Shown one piece after another: positions 1-51,052 of a stretch of 51,052 nt of DNA (its first letter is position 1; the number at the start of each line of letters is the position of its first letter). A program made the position numbers and the translations under genes. The notes beneath the pieces are model-generated. The model did not search any database. It was given only the letters and a program-made list of their open reading frames with translations, and had not been told where the DNA came from. Location of the stretch: positions 1-51,052 of the IMG/VR virus record IMGVR_UViG_3300046683_000394. One strand, given 5' to 3'. The DNA comes from a virus.

Positions 1-168
1 ACTCAGGCGGCGGGCGTTAGCGTTCTATTGCCGCGCGCGAGGGATTTGCGCGGTGGATAGAGTCCGATTCCCCCCCCCATTTTGAAGCCGGATTTTCTGT
101 CGAAAATGATCGGCGGTTTGGTGCTGGCGCTGATTGATGCTTTGTGGGCATCGCGAGGCGGTGCTGGC
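1..168. repeat. Left copy of terminal direct overlap
   Basis: These 168 bases are repeated at 50885-51052, the other end of the window, with one difference: G at 42 versus A at 50926. This is what a circular or circularly permuted genome gives when assembled as a line with an overlap. The copy lies in non-coding sequence and includes a run of nine C residues at 70-78. It could instead be a real short terminal repeat of the virion DNA; the sequence alone does not decide. Confidence 0.9.
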
Positions 169-311
169 TGATAATCGCGTCTACGGCGCAAGCTGTGTTG
201 CCGCTTGATTCCCCTGGTCGGCGTTGGCGGTGCGCGCTGTCCGGTCCTGTATTCCGGCATATTTTGGGTGGGGCGATGGGCGCGCTATTTTGGGGCCTGC
301 GTGGTGCGCCG
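1..311. other. Non-coding sequence, left part of the junction region
   Basis: No open frame here has a convincing start, ribosome site or protein-like composition. Joined to 50226-50884 across the circle it forms roughly 970 bp of gene-free DNA upstream of the terminase genes. Such a position commonly holds a packaging start or a late promoter; neither could be identified. Visible structure is the nine-C run at 70-78 and a perfect 7-bp stem with a TAAG loop at 306-323 that overlaps the end of the first leftward gene. Confidence 0.6.
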
Positions 312-323
312 CTAAGGCGGCGC
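306..323. other. Perfect 7-bp inverted repeat
   Basis: GCGCCGC-TAAG-GCGGCGC forms a perfect stem-loop that contains the stop codon of the leftward 312-638 gene. There is no T-run on either side, so it is not a classical intrinsic terminator. It may help end transcription of that gene or be a protein-binding site near the packaging genes. Confidence 0.4.
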
Positions 324-638
324 GAGATATTTTCTGGCGATCTGGCGGCCTTGCTCTGAATTTGGATCGATGCGCTTGTATGGCTGGCCAGCTTTGCTTT
401 GTGCTGGGGCGCTGGGTTCGGGCGGCGTCAATTTGGCTGGTGTGAGCCAAAGCAGATTGCGTTCGACGGTTTTGCGCTTGGCGCGCTTGTTAAGGATTTC
501 GATTTTATCGGCGACTAGGGCTTTGCCGTTTTTGACGGCTTTTTGCCACACGCGCAATTCGCGCTTGGTTTTACGCTCGGCCGCGCGCCGCGCTCTGTCC
601 CTTTTGGACCATTTGAATTTGGTCTCGGGTTTGCCCAT
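312..638 (-). CDS. Small basic protein of unknown function, divergent from terminase
   Basis: A 108-residue protein starting at the ATG at 638-636. It is very rich in Lys and Arg (residues 2-60 are mostly charged and probably helical) and has a Pro-rich stretch at about 66-80. The reading frame continues upstream to 1160, but that part lies antisense to the small terminase gene and looks like a shadow, so the shorter start is used. No strong Shine-Dalgarno is visible. A short, basic, helical protein beside the terminase genes could bind DNA, but no family is recognised. It is the only leftward gene in the first 28 kb. Confidence 0.5.
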   Translation of the reverse strand: MGKPETKFKWSKRDRARRAAERKTKRELRVWQKAVKNGKALVADKIEILNKRAKRKTVERNLLWLTPAKLTPPEPSAPAQSKAGQPYKRIDPNSEQGRQIARKYLAPP

Positions 639-731
639 GGATCGAAAGCTACGCCCAGCGCCTACATTTTGCAAAGACGTTTTTCTGTGCATAAGGTATA
701 GGGATCGCGGCGCGCGGATTTGTGAGGCTTC

Positions 732-1475
732 GTGCGGGAACTTGAGAAACCTAACCTTGGCGGCAATCCCGATGCGCTCGTTGTGTCGATGCAGCAAGCG
801 AAGCTGCTCGATTTGGCCCATGCGCGCCGGTTGATGCGGGAATATCCGAATACGGGCTGCGGCCGGTTGGCGCGAGCGCTGGCCTGCGGCAATCGCACGG
901 CGGATGCGATCTTGAAGGGAATTCACTGGCAGCAAGACCCGGTGAAGGTTGGGATTTTCAATCGGCTGAATGATTGCAGGATTCCGGTCGAGACTGGCGA
1001 GCCGGACGAAGCGGATTTGCTGCGCTTTGGTCTGAACGAAGAAGAACGGCTTGAAGCCATCGCGAAGTTGCGCCGCCAGCAAAGAAACAAGGCTGGCCGC
1101 CGCATGGCGGTTGAAGCGACGAAGGACAAAAAGGGCGTCGCCATGATCGAAGCGCGCCAAGCGATCTTGAAGCGCAGCAAGCCGCCGATGAAATTGGATA
1201 CGGGCTATTTTCAGGCGCAGGTCGATGAAACGATTTGGCGCATTCTGCGCGAGCTGGACGATGTAAAGGTCGCGCAGATGAACGGGCGCGAGCTGGCGGC
1301 GGCGGCGAGCACATTGCTTGAGAAGCGCGCGCTGCTTCGCGGCGAGCCGACCCAGATCGTGCGTAATGAAAATCGCGGCTCATTGGAAGCGGTGGGCGCG
1401 TTGCTGCTGGCGGAAATGGCGCGGCGCGGCCGGAAATTGCCAACGTTGATCGACGCGGCGAGGGAACCTGCATGA
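732..1475 (+). CDS. Probable terminase small subunit
   Basis: 247 residues from a GTG at 732 (an ATG at 789 is an alternative). The N-terminal third is compact and helical with a possible helix-turn-helix (around residues 25-65, with an NRTADAILKG turn). The middle is Lys/Arg-rich and likely coiled coil, and the C-terminal part is Ala/Leu-rich helix. The size, DNA-binding-like N-terminus and place just upstream of the large terminase fit a TerS that recognises phage DNA and recruits TerL. The call rests on position and composition, not on a firm motif. A weak promoter-like pair (TTGCAA at 669, TAAGGT at 692) lies upstream. The gene overlaps the next by ATGA. Confidence 0.55.
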   Translation: MRELEKPNLGGNPDALVVSMQQAKLLDLAHARRLMREYPNTGCGRLARALACGNRTADAILKGIHWQQDPVKVGIFNRLNDCRIPVETGEPDEADLLRFGLNEEERLEAIAKLRRQQRNKAGRRMAVEATKDKKGVAMIEARQAILKRSKPPMKLDTGYFQAQVDETIWRILRELDDVKVAQMNGRELAAAASTLLEKRALLRGEPTQIVRNENRGSLEAVGALLLAEMARRGRKLPTLIDAAREPA

Positions 1476-1699
1476 TCTCGGGCTATATCGGCTGTCCAAA
1501 ATGCGGCACCTGCTTGTTCGCCATCGAAGCGAAGGAAACGCAGGGCGATCCGCCGTCTGTTCATACCGGCGTATTCGAGCATGTTTTATCGCAGGTCGCC
1601 GATCCGCCAGCCGATCCGCCGCCCAGCCAATCGGTGTGCGCGGTTTGCGAAGGCGCGCTTGAGCGCGTTCCGCCGCCAGAGGAAGCGAGGCCAAAGTGA
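1472..1699 (+). CDS. Small zinc-ribbon-like protein
   Basis: 75 residues, started by an ATGA overlap with the terminase small subunit. Two CxxC pairs (CPKC at residues 8-11 and CAVC near 55-58) look like a zinc ribbon. The linker between them is Pro-rich. It belongs to a run of three tiny genes between TerS and TerL, all with overlapping stop/start codons, so they are translated together. Function unknown. Confidence 0.75.
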   Translation: MISGYIGCPKCGTCLFAIEAKETQGDPPSVHTGVFEHVLSQVADPPADPPPSQSVCAVCEGALERVPPPEEARPK

Positions 1700-1947
1700 A
1701 AATCACACGCGATCCCGGCCGGATGTTCTCAATCGTGACGGCGCTGGATCGGACGCTGAACGCGATGGGCGACGGCCCCACCGGTTTTGTGCTCGTGGTT
1801 TTCCCAGCCCCGGAAGCGGAAACGGCGCAGCAAGCGCCGTGTACGGTGCTTTCCAATTTGGAAGGCGGCTCGCTCTCGATCATCGATATTCTGGGCCAAG
1901 TGCACAAGCAATTGCAGAGTGATATTCCGGTGGCGGGGCACGCCTGA
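1696..1947 (+). CDS. Hypothetical protein in the terminase operon
   Basis: 83 residues from a GTG at 1696 that overlaps the TGA of the zinc-ribbon gene (GTGA). The sequence has a central hydrophobic strand (FVLVVFPAP) and otherwise mixed alpha/beta character. No family is recognised. Tight overlaps on both sides support it as real. Confidence 0.7.
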   Translation: MKITRDPGRMFSIVTALDRTLNAMGDGPTGFVLVVFPAPEAETAQQAPCTVLSNLEGGSLSIIDILGQVHKQLQSDIPVAGHA

Positions 1948-2159
1948 TGCCAGGGATCGTCGCTGTCAATTTGGAAAAGGGTCTCGCCTTCCTTGACGAC
2001 GGTACGGCTGTGCCGGTTACCAATATGTTCGACAGTGATGGTCAGGATACGGACGATTTCACGGAATCGGCCTCGTTCGTCGCTGGGCCTGGGCCGGGCG
2101 GGCAATGGTGGACAGAGCGTACATCTGACTATCGCTGGGGCGCGGCGGTGGTGAACTGA
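1947..2159 (+). CDS. Hypothetical protein in the terminase operon
   Basis: 70 residues with an ATG in a TGATG overlap with the preceding gene and a TGATG overlap with TerL. The protein is acidic in the middle (DSDGQDTDDF) with Gly and Trp near the C-terminus. The N-terminal half (AVNLEKGLAFLDDGTAVPVTN) resembles a short beta-hairpin fold. No family recognised; the context suggests a packaging or head accessory role. Confidence 0.7.
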   Translation: MPGIVAVNLEKGLAFLDDGTAVPVTNMFDSDGQDTDDFTESASFVAGPGPGGQWWTERTSDYRWGAAVVN

Positions 2160-3832
2160 TGGGCGTCAACGTCGAGCGCTTGCTGAAGCTGGACGCGCGG
2201 TCATTTCAGTTTATGACCGAAGTCGAAATGGCCGATGTTGCGCGCAATTTGCTTGAGCTTCAGGAAGAAGATCGCAAGTTCAATCAACTGCTGTTTTACA
2301 AACCGGCGAGCGAGCGCGCGGCGGCTGTGCATCGCAGTCAGGCGCGCATTATTGGTGTTGGCGGCGGCAACGGTTCTGGAAAGAGCGAAGTCGTATTAGC
2401 GGAAATTGCGGCGCTGGCAACCGGTGTTTTGCCGCCCGCTTTCAAGGACGATTTCAAGCGGAAATTTCGCGGCCCGGTCTCTTGCCGCATCGTAGTGGAA
2501 TCGCTGACCACGGTCCTTGAGCAAGTAATTTTCCCCAAGTTGCAATACTGGAAATGGACCGGCGTCGGCGATCCCGGTACTGATAAAGGCCATTGGGGGT
2601 GGATTCCTAAAATGTGCCTTATAGATGGCAATTGGGATAAGAGTTGGAAAGAGAAAACGCGCACATTGCGCGTGCTGTGTCGCGATCCCGACGATTTCGA
2701 CCGCGTGCTTGGCGAGAGCACATTTCAGTTCAACTCGCACGATCAGGACCCGAGCGATTTTGCGTCGGGCGATTTCCACCATGTCATGCTGGACGAACCG
2801 CCGCGCCTCGCGATATGGCGGGAAAACGAAGCTAGAACTATGAGGGTCAAAGGGCGTCTCTATTTGGCGATGACATGGCCCGACGATCCGCAGATTCCGG
2901 TGGACTGGATTCATGATGAGATTTACGACAAGGGCTCACCTGGACCGCATAAGAACCCAAACATTGACTGGTTCGAATTATGGACCACGGACAACAAGAA
3001 CCTCGACCTCGATTCGGTCGCGAAGCAAATGGAAGAATGGTCGGACGAAACCAAGCGCGTCCGCATTTACGGCCAGCCGATCCGCTTCAGTAATCGTATC
3101 CATCCGCTATTTACCGACGTGCCGCTCTATTGGTCCTTCCCGGCCGGGCGCGTCGTGGTGCCCGACGTTGCGGGCAACTGTCCTGATACGGGTTCATCCG
3201 ATGTCGTCTCTTTCGTCCACGTTGACGATATCCAGCCGTCGCGCAATTGGCCGACGATCTTCCTAATCGATCCTCATCCGCGCAAGCCGCACGCTTTCAT
3301 GTGGGTTCAAATCGATCCCAACGACGATCTCTGCGTCGTGTGGGAAGATGAACTCGACGCCGATCCCGTCGATTTGCGCGACCATATCTTTCACATCGAA
3401 GAAAGCGCCGGGATGCGGATTGCGGATCGGCTGATAGACCCGAACATGGGCCGGGCACCGGCCAGCGCGATCCGGGGCATTACATGGCAAGATGAATTCG
3501 ATAACGCCGGGATCAATTGCGCGCTCGCCGATGATTCCGATGTCGGGCGCGGCCGGGTGAACGAATACCTCAGGCCCGACGATCACACCTTGCGCCCGCG
3601 CTTGCGCATTTCTTCGCGCTGCCAGCGCACGATTTTCCAGATGAAACGCTATGTCTGGGACAATTACCGCCGCGCTGACGAACGCGACATCAAGCAGGTC
3701 CCCAAGCGCAAGAACGATGATTTCCCGACCCTGCTTAAATATCTGATGAATACAAATCCGAGCTTCAATTTGTTGCAGCGTGGCGCTCCCGTCATCCATT
3801 ACGGGCGCGGCACCGCGAGGAAACGGGCATGA
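2159..3832 (+). CDS. terL: Terminase large subunit
   Basis: 557 residues. It is the ATP-driven DNA packaging motor and headful or site-specific nuclease. The N-terminal ATPase shows a Walker A at residues 68-76 (GGGNGSGKS) and a Walker B with catalytic Glu at 209-215 (VMLDEPP). The C-terminal RNase H-like nuclease is suggested by acidic residues D371 (FLIDPHP), D427 (LIDPN) and D459/D461. Its length is usual for the family. It starts in a TGATG overlap and its TGA overlaps the ATG of the next gene. Together with the portal it forms the packaging machine. Confidence 0.93.
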   Translation: MGVNVERLLKLDARSFQFMTEVEMADVARNLLELQEEDRKFNQLLFYKPASERAAAVHRSQARIIGVGGGNGSGKSEVVLAEIAALATGVLPPAFKDDFKRKFRGPVSCRIVVESLTTVLEQVIFPKLQYWKWTGVGDPGTDKGHWGWIPKMCLIDGNWDKSWKEKTRTLRVLCRDPDDFDRVLGESTFQFNSHDQDPSDFASGDFHHVMLDEPPRLAIWRENEARTMRVKGRLYLAMTWPDDPQIPVDWIHDEIYDKGSPGPHKNPNIDWFELWTTDNKNLDLDSVAKQMEEWSDETKRVRIYGQPIRFSNRIHPLFTDVPLYWSFPAGRVVVPDVAGNCPDTGSSDVVSFVHVDDIQPSRNWPTIFLIDPHPRKPHAFMWVQIDPNDDLCVVWEDELDADPVDLRDHIFHIEESAGMRIADRLIDPNMGRAPASAIRGITWQDEFDNAGINCALADDSDVGRGRVNEYLRPDDHTLRPRLRISSRCQRTIFQMKRYVWDNYRRADERDIKQVPKRKNDDFPTLLKYLMNTNPSFNLLQRGAPVIHYGRGTARKRA

Positions 3833-4062
3833 GGATTATCCCTCGTTGGCATGAGCCGTACGAACCGCCTGCTAAGAAGTTTGTCGCTGATGTGCGCGCC
3901 CATCACAACATGGTCGCGCTTATCCGTGGAATGCCGAAAAATTGCGTCGCTATCACGTTGCGCCCAAACGGCGCAATCAGTACAGCGAACGCCGAGCGGG
4001 CCGCACGCCGCAGAGGTATACGGATTATTTGGTTGGCGCGATTGAGCGAGAGGGCGCGATAA
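3829..4062 (+). CDS. Small basic hypothetical protein between TerL and portal
   Basis: 77 residues, ATGA overlap with TerL. Arg-rich C-terminal half. Two other frames are also open across this interval, but this one has the overlapped start and ends two bases before the portal gene, so it fits the operon. No family recognised. Confidence 0.6.
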   Translation: MRIIPRWHEPYEPPAKKFVADVRAHHNMVALIRGMPKNCVAITLRPNGAISTANAERAARRRGIRIIWLARLSERAR

Positions 4063-4063
4063 A

Positions 4064-6466
4064 ATGGCCTACACCGATTCCGCCGTCACCAAAATACCGC
4101 CGCCGCGAAGGCGCAAACGCAATTCGATCAGCGCGAACGAGTCCGAAGAAATCGCCAAGCGCGTTACGAAATTCTGGGACGACGAATGGATCAACCGCCA
4201 CGGCTCGCGCGAGGCGCGCAAGCAGCGCTATGCCAAATATCGCCTATGGTCTGAGGGCACGGATTGGCCGTGGGACGATGCGGCCGATATCGCCATCCCC
4301 GACATGCTTCAAGATTCGCTGCGCGTTCAAGATACGCTCGTAAACGCGGTCATGTCGCAAAGGCCGCCCGTCGTGGCGAAGTCCAATCATAAGGACGGCG
4401 AGATCAAGCAACCGACCATCGACCAATTGCTGAATTTTCAGTTCTTCGTGGAAAACATGGGCGAGCTGACCGTTGGCGAAATGGCGGAAGCCTTCGTGAA
4501 CGATCCGGTCTGTACGGTGTACACGCCATGGGTGCGCGAGAAGCGCAAAGTCGGCACGGTTTTAATCTTCGATGAAATACCGCCCGATGAAGAAGCCGCA
4601 GCTTACTTTTTCAAGATCGTGCGCAATGAATTCCCGGCCGCGCGATCCATCGATGCGAAGGCTGGCGGCTGGGATTGGACCGTCATCGATGCCAAGGGCA
4701 AGGAAAAGACCGTCTGTTTTTACACCGATCCCGCCGAACAGGTGGAAATGGTCGTAGAAGAAGACGCCATCGTTTTCGACGGCCCGCGCCCGTTTGTGAA
4801 GGATTACGATGATGTGGCCTATCCCGGCCGCTCGGCCAATCTGCAAATGCCGAGCCCATCGAATCCGAACGGCGCACCCTATGTGATCCTGCGCGACAAG
4901 CCGACGCTCGCCGAGCTGAAGCGCCTCAAGAAATCCGGCTTCTACGATCTTCCGTCTAAACATGAAATGGATCGGCTGGCGAACGTCGCGGGCACCGAAA
5001 CGGCAAACCCGAAGGAAGAATCGCAGCAACAGAAAGACGATCTCGCGGGCACATCGGCCGCCGCGACCAAGCCGCTCGACACGGCGCACAAGCGGCTTAC
5101 GCGGCTGGTCTGCTTCGATACCTATGACATCGACGGCGACGGTATTGAAGAAGACGTTGTTTTCTGGGTTATTTACGAGACCAAAACCTTGCTCAAGGTG
5201 CGCCTCTTGTCGGACCTCTATCCCGGCAACCCGCCGCGCCGCCCACTCGACGGCGCTTCCTTCCTTCCGGTCGGCGGCCGATACGACGGCATGAGCCTGC
5301 TCGAAACCATGGAATCGATGCACGACGCGGTGAAAATCCTCGCGGATCAATCGCTTAACGCAAATGACTTGGCTATTTGCTCGCCCGGCTTTTATCGGCC
5401 TGCGGGCGGCATGAACCCCGAAGTCTTAAAAATCTCACCGTTCACACTTTCGCCTCTGCAAAATCCGCAACAGGATGTAACCTTTCCGCCCATCGGCAAT
5501 CCGCAGGGCGTGGCGGCTGCGATGAATCTCATTTCGATTTTCGGCATGTGGCAAGACAAGCTGACGATGGTGACCGATCACAGCTTCGGGCAAGTCGCGC
5601 CGGGCAGCTCATCGGCGCTGCGCACCACCGGCAACATGGCGCTCGTATCGGGACAGAACGAGGCGCGGCCGGAACGCATTCTGCGCCGCTTCTTCCTGAT
5701 GCTGACCGGCGTTTGGACTCAAATGCACCGGCTCAATCAATCGTTTCTGCCGAAGGGAAAGCAGTTCCGCATCGCAGGCGTGACGCTGCCGGGTTCCGAT
5801 CCATATATAAAGGTGCAAGATAGCGCCGCGATCTCGGGCACCTTCCAATTTACCTTCGATGCGAACGTGCTCAACACGTCGAAAGCCTCGCTGCAATCAG
5901 CGCTTCAGCAAATCATGGGCGCGCTGTTGACGCCGCTGTTCGTGCAGGCGGGCGTCGTCAAGCCGGATAATATGTACCGGATGGCGCTCGATTACGGCCG
6001 GGCCTTCGGGCAGGACATTTCGGCCTATATCTCGACCGCCACACCACAAGCCGACATGCCGCGCATCCTGGCCGAGCAAGCCATCCTGCAAATTATGAAT
6101 ACGCAAATGCCGTTCGGGCTCCCGGCCGAAGCTGGCGGCGTGCAAGAGCATATCGAAAAGATGACGGAATTCGCCAAGTCCGACGAATTCGGCCATTTGC
6201 AGCCGGGACAATTGCCGATCTTCAAAACCTACATGCAGCATTTGGGCGTTCTGGCGCAGCAAGAACAACAGCAGCAGCAATTGCAACAGAACGCCGCACA
6301 GTTCCAGCAACAGCGAAGCGCTGGGGGAAATGCTGGAAAGCCGGGCGGCGGTGCTCCCCCATCAATTCCGCCGTCCGGCCCACCGCAGCAGCCGCCGCAA
6401 ATCAGCGGGCCGGGCGAGCTGATGAATGAAAGCCTGCCGGGCGCGGGCGGGGGCGCGAACCAATGA
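4064..6466 (+). CDS. Portal protein
   Basis: 800 residues, large for a portal and in the range of podovirus-type portals. The N-terminus carries a helical region with an aromatic WxxxxDWPWDDAADIAIP segment (residues about 60-85) seen in podoviral head-tail connecting proteins. The C-terminal 130 residues are Gln-rich (residues about 725-750) and then Gly/Pro-rich, probably flexible. The protein would form the ring at the head vertex through which TerL pumps DNA and to which the tail attaches. It follows TerL directly and overlaps the next gene by ATGA. The assignment combines position, size and sequence character. Confidence 0.88.
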   Translation: MAYTDSAVTKIPPPRRRKRNSISANESEEIAKRVTKFWDDEWINRHGSREARKQRYAKYRLWSEGTDWPWDDAADIAIPDMLQDSLRVQDTLVNAVMSQRPPVVAKSNHKDGEIKQPTIDQLLNFQFFVENMGELTVGEMAEAFVNDPVCTVYTPWVREKRKVGTVLIFDEIPPDEEAAAYFFKIVRNEFPAARSIDAKAGGWDWTVIDAKGKEKTVCFYTDPAEQVEMVVEEDAIVFDGPRPFVKDYDDVAYPGRSANLQMPSPSNPNGAPYVILRDKPTLAELKRLKKSGFYDLPSKHEMDRLANVAGTETANPKEESQQQKDDLAGTSAAATKPLDTAHKRLTRLVCFDTYDIDGDGIEEDVVFWVIYETKTLLKVRLLSDLYPGNPPRRPLDGASFLPVGGRYDGMSLLETMESMHDAVKILADQSLNANDLAICSPGFYRPAGGMNPEVLKISPFTLSPLQNPQQDVTFPPIGNPQGVAAAMNLISIFGMWQDKLTMVTDHSFGQVAPGSSSALRTTGNMALVSGQNEARPERILRRFFLMLTGVWTQMHRLNQSFLPKGKQFRIAGVTLPGSDPYIKVQDSAAISGTFQFTFDANVLNTSKASLQSALQQIMGALLTPLFVQAGVVKPDNMYRMALDYGRAFGQDISAYISTATPQADMPRILAEQAILQIMNTQMPFGLPAEAGGVQEHIEKMTEFAKSDEFGHLQPGQLPIFKTYMQHLGVLAQQEQQQQQLQQNAAQFQQQRSAGGNAGKPGGGAPPSIPPSGPPQQPPQISGPGELMNESLPGAGGGANQ

Positions 6467-6876
6467 ACTACGACAAGGAAGATTTCGACCGCGATAAGAA
6501 GCTGCGCGACGCCACGCCTAGGGAAGCCCGGCAAAATCTCACCATGATTCAGCAAGCCGGGCTATCGGCGGAAATGCTGACCGGCGATCCGCATTGGGAC
6601 AAATATCTCTCTTATTTGCAGGCGGCGTTGAACAGCAATCGCGCGGCGCGTGACTCTTATATGAACGATCTCGCGAATCCGACGCTGGTAAATAATGAAG
6701 AAGTCGCCAAACGCCGCATCGCCGTCATGCGGCTGAACGAGCGCATTGAAGTGCTGAATTTCGCCATTACGCTTCCCGGCCATTTGATCCGGCTCGGCGC
6801 GGCGGCCGACGTAAAGCTGAAGGCGCTTCCCGAAATCGAGATAGGGCAAAACGATGGAACGGCTGACCGCCTATGA
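6463..6876 (+). CDS. Hypothetical protein downstream of portal
   Basis: 137 residues, ATGA overlap with the portal gene. Highly charged helical protein; residues 20-95 include many Asn, Arg and Glu. It overlaps the next gene by 23 bp in another frame. The position between portal and scaffold suggests a head-assembly role. No family recognised. Confidence 0.75.
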   Translation: MNYDKEDFDRDKKLRDATPREARQNLTMIQQAGLSAEMLTGDPHWDKYLSYLQAALNSNRAARDSYMNDLANPTLVNNEEVAKRRIAVMRLNERIEVLNFAITLPGHLIRLGAAADVKLKALPEIEIGQNDGTADRL

Positions 6877-7084
6877 AGAAAAAATCGAAGCGCAAGCCAC
6901 GCAAGACCTATGCGACGCGCTGGTTCGCGCATGGGGCGGCGTGATGAAGGCGCACGGCGAAGACCCGCACGGCGTTGTTGTAATGGCGGCTGGATTTTCC
7001 TTGGCGATCAAGGCAATCGAGAAAGAATTTCCAGCCTTCGGGGCAATCGTCCGCGAGCTGATGAAGAAGGACGCGCCGCCATGA
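6854..7084 (+). CDS. Small helical hypothetical protein
   Basis: 76 residues, mostly helical with a hydrophobic middle (GVVVMAAGFSLAIKAI). It begins inside the end of the previous gene and its TGA overlaps the ATG of the next (ATGA). The hydrophobic stretch is too short and mixed for a clear membrane helix. Function unknown. Confidence 0.65.
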   Translation: MERLTAYEEKIEAQATQDLCDALVRAWGGVMKAHGEDPHGVVVMAAGFSLAIKAIEKEFPAFGAIVRELMKKDAPP

Positions 7085-7272
7085 ATTTGTCAGAGCCGGT
7101 AATCATCGTGCGGGGGGTAGCATGGCAATTGTGCCCCACTGTATTCGAGCGCCTGCGAAAGATGGCGCTTGACAAATTTGAAGGAACCGTGGAACTGAAT
7201 ATGGTGCACGGACAGATACGCAGCTTTATCATCAGAGAGCGCATCGAAATTCCGAGGCACGAAATACTGTAA
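7081..7272 (+). CDS. Small hypothetical protein before the terminator
   Basis: 63 residues from an ATG in an ATGA overlap. Beta-rich N-terminus (EPVIIVRGVAWQLCP) and basic C-terminus. It is the last gene of the first sub-operon: an intrinsic terminator begins 25 bases after its stop. No family recognised. Confidence 0.65.
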   Translation: MNLSEPVIIVRGVAWQLCPTVFERLRKMALDKFEGTVELNMVHGQIRSFIIRERIEIPRHEIL

Positions 7273-7296
7273 GACGACGGACATCGGACAATCCGA

Positions 7297-7329
7297 CCCC
7301 GCACGGCGAAGGCCGCAGCGGGGTTTTTT
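7297..7329 (+). terminator. Intrinsic terminator inside the structural block
   Basis: CCCCGC (7297-7302) pairs with GCGGGG (7318-7323), with a further short inner stem, followed directly by six T residues (7324-7329). This is a textbook Rho-independent terminator on the + strand. It lies between the portal group and the scaffold/coat group, so it would reduce read-through and set the ratio of these gene products, or be overridden by antitermination. Confidence 0.85.
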
Positions 7330-7344
7330 GCGTTTGGGGAACAC

Positions 7345-8139
7345 ATGCCTTCGGTTCCAGACAAAAAGGGCGTCGCTGAAGCTGATCCCAACAATCCAGA
7401 GGGTGAAGGTTCGCCGGGTGCCGCCGACCCTGTTGAAATCGAAGGGCTGAAGGCCGCGCTAAAAGCCGAGCGCGAGAAACGGCAGGGCCTCGCAACGCAG
7501 CTCGCGCGCGTTGAAGGAACTGTTGAAGGTTTGAAAAGCGGCCAACAGCCCAAACCCGACGCGCCCGCGCGCGTCTACACGCGCGCCGAGCTGCGCGCGA
7601 TGGTGACGGCCGGGCAAATCACCGAAGATCAAATGGATTCCCAGCTCGAAATGCAGCTTGAGGCAAAGCTTGCGGCCCGCGTCGATTCCACGACCAGCGC
7701 CGCCGCCGTCCAAGCGCAGGCCGCCGCCACGGTCGAAACGCAAATGGCGGCGTACATCGACGCGCATCCCGACCTTCTGGACACCGAAAGCGATCTTCGC
7801 GCCAAGGTGCAGGAAGAATTCGATTACCTCGTGGGCGTTTGCAAAGACGATCCCAAGGACAAACGCACCGAACTGAAAGCTATCCGCTCTGCGGTTGGCG
7901 CGCTCGCGCCCAAGGGGCGGAAGAAAGAGCCCGAACCCAGCGAAGAAACGGGCGGTTCCGATGGCGCGCCCGCCAAGGGCGGGGCTGATGACGGATGGGC
8001 CAAGGGGCTTACGGCCGCGCAAAAGGCGCATTACCAAAAGAAGATCAATCAGAACATTTACAAGGGAACGAGCGACAAGAATCTGCTCGCCGAAGTCGCC
8101 ATCGCGCGACGGCAGCGCGAACAGAAAGCCGTCCACTGA
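7345..8139 (+). CDS. Probable scaffolding protein
   Basis: 264 residues, acidic and Ala-rich. Residues about 34-70 form a likely coiled coil (EIEGLKAALKAEREKRQG) and a long helical central region follows. The C-terminal 60 residues are charged (KKINQNIYKGTSDKNLL). Low complexity, helical content and the position just before the coat genes fit an internal scaffold that guides procapsid assembly. A GGGGA Shine-Dalgarno sits 6 bases before the ATG. The stop overlaps the next start (TGATG). Confidence 0.7.
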   Translation: MPSVPDKKGVAEADPNNPEGEGSPGAADPVEIEGLKAALKAEREKRQGLATQLARVEGTVEGLKSGQQPKPDAPARVYTRAELRAMVTAGQITEDQMDSQLEMQLEAKLAARVDSTTSAAAVQAQAAATVETQMAAYIDAHPDLLDTESDLRAKVQEEFDYLVGVCKDDPKDKRTELKAIRSAVGALAPKGRKKEPEPSEETGGSDGAPAKGGADDGWAKGLTAAQKAHYQKKINQNIYKGTSDKNLLAEVAIARRQREQKAVH

Positions 8140-8423
8140 TGCCCGCGCTGCATCTTAAGCCCTGGACCGAGGAACGCCTCACGGAAGCATCCGAGCATAC
8201 CGGGCGCAAGTCCGGTCAATCGGCCGGTGCCTATGTGCTCGATCTCGCCGCGCTGCAAAAGGCGATTCTGCTTTGCGATGGCTGCGTCCCGAAATTCGAC
8301 GCGCGGCGCGCGGGCTACATCAACGATCCTGACTTACCGCTGGTTTCCGGCGCTTGCGATGGCTGCAAAGTGACCGACCGCAACCGACGCCTATTCGTCC
8401 ATTACCGCAACGTGCCGCGATGA
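8139..8423 (+). CDS. Small protein with paired CDGC motifs
   Basis: 94 residues from the ATG in a TGATG overlap with the scaffold gene. Two CDGC motifs (residues 46-49 and 73-76) suggest a bound zinc. The N-terminal half is helical. It is placed between scaffold and coat genes, so a capsid accessory role is possible; no family recognised. Confidence 0.7.
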   Translation: MPALHLKPWTEERLTEASEHTGRKSGQSAGAYVLDLAALQKAILLCDGCVPKFDARRAGYINDPDLPLVSGACDGCKVTDRNRRLFVHYRNVPR

Positions 8424-8436
8424 TAGGAGCGACCCG

Positions 8437-9168
8437 ATGAAGTTTGCCTATGATCTTGGCGGCGCAGCGCCGCATATGAAGCGCTTCCAGATCAACGCTT
8501 CGTTGCTCACGCCGGGCGTGCCGGTGCTTAAGGGCGGTGCCAACACCACCGGCATTGTCGCTTGCACGACGGTTGCAGCGGTCGGCGTGGTCGGCGTCAC
8601 GGTTGACGCGGCGGCGCTTGTCACCGCGCAGCAGGTGGACAATTCCGATCCAGAGCGCACGGTCGGCGTCATCATCAATCCATCCGGGGTTTACCGCGCC
8701 AAGCTTTCGGGCGGCGCGGCCGAAAATACCGCGCTGACGCGCACGCCGGTTTCGACGCTTTCGGCCGATGGTCTCACGATCACCACGGCGACCGATTGGT
8801 CATCGCCGCAATCCGATGAAGGCGTGGTTTACGGCTATGACGGCGCAAACGCTGGCAAGGGCCGCAAGATCATTTCGACATCGATCACGGCGGCCGTGGT
8901 TGGCGTCGCCTTCCCCTACGATACGGTCGTGGGAAATAATTTCCTGCGCATCCCATTTTGCGCCGCGCCTTACGGCTACGAGTCGCATTTTGTCCAGCTC
9001 ACGACGCTGTTGACGCAGATCGATGCGAGCGTGGCGGTGAACACCACGAACGTCAATTTCCGCGTGGTCGAATTGGAACTGCGCGATTTCGGCGGCGATG
9101 GCGCGACCAAAAGCAACGCACTGATTATCGCGAACGGCTCGGTTTGGTCTGCCGGTCTCGTGGTCTAG
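8437..9168 (+). CDS. Putative virion protein, possible head decoration
   Basis: 243 residues, rich in Ala, Gly, Thr and Val with many short beta strands. It is preceded by an AGGAG ribosome site. The pattern resembles beta-sandwich capsid decoration or head-fiber proteins, and it sits immediately before the major coat gene. No specific motif can be named, so the role is inferred from composition and position. Confidence 0.65.
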   Translation: MKFAYDLGGAAPHMKRFQINASLLTPGVPVLKGGANTTGIVACTTVAAVGVVGVTVDAAALVTAQQVDNSDPERTVGVIINPSGVYRAKLSGGAAENTALTRTPVSTLSADGLTITTATDWSSPQSDEGVVYGYDGANAGKGRKIISTSITAAVVGVAFPYDTVVGNNFLRIPFCAAPYGYESHFVQLTTLLTQIDASVAVNTTNVNFRVVELELRDFGGDGATKSNALIIANGSVWSAGLVV

Positions 9169-9177
9169 GAGGAAGCG

Positions 9178-10101
9178 ATGCCAGTTCCCAGCACATCCGG
9201 CAATTTCGGCGATCTCTTAGACCCGCGCTTTCAGCGGATTTGGGAAGAACAGGTTAGCCGCGAGCAAGACACCGATATGATTCCGACGCTGTACGGTTCG
9301 CCCGGCGACAATGGGCGGCCTGATATGCGTTGGTCCAGCGTCGGGGCCTTCGGCGATTTCGCGCCTTTCACCGGCAACGTGACCTATGACGACATGGCGC
9401 AAGGCTATGACGTTATTCAAACGCACATTGAATTCGCGTCAGGCTTTCAAGTCGAGCGCAAGCTGTACGATGACGATCAATACAACATCATGGACAAGCG
9501 CCCGGCCGGTCTAGCGACCGCAGCGATGCGGACCCGCCAGAAGCACGCGGCGCGAATCTTCAACAATATGGCATCGGTCGATACGCTGTTTTCGGTCAAT
9601 TCCGAAGGCGTCCCGCTGTGCTCGACCGGGCACCTTACCAACGCTGACGGCGTGGACACGTCCACCGGTTTCAACAATCTCTCGACCACGGCGCTATCGG
9701 CGACCTCGCTTGCGGCGGCCCGAATTAAATTCCGCAATTTCCGCGATGATCGCGGCAACCGCTACAATTCGATCCCCGACGAAATCATCATTCCGCCCGA
9801 TCTCTACGACGTGGCTTTTGAAATCATAAAGTCGGCGGGCAAGCCGGACACGCCGAACAATAATCGCAACGTCCATGAAGGCGTCTATACGGTCATCGAA
9901 TGGAACTATCTCACCGATACGAACAATTGGTTCTTGGACGATTCCACGCAGCGCAAACAGCATTTGCATTGGGTTGATCGCGTAGCGCTGGAATTCGCCT
10001 ACGCCGAAGACCTCGACACCATCATCGCAAAATGGCGGGCGTACATGCGCTATTCCCCGAGCTGGGACGATTGGCGCTGGATTCTCGGCAGCAACGTGTG
10101 A
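9178..10101 (+). CDS. Major capsid protein
   Basis: 307 residues with the strongest ribosome site in the block (AGGAGGA, 5 bases before the ATG), as expected for the most abundant virion protein. The sequence resembles Mu gpT/HK97-type coat proteins: an N-terminal arm, a helix-rich middle (ATAAMRTRQKHAARIFNN) and a beta-rich C-terminal part ending in WDDWRWILGS. It follows a scaffold-like gene and precedes head-completion genes. The coat call is by context and sequence character. Confidence 0.82.
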   Translation: MPVPSTSGNFGDLLDPRFQRIWEEQVSREQDTDMIPTLYGSPGDNGRPDMRWSSVGAFGDFAPFTGNVTYDDMAQGYDVIQTHIEFASGFQVERKLYDDDQYNIMDKRPAGLATAAMRTRQKHAARIFNNMASVDTLFSVNSEGVPLCSTGHLTNADGVDTSTGFNNLSTTALSATSLAAARIKFRNFRDDRGNRYNSIPDEIIIPPDLYDVAFEIIKSAGKPDTPNNNRNVHEGVYTVIEWNYLTDTNNWFLDDSTQRKQHLHWVDRVALEFAYAEDLDTIIAKWRAYMRYSPSWDDWRWILGSNV

Positions 10102-10109
10102 GCGCAGCC

Positions 10110-10313
10110 ATGCCAAACGGATACTTCAATAATCAGGTGCGGCAAGGGCTCAAGGGCGGCAAGGGCGCGAGCATCGGCAAAAAGGGCGGTGCGTCATCCC
10201 CCACGCTGAATTTGAAACCGGGCTTCAGCACGAGCGCGCCGGGCAAAAAACAGAAAGACAGATCGGCGGGCGTCAAGCGCGCCAAGATTTACCCAGATAG
10301 CGACGGGCTCTAA
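10110..10313 (+). CDS. Small basic Gly/Lys-rich protein
   Basis: 67 residues, Gly- and Lys-rich and probably unstructured (KGGKGASIGKKGG). A GTG at 10098, overlapping the coat stop, would give 71 residues and is an equal candidate. Its stop overlaps the next start (TAATG). The high positive charge would suit contact with DNA or the capsid interior. Function unknown. Confidence 0.6.
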   Translation: MPNGYFNNQVRQGLKGGKGASIGKKGGASSPTLNLKPGFSTSAPGKKQKDRSAGVKRAKIYPDSDGL

Positions 10314-11128
10314 TGGAACTGCATGTAACCGGCGACACGACCAATTTGCTGAAGCCGACCCAAGTCGCCGAAGCCAAGGAAGAATTGGCAGGCATCGAAG
10401 CGACCTTGAACGCGCCGCCGCACATCCGCTCGCGGATCAGCGACCCGCGCCAGATGCAGAAGCGCCGCCAAGCTTTGCGTGGCGAGCTGGAACAGTACAC
10501 GCCGCGCGCCTACAGCAAGTCCGAGCTGGACGCCGCTATTAAGGAATTCAATGGGCTCGCCGACTTCATTCGTGAGGGAATGCCGTCTTCGGTCACGATG
10601 CGGCGCAATCCGCCCGGTGCGGTCGGCTCGCAAATCTCTTGGGAAAAGCGCACCGAAAAAGCGGTGCTGCGCTACAAGCACATTGCCCTTCGGTTGCTCG
10701 CGACCGGCGCGGTGCCGGACAATCTCAAGCACGGGAACGATATCGGCAGCGTCGAGCGCCTTCGGCCGCTGGAAGATTCCACCGATCCGTCGATGGAAGG
10801 CGCGCAAATCCCGAAGACCACGGATTACCATTTCGGTGCCGACGTCGCGAATTCCGTCCTGTTCAATGACGCGGAAATCGCGGCGGCGAACGAGCTGGAC
10901 CCGGAAATAGCTGGCGCGCTCGCGATCATGGATTCAGATCAGCGCGCCATCCTGAAAAAGCACATTCAAGAGCTTCTTAACCAGCCCGGTGCGGAACCGA
11001 CGAACGCCGAACGCATGGCCTCGTGGAACAACATCACGCGCGCGGCCTCAAAGGCAGGCATCAAAACCTTCGGCCGCAAGCGCGAGGAAGTGCTTGCCGA
11101 TCTAACCGCCGCTGGAATTTCGGTTTGA
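10313..11128 (+). CDS. Hypothetical structural or head protein
   Basis: 271 residues, mainly helical and charged. The N-terminal 100 residues contain likely coiled-coil helices; the C-terminal 90 residues are helical with a basic end. It is coupled to the previous gene by TAATG. Located between the coat gene and the fiber island, it is a candidate head-completion or connector factor. No motif identified. Confidence 0.7.
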   Translation: MELHVTGDTTNLLKPTQVAEAKEELAGIEATLNAPPHIRSRISDPRQMQKRRQALRGELEQYTPRAYSKSELDAAIKEFNGLADFIREGMPSSVTMRRNPPGAVGSQISWEKRTEKAVLRYKHIALRLLATGAVPDNLKHGNDIGSVERLRPLEDSTDPSMEGAQIPKTTDYHFGADVANSVLFNDAEIAAANELDPEIAGALAIMDSDQRAILKKHIQELLNQPGAEPTNAERMASWNNITRAASKAGIKTFGRKREEVLADLTAAGISV

Positions 11129-11140
11129 GGGGAATGAGCG

Positions 11141-12169
11141 ATGCTCTTTGCCGAGAATTTCGAAAGCGGGACGAAGGGCGGGTTTGATTCCGAAACCGAC
11201 ACCCAGAGCCAACTTGACATAGTGCATTATCGCACGCTTGCGGCCTATCCTTGGCCGGGCTGCGTGCCGTATTCGGGCGCTTACTGTATGCGCTTCGTTT
11301 TGTCGGGCGGCACCGCCGACGCCACATACAGCGAAGGCTCTATCGACATCGGCAACGCCGTCACCGGCTATTGCCAATTCGACGTGTATTTTTCGCCAAG
11401 CTTCACGGCAACGGCGGACGACATTTTTTCGCTGTTCGAATTGCAGGGCGCGGCGGCGGCGATCACCGGCTCAATCGGTGCGCGGATCACGGCGGCGACG
11501 GGCGCGATACAGCTCGGTATCGGTTCGGCTGCATCGGCTGCGGACCCGGCGAGCTTTGCCGCTGCGCCGATCCAGCGCGGCGTTTGGTACACGGTCGAAT
11601 TGAAATATGTCTGCCAAACGGGCGGCACCGGCACGGCCGATCTTTACATCACGCGCGACGGCGACCCGATCCAGCAAACGCCGCAAGTCTCTATTTCTTC
11701 GGCAACCAACATCGCCGTCACCGATGGCATCGTTGGCCTGCAAAATCACCTTGCGACCACGACCGGGGTCATCCTGCTCGATAATGTCTTTTTCGATTCC
11801 GCGCGCGTCTCACCGCAGCCGCGTTACGACATCGATCCGGTTTTCACGCAATCCGGCCACGCCTTCCTTGGCCCCGGCTATATCGCAGGCGCGGCCATTC
11901 TCGACGGCACCACGCCGACGATGAAATTGTGGGACACCGATAGCGGCCAGAACTCCCCGGCCAATACCTATGTGGTCTCGCTGGCGACTGGCGCGACGAA
12001 CCAATCATCGATTGGCGGCCCGCTATTCTTCCAAAAGGGTTGCTATGTCGAATTGGGCGGCACGTCGCCGATTGGGCAAGTGATTTTCATTCGTTCCGAC
12101 GCGGCGCGCGGCGTATTCGGCCCCCTCTATCACGACGATGCGAACCTCAGAAATTGGGCGCGGTCGTGA
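11141..12169 (+). CDS. Fiber-like protein with LamG/concanavalin-type N-terminal domain
   Basis: 342 residues. Residues 1-220 read as a beta-sandwich of the concanavalin/LamG type: the opening FAENFESG, evenly spaced strands such as WYTVELKY, and the closing ILLDNVFFD. The last 120 residues are a second beta-rich domain. These domains bind carbohydrate in many tail proteins. A GAGGGGA ribosome site precedes the ATG. It opens the fiber island and probably works in adsorption. Confidence 0.65.
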   Translation: MLFAENFESGTKGGFDSETDTQSQLDIVHYRTLAAYPWPGCVPYSGAYCMRFVLSGGTADATYSEGSIDIGNAVTGYCQFDVYFSPSFTATADDIFSLFELQGAAAAITGSIGARITAATGAIQLGIGSAASAADPASFAAAPIQRGVWYTVELKYVCQTGGTGTADLYITRDGDPIQQTPQVSISSATNIAVTDGIVGLQNHLATTTGVILLDNVFFDSARVSPQPRYDIDPVFTQSGHAFLGPGYIAGAAILDGTTPTMKLWDTDSGQNSPANTYVVSLATGATNQSSIGGPLFFQKGCYVELGGTSPIGQVIFIRSDAARGVFGPLYHDDANLRNWARS

Positions 12170-12173
12170 GAAC

Positions 12174-15100
12174 ATGTGGCTAAAACACCTTCTTCTCATC
12201 CCGCCGCAGCGCACCGCGCCAGCCGTTACCGGGCACATTACCGACATCATAAGCGCGCCGGTCCAGCCGGTCATCGCGGCGGCAATTGCCGATGGCGCAA
12301 CCGTCCTAACGATGCAGGCGGCCGATACGGTCGGGGCGGTCACTTTCACCGATCTCGACAATGCGCGGTTTCGGATTTCCGGCCAATTGCTTGTCCGCAA
12401 TGTCGCTGGCGGCGCACTCACCCCGGCCGGGTTCCAGCTCGTAACAGTGAAGGCGGCGGACACGCGTGGTTCGGCCGGTGAATACACGGAACAATTCACC
12501 ATCGATACTTACGACGTGCCGGGAACGATTTCGCTTGGCAACGCGGTAGGCGCGACCGGCCAAACCGGAACGATTGTTTCAAATGCGTCATCGGGCGCGC
12601 AGGTCGGCACGTTCATTACGCGGGGCGCGTCAGGCGGCGCGATTGCCTCGCCGCTGACCTATTTGCGCCTGACGAACACGAAGTTCACCAACAGCACCGA
12701 TAGCAGCGGGTTGCCGTCCTTGGTCCGCACGGCGAGCGGCACGCTCACCGCAGGCGTCAATGAGACGACGCAATGGCGCGTCACCGATGGCAACGGGATC
12801 ACGCACGATGAAACCTTCACCATCAGCGTCACGGACCCGCCAGCCGTAACCGTGCCGGATCGTTACGACGAACTGCCGATGCCGACGCGGGAAATTTATC
12901 TTGTGTGGAATTTGGCGGGCAACAGCCCGACGAACTACGGAACATCCGGCGTAGTTGTGAAAGACGGCGCGGCCGGTACTTGGAAAATGTATTCCGGCCA
13001 AGCCGATGCCACTAAAAATATCGCTTCCCTGCACCTTGGCACCGCTACGACGGAAGATGACGCGCGCCGCCAAGCGACCGCCGCAGGATTTCCGGCCGTC
13101 ACCATCGGGCACGGTACGGTTGCGAACCCATATAATTATATTGGGCCTTGGGCGCATGAATCTGGCTCGATCAAGCAGGATGTCACCATCGTTGAATATG
13201 TTGGTTACAAAGGCACCGGCCTTATTCCAATGGGGAACGGTCCATCGGGCGTCAAGCTCTGGGACCCGCCCTATATGCAGCGCAAGCAAACCGGCCAAGC
13301 GGTCGATGATGAAGTCTTCGATCTGCAAAACGGCACGCACGGCCAAGGCAAATATCGCATTCACCAAGTACGCTATGGGCCAACGCGGGAAGAACAGGCC
13401 GCCGCGAAAATAACCGTGTTCAATAGAGTCGGCGCGCGAACGTCAGACGAGTGCATCCTTCCGGCGATGATCCGTCACGGCAACGGGTTGTCTCTTATTC
13501 AAACCGGAAAACAGGTCTGCATCACGCACTGTGAATGCAATAACAGTTTCGTAAACGGGCTGCACTCGACCAAAAAATTGCGGGCGCAGCGCCATACCGG
13601 CATTCTTCAAATTTTCGATAGCAAATTCACCAATAATGGCGATGTGAACGGCGAGCACAATTTTTATATTGGCGATGAAAACCACGTCGTCATCGCATAT
13701 TCGTTTTCCACTCTGCCGACCGGCCATAGCGTCAAATCCGACAATTCCATGAGCTTCGAAGTGTTCGAGAACTCGCTATCGGGCTATCGGCGCGATTACA
13801 TCACATATGGCCGGACCAGCGGCGCTAATGGCATTAAGGTTTTCAAAGGCACCGCCGCAAGTACCAATTACTCGACAATCTTCGAAGCGCCGTTGCGGCA
13901 AATTCCAGTGGGCGGCGTGCTCGATATTTATTCTTGGGTTGACGATTCGGATGTGACCGCCGTTCCGCCCGCCCCGATGGTGCCATATTTCACAGATTCC
14001 GTAGGCGCAGTGAACCTTGGCAATGTGACGGTTCTTACCTCTGGATCGGCCGCTGCCGGTCAAGTGGTGCGCGCTCTCGTTCCCGGCACGACGATCACAA
14101 CGAATGCCGCGACCAACACCGCCATCATGCGCCATACGTTCAATGTCGCCGACGTTGGTAGATGGGTTCGCATTCCTGGTCGTGGGTTTTCAGCGCTGCG
14201 CAATGACACGCAAGGCGGCGCGATCAATCTCGACAATTCGAATCAAGATTTTATGATTTTCAATAATATGTTCCACGGGTACCACGTAGCCCCGGCCCAG
14301 ACCACTTTTGTATATATCCAGGGCCGCCATCAGGGCGGCGATTTGCGCCACAGAAAACAGCCGCCATATTCGTGGCAAGATGTAACGCTCGCCAATGAAC
14401 TCGACCTGTCCTCAGTGCAGGGCGCGTATTTTTTCGATCCTCTTGACAAAAATCTTCCGGCAGCAAGGCCGCCGAAAACCTATGTCGGATTTATTGAATC
14501 GATTGTCGGTACGACCATCACCATAACGGTCGATTTTATTTATTCCGACATGTTCGGCGATACCAAAAATGTAAATTTCGAAGGCGTCGGCAGCGCTGGC
14601 GGCGGCCCATTACTTGCGGACGGAACCACGGTCTATGACATAGAGCTGCGTTGCGATAATGGGACCGTAGACATACGGACCATTACGCTAACAACGTTTG
14701 TGGCAAAACTTCTCGGCTCGGGCGCGAGATACACCGCCACTCTTTCCGCCGTCCCATCTTTCACGGTTACAGGCAACGCCAACGACAAGAGAAACGTCAT
14801 CGTTTTCAAACGCTCGGCGACCTCTGGCGGCAATGCGAATTGGGATCGCATTCGGATGGATGCCCCGGCGCAGAGCCGTTGGTTTAACCGCGCCGATCCG
14901 AATTATTACCCGCGCGCGGTCACGAGAACGACGGGCAATACGATGCCCAATGGTCAGCCCGAGCGGATTTTGGATTTCACCAAGCAAGAGCCCAGCGTCA
15001 GCGGTCTGATCGACGGCATTCCATTCGGCTATGTAAACAACAATCTACTGATTCCGCTTCTAATCCCCGACCTGACGGAACTCGGCGCCTATAAGAAATC

Positions 15101-16022
15101 GTCAATCGTCCAAAGCCTGAACGCGTACCTCTGCACAAAATTTTGGTCCAATGGCACAACTTATGAGGTTCGCTTGGCGGACCCGCCGCAGAATTCATCT
15201 GACGGCGTGACGTGGGCCAATAACGCCGCCTATGGAAATTTCGATCTCAGGCTTTCAACCCATCCCGTAACATCGGTCCAGCTCGGCGGGCCAATGTTCG
15301 CGTCCGAAGCAACGGACGGCTTTGGGCCGCGCGGAACCGATATGATCCGGTTCAATGCCGTTGTGCTCAAGGAAAACGGCATCTTCGATCTTCACCTGCC
15401 ATCCAATGCAACTTACGAAGCGGCTGGAAATGTCGGGAATAATTCGGCGGATGACTCGCTGTACAATAGCAGCAATATCCTGCCGAATCTTAGCTACATC
15501 CCGAACAACCCGGCCGCCACGCCGGTCGATGTCAATGGCGTCACGCCGTTCACAATAGCGGACAAGGCATCGTTCCCGGCTGGGTATGATCGCGGTAAAC
15601 CCATGATCGTCATTGGGCCTTACGGCTCGACGGGCGGGACGGTCGCAATCATGGTCGGCGCGGCTTTTGTGAACCGCTGCCGCGTTCAGGCGATTGATCC
15701 GGTCACGCCGGGAGCGCCGGTTATCGGCGACCGGATACAGCTCGAAGTCGATACGCAATTCGGCGTCGGCGAGGGCGTTCACAACGCGCTGATTACCGCC
15801 GTGACGACGATCAGCGCAACGGTATTCGACATCATTTTCAGCCCCGGATTGCCGCAGCCCGGCGACGCCGATCCGATCTTCGGCACGGTCGCGCTGGGCC
15901 GCGAGAAGGGGCTTTCGGTCAATACCGCAATCGACACATACGGCGGGCGCGGCGTGTTTATGAAGCCCGCGCGCACACCGCTGCCTTCGTGGTGGCTCAA
16001 CAATACGGATATTCCAGACTGA
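12174..16022 (+). CDS. Large tail spike / receptor-binding protein
   Basis: 1282 residues from the ATG at 12174, four bases after the previous stop (an ATG at 12138 overlapping the previous gene would add 12 residues). Residues about 20-240 look like two Ig/cadherin-like beta domains. Residues about 390-600 carry short repeated turns with Asn and Gly (HCECNNSFVNG, FTNNGDVNG) typical of a right-handed beta-helix as in tailspikes. The C-terminal 600 residues are beta-rich. The likely role is host binding and perhaps polysaccharide cleavage; no catalytic residues can be assigned. It is the largest gene of the phage. Confidence 0.75.
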   Translation: MWLKHLLLIPPQRTAPAVTGHITDIISAPVQPVIAAAIADGATVLTMQAADTVGAVTFTDLDNARFRISGQLLVRNVAGGALTPAGFQLVTVKAADTRGSAGEYTEQFTIDTYDVPGTISLGNAVGATGQTGTIVSNASSGAQVGTFITRGASGGAIASPLTYLRLTNTKFTNSTDSSGLPSLVRTASGTLTAGVNETTQWRVTDGNGITHDETFTISVTDPPAVTVPDRYDELPMPTREIYLVWNLAGNSPTNYGTSGVVVKDGAAGTWKMYSGQADATKNIASLHLGTATTEDDARRQATAAGFPAVTIGHGTVANPYNYIGPWAHESGSIKQDVTIVEYVGYKGTGLIPMGNGPSGVKLWDPPYMQRKQTGQAVDDEVFDLQNGTHGQGKYRIHQVRYGPTREEQAAAKITVFNRVGARTSDECILPAMIRHGNGLSLIQTGKQVCITHCECNNSFVNGLHSTKKLRAQRHTGILQIFDSKFTNNGDVNGEHNFYIGDENHVVIAYSFSTLPTGHSVKSDNSMSFEVFENSLSGYRRDYITYGRTSGANGIKVFKGTAASTNYSTIFEAPLRQIPVGGVLDIYSWVDDSDVTAVPPAPMVPYFTDSVGAVNLGNVTVLTSGSAAAGQVVRALVPGTTITTNAATNTAIMRHTFNVADVGRWVRIPGRGFSALRNDTQGGAINLDNSNQDFMIFNNMFHGYHVAPAQTTFVYIQGRHQGGDLRHRKQPPYSWQDVTLANELDLSSVQGAYFFDPLDKNLPAARPPKTYVGFIESIVGTTITITVDFIYSDMFGDTKNVNFEGVGSAGGGPLLADGTTVYDIELRCDNGTVDIRTITLTTFVAKLLGSGARYTATLSAVPSFTVTGNANDKRNVIVFKRSATSGGNANWDRIRMDAPAQSRWFNRADPNYYPRAVTRTTGNTMPNGQPERILDFTKQEPSVSGLIDGIPFGYVNNNLLIPLLIPDLTELGAYKKSSIVQSLNAYLCTKFWSNGTTYEVRLADPPQNSSDGVTWANNAAYGNFDLRLSTHPVTSVQLGGPMFASEATDGFGPRGTDMIRFNAVVLKENGIFDLHLPSNATYEAAGNVGNNSADDSLYNSSNILPNLSYIPNNPAATPVDVNGVTPFTIADKASFPAGYDRGKPMIVIGPYGSTGGTVAIMVGAAFVNRCRVQAIDPVTPGAPVIGDRIQLEVDTQFGVGEGVHNALITAVTTISATVFDIIFSPGLPQPGDADPIFGTVALGREKGLSVNTAIDTYGGRGVFMKPARTPLPSWWLNNTDIPD

Positions 16023-16023
16023 A

Positions 16024-17151
16024 ATGACGCAGTTCATCAAATCGATTCAGCAGGCGGTCGTGACGGCAGTGGGAACGCCGTACACGCTGCCGGTTGCCGT
16101 CGATCTCACGAAATCGATGATTATTTATAATGGCGCGACAACCTCAAACACGAGCCTGACGAATCTCTGGAATCAGATCGGGCGCTGGTCTTTCGATGAT
16201 TCGACACATGTTCGCTTTACCAAGGATGTCGGTTCCGCGACCACGTTCAACGCGCGGGCGACGGTTGTCGAATTCAACAGTGATGTGATTTCCAATCAGT
16301 CAGGCGTCATCACGGTCAGCGCCGGGGCTCTCAGTGCGCAGGCGGTCTTATCGACGGCGGTCGGCGCTACGGCATTTATCGTTTGGGAAGGCGTGCAGAC
16401 AACGGCCGGATCGGGCGGGTTTTCCGATTGCTACGGCGTGGCGCTTGAGCTTACGGATTCAACGCACGTCACCGCGAAGCTCGGTTACACGCTCGCCGCC
16501 GACATAAAGGTTGCATGGCGCGTCATCGAACTTTCGACAAACATCGTTTCGCATGTCGAGCCGATGATAGGGGCGACAAGTAACACCGGGCTCACTGGAT
16601 ATACATACGCCTTGGGTAGCGGGTTCGTCGGGAACCAATCGCTATTTTTCCCTAATGGGATGACATTTGCATCGTCCGTCGCGTCGGCAGCACCTTCCGC
16701 GTATCGCCAGGAATTTATCCCCACAACGACTGTCAGCTTTACTCGCGCCACGACAAATTCGGTGTCGAAAACAATTTATGGATTCATGGTCGAATTCCAG
16801 GCGGCGGCTCTTAGCGGCAACGTGCAGCGCGGCGTGATTGCGGGCGATGGCAGCACCGCAAGCCCACCGGCCACGATCACATCGGCGGATCATACGATGT
16901 CGTGGGTGCAATGGTCGGGGCAGTCAACCAATGGCGCAGGTAATATCGGCATGTTCAATCTCACGCAGACCAATGACACGACGCTGAATGCGAACACTCA
17001 ATCGTCGCCTAGCGGGGCCACTTCTGCGGTCGCTTGGCAGGTCATCACATTCGACAATACGCCCGTTGTAGGCGGCGCGGCGGTCGGCATCGGACTCACA
17101 AATAGCGTGCTGCTTGGCGGCGGCGCAGGCGGAAGGAAACTTGCGGCATGA
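16024..17151 (+). CDS. Beta-rich fiber or spike component
   Basis: 375 residues, Thr/Ser/Gly-rich with regular beta strands throughout and no charged helices. It starts one base after the spike gene and overlaps the next gene by ATGA. The composition is that of trimeric fiber or spike accessory proteins. No domain name can be given with confidence. Confidence 0.65.
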   Translation: MTQFIKSIQQAVVTAVGTPYTLPVAVDLTKSMIIYNGATTSNTSLTNLWNQIGRWSFDDSTHVRFTKDVGSATTFNARATVVEFNSDVISNQSGVITVSAGALSAQAVLSTAVGATAFIVWEGVQTTAGSGGFSDCYGVALELTDSTHVTAKLGYTLAADIKVAWRVIELSTNIVSHVEPMIGATSNTGLTGYTYALGSGFVGNQSLFFPNGMTFASSVASAAPSAYRQEFIPTTTVSFTRATTNSVSKTIYGFMVEFQAAALSGNVQRGVIAGDGSTASPPATITSADHTMSWVQWSGQSTNGAGNIGMFNLTQTNDTTLNANTQSSPSGATSAVAWQVITFDNTPVVGGAAVGIGLTNSVLLGGGAGGRKLAA

Positions 17152-18410
17152 CGATCCATCTTGGAAATGTCCCGGCCGGGTCCACGCTCTACATTCCGTT
17201 TGCAACCTACGACGCGAACGGCGCGAGCATTACCATGTCCGGCTTCGCGGTCGGCGACATCCTGATTTACAAGAACGGCTCGATCACGCAGCGCGCGTCA
17301 ACGGCAGGCTTTACGCTGCTCGACACGGACGGCACGGACTTTGACGCCATCACCGGCCTGCAAGGATTCTCGATTGATCTATCCGACAACACCACGGCCG
17401 GATTCTATTCGGTCGGCGGGTTCTATTGGGTTGTGGTCTCGACCGTCACGGTGAACACGCAGGTTGTGACCCTCGTTGCGGCGACGTTCAGAATCGTTGT
17501 GGCGGAAAATACGCTTGGCACGCCGGTTACGGAACCCAGCAAGCTCGCTGGCGACGTGCCTTCGCCGATGCAATTCCTTCGCTACAACTATGCGAACGAA
17601 ATCTATGTGCCGGTCGGCAAGGCCGGAAGCCCCGATTTCGCGGTGAGCGCCGATTGGACACCAGCGCCGGGCGATGTGAAAGTCACCAAGGACGGCGGCG
17701 CGTCCGCCAATATCGGCACGCTGCCTACCGCTATCGTCATGGGCAATGGCGCGGTGTGGAAATTCGTTCTCACAGCGGCCGAATTGAAATCCAAGAAGCT
17801 TGTCGTGACCGTTGTTGACGGGGCACCGAAGGCGGTGCGCGATCTCTCTATCCCGATCATCACTTACGGCCATCCGCTCTCTGGGCTCGCGTTCATCGGT
17901 GCCCTGCAAATCGGAACCGCGCCTGCCGCGACCAATAACAGCATCACGTTGCAAGACCCGACCGGCGACATTGCGGTTGATCCCAGCGGTATGCCGTTCG
18001 CCGTTCTCGCCACGACAACGGGCATGGAAAGCAGACTCGCGGATTCGTTCAATGTCGGGACGCAGGTCGCGACAATGGTCGAGCCCTTCGCGAACACGCC
18101 AGCGGGCGCGGAAATCACCTATGCGCTGGGCTCGTTCGGCGCGAGCGTATCGGCCGATCCAGCCGACCAAGCCGACATCGATCTCATCACGGCGGCGATT
18201 GCGGACGTTCCGCGCCTCGTGTGGGAATACATGATCGACGGCACCTATAAGGCCATCGAATACATGCGCGGCATCGGCGCTGCGGTCTTCGGCAAATCGT
18301 CCAGCGGCGGCGGCCATCGCAAATATCGCAATCCTGCCGACACCAAAGATGTCATCGACGCTTCCGTTTCAGCCGGTGACAGAACAACGGTCACGAAAGA
18401 CTTCACCTGA
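17148..18410 (+). CDS. Fiber-like protein with two related beta domains
   Basis: 420 residues. Two stretches look like copies of one fold: residues about 25-55 (VGDILIYKNGS) and about 165-195 (PGDVKVTKDGG), each followed by a strand-rich stretch. The C-terminal 40 residues (from GKSSSGGGHRKYRNP onward) are a short conserved-looking tail seen near phage fiber genes. ATGA overlaps at the start and TGATG at the end tie it to its neighbours. Likely baseplate or fiber role. Confidence 0.65.
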   Translation: MTIHLGNVPAGSTLYIPFATYDANGASITMSGFAVGDILIYKNGSITQRASTAGFTLLDTDGTDFDAITGLQGFSIDLSDNTTAGFYSVGGFYWVVVSTVTVNTQVVTLVAATFRIVVAENTLGTPVTEPSKLAGDVPSPMQFLRYNYANEIYVPVGKAGSPDFAVSADWTPAPGDVKVTKDGGASANIGTLPTAIVMGNGAVWKFVLTAAELKSKKLVVTVVDGAPKAVRDLSIPIITYGHPLSGLAFIGALQIGTAPAATNNSITLQDPTGDIAVDPSGMPFAVLATTTGMESRLADSFNVGTQVATMVEPFANTPAGAEITYALGSFGASVSADPADQADIDLITAAIADVPRLVWEYMIDGTYKAIEYMRGIGAAVFGKSSSGGGHRKYRNPADTKDVIDASVSAGDRTTVTKDFT

Positions 18411-19591
18411 TGTATTGGGCCAATGATTATTGGGCCAACGATTACTTCGGTGACGATTATTGGGGCACCGGAAGCGGTGGCGGCGGCGGTGGCGGCGGTG
18501 GAACCGATGTCATCCGGCGCGGCCATTGGGGCACGCGCGGGGGTTATGGCCTGTTCTTCGATCTTGGCTATCGCTCGCTCGGGGCGACCGCGCCGAGCGG
18601 TGGCGGCGGCTCGACGGAAACGTTCTTCATCATCACGTCTTCGGGCAATTTCACGGTCCCGAGCTGGTTTGATTCCACGTCGCGCATTCATGTTTTCACG
18701 AGCGGCGGCGATGGCTTTGTGGGCTCGACGGGCAACAGCGGCAGCGGCGGATCGGGCGGCGGCGGTCCTGGTTATGCGCGCATCGATGGTGCTGCTTGGT
18801 TGCCGGGCCAAGTCGTCAATCTGTCTACGCCAGCGCACGGCACAGGCTTGCCGACGATCATCCGCAACGTCGGCGGCGCAACAATCGCATCGATCAGCGG
18901 CGGGCAAAACGGAACGAAGCGCGACACGACCGGCCCGCCAATAGCGGGCGGATTGGGCGGCGGCCAAGCTGGTACGTCATCCGGCTACACGGTTCTGTTC
19001 CCAGGCGGCCAGGGCGGCAATAGCGATAACGGCTTCGGTGGCGGCGGCGGCGGCGCAGCGGGGCCTGATGGCGCGGGCAAAGACGGCGGCCCGGTCATTC
19101 AAGCGGGCGCGGGGCACAATGGATCGGGCGGCGGCGGTTGCGACGGTCTGCTTTCCACCATCGGCCTTAGCGGCAATGGATCGGGCAATCGGGGGAAGGG
19201 CGGCAACGGCCCGACAGGAACGCCGGGCGGCGTCACGACGGATGACGGAAACGTTGACGGCGGCAACGGCGATAATGGATCAGGCGGAAGCGGCGGCGCT
19301 GACCGCGTTCATATCCAGGCGTTTACATTCCCCGATGACGCTTCCAATGGCGGCGATGGCGGGCTGTACACAATCGCCATCGGGGACGCGGCTGTTCTAA
19401 TTCGCGGCGGCGGCGGCGGCGGCGGCGGACATCAAAATACATCGAATGGCGCGCAGTTCGGCGGCGATGGCGGCGATGGCGGCGGCGGTGGTGGCGGCGG
19501 CGGCGCGGGCTACAACACAGGCGGTGTAACGCCGATTCCTGGCGATGGCGGTTTCGGCGCGGATTCCTTTATCGTTGTTGAAAGGGTTTAG
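18410..19591 (+). CDS. Glycine-rich fiber tip / adhesin-like protein
   Basis: 393 residues, with long Gly-rich runs from about residue 100 to the end. The N-terminus repeats an aromatic motif (YWANDYWANDYFGDDYW). The Gly-rich blocks are separated by short variable segments, the pattern of polyglycine-II bundles in phage adhesins such as gp38. The last residues (GADSFIVVERV) form a closing strand. It follows the other fiber genes and would sit at a host-contacting tip. This is a plausible site of host-range variation. Confidence 0.7.
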   Translation: MYWANDYWANDYFGDDYWGTGSGGGGGGGGGTDVIRRGHWGTRGGYGLFFDLGYRSLGATAPSGGGGSTETFFIITSSGNFTVPSWFDSTSRIHVFTSGGDGFVGSTGNSGSGGSGGGGPGYARIDGAAWLPGQVVNLSTPAHGTGLPTIIRNVGGATIASISGGQNGTKRDTTGPPIAGGLGGGQAGTSSGYTVLFPGGQGGNSDNGFGGGGGGAAGPDGAGKDGGPVIQAGAGHNGSGGGGCDGLLSTIGLSGNGSGNRGKGGNGPTGTPGGVTTDDGNVDGGNGDNGSGGSGGADRVHIQAFTFPDDASNGGDGGLYTIAIGDAAVLIRGGGGGGGGHQNTSNGAQFGGDGGDGGGGGGGGGAGYNTGGVTPIPGDGGFGADSFIVVERV

Positions 19592-19593
19592 CG

Positions 19594-20625
19594 ATGACCA
19601 ACACGGCGCAGCCCCAAACGTTTCTCGATCTCTACACGTCACTTCTCAATTCCGTGCGCGAGCAGACCTCGCAAGTGGCGACCATTATTCAGGCCAAGCG
19701 CTATATCAACACCGCGCTTATGGACATTCACATCGGGTTCGGTGAACGCTTTCCGTGGGCGGAACGTCAAGCGCGGCTTACCACAATGGCCCCTTACGCC
19801 ATCGGCACGCTCAGTATTGCGAAAGGCGCGACCGCTGTTGCGGGCATCGGAACCGCATGGTCCAGCTTAAATTCTTTCGGGATTCCTAACGTGCGGCCGA
19901 CCGGGAAGCTTGTCATCAACGGGACCTCTACGGTTTATGAAATCGCCAATTCGCCCATCGGCGCAACCTCGCTGACGTTGGCGAGCCCGTATGTTGACGC
20001 GAGCGTGGTGAACGGGACCTATCTCTATTTCGAAGACGAATATGATCTCGACGCGGATTTTTTGCGGCCTATGGACATGCAGTTTTTCGATTCCGCGCAC
20101 TCAATCGGGATCATCGACCGCAACCGCTTCCGCCGCCAATATCCGAAAAACAGCGTCACCGGCAAGCCAATCGTCGCGTGTCTGTTTGATCGCGCCTTTG
20201 TCGGCAATACGACTCCGGTTCGGCGCGTCGCCTTCTTCCGGCCGCCCGCCGCGAATTATTCGATCCCATATGCGTTCGTGACCAACAAGCTCGCAATCTC
20301 ATCGGCCGGTCAGCCTCAGACCTCGCTTAATCTCGACACGGACGAACCGATTGTTCCGCTGCAATATCGCCACGCCATCGTCACGCAGGCGCTTTATGTC
20401 TGGTATCGCGACAAGAAAGACGACACGCGCAGCGCCGAGACCAAGCAGGATTTTGTTGATTTGATGCTGCGCATCGCGGGCGATACAGAAGTGGGCGAAC
20501 GCCGCCCGTACATTCAGCCCGCTATGGGCAATTACCGCCGTCGCGCGCGCTCGCCGTATTCGCGCGCCGGTAGTGGGCGACATACAATCGGCACGCGCTT
20601 TGATCGGATGGAATCAGACTGGTGA
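19594..20625 (+). CDS. Probable head-tail connector or tail adaptor protein
   Basis: 343 residues. The N-terminal 60 residues are helical (FLDLYTSLLNSVREQTSQV) and resemble phage adaptor proteins; residues about 75-160 are a beta domain; the remainder is mixed alpha/beta with a basic, flexible end. It lies directly before the beta-rich tail gene and overlaps it by GTGA. The adaptor role is inferred from order and fold pattern. Confidence 0.65.
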   Translation: MTNTAQPQTFLDLYTSLLNSVREQTSQVATIIQAKRYINTALMDIHIGFGERFPWAERQARLTTMAPYAIGTLSIAKGATAVAGIGTAWSSLNSFGIPNVRPTGKLVINGTSTVYEIANSPIGATSLTLASPYVDASVVNGTYLYFEDEYDLDADFLRPMDMQFFDSAHSIGIIDRNRFRRQYPKNSVTGKPIVACLFDRAFVGNTTPVRRVAFFRPPAANYSIPYAFVTNKLAISSAGQPQTSLNLDTDEPIVPLQYRHAIVTQALYVWYRDKKDDTRSAETKQDFVDLMLRIAGDTEVGERRPYIQPAMGNYRRRARSPYSRAGSGRHTIGTRFDRMESDW

Positions 20626-22202
20626 CATCGCGCTCACGCTTCTTGAAGCATATTTTTACCGGTGGCTGGGCAACCGATTACGGCCCTTCGATCTCGGTTC
20701 CGATCAGCCCTGGCGGGATCGTGGCAATCCCATGGCTCACGCTGGCGGAAAATATCATTTATGAGCTGGACGGCGGCCCTCACAAAATGCCCGGCCGCAT
20801 CGCCAATACGCCAGTGCTTGAAGGCGGCGCGCTCATCATGGGCGTATTCGATGGCTGGTTTAATGTGACGGCCAACACAGCGGTTCAACACCGCCTGATG
20901 CACGTCGGAACCAAGATCAAAAAAGACAATGCGGACAATGTTTTCACGGACATAAAGACCGGTCTCGTGGCGGAAAGCGTGCCTTGCTACACCATGTTTG
21001 AAGGCATCTGCATTATCAGCAATGATAGCGGCGTCGATGTGCCGCTCTCGTGGGATGGCGTTGCGGCCGGGACCGTGAACCTGGGCGGTTCGCCGCCCAA
21101 GTTCGCGTTTTCCGTGACGCACAAAAACAAGGTGTGGGCCGCTGGCGATCCGCTTCAGCCTTCGCGGTTGTATTATTCGGTAACTCTAAACGGCGCGGAT
21201 TGGGCCGGTGCCGGTTCCGGCTTCATCGATGTTGACCCGGCCGATGGAGATAGAATTACCGGCATCATCAGTCATCGCGATGAACTTTGGGTCTTCAAAG
21301 GCCCGTACAAGGGTTCCATCCATCGGATCACCGGCAGCTCGCCATCGGACTTCGCGCGCGTGGTCTTCGCGACAAGCATCGGCTCGGTCAATCATCGGCT
21401 CATTGCGACCTATGCGAACGATGTAGTTTTCGGCTGGTCCGATGGCTCGTTTCACACGCTTTCGGCAACGGCCAATTTCGGCGATTTCAACGAAGCGGCA
21501 TTGTCCCGGCAAATACAATCCTGGCTGCGCGAGCATGTGAATCTTGCGACGCTGCGCTATGCGCAGGTTGCCAATTGGCCCGCCTATTCGATGATGCTTT
21601 TCGTTCTGCCGGTTGACGCGCACCCGCACAACAATTGCACGCTGATGCTGGATTACCGCTTTGACCCGCCGCGCTGGGCAAACTGGACGGCGTTCGCCGA
21701 TCTCACAACGGTTGCGACCGGCGTCAGCACGGCGGCGACGAAGGTCCGCATGATGCTGGCGGGCGGCGATGACGGCATTTTGCGGATGCTCGGCCATCCG
21801 GTGCGCAACATCGATGGCGCGGGCAGCATCCCGTTTCATATCCAGACGCCTTATTTGGACTATCAATTGCCGCAGCGCATGAAGACCTTGGAAGGCGGCT
21901 CGATCACGACGCAGCCAAAAACCGGCGTGGACGATTTCATCTTCGGCTGGGCGCGCGACAACCACGCGCAACAGACCATCCTCATTCCACCGGGCGGCGC
22001 GGTGCCGCTGGATCAATTCCTGCTCGATAGCGACGTGCTCGGCGGCGGCCGGTTTTACGATGCTTTTTTCCGCTGCGACGAAGAAGGCGGCACCTTCCGC
22101 GCGATCCAATATGCCGTGCTCGACAATGTGCCGAGCCAAGACTTAGAGCTGCACGCGATCTCTGCGGCGATCACGGTTGACGCAGAAAGCTTCGAAGCAT
22201 GA
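20622..22202 (+). CDS. Tail nozzle / head-stabilisation protein, beta-propeller-like
   Basis: 526 residues from a GTG that overlaps the previous TGA. Repeated blade-like units such as HRDELWVFKGPYKGSIHRI and ANDVVFGWSDGSFHTL suggest a beta-propeller. Similar proteins in podoviruses close the tail tube. It overlaps the next gene by ATGA. The assignment is by fold pattern and position. Confidence 0.68.
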   Translation: MTSRSRFLKHIFTGGWATDYGPSISVPISPGGIVAIPWLTLAENIIYELDGGPHKMPGRIANTPVLEGGALIMGVFDGWFNVTANTAVQHRLMHVGTKIKKDNADNVFTDIKTGLVAESVPCYTMFEGICIISNDSGVDVPLSWDGVAAGTVNLGGSPPKFAFSVTHKNKVWAAGDPLQPSRLYYSVTLNGADWAGAGSGFIDVDPADGDRITGIISHRDELWVFKGPYKGSIHRITGSSPSDFARVVFATSIGSVNHRLIATYANDVVFGWSDGSFHTLSATANFGDFNEAALSRQIQSWLREHVNLATLRYAQVANWPAYSMMLFVLPVDAHPHNNCTLMLDYRFDPPRWANWTAFADLTTVATGVSTAATKVRMMLAGGDDGILRMLGHPVRNIDGAGSIPFHIQTPYLDYQLPQRMKTLEGGSITTQPKTGVDDFIFGWARDNHAQQTILIPPGGAVPLDQFLLDSDVLGGGRFYDAFFRCDEEGGTFRAIQYAVLDNVPSQDLELHAISAAITVDAESFEA

Positions 22203-22696
22203 TCGTGCGGCTCGCAGAGAATAGCGACGGCGAGACGGTGCGGGCGCTGCTCATGGCGGGCGGCAATCCTTTCGACGCTACAATCCCATTCGATGACATT
22301 CATCCTTACTGGATCGTGGTCGAATTGCCGGGGCGCGGAATCGTCGGGTGCATTCAAACGTGCCCGTCGCGCCCCATCGGCCGATTGGAAATGCTCGCGG
22401 TCGCCGACGATCTCGACGTGAAAGAGCGCGCTTGTGTCGTGCGCGAATTGTTGGCGCAGGGCGTTGCGTGTCTGTACATGCACCGCGCCGCCGTAGTCGC
22501 CGGGTTTATTCCGTTCGCGCTGAAATCATACAAACGCTTTCTTAAAAGGCGTGGCGGTGTTGTCGCCGATAGTGGAAATATGATTATGTGGCGTGAACCC
22601 GTCGCACATCATCTGTATAAAGATAAAGGCGGCAATTCCGCCGTCCCAGCAAAGAAGGAAAACGGACATGCAGTTAGCGCTCATCATTCCGGTTGA
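22199..22696 (+). CDS. GNAT-like acetyltransferase fold protein
   Basis: 165 residues. The order of segments fits the GNAT fold: N-terminal strand (MIVRLAENSDGETV), central strands (WIVVELPGRGIVGCIQT), strand (RLEMLAVADD) and an acceptor helix. The classic acetyl-CoA loop R/QxxGxG/A is poorly conserved, so catalytic activity is uncertain. Phage structural operons often carry such a protein. Its 3' end contains the start of the Pro-rich gene. Confidence 0.65.
   Translation: MIVRLAENSDGETVRALLMAGGNPFDATIPFDDIHPYWIVVELPGRGIVGCIQTCPSRPIGRLEMLAVADDLDVKERACVVRELLAQGVACLYMHRAAVVAGFIPFALKSYKRFLKRRGGVVADSGNMIMWREPVAHHLYKDKGGNSAVPAKKENGHAVSAHHSG
22640..22654 (+). other. Hairpin before the Pro-rich gene
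   Basis: GGCGG-CAATT-CCGCC, about 14 bases upstream of the ATG at 22668, with an AAGAAGGAAAAC ribosome site between. The layout resembles the hairpin-plus-Shine-Dalgarno leaders found on six leftward genes at 46.7-50.2 kb, though the stem differs. Confidence 0.4.
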
Positions 22697-23024
22697 TGGC
22701 AGCAATATCCCGCATCCTGGTTATCCGCTGCCGCCGCCGATGCCCGGCCAGCCCGATCAAGGATTGCCCGGTGGCGGCGGTGCGCCGCATCCGTGGCCGC
22801 CCGGTGGCGGCGATCCGCCACATGCGAGCCATCCGATTGCGTTGCCGCCCGGCATGGGCTTCCCGCCCGGCGTGACGCCGCCAATCGTGCCGCCCGATCC
22901 GCCGCCCGGTTCTGTTTGGCCGCCTTTGCCGCCCGACGCGCCGCCCGGCAAATTCGTGATCGCGGTTTTCATTCCCGGCTACGGCGTGAAATGGGTTGTG
23001 GTGAATCTCGCGCAGCCGAAATAG
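22668..23024 (+). CDS. Proline/glycine-rich hypothetical protein
   Basis: 118 residues from the ATG at 22668, chosen for its AAGGAAAAC ribosome site; it starts inside the GNAT gene. The middle 75 residues are Pro/Gly repeats (PPGG, LPPG), flanked by hydrophobic strands at both ends (MQLALIIPV; FVIAVFIPGYGVKWVVV). It may be a flexible linker or structural peptide. No function assigned. Confidence 0.65.
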   Translation: MQLALIIPVDGSNIPHPGYPLPPPMPGQPDQGLPGGGGAPHPWPPGGGDPPHASHPIALPPGMGFPPGVTPPIVPPDPPPGSVWPPLPPDAPPGKFVIAVFIPGYGVKWVVVNLAQPK

Positions 23025-23032
23025 TTCGTAAC

Positions 23033-23065
23033 AGAGCGGGGCGGGGCTCTTTGTCCCGTCCCTCT
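23033..23065 (+). other. Strong hairpin in a short intergenic gap
   Basis: A G-rich arm (23033-23046) pairs with a C-rich arm (23054-23065) with two bulges and a seven-base loop. No T-run follows, so it is not a standard terminator. It lies in the 55-bp gap before the S74-like gene and may slow transcription or stabilise mRNA. Confidence 0.4.
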
Positions 23066-23079
23066 CAGGACGCAAAGCT

Positions 23080-24246
23080 ATGTCCAAATCAACGAAAACG
23101 ACATATGCGCCGCTCTCGCCGCAGCAAGTTCAGTATCAAAACCAGCAGCTCGAATTGGGGCAAAAGCAGCTCGATTACCTGACGCAGCAAGCGCAGTCGC
23201 AGACCGATTACATGGCGTCGATCAAACCCGCCATGGACACGCAAACCCAAATTTGGCAGCAACAGCTTGAACAACTTAAAGCGCAGACGCCGAGCGATCC
23301 GGCCGAAGCCGCCGCGCAGGCGAAGCAGCAACGCGATTTCCAAACCTCGCAGCTCGCGACGCAGCAGCAGGCGAACGATCTCTTACAGCAGCAATTGCAG
23401 GGCCAGCAAGAATTGGCCCCGCTGCAAAAACAATTGCTCGAAGCGCAGCTCAAACAATCGCTTCAGGGCAACGAGCCGACGCCGGAACAGATTGCACAGA
23501 TCGATGCCGCAACGAGCGCCGCGCGCGATGCCGGTATGTCGGATATCAACGCCGCTTCTGAGCAATCGCTTCAGCAATTGCGCGACCAGCTCGCGCCACA
23601 ACTCGGGCTTCGCCCGACCGATACGCCGATTTTAGACCGTGGCGCTTTGGTGGAACGGGAAGCCACGCGCCAAGCCGGGCAATTGGTGAGCGCGCTCGCT
23701 GGCGCGAATGCAAACGCGCGGCTGAATTACCCGCTGGCATCGCAACAGATTTCGCAGGCCGGATCGCAAAACCAAGCGAACATCGGACAGAGCACGCAAA
23801 ACTTTCAAGCGCAGCTCGCGCAGGCCGCCGCGACGAACCGGCTCAATCTATTGCAGGCTGGCACGTCATCGGCCGGGCTCGGTCTTCAAAGCGGGCTCGG
23901 CTTGGCTGGCACCGCGAAGGGCGGCCCAATCGACATGGCTCGCGGTAGCACGAGCACGACAAGCGATCCGTGGGGGACCGTGGTCGGCTTGGTCGGCGGC
24001 GTGGGCAGCGCGCTTTCGGGAACGAGCCTTTTCGGCACGTCGGATATTCGCCTGAAGGAAGACGTACAAACCCTTGGATATTCGCCGCGCGGTCATCGCT
24101 GGGTGAAGTTCAAATATAAGGGCGATCCGAAGAAGCTAACCCGCATCGGCGTGATCGCGCAGGAAGCGGCAAAGATCGATCCCGAACACGTCTACACGAA
24201 CGGGCTCGGAATTAAATACGTCGATTACGGGAAACTGAGGGCGTGA
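23080..24246 (+). CDS. Gln-rich virion protein with S74-like C-terminal domain
   Basis: 388 residues. Residues 15-170 are Gln/Leu/Ala-rich and probably a long coiled coil. Residues 175-310 are low-complexity. The last 68 residues, from SDIRLKED at 321, resemble the peptidase S74 intramolecular chaperone domain that trims itself from spikes, with the Ser-Asp of the expected self-cleavage site present. It lies just before two large ejection-type proteins. It may be an internal virion protein or fiber whose tail is self-processed. Confidence 0.65.
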   Translation: MSKSTKTTYAPLSPQQVQYQNQQLELGQKQLDYLTQQAQSQTDYMASIKPAMDTQTQIWQQQLEQLKAQTPSDPAEAAAQAKQQRDFQTSQLATQQQANDLLQQQLQGQQELAPLQKQLLEAQLKQSLQGNEPTPEQIAQIDAATSAARDAGMSDINAASEQSLQQLRDQLAPQLGLRPTDTPILDRGALVEREATRQAGQLVSALAGANANARLNYPLASQQISQAGSQNQANIGQSTQNFQAQLAQAAATNRLNLLQAGTSSAGLGLQSGLGLAGTAKGGPIDMARGSTSTTSDPWGTVVGLVGGVGSALSGTSLFGTSDIRLKEDVQTLGYSPRGHRWVKFKYKGDPKKLTRIGVIAQEAAKIDPEHVYTNGLGIKYVDYGKLRA

Positions 24247-24247
24247 C

Positions 24248-25960
24248 ATGGCGCTGAATCTCAATCTCGCAAGCGGCTATCATTTGCCCGAAATTTCGTC
24301 GGCGCTGAAATCCTATGTGGCTGCGACCGGCAAGCCCGACACACTGAACTTGACACCATCCGACACGAGCGCGCCGCCCGATACTGGGCCGCCGCCGCCT
24401 GACAATGCGCCGCCGCCCGGTGCGCCTCTCATAAACGCGCTGCCAGAGGCGGCCCAACCGATCCCGATTGCGCCGGTCGATCCGAACGCAGCCCCGACGC
24501 CGGGAGCGGTGCCCACGGAAAGCTCTGGCGACCGGGCCGCGCGCGCCGCGAAAGAAAGCTTTTACGATTTCGAAAATAACCCGGTGGGCTCGCTCGGCCG
24601 CGCCATGGCGCAATTCGCGGCGGGCTATCGCGGCGATCCGAACGGCGGGCCGCTCGCTCAATTCGACAAACAGAAGCTTGAGGAACAGGCGCTTGGTTAT
24701 AAGAAGCTCGAATTTGGAATGAATTTTCTCGACAAGGCGCTGCCGCTTATCGAAGCCGCGCCCGCAGACCAAAAGGCCGCTGTTGCCCAACATTTGCAAG
24801 AGAGCATCGGCGGGCAGGTCGGGCACGATTTCATGCCGCTATTTACAGCGGTAATTAACGGCGACATCAAAAACGGGGCCGAGAAAATAAAAGCGATCCA
24901 GAGCTATGTAACCGATCCAAAATTAGCGGCGCTGATCGCGGCGGACCCGAAGCTTATCGATGTCTTCGCGAAAGCGGTCTTTGAGGCAAAGGGCAAGGCG
25001 GCCGGTGAACCGGACAAGACCTACAATGTGCCGTCCGGTGGCGTCGTCATCGGCGCAAAGGGCAACATCATTTTCGACAATCGTAAGGGCGACACGGAAA
25101 AAACTTACACGCTCGGCCCCGGCGAAATAGTGAAGAACGCGAAGAACGAAACCATTGCCACCGGCCCGGCCGCAAAAGAGACCACGCCAAAAATCGGTGC
25201 GCCGACGCATTTGCAGATCGAAGACCCGAACGGCGAAGTACGAGACGTAACCGCCCAGCAACTTGAAAATGGTTCGTGGGTCACAGCCGATGGCAAAAGA
25301 ACGCCAATCGATGTGGGCGATAAATTCCGCGTCCTCACAGGCACGGCGTCAAGTACCGCAAGCAGCATGAACGCTCGATTTATGAATCGCGTCACGGAAT
25401 CCGTCAATTTGGGCATGAAGGAATTGGACAATATCGCCCATCTTTCTGCCGGTGCCACGACGGGTACGTTCGCTGAAGCTGGGCTCGCCGGAACGCCGGT
25501 CGGTATGTTGGCGCGGCAAGTCACGCCACAGGAAGATCAATTTATGTCATCGGCTGGCGTTGGCCTTGGCCGCGCCTTGGCTGGCATCGAAGCAATGGGC
25601 CTCATGCCGCAGGGCTCATTGACGAATAATTTCGAGAAACTACTTCCGAAGGCGGGGCAATCACGGCTTACCGCGATGGCGAATTTGGGCCATATGCGGC
25701 AGACAATCGAATCCGGCATTGAAACAGCTCTCGACACGAAGCAATTGACGAAAGAGCAGACCGACCGTTTGCAACAGTACCAAAAGCAGGTCAAAGAAAT
25801 TATTCCGTGGTTGCCACAGGACGTTTACAAACTCTCGCAATCGAAAAATCCGAAGGCGACATTAAGAGATTTCGGCGTCGGGCAAATAGAAAAAGGCAAG
25901 GCCGCAGCGAAATCGAGCGTCATGGACCAAGCCGACGCTATCCTGAAAGGCGGGCCGTAA
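24248..25960 (+). CDS. Putative internal virion / DNA ejection protein
   Basis: 570 residues. The first 100 are Pro/Ala-rich and disordered. The middle has an alpha-helical part (residues about 140-270) and a short beta part (about 275-370). The rest is helical with Ala and Gly. Size, low complexity and position after the tail genes fit podoviral ejection proteins. No enzymatic motif (lysozyme, transglycosylase) was seen. Confidence 0.6.
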   Translation: MALNLNLASGYHLPEISSALKSYVAATGKPDTLNLTPSDTSAPPDTGPPPPDNAPPPGAPLINALPEAAQPIPIAPVDPNAAPTPGAVPTESSGDRAARAAKESFYDFENNPVGSLGRAMAQFAAGYRGDPNGGPLAQFDKQKLEEQALGYKKLEFGMNFLDKALPLIEAAPADQKAAVAQHLQESIGGQVGHDFMPLFTAVINGDIKNGAEKIKAIQSYVTDPKLAALIAADPKLIDVFAKAVFEAKGKAAGEPDKTYNVPSGGVVIGAKGNIIFDNRKGDTEKTYTLGPGEIVKNAKNETIATGPAAKETTPKIGAPTHLQIEDPNGEVRDVTAQQLENGSWVTADGKRTPIDVGDKFRVLTGTASSTASSMNARFMNRVTESVNLGMKELDNIAHLSAGATTGTFAEAGLAGTPVGMLARQVTPQEDQFMSSAGVGLGRALAGIEAMGLMPQGSLTNNFEKLLPKAGQSRLTAMANLGHMRQTIESGIETALDTKQLTKEQTDRLQQYQKQVKEIIPWLPQDVYKLSQSKNPKATLRDFGVGQIEKGKAAAKSSVMDQADAILKGGP

Positions 25961-27670
25961 ATGGCAAGCGCCGAAGACTATGCCAGTTGGATCGTGAAGA
26001 ACGCCGATAAAAAAGGCACGCCGGAATTCGACACGGTATCAAAGGCGTACCAGGAAGCGCGTAGCGCGCCAGCCGCGCCAGCCGCCGCGCCGCCGCCAGC
26101 GCCAGCCATTGCGCCGGGCCAAAGCTATCATCAGCGAATTGCGGCCGGGTTCGCCGACACGCCAGCGTTGAATCAGATCGACGCGAGCAACGCCGCGCTT
26201 GGAACGGAAGGCGCTTGGAACGCAGCCCCCGGCGTTCTGACCGGCGCGGTTTCGCAGATCGGCGGCGCACCGGGCGAGGTTGCAAATCTTGCTTCCGGCG
26301 TTTCCGATGTGGCCGGAATGCACGGTCTCGCGCAGGGCATCAGAGACTATAATCCGTTCCCGAACATGGATCAGTTCGGCAACATGATCGCCGGACAAGC
26401 GGAAAACGATCAGGTGACGGCGTTCCGCAAGGCGGGCCAGCTCATCGGCCCCGGCCCGTTCTGGAAGGGCGTCGGCGGCGTCGTCGGCAAAGTTATGAAT
26501 CTAGGACAGGGCAAGCCCATTGGGGCGGCGATAAAAGCCAATGACGCAGGATATGTCTTACCGCCTCGGATGGTGACGAAAGGCGATCAATCAGCCGGGC
26601 AGCAAGTTGCGTCGGCGGCGAGTGGTAAGGCAAAAACCAATCAGTATTTTTCGCTCAAAAATCAGCCGAACACGAACAGACTCGCGGCCGAAGATATCCA
26701 ATTGCCGGGCAATGAGCGGATCACGCAGGAAGCAATTACCGGTCAGCGAGAAAAATTCGCGGCCGATAAAGCGGCGATCATCAGCAGTCTTCCCCAGGTC
26801 GCCACGGATGCCACGTTCAAACGGGCGATTAGCGCGCTCGCCGGGCGCGAAAGCGCCGCCGCGAAAGAATTCTCTGACATTGTAAAAAAAGCTGGCATTG
26901 AAGAAATAGCGAAAGCGAATAGCTTGGCGCAACCGGCTTGGTCGCCCGAAGCCGCAGCCGGACTCGTCGTGTCCTTGCGGGATGATGCTGCCGCCAATTT
27001 GAAAGCCATCGGCCCAGGCGCGAGATTGGAACACGCCAAGGGGCTCGCGCAGAAACAGGCGGCCGACGCGATGGACGATCTCATCGCGCGCAATCTCATA
27101 AAGAACGCTGGCAACGACCCCTATCACGGCGCGGCGCAGGCTGCGAACTATGCAAAAGCGCGCGAGCTGATGGCAAAAACCTACGATGTCGAAGACGTAA
27201 CCGATTTCACCACAGGCGACGTGAACGCGCACGCTGTTCACCGGCTTTCGAAAGCTGGCCGCCCGCTAACTGGCGGCCTCGCTACCATCGCTGAAACGGC
27301 TGGAAATTTCCGTGGCGCAACGCAGCCAGCGCAAATGATCGGCGGGATGGAACATGGAAGCGTGCTCGATTTTTATCTCATGGCGCACGCGCTCGCGAAA
27401 GGCGATCTTACGACCGCAGGCGCGGTTGCGGGCCGGATAGGATCGCGGCCGTTTTTGGCGTCGAGCCGCAATCAAGCAAGGATCATGCAGCAGCCAGTTG
27501 AGCCGGTGCAATTGCCTGGACACCCGTACACGTTCGCGCCGTCTCAAGCGCAGGTCCAGGCCGGTGCCAACGCTTCGCGCAACCTTCCGACAATGCGCGG
27601 GCTTGGGCTGCGCGCCGCGCCGCCGACACTGAATGCGCTCAATCTCTATCTCGGATCGGGGAACCAATAA
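25961..27670 (+). CDS. Putative internal virion / DNA ejection protein
   Basis: 569 residues, nearly the same length as its upstream neighbour and starting immediately after its stop. An Ala/Pro-rich linker (about residues 36-50) follows a short helical N-terminus; the rest is mainly helical with Ala-rich stretches. The region around residues 85-130 is Gly-rich and amphipathic, possibly membrane-active. It is a candidate pore or ejection protein. Its stop overlaps the next ATG (TAATG). Confidence 0.6.
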   Translation: MASAEDYASWIVKNADKKGTPEFDTVSKAYQEARSAPAAPAAAPPPAPAIAPGQSYHQRIAAGFADTPALNQIDASNAALGTEGAWNAAPGVLTGAVSQIGGAPGEVANLASGVSDVAGMHGLAQGIRDYNPFPNMDQFGNMIAGQAENDQVTAFRKAGQLIGPGPFWKGVGGVVGKVMNLGQGKPIGAAIKANDAGYVLPPRMVTKGDQSAGQQVASAASGKAKTNQYFSLKNQPNTNRLAAEDIQLPGNERITQEAITGQREKFAADKAAIISSLPQVATDATFKRAISALAGRESAAAKEFSDIVKKAGIEEIAKANSLAQPAWSPEAAAGLVVSLRDDAAANLKAIGPGARLEHAKGLAQKQAADAMDDLIARNLIKNAGNDPYHGAAQAANYAKARELMAKTYDVEDVTDFTTGDVNAHAVHRLSKAGRPLTGGLATIAETAGNFRGATQPAQMIGGMEHGSVLDFYLMAHALAKGDLTTAGAVAGRIGSRPFLASSRNQARIMQQPVEPVQLPGHPYTFAPSQAQVQAGANASRNLPTMRGLGLRAAPPTLNALNLYLGSGNQ

Positions 27671-28194
27671 TGGCTCTGGCGCGCGTCAAAGTCTGGACGC
27701 CGGAAATCTTGACGGCGACCGATCTCAATACGGAATTCAACAACATCCTGAATTACCTCAACGGCGCGGCCGTCAACCTGAACACGCCGACGCTGAACAG
27801 CCCGACGATCACCGGCACCGTAGCAGGCGGCGCAACCTATATTTCGCCGGTTCTGTCTAACCCGACAATGACCGGCGTCGCCCTCATTGCCGGGCTTTAT
27901 TCCGGTAGCTTTTCCCAAAATCCAGCCGCCAACAATACGTTCTACACGGCGATTGCCGCCGCGACACTTGCCGCCAATCGTGGAAATTATTGGATATTTG
28001 CCTCAAGCGGATTCAATGTCGTGGCCTTCGCGGGGCTCATAACCCAATTCGCCGCGAGCCCGGCGCTGACCACCTTTACGGCCGGTTCGCTTGTCGCCGT
28101 GCAGCTCGACGGCGCGGGCAATTTCCAGGTCAAGCAAACGACCGGCGTCGCGAATGAAATCCATTGCTCTTGGCTATATGTGCCAGCGCCCTAA
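27670..28194 (+). CDS. Short tail-fiber-like protein
   Basis: 174 residues. The N-terminus (VKVWTPEILTATDLNTEFN) matches the opening used by many phage fiber proteins to attach to the virion. A repeat follows (NTPTLNSPTITGTV; SPVLSNPTMTGVA) that suggests a triple beta-spiral or similar shaft. The C-terminal part is beta-rich. It is the last gene of the late block and its stop overlaps the stop of the leftward gene on the other strand. Confidence 0.72.
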   Translation: MALARVKVWTPEILTATDLNTEFNNILNYLNGAAVNLNTPTLNSPTITGTVAGGATYISPVLSNPTMTGVALIAGLYSGSFSQNPAANNTFYTAIAAATLAANRGNYWIFASSGFNVVAFAGLITQFAASPALTTFTAGSLVAVQLDGAGNFQVKQTTGVANEIHCSWLYVPAP

Positions 28195-28607
28195 AGCCGT
28201 TCAGCCGCCATCGTCAGCCGCAAGTCGTGTAGGTCGGCGATGTTCGCGCCGTGGGCGTTGAACCGCGAGCCGCAGCTCGGACAGGCCACGTTCATGCTCG
28301 CGCCGCCGCAAGGCCCCGGCATCATCCCGAAATTGCGGCAGTCTGGGCATTGGCCGCGCTGAAGCGCCTGGATCATTTCCAATTGCTCAAGCATCCGCTC
28401 TGTTGCCGCGATCTTGCGAAGCGTGCGGCGGTTCCAAAAGAAAACCGCAATCTGTACCCCGATCAGCCCGCCATTGATCGCGACCAAAACCCATTGGCCC
28501 TGGATGATGCCAAGGTAGCCGAAGAAGATTGACCATGGGATCGCCGCGAGGCACAGCAATTGGGTGCGCCGGATGTTGCGTTTAAGCTTGGTGAAGTCGT
28601 GCGTCAT
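28191..28607 (-). CDS. Two-helix membrane protein with zinc ribbon tail
   Basis: 138 residues from the ATG at 28607 (ATGA overlap with its upstream partner). Two membrane helices lie at about 17-35 and 40-58, then a helix, then two Cys pairs (C87/C90 and C109/C112) of a zinc ribbon. It converges with the late block with overlapping stops. Its site at one prophage end and its separate direction suggest a gene expressed apart from the late genes, perhaps in the lysogen. No family named. Confidence 0.72.
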   Translation of the reverse strand: MTHDFTKLKRNIRRTQLLCLAAIPWSIFFGYLGIIQGQWVLVAINGGLIGVQIAVFFWNRRTLRKIAATERMLEQLEMIQALQRGQCPDCRNFGMMPGPCGGASMNVACPSCGSRFNAHGANIADLHDLRLTMAAERL

Positions 28608-28834
28608 TTCGGTTGCGCCTGCGTAACCCACACGGCGAACTTGCCGCATTGCGGACATGGCAGGTCCCACAAGCCCGGCCGCTGGGGAAAATGCTCGGGT
28701 GGGCAAGCACCGGCAAGGCCGCACGCAAGGCACGCCATCGCCTGAAAATGCGTCACGGCGGAAACCCCGGTGGGCGTCTCGGCGGGCGCGATCTCATCGA
28801 TTAGGCCAAGCACTGTTTCAAGATCGGCGTTCAT
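28604..28834 (-). CDS. Small Cys-rich protein
   Basis: 76 residues, coupled by ATGA to the membrane/zinc gene. Cys pairs in ACLACG and CPQCG suggest a zinc site in the C-terminal half. A palindrome (28833-28845) that loosely fits the repressor operator covers its start codon. The two-gene unit sits next to attP and may be a lysogeny gene pair. Function unknown. Confidence 0.68.
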   Translation of the reverse strand: MNADLETVLGLIDEIAPAETPTGVSAVTHFQAMACLACGLAGACPPEHFPQRPGLWDLPCPQCGKFAVWVTQAQPK

Positions 28835-28881
28835 GCGGGCTGCATCCTAGCGCCGACGCGCGCCGCGCTCAATCGGCGGTA

Positions 28882-28910
28882 TTGGAACCAAATCGGGTTT
28901 GATGTATTAT
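28882..28910 (+). promoter_or_regulatory. Promoter for a candidate small RNA
   Basis: TTGGAA (28882-28887) and TATTAT (28905-28910) are separated by 17 bases; the -10 matches five of six positions of the sigma-70 consensus. It points right into a short non-coding stretch that ends in an intrinsic terminator. Confidence 0.55.
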
Positions 28911-28916
28911 GCGTCC

Positions 28917-28991
28917 TGCGTGCATGAGATTTGCCCCTCGTATCACGCGATTGCCAATTGGCCCGCTGGCGCACACGTCGGCGGGCCTTTT
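28917..28991 (+). ncRNA. Candidate small RNA, about 75 nt
   Basis: A sigma-70-like promoter ends at 28910 and an intrinsic terminator ends at 28991, giving a predicted transcript of about 75 nt. A frame is open across it, but it has no ribosome site and runs on through the terminator, so a non-coding RNA is the simpler reading. It sits between the two leftward genes and attP, so it would lie at one end of the prophage. No RNA family is recognised. Confidence 0.45.
28960..28991 (+). terminator. Intrinsic terminator near attP
   Basis: GGCCCGCTG pairs with CGGCGGGCC (28960-28968 with 28979-28987, one wobble) and is followed by TTTT, then GCTTTT. It acts on the + strand and would end the candidate small RNA or stop read-through across the prophage boundary. 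Confidence 0.75.
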
Positions 28992-29006
28992 GCTTTTGGA
29001 TTTAAG

Positions 29007-29203
29007 CGCCGTTCACCTGAACGGCGGACGAGTCCATTGCTGGGTTTTAGTGTCCATTTCCGGCCGTTCAGAGTCCCAAAAGTCCAATGATTTCCTGACT
29101 ATAGCCACCCTTCACACGGGAGAGGTCATAGGTTCAAACCCTGTCGCGCCCACCAATGAAATCAAAGACTTAGTTAGAAGCGCCGTTCAGGCCCCGCCGT
29201 TCA
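29007..29203. repeat. Arm-type repeats CGCCGTTCA flanking attP
   Basis: CGCCGTTCA occurs at 29007-29015, inverted at 29018-29026, at 29181-29189 and at 29195-29203; a variant GGCCGTTCA is at 29062-29070. Three copies are left and two right of the tRNA-like core. This arrangement is what integrase arm-binding sites look like. The motif occurs twice more at 50508-50528. Confidence 0.55.
29106..29155 (+). other. attP: attP core: 3' half of a tRNA-Val(CAC) gene
   Basis: The sequence contains an anticodon arm (CACCC, loop TTCACAC, GGGAG; one mismatch), a full T-arm (ATAGG, TTCAAAC, CCTGT), an acceptor strand CGCGCCC and the end ACCA. The bases to the left are not tRNA-like, so this is a tRNA 3' half. 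Temperate phages carry such a piece so that integration restores the host tRNA gene. The CAC anticodon indicates tRNA-Val. The integrase gene starts 70 bases away. Confidence 0.82.
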
Positions 29204-29214
29204 AAGTACGGCGG
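29194..29214 (+). other. Hairpin between attP and the integrase gene
   Basis: CCGCCGT-TCAAAGT-ACGGCGG is a perfect 7-bp stem, followed six bases later by CTTTTC on the + strand. It could stop transcription coming from the bacterial side after integration. It overlaps one arm-type repeat. Confidence 0.4.
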
Positions 29215-29224
29215 CCCGCTCTTT

Positions 29225-30193
29225 TCATCCCAACATCGTCGCTGCGGACGCACGCTTGAGATAGTCCGGCCCATGCTTCCCATAGACGCGCTCGACGGTC
29301 TTTTCAGAGTCGCCCAACATGCGCGCAACCTCGGCAATCGGGACGCCAGCTTCGACCATCCAGCTCGCTGCGGTGTGGCGAAGAATATGGGGCGTCACGT
29401 CTTCAAGCTTCGCCTTCGCGCGCGCTGCATTGAAGCCCTTCGTGATCGACGCGACCGGGCGGCCGAAATACTCAATGATATGATCCGAGCAGGCGAGTTC
29501 CTTCGCGATCAGCAGGGCGGGGTAAGCGTCATCGTTAAGCGGGACAACCGCGCGGCGCTTGTTGCCGTGCCCGCGCCCCATGTCGATCAGGCGGCGGTCC
29601 CAATCTATTTGCTTCCATGTCGCCTCAAGGATGGCCCCAGATCGGGCGCATGTATTCAGGGCAAGCAGGATGAACAGGCGGATGTGAGGGACTGTGCAGG
29701 CCGCCAAGAGCCGCCTAGCTTCATCTTTGCTCATCCATCGCTGACGCGGCAGCGGTGTGGGAACCGGGTTGTTGATCTCTGGGCGACTCGGAATGAGCTT
29801 ATGCAGGACGGCATAGCCGAGCGCGGCGCGCAGGACGCCAACCTCACGCAAAACGGTTCCGTCCGACGCCCCGCGTTGCAAGGCATAGCGTTTGATGGCG
29901 GTCGGCGTGAGGCATTCCGGCGTAAGGTTCCCTACGCCACGGATTAGGGCGTCAACGCCATATTTCAGGCCGTCCTGACCGCGCAGCCCTTTGCCGTGAT
30001 CGTCACGGTAAGCCACAAGGATTTTGGCTACGGTTTGGTCGGCGATGGTGGGCTCTTGCGAGCCCGCGATGAATTGCGAAAGGAAGATTTCCGCTTCATC
30101 GCGATTACTCGACCGCGTTGAAATGCGTTGCCGCTCTCGGTGCCCGAAGCGGACGTACCATGTTCCGTTTGAGTGTTGCCAAAGCTTGTGCAT
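29225..30193 (-). CDS. int: Tyrosine site-specific integrase
   Basis: 322 residues. The N-terminus (HSNGTWYVRF) is the usual arm-binding start, a SAM-like core-binding domain follows at about 50-135, and the catalytic domain has R184 (CARSG), K212 (GNKRR), H269 and R272 (HILRHT) and Y304 (RVYGKHG). The third basic position before the Tyr reads LGDSE, so Asp replaces the common His. It catalyses integration at the tRNA-Val site and excision with the neighbouring Xis. It is the last gene of the leftward recombination operon. Confidence 0.95.
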   Translation of the reverse strand: MHKLWQHSNGTWYVRFGHRERQRISTRSSNRDEAEIFLSQFIAGSQEPTIADQTVAKILVAYRDDHGKGLRGQDGLKYGVDALIRGVGNLTPECLTPTAIKRYALQRGASDGTVLREVGVLRAALGYAVLHKLIPSRPEINNPVPTPLPRQRWMSKDEARRLLAACTVPHIRLFILLALNTCARSGAILEATWKQIDWDRRLIDMGRGHGNKRRAVVPLNDDAYPALLIAKELACSDHIIEYFGRPVASITKGFNAARAKAKLEDVTPHILRHTAASWMVEAGVPIAEVARMLGDSEKTVERVYGKHGPDYLKRASAATMLG

Positions 30194-30372
30194 GAGACCT
30201 CGTAGGATAGGACGGCTTCGCGGGTAAGCCGTACAGAGCCGCCAATGTGAACGGCAGGGAGTGTTCCCGATTCTATCAATCTATGCACAGTTTTTGTTGA
30301 TACCTTCCAAAACTTCGCAACCATGGCGATAGTGTTGCGGTCGGAAAGCTCAACTTCCGGTTCATCCGTCAT
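30028..30372 (-). CDS. Excisionase-like helix-turn-helix protein
   Basis: 114 residues from the ATG at 30372, chosen because it overlaps the stop of the tiny upstream frame (ATGA). Residues 12-60 are a MerR/Xis-type winged helix (TIAMVAKFWKVSTKTVHRLI then HIGGSVRLTREAV). The C-terminal 50 residues are basic and overlap the integrase start by 166 bp in another frame. It probably binds attP to direct excision, or regulates int. Confidence 0.75.
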   Translation of the reverse strand: MTDEPEVELSDRNTIAMVAKFWKVSTKTVHRLIESGTLPAVHIGGSVRLTREAVLSYEVSCTSFGNTQTEHGTSASGTESGNAFQRGRVIAMKRKSSFRNSSRARKSPPSPTKP

Positions 30373-30434
30373 CGCGCGCCCGCTTTCGTGCGCGGCCAGC
30401 CATCGGGCCATTGCAGCGGATAAGCGGCGGTCAT
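30369..30434 (-). CDS. 21-residue minigene with YPLQWPDGWPRT motif
   Basis: An ATG that overlaps the previous stop and a TGA that overlaps the next start frame exactly 21 codons. The peptide contains YPLQWPDGWPRT, a motif I recall from the start of longer phage proteins, so this looks like the shortened head of such a protein kept in register. It may now serve only to couple translation from the upstream gene to xis. Confidence 0.5.
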   Translation of the reverse strand: MTAAYPLQWPDGWPRTKAGAR

Positions 30435-30673
30435 TTGTAGTGCTCGGTTCCGTAGCGGCGCGTTGTTCTTACCGCCATTTTCGGGCTTTGGCTTATCGCA
30501 ACCAATTCATAAATACCCATGGCGGCACCGGGATCGTTGTCGGCCATAATTTCCGCTTGGTCTTTCGCCGCTTTGAACGTTGGAAATTTGTCGCCGGTAT
30601 ATACATTGCTGCCGGTGACGATAACGAACTCGCGGGGCATGTTGTTGTTCTGCCGGTCGGTAGCATCGCTCAT
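30431..30673 (-). CDS. Hypothetical protein in the recombination operon
   Basis: 80 residues, ATGA overlaps at both ends. A strand (EFVIVTGSNVYTG) followed by a helix rich in Ala and Asp (FKAAKDQAEIMADND) gives an alpha/beta pattern of a small accessory protein. No family recognised. Confidence 0.7.
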   Translation of the reverse strand: MSDATDRQNNNMPREFVIVTGSNVYTGDKFPTFKAAKDQAEIMADNDPGAAMGIYELVAISQSPKMAVRTTRRYGTEHYK

Positions 30674-31674
30674 GTCGTGGCCCTGTCTGCTTCGCGCGCG
30701 ACGTTTTGCAGGCGGTTCTTTTCGGTGGCGAGCCGGTCTTTATCGTTGGCCGTCAGCCCTTCCCAGAATGACCGCAGTTCTTCGTAGCCCGCGCTGGCGG
30801 CGATCTCGGCGCGCATGAGCAGGTCTTTGCGGTAATTGATGGCGTCGTGGTAGGCGTCAGCTTCTTTAGGCGAAATCGTTTCGCCTGAATTCGGCGGGTT
30901 GACTTTTAAGTCAACTTTTTCGGTTACGACCGTTTTTGTCGTAGCGCCGTGCGCCCACGCTGCGATGGCCTTGCCGGATTCTTCGTTTATGGGCTTGTCG
31001 AGCGGGAACAGTTGCCGATGCTGCGCTTCCAATTTGATCGGGTTCGGATAGCCGGGCTTGTCGCCGATCAGTAAGAAGGATGCCGTCAATTCATAGGGCA
31101 GGTTCTTTTCGCAAACCGGAATCCAGCCGTCCTTGCCGGTGCGCGAGCGCTTCGGGATCACCTGCATCTTGCCGTCTTGACCGCGCACCATTTCGATTTT
31201 TTCTTCGGCGCGGAAACATAGGATCAAATGAGCGCGCACCTGCAACAGCCGGTTCACCAATTTCTTGTGCTCGCCTTTTGGCTTAATCCAGGCGGCGACG
31301 TTGGCCTCTTGCCGCCCGCCCATGCGCGCAAATTCGGCGTCGTGCATGTCCAGCAAGCCGCCCTCGCCCGCATGTTCGTGGCTCATCGAATCCACCACGA
31401 TCACCGGATAGCCTTTGTCATCGGCCGCCTTGATCGAGTCCGCGTAGGCTTCCGGCGAAAACGGGGCGCGCATTTCGTTGTGGTCGAATTTGAACTCATC
31501 GGCGTAATGCAGCGCGCGGCGGTTTTCCGTGTCGATCACGGCAAAGAGCTTGTCCCCGGCGATCCCGGCCGCGAGGCGAAAGGCGCTGTAGGTTTTGCCC
31601 GATCCAGTTCCGCCCGCGAGCCCGATCAGCAGGTTGACGTTTTCGCGCACGGCTCGGCGGAATTCATGCGTCAC
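30670..31674 (-). CDS. RecA-fold ATPase, Sak4-like recombinase candidate
   Basis: 334 residues. Walker A at 20-28 (AGGTGSGKT), Walker B at 91-96 (VIVVDS) followed by MSHE. The RecA-type core covers about residues 14-215; the C-terminal 100 residues are helical and charged. Phages use such short RecA-like ATPases (Sak4 group, AAA_24 type) with an exonuclease for single-strand annealing. The exonuclease gene lies upstream in the same operon, which supports this role. ATGA overlaps on both sides. Confidence 0.8.
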   Translation of the reverse strand: MTHEFRRAVRENVNLLIGLAGGTGSGKTYSAFRLAAGIAGDKLFAVIDTENRRALHYADEFKFDHNEMRAPFSPEAYADSIKAADDKGYPVIVVDSMSHEHAGEGGLLDMHDAEFARMGGRQEANVAAWIKPKGEHKKLVNRLLQVRAHLILCFRAEEKIEMVRGQDGKMQVIPKRSRTGKDGWIPVCEKNLPYELTASFLLIGDKPGYPNPIKLEAQHRQLFPLDKPINEESGKAIAAWAHGATTKTVVTEKVDLKVNPPNSGETISPKEADAYHDAINYRKDLLMRAEIAASAGYEELRSFWEGLTANDKDRLATEKNRLQNVAREADRATT

Positions 31675-31901
31675 GGCAATTTGCGGTCCAGTTTGAATTC
31701 CTCGCCGTCACAGAACAATTGCACGACAATTTCATGGTCCAATTCCCATGCGATCTTGCGCTCGGCAAAATAGCGCTGAAGGACCAAATGCCGGTTGTGC
31801 GACGCAAATACTTCAGTCCCCAGCACGACGATCCGGTAAGCGTGCTCGCCTTCCGGCTGACGCTTGAGCTTCCAAAGCATCCGGTAATCGAGCGTCGTCA
31901 T
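31671..31901 (-). CDS. Hypothetical protein
   Basis: 76 residues between ATGA overlaps. Alternating strands and one helix (YRIVVLGTEVFASHNRHLVL). The composition is like small nucleic-acid-associated proteins, but no motif is clear. Same operon as the ATPase. Confidence 0.65.
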   Translation of the reverse strand: MTTLDYRMLWKLKRQPEGEHAYRIVVLGTEVFASHNRHLVLQRYFAERKIAWELDHEIVVQLFCDGEEFKLDRKLP

Positions 31902-32083
31902 TGCACAGATTCCTTTTCTTCGGCTTCGGCCGCGTCAAAGGCGTCCATGATCGTGCTAACCGCCGTTAGAAAGCCCATACGCCATGCAAAGCGCGGTGAA
32001 GAATCGCCGTTTACATCGGCGGGAACCTCGTCAATGCGGGCGCGGTCGAGAACATCCTTAAGGATCAAGGCGTAATCTTTCAT
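31898..32083 (-). CDS. Hypothetical helical protein
   Basis: 61 residues from the ATG at 32083 (ATGA overlap with the upstream gene). Mainly helix, acidic C-terminal end (DAFDAAEAEEKE). A longer frame extends upstream but lies over other genes. No family. Confidence 0.6.
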   Translation of the reverse strand: MKDYALILKDVLDRARIDEVPADVNGDSSPRFAWRMGFLTAVSTIMDAFDAAEAEEKESVQ

Positions 32084-32292
32084 GCGTGCGCCTTTTCCGT
32101 GGCGAGATAGCGCTTTAGCGATTGGTCGTAGACCATCGCGCCGGGCCGTTCTTCCTGAAAGCGCGCAAGGTCCAGGCTCGCTTGCGGCGACGATATGCCG
32201 AATTTGCGCATGACGTGGACGCGGTTGATGAACCCGAAGACGCGCAAGGTTTCGGCGATCCATTCTTGCCGTTGGTCTTCGGCCCACGCCAT
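32080..32292 (-). CDS. Small helix-turn-helix protein
   Basis: 70 residues. Residues 8-50 (WIAETLRVFGFINRVHVMRKF then SSPQASLDLARFQ) match the winged-helix start found on DeoR/WYL-type regulators, here as a stand-alone domain. A TGATG overlap joins it to the upstream gene. It could regulate its operon or act on host genes. Confidence 0.7.
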   Translation of the reverse strand: MAWAEDQRQEWIAETLRVFGFINRVHVMRKFGISSPQASLDLARFQEERPGAMVYDQSLKRYLATEKAHA

Positions 32293-32606
32293 CAGTCCGT
32301 CCCGCCAGCTTCATAATAGAGGCGGTCAACTTCCCATTGAATTTCCTGTTCGGCCTGCGTGATTTGGGCGCGAGCCCTGTTGATGTAGAGGGCGCGCTTC
32401 CCGTTGGCCTGCGCATCGTGCAAATAGCCAAGCGCGGATTGCAGGCGGATAATCGCGGCGTCGATATGGTTAGGTCTTTTTGCAGCGACCTTGCTGTAAA
32501 TCTCGCCATCGCTAATCGCGGGACACACTTCATCCACGCGCAAAACCACGTTGCCGCACCGCGAGCACATCGTCTTATCGCCAATGTCTACGAACGCATG
32601 GGTCAT
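32292..32606 (-). CDS. Small protein with Cys pair and helical tail
   Basis: 104 residues. CSRCG near residue 14 may start a zinc site, with a further Cys at VCPA. Residues 45-95 are helical. It overlaps the exonuclease gene by ATGA and probably assists in recombination. Family unknown. Confidence 0.68.
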   Translation of the reverse strand: MTHAFVDIGDKTMCSRCGNVVLRVDEVCPAISDGEIYSKVAAKRPNHIDAAIIRLQSALGYLHDAQANGKRALYINRARAQITQAEQEIQWEVDRLYYEAGGTD

Positions 32607-33511
32607 AGTGGGGCCTGTCCTTCTCGCGCCAATCGCAGCGCGTCGTCATGGGCGGCCGAGCGCGAGAGAAATTCCGCCTCGTCCCAAGCGCGCGTTTCGA
32701 GAAAGGACGTGTACGGCGGATATCCCGGCCAGTTATTTTGCTGCATACAGCTTCGCCAAATCTCAATCGCCATCGATACCTTTCGGTCGGCTAGATCGGT
32801 CAGCGACGGGGAAAGCGCGATCACCGATAGAGCGAACGGCGGGTAGTTTTCCTGCACGACAAAGCGGAACTTCGGGTAATCGATGCCGAGCGCGCGAAGC
32901 CCGCGACAATAAAACGACGCCTGCACATCGAAGCCAGCGCCGATTGCGGTCTTCTGCCATAGGATCGGATCGGCCGATGCTGCCGTGGTCTTGTAGTCGG
33001 GATAGAGCCGCCCGGTATTCGGTTTCCAATCCAGCCGCGCCCGGCACCAAACATCGCCTTCCTGCCAAATGATCGTCTGTTCCGGTAAGCCGTGGCCATC
33101 GGCGAAGAAATCGCGGGCCTCATCGTGCAGGTCGAGCTGCGCGTCGGCCGCTTCCACCATCGCCATAGCTTCGGCGTGCCGGTGCTTGAGCATCGGGATT
33201 GCGCCCGCCGCACGCGCCGCGTCGCGCATACCCTTGGCGCGGTTCGTTTTCCAATCGGCCTCATCGATGATGGCGAAATCTTGCGGGTCCTTGAGCATGA
33301 GGCTGTGAGCTGCCGCGCCCAGATCGAATTTCTCGCTAACTTCCTCTTTGTAGGCCGGATTGAGGCGCGGGTGTTCAAACCAAGCGTGCAGCGGTGTGCC
33401 GCCCGGCTGGACAAGTATCTTGGCAATCGACGTGCTCAGTGACGCCACCGGGCACGGATCGGCATGATATTCGTCGGCCGATAGATCGAAGAAACCGGGT
33501 TCCGCGATCAC
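32603..33511 (-). CDS. RecE-like PD-(D/E)XK exonuclease
   Basis: 302 residues from a GTG at 33511 that overlaps the stop of the upstream small membrane gene (GTGA). The frame stays open upstream, but that part is the shadow of the membrane gene. Motifs: GxxxH at 65-69 (GAAAH), D161 (RARLDW) and PDYKTT at 171-176 with the D-x-K catalytic pair. This is the pattern of phage exodeoxyribonuclease VIII/RecB-type nucleases that resect ends for recombination. It probably works with the Sak4-like ATPase. Confidence 0.82.
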   Translation of the reverse strand: MIAEPGFFDLSADEYHADPCPVASLSTSIAKILVQPGGTPLHAWFEHPRLNPAYKEEVSEKFDLGAAAHSLMLKDPQDFAIIDEADWKTNRAKGMRDAARAAGAIPMLKHRHAEAMAMVEAADAQLDLHDEARDFFADGHGLPEQTIIWQEGDVWCRARLDWKPNTGRLYPDYKTTAASADPILWQKTAIGAGFDVQASFYCRGLRALGIDYPKFRFVVQENYPPFALSVIALSPSLTDLADRKVSMAIEIWRSCMQQNNWPGYPPYTSFLETRAWDEAEFLSRSAAHDDALRLAREGQAPL

Positions 33512-33669
33512 GACACGCGGCCCATGATGAACAATATGAAAATGATGAACGCCGAAAACCAAACCAGGAAGCCGCAGACCGTAATCCAAAGCGGCGTGCG
33601 CGGCGGCGGCACGCGCGGCGGTTCGTGGCAATCAAAATCGGGGATCGGATCGTAGGGCGGCGGCTTCAT
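33508..33669 (-). CDS. Single-helix membrane protein
   Basis: 53 residues from the ATG at 33669. The first 27 residues are Pro-rich and soluble (MKPPPYDPIPDFD). Residues 28-49 form one strong membrane helix (TVCGFLVWFSAFIIFILF) and the end is GRVS. Overlaps with both neighbours (ATGA at the start, GTGA at the end) make it a solid small gene. It could affect the membrane during induction; role unknown. Confidence 0.7.
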   Translation of the reverse strand: MKPPPYDPIPDFDCHEPPRVPPPRTPLWITVCGFLVWFSAFIIFILFIMGRVS

Positions 33670-33854
33670 GGCTGCGCACCGGCCATCGCCGTTTGAATAC
33701 CGCCCGCCACTTGCCGCGCGCCGCGCAGCGCGCCGCCCGATTCAATCTCGCGCAATTTGGCGGCAATCAGAGCGCGCCGGTTATCGTCGCCCTGGACCAT
33801 CGACAATAAAATCAGCAGTTCGTCGGCGTCCTTTTCGGCCCAATCGCTGTCCAT
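33666..33854 (-). CDS. First gene of the leftward recombination operon
   Basis: 62 residues from the ATG at 33854, which has a GGGAG ribosome site; an ATG at 33869 would add five residues. Helical and acidic N-terminal half, Ala/Gly-rich end. It is just downstream of a repressor-type operator (33915-33927) joined to a TTGACA, so it is probably the first product made when repression lifts. Family unknown. Confidence 0.65.
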   Translation of the reverse strand: MDSDWAEKDADELLILLSMVQGDDNRRALIAAKLREIESGGALRGARQVAGGIQTAMAGAQP

Positions 33855-33909
33855 TTTGGGGTCTCCCATCGGTGGGGGGAGAATATGCGTAAGGTATCTG
33901 GCGCATAAT

Positions 33910-33927
33910 TGTCAATGCAAAATGCAC
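33910..33927 (-). promoter_or_regulatory. Operator fused to -35 of the leftward operon
   Basis: On the - strand GTGCATTTTGCAT (33927-33915) runs into TTGACA (33915-33910), sharing one T. The palindrome matches the operators between repressor and cro. No good -10 is visible at 16-18 bases (TTACGC or TACGCA are the best), so promoter strength is uncertain. The site would let the repressor shut off exonuclease, ATPase, Xis and Int. Confidence 0.65.
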
Positions 33928-33952
33928 AGCGGCGCTGTGAGAAATTACGCCG

Positions 33953-34234
33953 TTATTGCTTCGGGCCTTTCGGGATCAGCCCTTGCGGCGGAACAACCTC
34001 GCGCTGTGCCCGCGCCGCCTTCTTGACGGTTTCCCATGCTTCGTTACTGAGGTTGACAATATCCTCAACGAGCGCTTTCCGCAGACCCATGTCCTGCGTG
34101 AACACATTCAGATTGCCGCAGGAAAGGCACATTGAAATATCGCCCGGCGTCGCGCTATCGCGGTGCCCAAGCGGGCTCGCGGCGTCGCAGAAATAGCCGC
34201 AATGCGGACACAGCGCCGGGCGAATATCAGGCAC
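33953..34234 (-). CDS. Small zinc-ribbon protein of the immunity operon
   Basis: 93 residues from a GTG at 34234 directly after the upstream stop; a TTG at 34264 would add ten residues. Cys pairs CPHC and CLSC (about 25 residues apart) suggest a zinc ribbon, followed by a helical, basic end. It is the last gene of the repressor operon and may modulate repression. No family name. Confidence 0.62.
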   Translation of the reverse strand: MPDIRPALCPHCGYFCDAASPLGHRDSATPGDISMCLSCGNLNVFTQDMGLRKALVEDIVNLSNEAWETVKKAARAQREVVPPQGLIPKGPKQ

Positions 34235-34235
34235 G

Positions 34236-34562
34236 TCAAGCGGTCTTCTTTTTGCCCTCGCCAATCGGGATCACCTTGGCGCGCGGCGTGTGGAAATCCT
34301 TGAAGCGCGGGCGCAGCACGTCGCCAGTGCTCGGGTTCGTCCATTGCTGGAAATATCCGCAAGCCGCCATCGCATAGGCCATGCCCAAGGCTTGAGGTTT
34401 ACGCGTCTTGCCTTTGTCCCACATGCGCAGCGTGTGAGCGGTCGGCCCGCCCATGTCGTGTATCTGTTCTTCGCTCACGCCGCTCTTGCGCAGCGCCTCG
34501 CGGTAAAGATCAATGCTCGGGTCTTTGTCTAGGAAGCGATAGCCTGTCAGTTCCTTCGACAC
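34236..34562 (-). CDS. Predicted DNA-binding protein of the immunity operon
   Basis: 108 residues. Residues 15-60 (DLYREALRKSGVSEEQIHDM then HTLRMWDKGKTRKPQ) fit a helix-turn-helix followed by a basic loop, a pattern common in small phage immunity proteins. The C-terminal part is basic. It lies between the repressor-side genes and the leftward operon promoter. Confidence 0.68.
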   Translation of the reverse strand: MSKELTGYRFLDKDPSIDLYREALRKSGVSEEQIHDMGGPTAHTLRMWDKGKTRKPQALGMAYAMAACGYFQQWTNPSTGDVLRPRFKDFHTPRAKVIPIGEGKKKTA

Positions 34563-34566
34563 TGTT

Positions 34567-35307
34567 TTAACCTCCTACTTGGATTGGGAACCCGAGACCT
34601 GACAACATCGCCGAAACGACCGGGACTTGCCGCATCGGCACCATGACATGAATTACAATCACGCCGTCAATCGGCGGCGCTTCGTTGACGCGGAAAGGCT
34701 GATGCTGCACGGCGGGCACGCCGCCGTTCGTCTTGTTCTTGGCACCCTTCGGGCGACCAATCGGCTTCGCCGTGGTGTCCGTCAATTCGCCGTCCAATAG
34801 CTTGCGCTCGGCAAGTAGGCCGCTGACGGCGGATCGTACCCAGGACGGACAATGGCCGCGCTTTTTCCAGGTGTGCCATTGGCCGCTTTTCACGCCAAGC
34901 AAGGTTTGAATCTCTTTCGTCATAACGCCAAGCTTTTCCTCAAGGCCGATCAGGAACCCGGACGGAACTTGCTCAACGATGTGCGCGCCTTTGGGCGGCC
35001 TCTCGATCTTCAGCGGCCCGATGTTCGGCTTGCGTGGTGCCGCGCCGTTGACGTGTTTGATCGGCGGCAGGCCACGGTCGGCAAGCAATTTGTCAGCGGC
35101 CTCGCGCACGAAGATCGGACATTCGCCAGACTTGACGTATGGGGAATAGCGGCCGACCGTGAATCCAAGCAGGGGCGCTAATTCCTTTTTCGTCATCCCA
35201 AACTTTTCATCCAGCCCGACCAGAAAGTGACTCGGCACCTTTTCAGCGACGCGCGCTCGCATCACCGCAGCGCTGCGCCTCATAACCATTTCTTTATGCG
35301 TTTCCAT
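34567..35307 (-). CDS. Protein with a duplicated helical (HTH-like) domain
   Basis: 246 residues from the ATG at 35307, which has an AGGGG ribosome site; an upstream start at 35358 would overlap the repressor gene. Residues 20-80 and 110-170 are two copies of one domain at a spacing of 90: EKVPSHFLVGLDEKFGMTKK matches EQVPSGFLIGLEEKLGVMTK, and both have a Gly-x-Cys-Pro turn followed by V-R. Each copy has a HTH-like order of helices. A basic linker with AT-hook-like RPKGAK follows at about 184, then a beta-rich end. It may bind two DNA half-sites. Confidence 0.7.
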   Translation of the reverse strand: METHKEMVMRRSAAVMRARVAEKVPSHFLVGLDEKFGMTKKELAPLLGFTVGRYSPYVKSGECPIFVREAADKLLADRGLPPIKHVNGAAPRKPNIGPLKIERPPKGAHIVEQVPSGFLIGLEEKLGVMTKEIQTLLGVKSGQWHTWKKRGHCPSWVRSAVSGLLAERKLLDGELTDTTAKPIGRPKGAKNKTNGGVPAVQHQPFRVNEAPPIDGVIVIHVMVPMRQVPVVSAMLSGLGFPIQVGG

Positions 35308-35321
35308 GTGTTTGCCCCTTT

Positions 35322-35933
35322 TCACTTTGGTCTGATTTCTATGACTTTCGCCGCCCATTCAAGTTCCACGTTTTCCATTGTCGGCCCCATCGTCCAGCTC
35401 AATAGATTGAACCGGCCGCGCGTCCCACGGCGGACCTCTTTCATCACCACCTTACCGTTCTTGATCTTGGCGACGCAGAGCTGGCCGATGCAATCTTCCG
35501 GCACATTATCGCCCTTTCCGCTACGCCAGAAAATCAGCCAACCGTTTCGCAACGGGAATTGTGAATCGCCATCGATGCGAGCGGCAACGCAATCGCTAAA
35601 GCCGAGCGGCTGATTATCGGTCTCGCCGTTGGCAAAGCCTTTGATGTATTTAATTTCGCCGCCCGCGCCGATCCGGCCGACAATCGGCGCAACCCGAGTC
35701 TTGGGCGTGCCGCTGCCGGTGAGCAGCCATTCCAGCGAGATTTGATAAAACTCGGCATAGCGCCGCGCCGTGCTAACGGGAAAGCCGCGTGCCCCGTTTT
35801 CATGCGCCTGATAAGTCGGTTCCGGCACGGCTAACGCTCGCGCCGCGCCCGCCGCCCGATCAAAGCGGCCATCAATAGAACGAGCCATACGAAGCCGTCC
35901 CGCTTTCGCTTCATGTTCATCCGGTCCTTTCAT
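35322..35933 (-). CDS. CI-type phage repressor with S24 self-cleavage domain
   Basis: 203 residues from the ATG at 35933 with an AGGGGG ribosome site. Residues 10-75 are a HTH domain (ARALAVPEPTYQAHENGARG). The C-terminal S24 domain has an Ala-Gly pair at 90-91 as the likely cleavage site, the nucleophile S124 (DGDSQFPL) and a probable catalytic K165 (VVMKEV). It would keep the prophage silent and be cleaved after DNA damage. It faces away from cro across a region with three operators. Confidence 0.88.
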   Translation of the reverse strand: MKGPDEHEAKAGRLRMARSIDGRFDRAAGAARALAVPEPTYQAHENGARGFPVSTARRYAEFYQISLEWLLTGSGTPKTRVAPIVGRIGAGGEIKYIKGFANGETDNQPLGFSDCVAARIDGDSQFPLRNGWLIFWRSGKGDNVPEDCIGQLCVAKIKNGKVVMKEVRRGTRGRFNLLSWTMGPTMENVELEWAAKVIEIRPK

Positions 35934-35959
35934 CGTTTCCCCCTTGGCACAAATCACCG

Positions 35960-35972
35960 ATGCAGTGTGCAT
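35960..35972. promoter_or_regulatory. Operator 1 of the immunity region
   Basis: ATGCAGTGTGCAT, a 13-bp palindrome with half-sites ATGCA/TGCAT and 3 bases between. Nearest to the repressor gene of three such sites. Confidence 0.7.
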
Positions 35973-35986
35973 AACGGTTTGATTCG

Positions 35987-35999
35987 ATGCAAGAGGCAT
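35987..35999. promoter_or_regulatory. Operator 2 of the immunity region
   Basis: ATGCAAGAGGCAT, the same palindrome with one half-site changed. Centre-to-centre distance to operator 1 is 27 bases. Confidence 0.7.
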
Positions 36000-36020
36000 C
36001 GGATTTCTAAACAACCTGCA

Positions 36021-36050
36021 TTGACAAATCCTGTGCAAAAGGCATTGAAT
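36021..36050 (+). promoter_or_regulatory. Rightward cro promoter, possibly leaderless
   Basis: TTGACA (36021-36026) and TTGAAT (36045-36050) with an 18-base spacer. The predicted start of transcription is at about 36057-36058, which is the ATG itself, so the mRNA would have little or no leader. Operator 3 fills the spacer, so bound repressor would block polymerase. Confidence 0.65.
36033..36045. promoter_or_regulatory. Operator 3, inside the cro promoter
   Basis: GTGCAAAAGGCAT lies between the -35 and -10 of the rightward promoter and touches the -10. Same motif as operators 1 and 2; centre 46 bases from operator 2. Confidence 0.7.
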
Positions 36051-36057
36051 TAGGGAA

Positions 36058-36309
36058 ATGTCCAAACCTTTCGATATTGCCCGGTTGCGTCGCTTGCTCG
36101 GCGTCCCAGGCCAGCCGATCAGCCAAGCCCAACTGGCGAAGCGGCTCGGCGGCGTCCATCAGGCTTGTGTCTCGCGCTGGGAATCCGGCGTCACCAAGCC
36201 GCCTAAGACCGCGATTTTATTGATGGAAATGTTGCAGGACGAAGCTATTGGCTTGCGGTCGGCCCGCAAAGACAAGCGCCGGTCAAGCGCGGCCGGGCTC
36301 ACCGCGTGA
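36058..36309 (+). CDS. Cro-like helix-turn-helix regulator
   Basis: 83 residues. Residues 20-55 form a clear HTH (ISQAQLAKRLGGVHQACVSR then WESGVTKPP). It is divergent from the repressor gene and controlled by operator 3. It probably binds the same operators to favour lytic growth. Its transcript may be leaderless (see promoter). Confidence 0.82.
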   Translation: MSKPFDIARLRRLLGVPGQPISQAQLAKRLGGVHQACVSRWESGVTKPPKTAILLMEMLQDEAIGLRSARKDKRRSSAAGLTA

Positions 36310-36595
36310 CCCGCTGCGCCAGCTCACAGCCGCCGCAGGCGGCACACATGCGATCCAACAAATCGGCCGCGCTATGTTGCGCCGCCATATACGCCACCAT
36401 TTCCGGCGTCCGCGATATCCGCATTTCTAGGACATTTTCAGGGAAAGACCGGCCAAGCGAGTCGCGCATGGGGCCGACCAAATTGTGCTGGCACCAATCC
36501 ACGCCGTACAGGCGGCGGAACGATTCCATCATAGCGATCAATAACAACAGTTCAGGCGTTGCCGCAGGCAAGGGTTCGTCTGCCAAGGCTATCAT
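36299..36595 (-). CDS. Hypothetical Cys-containing protein opposite cro
   Basis: 98 residues on the - strand, converging on cro with an 11-bp overlap. Helical, with a C-terminal CAACGGC motif that could bind metal. The opposite frame here lacks protein-like composition. A G-rich stretch precedes the start. Possibly a small gene, or an antisense region to cro read-through. Confidence 0.45.
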   Translation of the reverse strand: MIALADEPLPAATPELLLLIAMMESFRRLYGVDWCQHNLVGPMRDSLGRSFPENVLEMRISRTPEMVAYMAAQHSAADLLDRMCAACGGCELAQRVTR

Positions 36596-36727
36596 CCCCC
36601 GGTCCCCCCCTTTGTCTCAAAAGTCGCAAAACCTACTTAGCACATATGTTGGTTGCATATTAGCCCAAAGTCCAATTGCGGCAAGCCAAAACCCAAGTTC
36701 CCCGAAGTCCCACTAAAGGAGAGCAGC
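36596..36727. other. Gene-free gap before the replication genes
   Basis: 132 bases between the leftward hypothetical gene and the GapR-like gene. No clear promoter or operator is seen. An AGGAG ribosome site at its right end belongs to the GapR-like gene. Confidence 0.5.
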
Positions 36728-37174
36728 ATGGCGAGACGTGCGAAGAAGCAAACCGATGGCGAAACCAACGTGACGCCGATCCGCAGCAACGGGCTGGACC
36801 CCAAACTTACGACCGGCTTTCTCGACCGCGTGCTGAATCTGTACGGCTCACTCGATAAAGAGCGCAGCCATTACATGCTCGAATGTAAAGCGATCCGCGC
36901 CGACATGACGCTGGTCTATGACGAGGCGGCGGAAAGAGGTGTGCCGAAACGCGGCCTCAGATGCGCGGTCAAGAAACGGCTACTTGAACGCAAGATCGAA
37001 GACATCCGCGAGAATCTTGAGGGCGACGATCTCGATAGTTACGACATGGTTTTGCAAGCGCTTGGCGATTTTGGCGAGCTGCCATTGGGCCAAGCTGCGC
37101 TCGCCGCCGCGAAGCCATCGACGCCACCGCCGCCACCGGCTGCGGCCGAACTGGAACAGCCCGCGCTTGTGTGA
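36728..37174 (+). CDS. GapR-like DNA-binding protein (DUF2312-type)
   Basis: 148 residues from the ATG at 36728 with an AGGAG ribosome site. Residues 28-110 follow the GapR pattern: two helices with a kink (LDRVLNLYGSLDKERSHYML, then ADMTLVYDEAAERGVPKRGL, then LRCAVKKRLLERK). GapR is an alphaproteobacterial protein that clamps overtwisted DNA and helps topoisomerases during replication. The last 35 residues are a Pro/Ala tail. It opens the replication module, so a role in phage DNA topology is likely. Confidence 0.72.
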   Translation: MARRAKKQTDGETNVTPIRSNGLDPKLTTGFLDRVLNLYGSLDKERSHYMLECKAIRADMTLVYDEAAERGVPKRGLRCAVKKRLLERKIEDIRENLEGDDLDSYDMVLQALGDFGELPLGQAALAAAKPSTPPPPPAAAELEQPALV

Positions 37175-37195
37175 TTCCCAAATGCGGCGGAATTT

Positions 37196-37741
37196 ATGCG
37201 GCTTCTATGTCTCGACCTCGCAACGAAAGTCGGATGGGCCTGTCACTCGCCGGGAAGCGCGCTGCCGGTTTCATATGGCGTTATAGCGCTTCCGCAAACT
37301 GATGACGGGGACATCGGGCGCTTTCTCGCGCGCTTCCGCGATTGGCTCGGCCATGCCATCGAAGATATGGGGCCGACCGAAATCATGTTTGAAAGCCCGA
37401 TTCTCAGTAAGACAACGAGCATCGCGGCGTTGCGGAAACTTTATAGCCTTGCAGGCATCGCCGAATTGGTCGCGTGGGATTACGAGCTGCCAATCCGCGA
37501 GGCGACGCTATCGGCGATCCGAACGCATTTTATCGGCGTGCGCTGGGCACCGGACGAAATCAAAGGACCCACCATCCGGCGCAAATGGCTCAAGAAGAAA
37601 CTGATAGCCGAATGCCGGGCGCGCGGCTTCCATGTTGCCGACGATAACGACGCCGACGCGCTGGCGCTGCTCTCTTACGGGATTTCGCTGAAGCATCACG
37701 GCTTCCGCCTTGAGGCGGCGACGGCGGGGGCTGCGGCATGA
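37196..37741 (+). CDS. RuvC-like Holliday junction resolvase
   Basis: 181 residues. RNase H fold with acidic residues D7 (LCLDLATK), E66 (MFESP) and D150/D152/D154 (ADDNDADAL), the order seen in RuvC-family resolvases. It would resolve branched DNA before packaging. Its stop overlaps the next ATG (ATGA). Confidence 0.85.
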   Translation: MRLLCLDLATKVGWACHSPGSALPVSYGVIALPQTDDGDIGRFLARFRDWLGHAIEDMGPTEIMFESPILSKTTSIAALRKLYSLAGIAELVAWDYELPIREATLSAIRTHFIGVRWAPDEIKGPTIRRKWLKKKLIAECRARGFHVADDNDADALALLSYGISLKHHGFRLEAATAGAAA

Positions 37742-37950
37742 GCGGGCGCGACGTGATCGGGCGCGGACGGCCGCCGCGTGAAATGGATTCGCTCGGCGTG
37801 CCTATTGTCAAAATTTGCCCGAAGTGCGGCAGCTATGCTTACGCACGCAGCCATCCTTTCAGTGGAAAGAGCAGAATCCTTCGCGCGAATTATTGCAACC
37901 ATTGCACCTGGAAAAATCCAGCGCTTCAGAAAATGGAAGCGGCGGAATGA
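37738..37950 (+). CDS. Small zinc-ribbon protein
   Basis: 70 residues. CPKCGSYAY and CNHCTW form a Cys4 zinc ribbon with a basic loop between. ATGA overlaps on both sides. Such ribbons often bind DNA or act with replication enzymes; the partner is unknown. Confidence 0.75.
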   Translation: MSGRDVIGRGRPPREMDSLGVPIVKICPKCGSYAYARSHPFSGKSRILRANYCNHCTWKNPALQKMEAAE

Positions 37951-38555
37951 CAGAGCTTGTTCACTACGATGCAATGTGCCGCGCAATCGACCTTGCTTAC
38001 AAAGTCGATGAAGTAAAGGACATTCGCGACAAAGCTTTGGCTCTGGAAGTCTATGCGCGGCAAGCGCTGAACATTGACGCCGAAACCCGCGCCGCCAGAA
38101 TCAGAATCCGCGCCGAACGCAAGGCCGGTGAACTTTTGCATGAACAGGAAAAGGCGAAGGGTGGTCGGCCTGCGAAAAACCCGTCGCATCAACCGACAGG
38201 TTTTGAACCCACGAAAACCCTAACCGAACTCGGTATTTCAAGAGACCAATCTTCACAATGGCAGCGGCTCGCCGGGGTCCCAAAAGACCAATTTGAGGAA
38301 GCGTTGGAAACGGAAGACCGGCCAAGCACGATTGGTATTTTGCGCACGGCGCAAGAGCCGCCAGCGCCGAAGCCATTCATGGATAGTATGGCGCTTTGGG
38401 TATGGGGGCGCTTGCTCGATTTCGAGCGAGACAAAATCTTGACCGCCGATCCCGCCTTCCTATTAGGCGAAATGCCGCCGCCGTTGCGCGCCGACGCGCT
38501 GCGGCTCGCGCCCGCTGTGTCGGATTGGCTAAGGAGATTGGCCGATGACAAATGA
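37947..38555 (+). CDS. Conserved-type phage protein near replication genes
   Basis: 202 residues from the ATG at 37947 (ATGA overlap). The N-terminus (HYDAMCRAIDLAYKVDEVKD then IRDKALALEVYARQ) is a long helix pattern I know from many phage replication regions. Residues 75-120 include a HTH-like segment (ELGISRDQSSQWQRLAGVP). It may be a DNA-binding accessory to replication. The end overlaps the next gene by 11 bases. Confidence 0.7.
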   Translation: MTELVHYDAMCRAIDLAYKVDEVKDIRDKALALEVYARQALNIDAETRAARIRIRAERKAGELLHEQEKAKGGRPAKNPSHQPTGFEPTKTLTELGISRDQSSQWQRLAGVPKDQFEEALETEDRPSTIGILRTAQEPPAPKPFMDSMALWVWGRLLDFERDKILTADPAFLLGEMPPPLRADALRLAPAVSDWLRRLADDK

Positions 38556-39012
38556 AGAACATAAAGCGCGCGAAATCCTCCTATCGATCTATGAAGAACG
38601 CCGCTTCAATAAGCGCGTGAGCCCAACATGGCTTGCTACGATGGCGATGACTTCGCTCGATCCGCTGCGGGTATCGCATCCAATTGAATATGCGATGGCG
38701 CATTTGCAATTTCGGCAACTCGCACGGTCCATTTGCGCAGGGCGGTGGGAGAAAGCAGAAGGCGATGAAGAAAAGCAGATCGAATTATTTTCAGATTTGC
38801 AAACACGCTATCCGACCGCGCCCGCAAACAGAGCGGATGATGAACCGGAATATGTACTGCTCGAAGAATTAACCGAAGAAGATTTTGATTTTAACATCGC
38901 CCGGCTGCGTAGCGAGGGCATGGCAAAAATAAAGCACTCAGACACCCTTGCGGCCTACAAGAAAGTCCACCTGCCGCGCCGGGCGGAAACCCCACTTTTT
39001 GAGTTGACGTAA
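38545..39012 (+). CDS. Hypothetical protein of the replication module
   Basis: 155 residues, starting within the end of the previous gene. Mostly helical; acidic in the C-terminal half (EELTEEDFDFNIA). No motif recognised. Position suggests replication or loading factor. Confidence 0.65.
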   Translation: MTNEEHKAREILLSIYEERRFNKRVSPTWLATMAMTSLDPLRVSHPIEYAMAHLQFRQLARSICAGRWEKAEGDEEKQIELFSDLQTRYPTAPANRADDEPEYVLLEELTEEDFDFNIARLRSEGMAKIKHSDTLAAYKKVHLPRRAETPLFELT

Positions 39013-39029
39013 AATGAGAAAGGGCAAAC

Positions 39030-39347
39030 ATGAGAACGGGGCAAATCGACCTATTTGGCGAGGTTCGCAGCCAGCCGCCACCTAAGCCGCCAAAGCCTGC
39101 ATACGATCCGTGGATAGCGATTTACGCGCGCGGCAAGGAAGTGCTCGGCCGATCATCGGGCGGGCAAATTACGCTGTTGCGCAAATTCTATGACGACAAG
39201 CCCAGCAAGGTCATGGCGAAGATTGAAGATGCGGCCGAACATCGCGTGCCGGTGACGTGGCTTGCGGCATGGCTTTGGTCCGTCCACGATCCCGAAGGCA
39301 AGCTATCCGGCGAGACAATACCGGGCGGGTGGGACGCTAACGAGTGA
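39030..39347 (+). CDS. Hypothetical protein before the primase genes
   Basis: 105 residues. A Pro-rich N-terminal part (SQPPPKPPKP), then a compact helical domain (QITLLRKFYDDKPSKVMAKI). The stop overlaps the GTG of the zinc-finger gene (GTGA). It could be a helicase or primase accessory; no family recognised. Confidence 0.68.
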   Translation: MRTGQIDLFGEVRSQPPPKPPKPAYDPWIAIYARGKEVLGRSSGGQITLLRKFYDDKPSKVMAKIEDAAEHRVPVTWLAAWLWSVHDPEGKLSGETIPGGWDANE

Positions 39348-39634
39348 GAACCGCCGCCGACATTTTGGGCGATGCCGGAATCCGCGTCGCCAACATGAGA
39401 CAAGGAAATATCAAGACCCGATGCCCACGTTGCAGCGACAAGAGAAAGCACAAGAAAGAGCGCTGTTTATCCGTACACGTCGCGGAAAAGGGCGTGCGCT
39501 GGCATTGCCATCATTGCTCGTGGTCGGGCGGGGCGTTCTATGATTCGGACGCTGGGGCAAGTGGCAGAAAATTGGTTCCAGAAGCGCGGGATTTCGAGCG
39601 AGACCGTCGCAAAGTACAACGTCTTTACCGGTAG
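39344..39634 (+). CDS. Primase zinc-finger domain, separate frame
   Basis: 96 residues from a GTG at 39344. C27/C30 (TRCPRC) and C55/C58 (WHCHHC) form the zinc ribbon used by DnaG- and T7 gp4-type primases to read the template. After about residue 66 the frame overlaps the Toprim gene by 95 bp and looks like shadow sequence. A one-base shift in the GGGG run near 39531-39535 would fuse it to the next gene. Either a split primase, a programmed shift or an error. Confidence 0.7.
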   Translation: MRTAADILGDAGIRVANMRQGNIKTRCPRCSDKRKHKKERCLSVHVAEKGVRWHCHHCSWSGGAFYDSDAGASGRKLVPEARDFERDRRKVQRLYR

Positions 39635-41069
39635 CAAATCGGATTTCGATGACGCGGTTGTGCCCGATCCGCGCGGCAACATCATCGTCTTTCCGTACAC
39701 AGACCATGGTGTTGACGTGGGGGAAAAATACCGCGTCCATCCCAAGCAATTCTGGCAGCGCGCGGGCGGCAAAAAGACCTTCTGGAATTGCGACGTGCTG
39801 GACGATCCGGCATTGCAGGACGGCCGCTCGGCGCTGGTTATAACTGAGGGTGAAGTAGACGCGCTGACGGCAATCGATTGTGGCTATCCCTTCGCTGCAT
39901 CGGTGCCGGACGGCGCGCCGCCAGTGCCGGAAGACAAGCGGCCGGATGAGCTGGACCCGCTCGATCCGCACACAGAGCAATCCGGCAAATTCGAGTATAT
40001 GTGGAACAACCGCGAGCGGCTGAAGAAGATTCGCCGGTTCATCATCGCGGCCGATGCCGACGCGCCGGGCCAACGGCTCGCGGCGGAATTGGTGCGGCGC
40101 TTGTCGGCGGCAAAATGCGCCTTTGTTCCGTACCCGGACGGCTGCAAAGACTTGAATGACGTGCGCCGAAAGTACAGCGCGGCGAAAGTCATGGAAGTAA
40201 TCAACGGCGCGCTGCCCTATCCGGTGCGCGGACTGTACCGGCTTTCCGATTATCCCGGCACCCACGAACTGCAAACCTTTCATTGCGGCTTCGACGGCTG
40301 GAACAAAATCCTATCGCTGTTCTTCGGTGAGTTTCTTGTCGTGTCCGGCGTGCCGTCCCATGGCAAGACCGTTTGGGTTCTGAATTTGGTCGCCAACCTC
40401 GCGACGCTGCACCGATGGCCGATTGCGATTTGCTCGCCGGAAATGCCGACCGTGCCGCAATTGCGCGACCGATTGCGCCGCTTCTACATCGGGCACAAGC
40501 CGGTTTTGAGCGAGCCCGATCAGATCGCGCGCGCCGATACCTGGATTGAACGGAACTTTGTGTTCTTGGACACAGACCCGACCGGCACCGGGGAGTCCGA
40601 CGAAAACTTCGATCTCGAATGGATCATAGAGCGCGCGACCGACGCCGTGCTGCGTGACGGTATCCGCGTGCTGGTTATCGACCCATGGAATGAAATCGAG
40701 CACGCTCGCGGCAAAATGGAATCGATCTCTGATTACGTGGCGCGCGGCATCCGCATGTTGAAACGGTTCGCCCGGCTCTATGGCGTCGTGGTGATCGTGG
40801 TTGCCCATCCCACGAAGGAAGTCGGCAAGGATGGCCGTCACCGGCTGGTTACCCTGTACGACATCGAAGGATCGGCCGCATGGCATAACAAAGCGGACCA
40901 TGGAATCGTTGTTGAGCGGCGCGGCAATGCCACGACGGTTCACATTCAGAAAGTACGCTTCGAAGAAAGCGGCGCGACCGGAAGCCACGCCATGACGTTC
41001 GACCGCAGCGCCGGGCGGTTCATCCCAGAAGCCGGGGACGATGGCCTTGCCGCAGCTCTGAGAGGTTAA
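39540..41069 (+). CDS. Toprim primase - DnaB-type helicase
   Basis: 509 residues. Toprim domain with E103 (VITEGEVDA) and a DxD at 172-174 (ADADAPG). RecA-type helicase domain with Walker A at 270-277 (GVPSHGKT) and Walker B ending at D381 (VLVIDPWN). This is the T7 gp4/Twinkle layout without its zinc finger, which is encoded just upstream. It unwinds DNA and may lay primers at the phage fork. No phage DNA polymerase is present, so the host enzyme is probably used. Confidence 0.88.
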   Translation: MIRTLGQVAENWFQKRGISSETVAKYNVFTGSKSDFDDAVVPDPRGNIIVFPYTDHGVDVGEKYRVHPKQFWQRAGGKKTFWNCDVLDDPALQDGRSALVITEGEVDALTAIDCGYPFAASVPDGAPPVPEDKRPDELDPLDPHTEQSGKFEYMWNNRERLKKIRRFIIAADADAPGQRLAAELVRRLSAAKCAFVPYPDGCKDLNDVRRKYSAAKVMEVINGALPYPVRGLYRLSDYPGTHELQTFHCGFDGWNKILSLFFGEFLVVSGVPSHGKTVWVLNLVANLATLHRWPIAICSPEMPTVPQLRDRLRRFYIGHKPVLSEPDQIARADTWIERNFVFLDTDPTGTGESDENFDLEWIIERATDAVLRDGIRVLVIDPWNEIEHARGKMESISDYVARGIRMLKRFARLYGVVVIVVAHPTKEVGKDGRHRLVTLYDIEGSAAWHNKADHGIVVERRGNATTVHIQKVRFEESGATGSHAMTFDRSAGRFIPEAGDDGLAAALRG

Positions 41070-41072
41070 GAC

Positions 41073-41381
41073 ATGCCGCGTAACGTCGCCGTTCGCCACG
41101 AGCTGCCGACCGAAGCCGACAAGGCTAAGATGCTGGTCCGTGAAATCGCGATGGATATTGGGAAGGAAGCCGCGGCGCACCTGGAAATCATGTACCCGAA
41201 CGCCGTCAAGGCGACCTCGCGCAACATGCTGCTTTCTGTGCGGAACTGCGTCCACAATGAAATCATCGCGGCGATCCAGGTCACGGACGAAGGCAAGATC
41301 GTTGCACGCCTTGACGAACGCAGAGGGGCGCGGCGCAAGATAAAAGCGGCGTGGAAGAACACCCGCAAAGACCCGCCATAA
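41073..41381 (+). CDS. Hypothetical basic protein
   Basis: 102 residues, four bases after the primase-helicase gene. Helix (ADKAKMLVREIAMDIGKEAA) plus a C-terminal basic stretch (ERRGARRKIKAAWKNTRKD). Probably nucleic-acid-associated. It ends the replication module just before an operator. Confidence 0.65.
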   Translation: MPRNVAVRHELPTEADKAKMLVREIAMDIGKEAAAHLEIMYPNAVKATSRNMLLSVRNCVHNEIIAAIQVTDEGKIVARLDERRGARRKIKAAWKNTRKDPP

Positions 41382-41388
41382 TACCGCG

Positions 41389-41401
41389 ATGCAATGTGCA
41401 T
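41389..41401. promoter_or_regulatory. Operator before the PEP-CTERM gene
   Basis: ATGCAATGTGCAT is a nearly perfect copy of the immunity-region palindrome. Its last T is the first base of the -35 TTGTTT. A second palindrome, TTGTTTC-ACAT-GAAACAA, lies at 41401-41418. Confidence 0.68.
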
Positions 41402-41429
41402 TGTTTCACATGAAACAATCGGCTATCGT
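41401..41429 (+). promoter_or_regulatory. Promoter of the PEP-CTERM gene
   Basis: TTGTTT (41401-41406) and TATCGT (41424-41429) with a 17-base spacer; the start would be near 41436. The overlapping operator suggests control by the phage repressor. Confidence 0.5.
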
Positions 41430-41454
41430 CCGCGCAAACCAGGGGAGAATGCCA

Positions 41455-42069
41455 ATGAAACGCCTACTTCTTGCGACGGCTGCCGCGCTGCTTCTTAGCG
41501 TCCCGGCCCATGCGACGCTGATCCAACGCGACGTGCTTATCAAGGTCACGTCTTTCGTTGACGATCAGGGCCACGATTGCCATGCCAATTGCGGCAAGGG
41601 CGATCTCGCATGGTCTTTCGATCCGGCCGATTTGCTGCACACCTTCGATTATACGCTGAACACGCAGGGGGTTCTTGACCTCAGTGATTTTCACGGTGGG
41701 TCCGGCTTTTTAAGCGGCGCGTGCTTGCCCGATCCGTCATGCGGCGTTTTTGACAATTTTGGCGATGCGGCTGCTTTCCTACTTACGCCCCAAGGCGAGC
41801 ACGCCATTGTCGGTACGTTTTTGGGTGAAGCTCGCTTCGGCTTGGACGTGATAACCAATCAATTGACGGGCGGCGCTTCCGGGGTCGATGGAATAAGTAT
41901 CGACCGCTTCGGGCATGGCGAATGGGCCGGGCAAGATCAGGACGGCCAAGCTTTCCGCGCCACCTTCAGCGTGCCGGAACCGTCAACGCTCTCTGATCTC
42001 TTGGCTGGTTTCTTCTTGGTGCTCGGCTTCGGCGCTTTGACACGCCGCGCCAATGCCGCGCGTATTTAA
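41455..42069 (+). CDS. Exported protein with PEP-CTERM sorting signal
   Basis: 204 residues from the ATG at 41455 (AGGGGAG ribosome site). Signal peptide at 1-20 (MKRLLLATAAALLLSVPAHA). The mature part is beta-rich with Cys at 42, 46, 90 and 96. The C-terminus has VPEPST (173-178), a membrane helix (181-196) and RR at 197-198: the three-part PEP-CTERM signal cut by host exosortase. Such proteins are rare in phages. It has its own promoter and operator. It could alter the cell surface, for example to block superinfection or aid release. Confidence 0.82.
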   Translation: MKRLLLATAAALLLSVPAHATLIQRDVLIKVTSFVDDQGHDCHANCGKGDLAWSFDPADLLHTFDYTLNTQGVLDLSDFHGGSGFLSGACLPDPSCGVFDNFGDAAAFLLTPQGEHAIVGTFLGEARFGLDVITNQLTGGASGVDGISIDRFGHGEWAGQDQDGQAFRATFSVPEPSTLSDLLAGFFLVLGFGALTRRANAARI

Positions 42070-42337
42070 TCGACGCGCCGATAACGTGCCGCCCGATGCA
42101 GTCTATGTCGGGCGGCCGACTAAATGGGGCAACCCGTACAAGGTCGGGCCGGACGGCGACCACGCCGAAGTGGTGCGCAAGTTCCGCGATTATATCTGTA
42201 CTGACGATCTCATTTTTGAGATTGGCGAATTGCGCGGCAAAGATTTGGTTTGTTGGTGCGCGCCCGCGCCATGCCACGCCAATGTCCTTTTGGAACTGGC
42301 AAACGAAGGAGACCCGCCCGATGATGCCGGTTATTGA
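42053..42337 (+). CDS. DUF4326-type protein
   Basis: 94 residues. VGRPTKWGNPYKVG (19-32) and CWCAPAPCHANVL are the signature of DUF4326, a small family common in phages with unknown activity, perhaps nucleotide-related. It starts 17 bases inside the end of the PEP-CTERM gene, so the two are probably co-transcribed. Confidence 0.8.
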   Translation: MPRVFNRRADNVPPDAVYVGRPTKWGNPYKVGPDGDHAEVVRKFRDYICTDDLIFEIGELRGKDLVCWCAPAPCHANVLLELANEGDPPDDAGY

Positions 42338-42548
42338 TGTTCCGAAGGATAAACACTTTCCGCTCGATAGCGTGCAATGTGACTCTTGCGGCGGCAACGG
42401 TTGCGACGTGTGCGGCGACAAAGGATGGCTGACGCCTGCGAACCATCCCATAGGACGGCGCTGTGAATATGCCGGATGCAACATGCCGCTCGCGCCCTAT
42501 AGTGTCTCGGTCTATTGCAGCAATGTGTGCGCCGACGATGACAAATGA
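42321..42548 (+). CDS. Cys-rich zinc-binding protein
   Basis: 75 residues from the ATG at 42321 with an AAGGAG ribosome site. CDSCGGNGCDVCGDKGW is like the DnaJ-type zinc knuckle, and three more Cys follow (CEYAGC, YCSNVC). Overlaps its neighbours on both sides. Probably a small zinc protein binding protein or nucleic acid. Confidence 0.68.
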   Translation: MMPVIDVPKDKHFPLDSVQCDSCGGNGCDVCGDKGWLTPANHPIGRRCEYAGCNMPLAPYSVSVYCSNVCADDDK

Positions 42549-43203
42549 ACTGCGCGCCGATCTTCCGCCGCTGCCGGATCGTATGCGCGGCTTGCCGCTC
42601 GATCATCGCGGCTTCCCGGTGCCGTGGTTTGTGGCGATCACGGACGGCGTACCGGATTTCCGCGTGCTTCGGCCGGGCGGTTTGCAGATCGCGGTGAAGA
42701 AAAATATCTGTTGGATTTGCGGCGGGCCGCTCGGGGTCTACATGGCGTTCGTCATTGGGCCGATGTGCGCCATCAACCGGATCAATAGCGAGCCGCCGTC
42801 ACATCGTCAGTGTGCGGAATTTGCCGTCCGCGCGTGCCCGTTCATGCTGCACCCACGGATGAAACGCAACGAAAAGGATTTGCCGGAACTGCACCTGAAA
42901 CCGGCCGGGGTTCACCTAGATCGCAATCCAGGCGTTATGTGCATGTGGATCACGAAAAGCTTCAAGCCGTTCAAAGTGCACAACGGCTATTTGCTCGATC
43001 TTGGCGAGCCGTGCTTTGTGACGTGGTGGACCGAAGGGCGAGCGGCAACGCGCGCCGAAGTGCAGGCGTCCATCGCGGGCGGCTTTCCACAATTGCAAGC
43101 GATGGCGGAACAGGAAGGGCCGGATTCCGTTGCCGGTCTCAGCCGCAAGGTCGCGGCTGTGCATCGCTTGCTACCGCAGGAGGAAAATCATGTCGCTGAT
43201 TAG
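42538..43203 (+). CDS. Conserved-type phage protein with Cys pairs
   Basis: 221 residues from the ATG at 42538, 11 bases before the previous stop. WICGGPLG with nearby CAINRI and RACPFM suggests a metal site with unusual spacing. The remainder is alpha/beta. I recall similar proteins in alphaproteobacterial phages but no function. Next gene starts within its end. Confidence 0.7.
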   Translation: MTNELRADLPPLPDRMRGLPLDHRGFPVPWFVAITDGVPDFRVLRPGGLQIAVKKNICWICGGPLGVYMAFVIGPMCAINRINSEPPSHRQCAEFAVRACPFMLHPRMKRNEKDLPELHLKPAGVHLDRNPGVMCMWITKSFKPFKVHNGYLLDLGEPCFVTWWTEGRAATRAEVQASIAGGFPQLQAMAEQEGPDSVAGLSRKVAAVHRLLPQEENHVAD

Positions 43204-43375
43204 TTTAGTCATTGTACTGATTGTCGTCGGCGTGTTGCTCTGGCTGGTAAATAGCTACATTCCGATGGACCCGAAAATTAAGCAGATAATGAACGCGGTC
43301 GTGGTGATCGCGGTAGTTCTATGGCTTCTTAGCCTGTTCGTCGGCCCGCTGCCCGACATCCACGTTGGGCGCTAA
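43190..43375 (+). CDS. Two-helix membrane protein, Thivi_2564-type
   Basis: 61 residues from the ATG at 43190 (strong AGGAGG ribosome site). Helix 1 at 3-22, helix 2 at 33-52, with the PMDPKIKQIMN loop typical of the Thivi_2564 family. Common in alphaproteobacterial phages and prophages. Holin-like in size, but its role is not known; it is one of the lysis candidates here. Confidence 0.75.
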   Translation: MSLISLVIVLIVVGVLLWLVNSYIPMDPKIKQIMNAVVVIAVVLWLLSLFVGPLPDIHVGR

Positions 43376-43425
43376 ATCGGGCGCTTAATATGCGCGATAT
43401 TTGTAGAATTTGCCGTAGAGCGGAT

Positions 43426-43665
43426 TCATTTCAGGTCTCGTAAATCCTCTCGCGCCGTCCAGCGCACGAGGCGCACGCGATGGCCGCTCGCGCGATGGTG
43501 GGCCTTCGCGACCTCGCCAAACAGCCCTTCAGCTATTTCGCGGTCTCTTGTCACGAGGTTAATCATGCCAAGGTGCGAGAGCATGGGCACGAGCCCGGCG
43601 ATGGTCCCTTCGGTGCCGTCCGCCGCGATCTCGGTCCAGGTGTAAAGGTCTTTGATGTCGCTCAT
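43426..43665 (-). CDS. Hypothetical protein
   Basis: 79 residues from the ATG at 43665 (ATGA overlap). Hydrophobic middle (AGLVPMLSHLGMINLV) and basic end. Last gene of the leftward chain 45.6-43.4 kb. No family. Confidence 0.65.
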   Translation of the reverse strand: MSDIKDLYTWTEIAADGTEGTIAGLVPMLSHLGMINLVTRDREIAEGLFGEVAKAHHRASGHRVRLVRWTAREDLRDLK

Positions 43666-43877
43666 TTCGGCATTACCGCAGGGGGGCAAGAAATGTCGTG
43701 ATCTTCCATATCCGGGGTTCCGCAACAGTTACAGGCAAGGCAGCGCGCGGCCTCACGGAACAGCGCGATATAAGCAGCGTCAGAATAAAACGTGTGTATT
43801 TGTTCGCCCGCACACCATTGCGCCGCTTCTAAAAGCCGTTCCGGTAAAGACGCCGTTGATTTGCTGCCGTCTTTCAT
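43662..43877 (-). CDS. Small Cys-rich hypothetical protein
   Basis: 71 residues from the ATG at 43877, which overlaps the previous stop and has AGGA eight bases before. CLACNCCG with a later Cys suggests a metal site. Function unknown. Confidence 0.65.
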   Translation of the reverse strand: MKDGSKSTASLPERLLEAAQWCAGEQIHTFYSDAAYIALFREAARCLACNCCGTPDMEDHDISCPPAVMPK

Positions 43878-44149
43878 TCGTTCCATCCTGGCGGACGTGG
43901 CCCGCCGCGAAAAATTTCATCCTCACATGGGGGGATAAGTAAGACTGTTGTTGACACCCAATGCTCAAAGACCGCTTCACGCGATTTTGGATTGTGGCCC
44001 GCGAGCCATAGCGCGACAAGCTCGGTAAGGACCGCGCCAGCCAATGCCGGATGTTTGCCGGAAAGAAGCGGCTTGATAGCGGCAACAATCTTTTGCTGTT
44101 CTTCCACCATCGCTATTGCGTCGGCCGCGTTCACAGGTTCATCGGTCAT
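43874..44149 (-). CDS. Helical hypothetical protein
   Basis: 91 residues, ATGA overlaps at both ends. The first 50 residues are helix (DAIAMVEEQQKIVAAIKPLL) and the rest is mixed. No family recognised. Confidence 0.65.
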   Translation of the reverse strand: MTDEPVNAADAIAMVEEQQKIVAAIKPLLSGKHPALAGAVLTELVALWLAGHNPKSREAVFEHWVSTTVLLIPPCEDEIFRGGPRPPGWNE

Positions 44150-44667
44150 TCGACGGTTACTCTTACCGGCAGCGGTGGATGACGCGCTTCAACCTCGCCG
44201 GTTCGTTCGTACCATTCGCCGTCCGGCGTCAGCGGCGGTGCCCAGATCGTGAAACCGTCTCGTTCATTGAAGCGGACCAAAGCGGCCATGCCCTCTTGGG
44301 CTCGCGCGAAAAGATAGGCGCGCAGGTCGGGCGCGCGGTGAGCGTATGGGAAGCGCGGATCAACCCAAATTTGCAGGACCGGAACCTTGGTAAGTTCGCC
44401 CGTCGCGTTATCGCGCAACGTCACATAGTCCGGCATTATGTCGATGACGTAATGCGCGCGGTCAGGTCGCGGTAGACTTTCGGTATCTTGGCCCGATAGC
44501 CAGCGACACGTCCATATCTGACACGATGGCGGGCGGTCGGCATAGATCGCGCAGCCCTTACCGTGTCGCTGATGTGTACAGCGCGCGCTCGCGGGCTTGT
44601 GCAGCTCGCGCACTGGCAAGAGCTTGCAACAAAGGGTGCAGGTCCCGCAGGTCCGATTCGTTGTCAT
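44146..44667 (-). CDS. YkgJ-type Cys cluster protein
   Basis: 173 residues. Eight Cys near the N-terminus (7, 10, 13, 14, 30, 39, 49, 54) in the order CGTCTLCC ... C ... C ... PPSCQIWTC, as in YkgJ/UPF0153 zinc- or iron-binding proteins. The rest is alpha/beta. Its biochemical role is not settled in the family. Its 5' end overlaps a membrane-protein gene by 110 bases. Confidence 0.8.
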   Translation of the reverse strand: MTTNRTCGTCTLCCKLLPVRELHKPASARCTHQRHGKGCAIYADRPPSCQIWTCRWLSGQDTESLPRPDRAHYVIDIMPDYVTLRDNATGELTKVPVLQIWVDPRFPYAHRAPDLRAYLFARAQEGMAALVRFNERDGFTIWAPPLTPDGEWYERTGEVEARHPPLPVRVTVE

Positions 44668-44791
44668 GTGTCCTTGCCCTTATGCGGGTAACATACCGCA
44701 AAATGAGTGCCGAGAGAATTACCAAGAGCGCAACAATTTCGAGCAGCCACACGAACGCGATGGCGTAAAGAAGCCATAAGATAGCGGTCAT
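44558..44791 (-). CDS. Single-helix membrane protein overlapping the YkgJ gene
   Basis: 77 residues. One long hydrophobic helix at 4-32 (AILWLLYAIAFVWLLEIVAL) followed by a basic, soluble tail. The tail is read in another frame over the first 110 bases of the YkgJ gene. The ATG overlaps the stop of the 33-residue gene upstream (ATGA). Size and layout fit an N-in holin, spanin part or small inhibitor; undecided. Confidence 0.6.
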   Translation of the reverse strand: MTAILWLLYAIAFVWLLEIVALLVILSALILRYVTRIRARTHDNESDLRDLHPLLQALASARAAQARERALYTSATR

Positions 44792-44889
44792 GGAAGCCTG
44801 ATTTTGATGTCATGCAGAAGCATAGCAATGTGAAAAAGTAGGCTGATTATCACACCGATGCCGATGATGATTGTTGTTGTCGCGCTCAT
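44788..44889 (-). CDS. 33-residue membrane peptide
   Basis: The ATG at 44889 follows the TGA of the HTH gene with no gap, and the TGA overlaps the next ATG. The peptide has a hydrophobic core (TIIIGIGVIISLLFHIAML) and a short basic end. Too small for usual gene finders but held tightly in the chain. Possible membrane toxin, holin or regulator. Confidence 0.6.
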   Translation of the reverse strand: MSATTTIIIGIGVIISLLFHIAMLLHDIKIRLP

Positions 44890-45120
44890 TCATTCCAACT
44901 CTCTTAAAAGCTTGGCCGCGAGCTTTTCGATCTCGCGGATTCGTTCCGGGCACAGCTCGGCCAGCTTCGGCCATAGCCACGGCGGAATCTCGTTCTGTCC
45001 GTTGGCCCATCGCTGAACCGTGCGCAGGTTCAGGTCTAGCGCGCTCGCGATCCCTTCCGGCCAGCCCGGCCCGTACAGGATTTCCCCAACGACTCGCAGA
45101 GTCATGTGATCGAATTTCAT
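44890..45120 (-). CDS. Small helix-turn-helix protein
   Basis: 76 residues from the ATG at 45120 (GGGG ribosome site; overlaps the previous stop). Residues 20-48 (EGIASALDLNLRTVQRWANG) are a HTH. The C-terminal helix is basic/acidic. It may regulate the leftward genes or act on host DNA. It sits between two tiny membrane genes. Confidence 0.7.
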   Translation of the reverse strand: MKFDHMTLRVVGEILYGPGWPEGIASALDLNLRTVQRWANGQNEIPPWLWPKLAELCPERIREIEKLAAKLLRELE

Positions 45121-45236
45121 CGGTCGCCCCATAGGGAAAGCATTGCCAAGCCGACAAGGACTAAGGCAACCGGCCAAAATCCAGCAACCATCATCACGCC
45201 AGCGATGATTAGAAGAAGCGCAAAACAGCCGATCAT
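45117..45236 (-). CDS. 39-residue membrane protein
   Basis: Hydrophobic over nearly its full length with a break at FWP (20-22), so one long or two short membrane helices. ATGA overlaps at both ends (45236 and 45120) support translation. Not part of any family I recognise. With the 33- and 77-residue genes it forms a group of membrane peptides. Confidence 0.6.
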   Translation of the reverse strand: MIGCFALLLIIAGVMMVAGFWPVALVLVGLAMLSLWGDR

Positions 45237-45571
45237 CCGGTGCCGCCTTCCGCCTTGATCGCCTTCACGCGCTCGCTAAAGGGGACTCGTGGAACCTCGT
45301 GGTTTTCCTTCACAAATTCGACCAGCGCGTTCCACGTTGCAGCATCAAACGATAGACTCGCGCATTGCTGGCGAGAGGTTTTCTCATAGCGGGTTTCTAT
45401 CGTAAGCTCGATTTGCACCGCCTCACCTTCATCCTCGCGGCCTTTGCGCGCCGCAAAAGTCGTAATTTTGCGCTCTTTGTAACCCGGCTCATAAGAGTCG
45501 CCGACCACGAACGACGCGTTGACGCCATGCGCCGCGTAATGGTCGAAGGTTCGCTTTGCATAGCTTTTCAT
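45233..45571 (-). CDS. Hypothetical alpha/beta protein
   Basis: 112 residues, ATGA overlaps at both ends. Strands around residues 19-24 and 50-60, then a helix (AATWNALVEFVKENH). Basic overall. No family recognised. Confidence 0.65.
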   Translation of the reverse strand: MKSYAKRTFDHYAAHGVNASFVVGDSYEPGYKERKITTFAARKGREDEGEAVQIELTIETRYEKTSRQQCASLSFDAATWNALVEFVKENHEVPRVPFSERVKAIKAEGGTG

Positions 45572-46020
45572 GGCGCACCTTCCGCTTTGACAATCGCGCC
45601 GCGCGCCCGTTCCCAGATATCAGCCGAATCCAAGTCAGCCCGGACATGCTGCATTGATCCAGCCTCAAGGATGTCTTTGAGCGCCGCGAGCAAGTCGGGC
45701 GCGGCGGCTATTAGGCGCGCGTTGGCTATCGCTTCATTTTCGCTTTGATGTGCATTCGCGAAATCAACACGCGCGATTAAGTGGCGGTCTGCGTCTACAA
45801 TATGCCGGACGCGGTACGGATCGGGCCAAAGCGGCTTAACCGCCTCCCACGGTCCCGGCGTGTGCTTCGTGCCGGTTATACCTTGCGTCTCACGTCGCGC
45901 GGCATTTATGGCAGCGCCTAACGCCGCCCGGTCTGCGTCCGTAACAGCGTGGTCAAAATGCAGCCTAAGAACGTGATCGTCCTCTATGTCGGCGCTTAGT
46001 GCTTTGAATCCGGTTATCAT
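45568..46020 (-). CDS. Phage protein with HTPGPW and ANARLIAAAPDLL motifs
   Basis: 150 residues. HTPGPW at 52-57 and ENEAIANARLIAAAPDLLAA at about 93-112 mark a family very common in phages and prophages, without a known function. Strand-rich middle. An AAAGGAG ribosome site precedes the ATG. A weak variant of the hairpin leader lies before it. Confidence 0.78.
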   Translation of the reverse strand: MITGFKALSADIEDDHVLRLHFDHAVTDADRAALGAAINAARRETQGITGTKHTPGPWEAVKPLWPDPYRVRHIVDADRHLIARVDFANAHQSENEAIANARLIAAAPDLLAALKDILEAGSMQHVRADLDSADIWERARGAIVKAEGAP

Positions 46021-46044
46021 AATTCAGACTCCTTTGTGCGGTGG

Positions 46045-46677
46045 TTATTCGGCCGCTACTTGAAAAGATTGGTCGAATTGCAAGCGGCGTGCGGGTGGGC
46101 TCGCGGCCTTTTCCGCCGCCCATTGCCGCGCGATCTTCCGTTCGTGGCGCGCGGTCAGATACGCAAGGACTCGCCGCTCGCGTATCTCGCGCGTGAAGGC
46201 TTCCAACGCCATGCGCATGTTCTGGCAGGACGTGCGCATCTGTTGCGCATCTTCCGCGCCGATCTCGCGCATGTTTGTGACGGTCGGCACATCCGCCGAA
46301 TAGCGCGCGCTTAAATAGCGGCCTGATAAAATGCCGAGATACCGGGCTCGCGCCGATATGACCGCCTGACTCAGATCGTCGGGATTCTTCGCGTCTGGGT
46401 ATTGGCCCGTTACCATGCGGACCCCATTGGCGAACTCGACCAAAACCCAACGGTATACGCCGCCGCCAATCTTGCCGCGTTTAATTGGCGGCAAGTTAAG
46501 CGCGCGACGTTCCGTCAATGTCAGATATGCCAGCTCACTAGAGCCCTTCCGCGCGCGCGTGGCTGGCTTCTTGGTCGGCGCGGATGACGCCAGCAATTGC
46601 CGCGCGATAGCCGCCAGCAATGCGCTATTGCCCGTTAGCTCTGCGGCTTCGATCTCGGCTGCGATGTTGATTGTCAT
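46045..46677 (-). CDS. Hypothetical basic protein with hairpin leader
   Basis: 210 residues from the ATG at 46677. An N-terminal helical part and basic linker (KKPATRARKG), then a small beta segment (KIGGGVYRWVLVEFANG), then helices rich in Arg. The combination suggests a nucleic-acid-associated protein. The upstream hairpin and GGAAGGAAC ribosome site match those on other genes in this block. Confidence 0.68.
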   Translation of the reverse strand: MTINIAAEIEAAELTGNSALLAAIARQLLASSAPTKKPATRARKGSSELAYLTLTERRALNLPPIKRGKIGGGVYRWVLVEFANGVRMVTGQYPDAKNPDDLSQAVISARARYLGILSGRYLSARYSADVPTVTNMREIGAEDAQQMRTSCQNMRMALEAFTREIRERRVLAYLTARHERKIARQWAAEKAASPPARRLQFDQSFQVAAE

Positions 46678-46696
46678 GTTCGGTTCCTTCCGTTTT

Positions 46697-46710
46697 GCGG
46701 CCATAGCCGC
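46697..46710 (-). promoter_or_regulatory. Hairpin leader element (copy 1)
   Basis: On the - strand GCGGC-TATG-GCCGC is followed by AAAACGGAAGGAACCGAAC and the ATG, 19 bases after the stem. One of six like elements. Confidence 0.65.
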
Positions 46711-46721
46711 GAGTGACGTTG

Positions 46722-47063
46722 TTACGCTTGCTCTATGCACAATGCAACGATTAATTCGCGCGTTGCACACATTGACCGCGCGGGGTCGCGATCCGACACA
46801 TACGCCGCAAAGAAGCGGCCACTTATAGGAAAACAGAAGAAGCCGAGTCTTAGCTCATCCGTTGTTGCCTCACAGATTGCAAAGCCTTGGTGAGTCCAGT
46901 TCATCGGCGGCATGACGTTCAGGAAATAGTCGAAAGTATCGACCGTGATCTCGGCACACTCTGACAGTAGCCGTTCACGGCTAAATTCCTGTTCGTGCGT
47001 CAAACCTTTCGGGTTCAGCCAATCGAAAAATTCATCGTTGTTCATTTTGCCAGCGAATAGCAT
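46722..47063 (-). CDS. Hypothetical protein with hairpin leader
   Basis: 113 residues from the ATG at 47063, set by the GGAAAGGGAAC ribosome site. Alpha/beta, with a Phe-rich central part (FDYFLNVMPPMNWTHQGFAI). The last 25 bases contain an operator-like palindrome for the next gene. No family recognised. Confidence 0.68.
   Translation of the reverse strand: MLFAGKMNNDEFFDWLNPKGLTHEQEFSRERLLSECAEITVDTFDYFLNVMPPMNWTHQGFAICEATTDELRLGFFCFPISGRFFAAYVSDRDPARSMCATRELIVALCIEQA
46735..46747. promoter_or_regulatory. Operator-like palindrome within a gene end
   Basis: ATGCACAATGCAA fits ATGCANNNTGCAT except for the last base. It lies in the last codons of the upstream gene and 58 bases before the ATG at 46677. 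No -35 joins it. Confidence 0.4.
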
Positions 47064-47084
47064 TTTTGGTTCCCTTTCCATTTT

Positions 47085-47100
47085 GCGGCAAGTTAGCCGC
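47085..47100 (-). promoter_or_regulatory. Hairpin leader element (copy 2)
   Basis: GCGGC-TAACTT-GCCGC on the - strand, 21 bases before the ATG at 47063, with AAAATGGAAAGGGAAC between. Confidence 0.65.
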
Positions 47101-47120
47101 GAGGTTGTTCAACGGTTCAT

Positions 47121-47357
47121 TTACGCTTTGATTCCAAGTTCCTTTGCCCAGATCGTCCCGCCAAGCGACAGCGCGCGCTCGCGTTCAATTTTCACAGTGA
47201 GATTCACGCGTCCATCGGTGAACAATTCTTTCGCCGCCTCTATCTCGCGGTCGGCGTACCATTGCGCCTCTTTGCGAGTTGGGAAACATCGGACGATAAC
47301 CTCACCCGGACATATCGGCCAAGAATCTGTAATTGTGACGCGATAGGCATATTTCAT
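47121..47357 (-). CDS. Hypothetical small protein
   Basis: 78 residues; starts in a TAATG overlap with an AAAGGAG ribosome site upstream. Strand-helix-strand pattern with a helix rich in Glu (ADREIEAAKELFTDG). The pattern resembles small double-stranded-RNA- or nucleotide-binding folds, but no family is named. Confidence 0.65.
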   Translation of the reverse strand: MKYAYRVTITDSWPICPGEVIVRCFPTRKEAQWYADREIEAAKELFTDGRVNLTVKIERERALSLGGTIWAKELGIKA

Positions 47358-47545
47358 TACACCGACTCCTTTGCTGGCATGACCGGCGCGATATAGGCGC
47401 GCGTTAAGATGTGCTTGAATAAATGACGGCCGGACTCGTCATCCCCCATGAACATAAAGTTCCCGGCAAATATCGGGCTGCTTTCATCATCTGACAAAAT
47501 GCCCAACGCGATGGCGCGTGCGAAGGCTGTTCTCGGTTCGGTCAT
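47357..47545 (-). CDS. Hypothetical small protein
   Basis: 62 residues from the ATG at 47545 (ATGA overlap). Mixed helix and short hydrophobic piece (IFAGNFMFMGDDESG). The upstream part of the open frame overlaps the previous gene and is not used. Unknown. Confidence 0.6.
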   Translation of the reverse strand: MTEPRTAFARAIALGILSDDESSPIFAGNFMFMGDDESGRHLFKHILTRAYIAPVMPAKESV

Positions 47546-47838
47546 TTGCCCGATTCCACGATTGGGCAAATTGCCTCGTTTCGGCAGGCGTTCCATATGG
47601 CTTGCGTTAGGTGCGAACGTGGAATCGAAGATACGCGCGAACCGTATGTGCCGAAACGTAGGACGGCCAACATGCCGGGCGGATAATCGGTCGAGAGAAT
47701 CAGCTCACCTTGCGTTGCGCCATTAGACGGTTGCACAAACACGGCGGCGTCAAAGATTCCACCCAGAGCAAGCTTTGCAATTTGTGGTGTGAGCTTTTCC
47801 GATTGCTCTTTACACCACGCTTCGTAAGACCAAGCCAT
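47542..47838 (-). CDS. Hypothetical protein with hairpin leader
   Basis: 98 residues. N-terminal helix, beta-rich centre (GGIFDAAVFVQPSNGATQG), C-terminal helix with two Cys. The hairpin leader and an operator-like site lie just upstream. No family recognised. Confidence 0.68.
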   Translation of the reverse strand: MAWSYEAWCKEQSEKLTPQIAKLALGGIFDAAVFVQPSNGATQGELILSTDYPPGMLAVLRFGTYGSRVSSIPRSHLTQAIWNACRNEAICPIVESGK

Positions 47839-47860
47839 AACTCAGGTTCCTTCCTATTGT

Positions 47861-47876
47861 GCGGTAAGTTAACCGC
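47861..47876 (-). promoter_or_regulatory. Hairpin leader element (copy 3)
   Basis: GCGGT-TAACTT-ACCGC on the - strand, 22 bases before the ATG at 47838. The stem differs from the other copies but still pairs (GCGGT/ACCGC), which is compensatory change. Confidence 0.65.
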
Positions 47877-47882
47877 GCGATG

Positions 47883-47895
47883 ATGCCGATTGCAT
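47883..47895. promoter_or_regulatory. Operator-like palindrome
   Basis: ATGCCGATTGCAT, one change in one half-site. It is intergenic, 45 bases before the ATG at 47838. A perfect 10-bp inverted repeat lies next to it at 47899-47927. Confidence 0.5.
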
Positions 47896-47898
47896 CTG

Positions 47899-47927
47899 AT
47901 AGGACGCGCGATAGGTCCGCGTCCTAT
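47899..47927. other. Perfect 10-bp inverted repeat
   Basis: ATAGGACGCG (47899-47908) and CGCGTCCTAT (47918-47927) with a 9-base loop. No T-run follows, so it could be a Rho-independent hairpin without U's, or a dimer-binding site. It lies between two leftward genes. Confidence 0.5.
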
Positions 47928-47936
47928 GGGTTACAA

Positions 47937-48422
47937 TCAAGCTGTTGCATACTTTGCCGTGAACGCCGCCTTATGCGCTTCAATGTCGCTTAAACCATCG
48001 GCGCGCGCGGCAATATAGGCGCGTTGCCATACGATCCAGCGTTCCAGCTCACATGTATTTTCCAGACCAGACCTTGCCACGATATCGGCATCATCCGACT
48101 CGCGCGTCCAGGCGCATTGTGCGGCGTGTTGACGTGTGAACATGACAACGGTCTTAAGGTCAGCGTTCCCGTAGCAAGAGCCCGACCAATGGCGTTTGCC
48201 ATGCTCTGTTATATCGGCAGGGAATAGGACCTTTGAATCATAGCCGTTTGGCGTTGCCACGACGATTAAGACCATGCCGAACCGAGTCTCAATAAACGCG
48301 CCCGATGGTTCGTTGAGGTAAAGATCAATCGCGCGTTCCAGGTTTACTTTCGCCTCGGTCTTAGTCGCGCCTTGCGCTTGGACATTGCCGCGACTCGCAT
48401 AGTGTGTTTTTGCTTTGCGCAT
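47937..48422 (-). CDS. Hypothetical protein with hairpin leader
   Basis: 161 residues. Basic N-terminus, strand-rich middle (FIETRFGMVLIVVATPNGYD) and helical C-terminus. Cys at several places without a clear metal motif. Belongs to the block of unrecognised leftward genes; no family. Confidence 0.68.
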   Translation of the reverse strand: MRKAKTHYASRGNVQAQGATKTEAKVNLERAIDLYLNEPSGAFIETRFGMVLIVVATPNGYDSKVLFPADITEHGKRHWSGSCYGNADLKTVVMFTRQHAAQCAWTRESDDADIVARSGLENTCELERWIVWQRAYIAARADGLSDIEAHKAAFTAKYATA

Positions 48423-48443
48423 TGTGTAGGTCTTTCCTGTTTT

Positions 48444-48459
48444 GCGGCAAGATTACCGC
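48444..48459 (-). promoter_or_regulatory. Hairpin leader element (copy 4)
   Basis: GCGGTA-ATCT-TGCCGC on the - strand, a 6-bp stem with one wobble, 21 bases before the ATG at 48422; ribosome site CAGGAAAGAC. Confidence 0.65.
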
Positions 48460-48478
48460 GCGTTATTGTGCGGTAAGT

Positions 48479-48688
48479 CTAATTCGCGACTCTGCATGTT
48501 TTCGGCAAGTAGCGATTGTCACAAACCAATTCGCCATTGCCGCGCGTTTTCAGCATGATCGCGCTAGGCGTGTAGTATTCCGCGCTAAACCATAGCGCCT
48601 CACTGAAGCTGTTCACAAACAGCCATCCGCCGTGGTTTGCGCGATATATCGCAGCGTCCAATAGCGTCTCGAACTCTGCCGATTTCAT
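48479..48688 (-). CDS. Hypothetical small protein
   Basis: 69 residues, joined by ATGA to the gene upstream, so it needs no own leader. Aromatic-rich (GGWLFVNSFSEALWFSAEYY) with a basic end. Unknown. Confidence 0.65.
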   Translation of the reverse strand: MKSAEFETLLDAAIYRANHGGWLFVNSFSEALWFSAEYYTPSAIMLKTRGNGELVCDNRYLPKTCRVAN

Positions 48689-49065
48689 ACCGATCTCCCA
48701 TGCAATGCGCGGAACTTCGCGCGGATATTGGATTCATATGCCAAGCGCGCGGACCATGCTTTTTCATCGTCCGATCTTGACGCCTGCCATGCCGCAAGAT
48801 CGGCGCGGAACTTTGCGATTGACGCTTTGAGGCGCGCGCGGAAACGAACGATATTCCGAATCCGCTTTGCTTTGAGAGCGACAGAGCTTGCCGTGGGCGG
48901 GCGCGCGACTATGGCGGGCTCTGGACTAGGCGCGACGGGCGCTTCAGCCTTGGGCGCTTGCCATTGCGGCGTTGGTCCAGGTTGCGCAAAGGCGCGACGG
49001 TCGGGCGGCAATTGCCCGTTGCCATTGCCACCGGTTGCGAGCTTGGGCGCGTCGAAAGTAAGCAT
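48685..49065 (-). CDS. Pro/Ala-rich then basic helical protein
   Basis: 126 residues. The first 60 are Pro/Ala-rich and likely disordered. Residues 64-120 are a basic helix region (VALKAKRIRNIVRFRARLKA), suited to binding nucleic acid. It has a hairpin leader. No family. Confidence 0.65.
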   Translation of the reverse strand: MLTFDAPKLATGGNGNGQLPPDRRAFAQPGPTPQWQAPKAEAPVAPSPEPAIVARPPTASSVALKAKRIRNIVRFRARLKASIAKFRADLAAWQASRSDDEKAWSARLAYESNIRAKFRALHGRSV

Positions 49066-49085
49066 AGGTCAGTTCTTTCCGTTGT

Positions 49086-49101
49086 GCGGCATCATCGCCG
49101 C
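49086..49101 (-). promoter_or_regulatory. Hairpin leader element (copy 5)
   Basis: GCGGCG-ATGA-TGCCGC on the - strand, 20 bases before the ATG at 49065; ribosome site ACGGAAAGAAC. Confidence 0.65.
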
Positions 49102-49126
49102 TAAATTCCCGCATGATAGCAGGTGA

Positions 49127-49152
49127 AAGGACTCGGTTCCGGCCGAGTCCTT
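49127..49152 (-). terminator. Strong hairpin after the DUF932 gene
   Basis: AAGGACTCGG pairs with CCGAGTCCTT (10 bp, loop of 6). On the - strand it follows the DUF932 stop by 14 bases and runs into TTTC, a short U-tract. Likely a partial terminator that separates DUF932 from the genes downstream. Confidence 0.6.
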
Positions 49153-49166
49153 CCCGCCGCTATCGC

Positions 49167-50183
49167 TTAGGCCGCAACCGCCATTTTCGGCATCAAGAGC
49201 TGAACCGCGCGCGCTTTCATCGCAGCGCCCGATCCAAAATTCGAAGAAAGAAAGCGCGACTCGTTTTCATCCGCGCCTTTGCAATTCTTATCGTGATCAA
49301 CATACCTCGTTACCGCATTGAGCGCGGTCCATTGCGTACAAGCTTCGGTTCCCTCGCGTAGCGTTGTCTCATAGGCATTTGCCAGAGCTTCAAACGCATT
49401 GCGTTTCTTGCCGCTGATATCTTCCGACGTTGCATCGAACGGAATATCAAGCAAAGCCTTGAAAAATGCGACCGTATCGCGCTCGCTCATATGGACCAAC
49501 GCCATTGCGTCACCCATTGCCTTAAACGCTTCGAAGCCTTGCGCAATCGCGCTCAATTCCGCCGCGACCTTCTTTGAATCGAATTTTGTATTATGCCGTG
49601 TGCGAACAACCGCGCGTTTATCGCTCAAGCTCGCGTCCAAAGTATTCTGGCATACGACGCGCGTCATTGTCGCTTGATTGATCGTAGCGCCCGAACAATC
49701 AAACGAGGTGGACATAAGCAAGCGCGCCTTATGCACATCGCCTGCAACGCTGATATCGCCATTAAACCCGGCCGTTGCCCAGATAGTCGCGCCGCCCTTC
49801 AAAGAGCCCGCAACATCAATATAAAATCTATCGTCAACGCTGATATACCGGTCAAAATGTGTCAAAACGTCAATCGGTTGCACAGCTTGCCAAACATGCG
49901 AAGCATAGCCCAAAGGCGCGCCAGTATCTGACCGCGCAATATCGAACCTATCTTCAACAATCGCATGACGCTGTGCATCCGTTAAATGCGCCCATTGCGG
50001 ACCATTTAGCGCCAATCGCGCCGGGCTCTTAATCGCGTGCCAATTGAGACCGGCCGCGATTGCCCAATCTTCAACCGACATACCCTCGGCCATCTCAGTT
50101 CCAAGCTTATGCCAAATGTCCTTGCGCGAGCCCAAGAAAGCGATGTTTTCGCGCCCGTTCGACATGTCGATCATATGTGCCAT
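49167..50183 (-). CDS. DUF932 / phage-plasmid-like protein (TIGR03299 type)
   Basis: 338 residues from the ATG at 50183, fixed by the GGAAGGAAC ribosome site; an upstream start at 50225 lies within the leader. The N-terminus (WHKLGTEMAEGMSVEDW then LNWHAIKSPA) and the middle (SLKGGATIWATAGFNGD) match DUF932, a family on phages and plasmids with unknown activity. It is first in the leftward block, behind a promoter joined to a repressor-type operator and a hairpin leader, so it may be an early protein. Confidence 0.85.
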   Translation of the reverse strand: MAHMIDMSNGRENIAFLGSRKDIWHKLGTEMAEGMSVEDWAIAAGLNWHAIKSPARLALNGPQWAHLTDAQRHAIVEDRFDIARSDTGAPLGYASHVWQAVQPIDVLTHFDRYISVDDRFYIDVAGSLKGGATIWATAGFNGDISVAGDVHKARLLMSTSFDCSGATINQATMTRVVCQNTLDASLSDKRAVVRTRHNTKFDSKKVAAELSAIAQGFEAFKAMGDAMALVHMSERDTVAFFKALLDIPFDATSEDISGKKRNAFEALANAYETTLREGTEACTQWTALNAVTRYVDHDKNCKGADENESRFLSSNFGSGAAMKARAVQLLMPKMAVAA

Positions 50184-50204
50184 TGGTCCAGTTCCTTCCG
50201 TTGA

Positions 50205-50220
50205 GCGGCAATATCGCCGC
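50205..50220 (-). promoter_or_regulatory. Hairpin leader element (copy 6)
   Basis: GCGGCG-ATAT-TGCCGC on the - strand, 21 bases before the ATG at 50183; ribosome site ACGGAAGGAAC. The predicted transcript start (about 50224) places the hairpin at the very 5' end of the mRNA. Confidence 0.68.
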
Positions 50221-50230
50221 GACAAGCAAC

Positions 50231-50259
50231 CTTAGACCACGGATCATTTAGCGCGTCAA
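50231..50259 (-). promoter_or_regulatory. Leftward promoter of DUF932 gene
   Basis: TTGACG (50259-50254) and TCTAAG (50236-50231) with a 17-base spacer on the - strand. The first T of the -35 is the last base of the operator at 50259-50271. It fits a repressor-controlled early promoter. Confidence 0.6.
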
Positions 50260-50271
50260 TGCAGAAAGCAT
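50259..50271. promoter_or_regulatory. Operator joined to the DUF932 promoter
   Basis: ATGCAGAAAGCAT (+ strand), the same 13-bp palindrome as in the immunity region with one half-site base changed. Confidence 0.65.
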
Positions 50272-50507
50272 ACGCCGTCGGCAATATAAGAGCCAAAACG
50301 CGCTACAGTATGTAATCGCGCTAACTCAGAGCTGATTAACCGATTGTTCGGAAAACGCGGACCATTCGCCGATCATTGTTCGGTTTAGGCTCATAATCAG
50401 CGTTCCGCTTGCGTTCTATTTTGCCTCAAGATGTAACGGCGCTCCCATTGCGAGGGAGTCGCTATTGCTTGTAACCTATTGATATTGTTGTGTTTGCAGC
50501 CATGTTG

Positions 50508-50528
50508 CGCCGTTCAAAGCGCCGTTCA
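50508..50528. repeat. Second cluster of the attP arm motif
   Basis: CGCCGTTCA at 50508-50516 and 50520-50528, 12 bases apart, with the core CCGTTCA once more at 50628-50634. The same motif flanks the attP core at 29.0-29.2 kb. Confidence 0.5.
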
Positions 50529-50855
50529 GGCACCGAAAGGACCAATTCGTGACGCCGAGTCACGTTCCGAACGGTGTACGGCGTGGGTTGGGCGGACCGG
50601 TGCCGGGCCTGCGCTCGTTCATGGGTCCCGTTCAGTCTTAGAATTTTCTGGAACGGCTGTTCGTGTGTTAAGCGCTTGTATTTGCTGCACAATTCGGAAA
50701 GTGTCAGGTATGCTGTACGGATAATGCGTCATCTTATACGGCGATGGAACTCGAAAAAAGCTGATGCGAGCCTATCGCGAAGCATCCGCGCGCCGTAGCG
50801 CGGAAGCAGGGGTCCTATTCTGTGATGACGGCGTGTTTGGGCGAATTCGCTGGTT

Positions 50856-50884
50856 TGTCAAGCAGCGGTGCGATCTGTCAAGCA
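50856..50884. repeat. Direct repeat at the genome junction
   Basis: TGTCAAGCA occurs at 50856-50864 and 50876-50884, a spacing of 20 bases (two helical turns). The second copy ends just where the terminal overlap starts. The spacing would allow one protein to bind both on the same face; terminase small subunit is one candidate. Confidence 0.45.
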
Positions 50885-51052
50885 ACTCAGGCGGCGGGCG
50901 TTAGCGTTCTATTGCCGCGCGCGAGAGATTTGCGCGGTGGATAGAGTCCGATTCCCCCCCCCATTTTGAAGCCGGATTTTCTGTCGAAAATGATCGGCGG
51001 TTTGGTGCTGGCGCTGATTGATGCTTTGTGGGCATCGCGAGGCGGTGCTGGC
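50885..51052. repeat. Right copy of terminal direct overlap
   Basis: Repeats bases 1-168 with one difference (A at 50926, G at 42). Trimming one copy gives a circle of about 50,884 bp. The mismatch means either a population variant or a sequencing error. Confidence 0.9.

Follow-up and report, generated by a model that had tools for sequence, protein, structure and literature searches.

The stretch from 28882 to 28997 on the forward strand of the virus record IMGVR_UViG_3300046683_000394 is best explained as a free-standing small-RNA (sRNA) gene of a temperate phage, whose product would carry an anti-Shine-Dalgarno (anti-SD) loop (probability roughly 0.6). RNA polymerase would start near 28917 and stop at a strong terminator, giving an RNA of ~80 nt composed of a 5' hairpin with UUGCCC exposed in its 8-nt loop, the linker CGCGAUUGC, a terminator hairpin, and a U-rich tail. 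The loop would act as an anti-SD seed that pairs with ribosome-binding sites containing GGGCAA, and this pairing would lower translation of phage mRNAs. The most likely first target would be the gene following a CI-like repressor, and host mRNAs may be affected as well. The parts of this reading differ in strength. That the stretch holds a real, conserved sRNA unit is quite probable, and comparison with a second phage lineage shows conservation of this predicted unit; anti-SD action of the sRNA on phage mRNAs is plausible, at a little under even odds.

The window analyzed here is the whole virus record of 51,052 bases. It carries a direct terminal repeat of 168 bases with 1 mismatch (positions 1-168 and 50885-51052) and is therefore probably a circular phage genome with an intact attP rather than an integrated prophage. 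The first-pass annotation had placed the candidate at a prophage edge; it does adjoin an att core, but the terminal repeats speak against the integrated state. Rightward head and tail genes extend to 28194 and are followed by two leftward ORFs (28191-28834), the sRNA stretch, the attP core, and a leftward tyrosine integrase (29225-30193, minus strand; PF00589, E 4.5e-20; phrog_1). The two leftward ORFs overlap each other and contain CxxC pairs with, by eye, a zinc-ribbon look; neither matched Pfam or PHROG, and no relatives were found for either. The att core (29106/8-29155, plus strand) corresponds to the 3' half of tRNA-Val(CAC) and lies ~110 nt past the sRNA terminator. Of 385 genomes from the class to which G028 belongs (Falsochrobactrum, Alphaproteobacteria), 180 matched a query spanning 28860-29180; all of the matches listed overlap the att core, and none extends to the sRNA. 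ARAGORN identified tRNA-Val(CAC) in L049 and in 8 of the 9 further loci scanned, and the att core of the window matches tRNA-Val genes of Alphaproteobacteria. The sequence GCCGTTCA occurs in 13 copies in the window, five of which fall in a 200-base region surrounding the att core (29008 +, 29018 -, 29063 +, 29182 +, and 29196 +), with a further two at 50509 and 50521. The copies in 29008-29203 and 50509-50528 are perhaps integrase arm sites.

The sigma-70-like promoter TTGGAA-17-TATTAT noticed earlier is present at 28882-28910 (+), with 9 of 12 consensus matches. Its -10 box is the basis for placing the RNA start near 28917, for which an RNA of 75 to 81 nt is predicted (28917-28997, plus strand). 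The distance from the -10 box to the terminator stem is 49 nt, in agreement with the gap of about 50 bases first estimated, and no SD-like sequence was seen between promoter and stem, as had also been reported. The intrinsic terminator (28960-28997, plus strand) consists of a stem at 28960-28987 followed by the T-rich tail TTTTGCTTTT. The stem had been described as 9 bp beside a T-tract; the terminator stands, but we count 12 stem pairs when G-U is allowed, including 10 G-C pairs, and a loop of 4. Other terminator-like sites listed in the window have at most 7 G-C pairs; taken together, such sites occur at about the number that chance predicts (82 listed in the window, ~70 expected). Promoter-like sites number 14 in the window, against ~22 expected from shuffles, and 203 of 5,000 shuffles of 28835-28959 (125 nt) contain one. 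By itself, the promoter of the window is thus not more than chance. The sRNA unit rises above chance as a whole because a related phage keeps it.

The relatives were found through a search with the terminase TerL, in which the best segments were 83% identical in G003 (49,119 bases; its N-terminal piece, 75%) and 81% in G009 (26,796 bases). These two records share 99.99% identity across the 8 kb compared and were counted as one lineage, so that two independent sequences of the unit are known. Between the rightward genes and an att-like sequence, this lineage carries TTGAAA-17-TAAATT, 19 nt, TTGCCCC, 8 nt, CGCGATTGC, and a terminator; the unit in the window reads TTGGAA-17-TATTAT, 20 nt, TTGCCCC, 8 nt, CGCGATTGC, and a terminator. 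TTGCCCC, the proposed anti-SD seed (28931-28937, plus strand), is identical at 7/7 positions and the linker motif (28946-28954, plus strand), at the same 8-nt spacing from the seed, at 9/9. Identity is thus 16/16 in the motifs, compared with 24 to 38% outside boxes and motifs: 10/42 upstream, 6/17 in the promoter spacer, 5/19 in the 19 nt before the seed, and 3/8 between the motifs. The -35 boxes agree at 5/6 positions and the -10 boxes at 3/6, yet both -10 boxes are consensus-like. A promoter-like site 17 to 23 nt before the motif arose in 18 of 20,000 shuffles for the relative and 73 of 20,000 for the window, figures that are not fully independent, as the two phages share ancestry, with nearly unrelated sequences outside the conserved parts.

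The first-pass annotation had proposed checking in relatives whether promoter and terminator are conserved together, and in G003/G009 they are, giving two lineages including the window. The description of a free-standing RNA beside attP also holds up, in that promoter, hairpin loop, linker, and terminator are kept despite a different integrase and att site. The G003/G009 integrase differs from that of the window (405 residues; PF00589, E 1.3e-9). At 2640-2712 of L039, in G009/G003, we noted by eye a different tRNA-3'-end-like, att-like sequence, in which ARAGORN finds no whole tRNA. The comparison suggests that integrase and att were exchanged while the sRNA unit stayed. The closeness of the putative sRNA to attP is incidental, because the att-like sequence of the relative lies ~600 nt beyond the unit, with an ORF in between.

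We folded the predicted RNA over 28917-28995 and obtained a 5' hairpin and the terminator, with an energy of -40.3 kcal/mol (z -4.6); the candidate has one hairpin besides the terminator. The 5' hairpin (28917-28949, plus strand) has an apical stem formed by 28924-28928 and 28937-28941, which is kept in the relative, and an 8-nt loop, AUUUGCCC. In the minimum-energy folds of both the window and the G003 RNAs, UUGCCC forms part of an 8-nt loop closed by a 5-bp stem, and the last C of the TTGCCCC motif closes the apical stem in the window. All five apical pairs occupy matching alignment columns in the two RNAs, with 10/10 cells pairing, compared with only 30 to 60% in control structures slid by 1 to 3 columns. 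Two of the five pairs differ between window and G003 by double-sided changes and one by a single-sided change; shuffled 3' letters match these covariation values in 129 of 500 cases, the alignment having two rows only. Between the two phages, the lower stem and the terminator have diverged both in sequence and in register. Among 83 strong terminators from the window, L003-L043, and L159-L215, with overlapping loci counted more than once, a GCCC-loop hairpin stands upstream only at these two distinct sites (window and G003/G009). The predicted U-rich tail is compatible, and only compatible, with Hfq binding. A 16-nt direct repeat, TTGCCAATTGGCCCGC, which holds the self-complementary GCCAATTGGC, occurs at 28951-28966, in the sRNA linker and terminator stem, and again at 21568-21583, within ORF 20622-22202.

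Intrinsic terminators stand at the end of phage late operons, and the unit shares with them its position and its terminator. The stretch could accordingly do no more than terminate the rightward late operon, protecting attP and, after integration, the host flank from late transcription, and its promoter-like site would have arisen by chance. The chance-level score of the promoter taken by itself fits this explanation, as does the arrangement of the genes: the last rightward late gene (end 28194) overlaps the convergent ORFs at 28191-28834, which leaves a nearer terminator no room, and, in the relative, the end of a convergent ORF overlaps the terminator, whose stem is followed by a T-rich tail on either strand. 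However, the window unit adds a conserved promoter, hairpin loop, and linker to what such terminators have, and the 16/16 identity of loop and linker, the kept stem, and the promoter-like site in the corresponding position of the relative would all be left unexplained. We consider this explanation unlikely. A 3'-UTR-derived sRNA, in which a functional hairpin, linker, and terminator are cut from a longer rightward mRNA without a promoter of their own, would account for the conservation of these three parts and for their place downstream of rightward genes in both phages. It is improbable, given that the 17-nt spacing of the boxes and their distance from the motif (20 and 19 nt) are preserved while the spacer itself is just 6/17 identical.

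Two further explanations are very improbable. A leaderless or weakly initiated peptide could begin at the GTG at 28920 (MHEICPSYHAIANW... in the window, MHCPTWRAIAEK... in the relative); both frames open with GTG CAT, and the length from GTG to motif differs by 6 nt, in frame. We rejected the coding reading since no SD was seen, the open frames inside the RNA having no SD-like sequence before their starts, and since third codon positions are among the nucleotides shared (GCG ATT, TGC CCC); in addition, the frame passes through the terminator hairpin, and the peptides are dissimilar past AIA. If the RNA acted as antisense to leftward transcription that enters 28917-28997 from the integrase side and proceeds toward gene 28604-28834, a read-through transcript would be fully complementary to it, as there are leftward genes on both sides, but the window has no credible leftward gene opposite (only a 47-amino-acid ORF at 28831-28974, minus strand, is listed there, which we took as chance), the leftward ORF of the relative overlaps the terminator by its 3' end only, and a conserved loop would not be needed.

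The search for further members of the sRNA family was carried out at several levels. The exact terminator sequence gave 0 matches in viral_contigs. Integrase relatives comprised one at 41% in viral_contigs and two, at 41% and 31%, in genome_contigs. The TerL search returned 33 loci; those at 100% were short fragments of the phage in the window, and among the remaining loci only G003/G009 were both close and long enough to span the sRNA region. DNA and integrase searches gave 0 matches in the records of 27 of the 33 TerL loci. The same DNA search also missed G003 and G009, which carry the unit, so the DNA and BLASTN negatives cannot exclude diverged copies. The last tail gene led to at least 49 loci, and gene 25961-27670 to three, all from the phage in the window or G003/G009. 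TerL had one match at E 1e-40 or better in 385 alphaproteobacterial genomes, on an 11-kb contig that stops before the sRNA region. BLASTN of the sRNA region of the window against 50,697 phage records gave no match, and that of the relative gave a 21-nt match (E 0.5) in three Vibrio phage records.

The pattern TTGCCCC-N(5-11)-CGCGATTGC occurs in 84 viral stretches and in 12 of 385 genomes, compared with 1 for a reversed control. Among the best 80 of the 84 viral stretches and the 12 genomes, the full unit was found in the window and G003/G009 only; of the others, only L140, L157, and L082 have the motif in a weak terminator-like context, and none has the unit. We dropped the bare motif as evidence, since the pattern matches elsewhere without the full unit. 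A looped TTGCCC hairpin with a terminator was found in 10 rows from 211 records, consisting of the two elements in several copies plus L206, which was rejected as a homolog on its stem of 4 bp. A covariance model of the sRNA and its homolog, run on 43 loci, gave nothing else above 14 bits, the top two hits being the training sequences. Covariance model R1 gave 10 matches with an E value of 0.01 or less in the 385 genomes, where ~4 are expected by chance; none of the eight alignments examined had TTGCCCC in the matching loop with a T-tail, and we did not accept these matches as homologs. One of the eight, L222, has UGCCCC in a doubtful hairpin without a T-tail. Rfam 15 gave 0 matches at the gathering threshold in the window, and a lax Rfam search of 28860-29020 gave, as matches spanning the sRNA, CC1840 (14.2 of 50 bits) and anti-hemB (11.6 of 49.5 bits). 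Literature searches gave no paper reporting the element in its title or abstract, which is weak evidence because such searches cannot be run by sequence.

We ranked 63 gene starts of the window (62 called and 1 added by eye) by predicted pairing with the loop. The loop, UUUGCCCCU, pairs over 9 bp with the SD sequence AAAAGGGGCAAACACATG of the gene at 34567-35307 (minus strand), which ranks second of 63 (-15.5 kcal/mol). This proposed target lies directly after the CI-like repressor gene (35322-35933, minus strand), assigned by a match to phrog_4 transcriptional repressor (E 3.8e-12) in a scan of the longer ORF 35322-36065; the repressor has no Pfam match. The G003 ortholog of the proposed target encodes a protein that is 37% identical, and its SD sequence retains GGGCAA (AGAAAGGGCAAGCAAATG); the start of this gene after CI pairs with the G003 loop at -14.0 kcal/mol, over a longer stretch. 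The protein encoded at 34567-35307 has no Pfam or PHROG match, so that we dropped the name helix-turn-helix protein for it; the G003 ortholog has a weak match to phrog_8 "transcriptional regulator" (E 0.0053). Predicted pairing with ribosome-binding sites that include the one of the gene after the CI-like repressor makes a role of the sRNA in phage control possible. The action in immunity or on host mRNAs that the first-pass annotation had suggested would also be possible. The first rank of 63 belongs to a second proposed target at 39030-39347 (plus strand), where the strongest pairing is a 10-bp match to the complement GGGGCAAATC just inside the gene, beside GGGCAA at its SD sequence (AAAGGGCAAACATG). 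This pairing site is not conserved at the G003 ortholog. Just upstream of that ortholog, at 13537-13737 of L208 (minus strand), G003 has a small gene (MQEWLPISTAPRDGRPI...) with the SD sequence AGAAAGGGCAAACAG and no Pfam match.

Next to these individual sites, we considered GGGCAA over all genes. A G003 match exists for 39 of the 65 window genes compared; among these 39, GGGCAA lies upstream of four in the window and two in G003, and 34567-35307 is the only gene with it in both, a single shared case that is not in itself significant. Within 22 nt of a start, GGGCAA was found at 3/66 genes in the window and 6/77 in G003, or 9/143, compared with 3/384 in comparators (Fisher p 0.0007; p 0.004 against five comparators with a G+C of 0.52 to 0.63, which had 1/174). 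The 13 comparator sets, the TerL relatives G010, G012, and G024 plus 10 of the at least 49 tail-gene loci, have no unit in the parts covered, and they are an imperfect control in that they differ from the carriers in host and composition. The counts vary with the gene caller (1/81, 7/69, and 6/77 for G003; 4/79, 3/62, and 3/66 for the window), and those quoted come from one caller applied to all sets. It misses two GGGCAA sites seen by eye, at the G003 start after CI and at 44667 (minus strand) in the window, and one of its three window sites (6854) belongs to a doubtful ORF overlapping another gene. When the letters of GGGCAA are arranged in all 60 possible orders, this hexamer is the most frequent in G003 (mean 1.0) and the second most frequent in the window (mean 0.88). 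In G003, GGGGAA and GGGGCA are as frequent near starts as GGGCAA (6 each), and the seed may therefore only mirror common SD sequences.

Comparison with shuffled loops gave different results for the two phages. The G003 loop pairs with 44 of 70 starts at -10 kcal/mol or below (shuffle mean, 27.5; reached by 3/300 shuffles), with 25 at -12 (mean, 12.2; 4/300), and with 57 at -8 (mean, 46.6; 15/300). The window loop pairs with 31 of 63 starts at -8 (reached by 172/300 shuffles), 18 at -10 (mean, 16.2; 122/300), and 10 at -12 (mean, 5.8; 54/300); its pairing with these 63 starts is not beyond that of 300 shuffled loops. As the G003 loop beats its shuffles whereas the window loop does not, the predicted anti-SD reading of the loop is likely in kind, and the target list is tentative.

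By analogy, we propose that the candidate sRNA would work most like alpha-r14/NfeR1 and like the UCCC motifs of Staphylococcus aureus. RNAIII of S. aureus is far larger than the candidate. The alpha-r14/NfeR1 sRNAs of Sinorhizobium are reported to have divergent stems that leave an identical C-rich anti-SD motif unpaired, and pairing at translation initiation regions silences mRNAs (PMC10746234). The likeness lies in an anti-SD motif shown on hairpins with divergent stems; alpha-r14 has three hairpins with CCUCCUCCC and was studied as a bacterial sRNA (PMC10746234), whereas the candidate has one hairpin with UUGCCCC and belongs to a phage. With one hairpin, another motif, and no Rfam match, membership in alpha-r14 was rejected. 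The Rsa sRNAs and RNAIII of S. aureus resemble the candidate in their accessible C-rich hairpin motif: an accessible UCCC motif lies in conserved hairpin regions, with SD pairing predicted or shown (PMC3861533), although the phylum is another and the motif is UCCC there and UUGCCCC here. Phage sRNAs that act on lysogeny control are already known. A review lists OOP, P22 sar, 24B_1, VpdS, and aQ under lysis-lysogeny, all drawn from a handful of intensively studied phages (lambda, P22, phi24B, and VP882 among them), and PreS as acting on the host (PMC12197685). These are likewise phage encoded, and several act on lysogeny regulators, but OOP, sar, and aQ act as antisense RNAs on their targets (PMC12197685), whereas the candidate lies away from its proposed target. 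An OOP/sar-type antisense RNA was discarded on this ground, the proposed target lying elsewhere and not opposite the sRNA. The candidate would be an sRNA of uncultured phages, found by comparison alone, with a defined seed and a testable first target beside the repressor gene.

Finally, we looked for signs of repressor control. Exact ATGC-N5-GCAT palindromes occur in the window at 28833, 35960, 35987, 41389, 47883, and 50259, six copies compared with 2.2 expected in shuffles (2 of 100 shuffles reach 6); with up to one mismatch, 31 sites are listed. Two exact copies lie in the CI/cro gap (35960 and 35987), the exact copy at 28833-28845 covers the start of a leftward ORF, and a further copy, with one mismatch (28909-28921), spans the start of the sRNA. 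These palindromes are possible repressor operators, in which case the sRNA would be off in a quiet lysogen. The sRNA of the relative has no copy within two mismatches. Control of the sRNA by CI is a lead only, because the excess of copies is modest (6 versus 2.2) and the relative has none at its sRNA. A broader and rather unlikely extension of the anti-SD reading is that one sRNA would be a shared translational brake on the phage's own genes with GGGCAA in their ribosome-binding sites, namely, the gene that follows the repressor in each of the two phages, together with the integrase and last tail gene in G003. The lysis-lysogeny switch and integration would thereby gain a layer of RNA control, which the operator-like palindrome at 28909-28921, over the sRNA start of the window, would tie to the repressor. 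If so, the repressor operon and, in the relative, also integration and late genes would be connected by a single short RNA.
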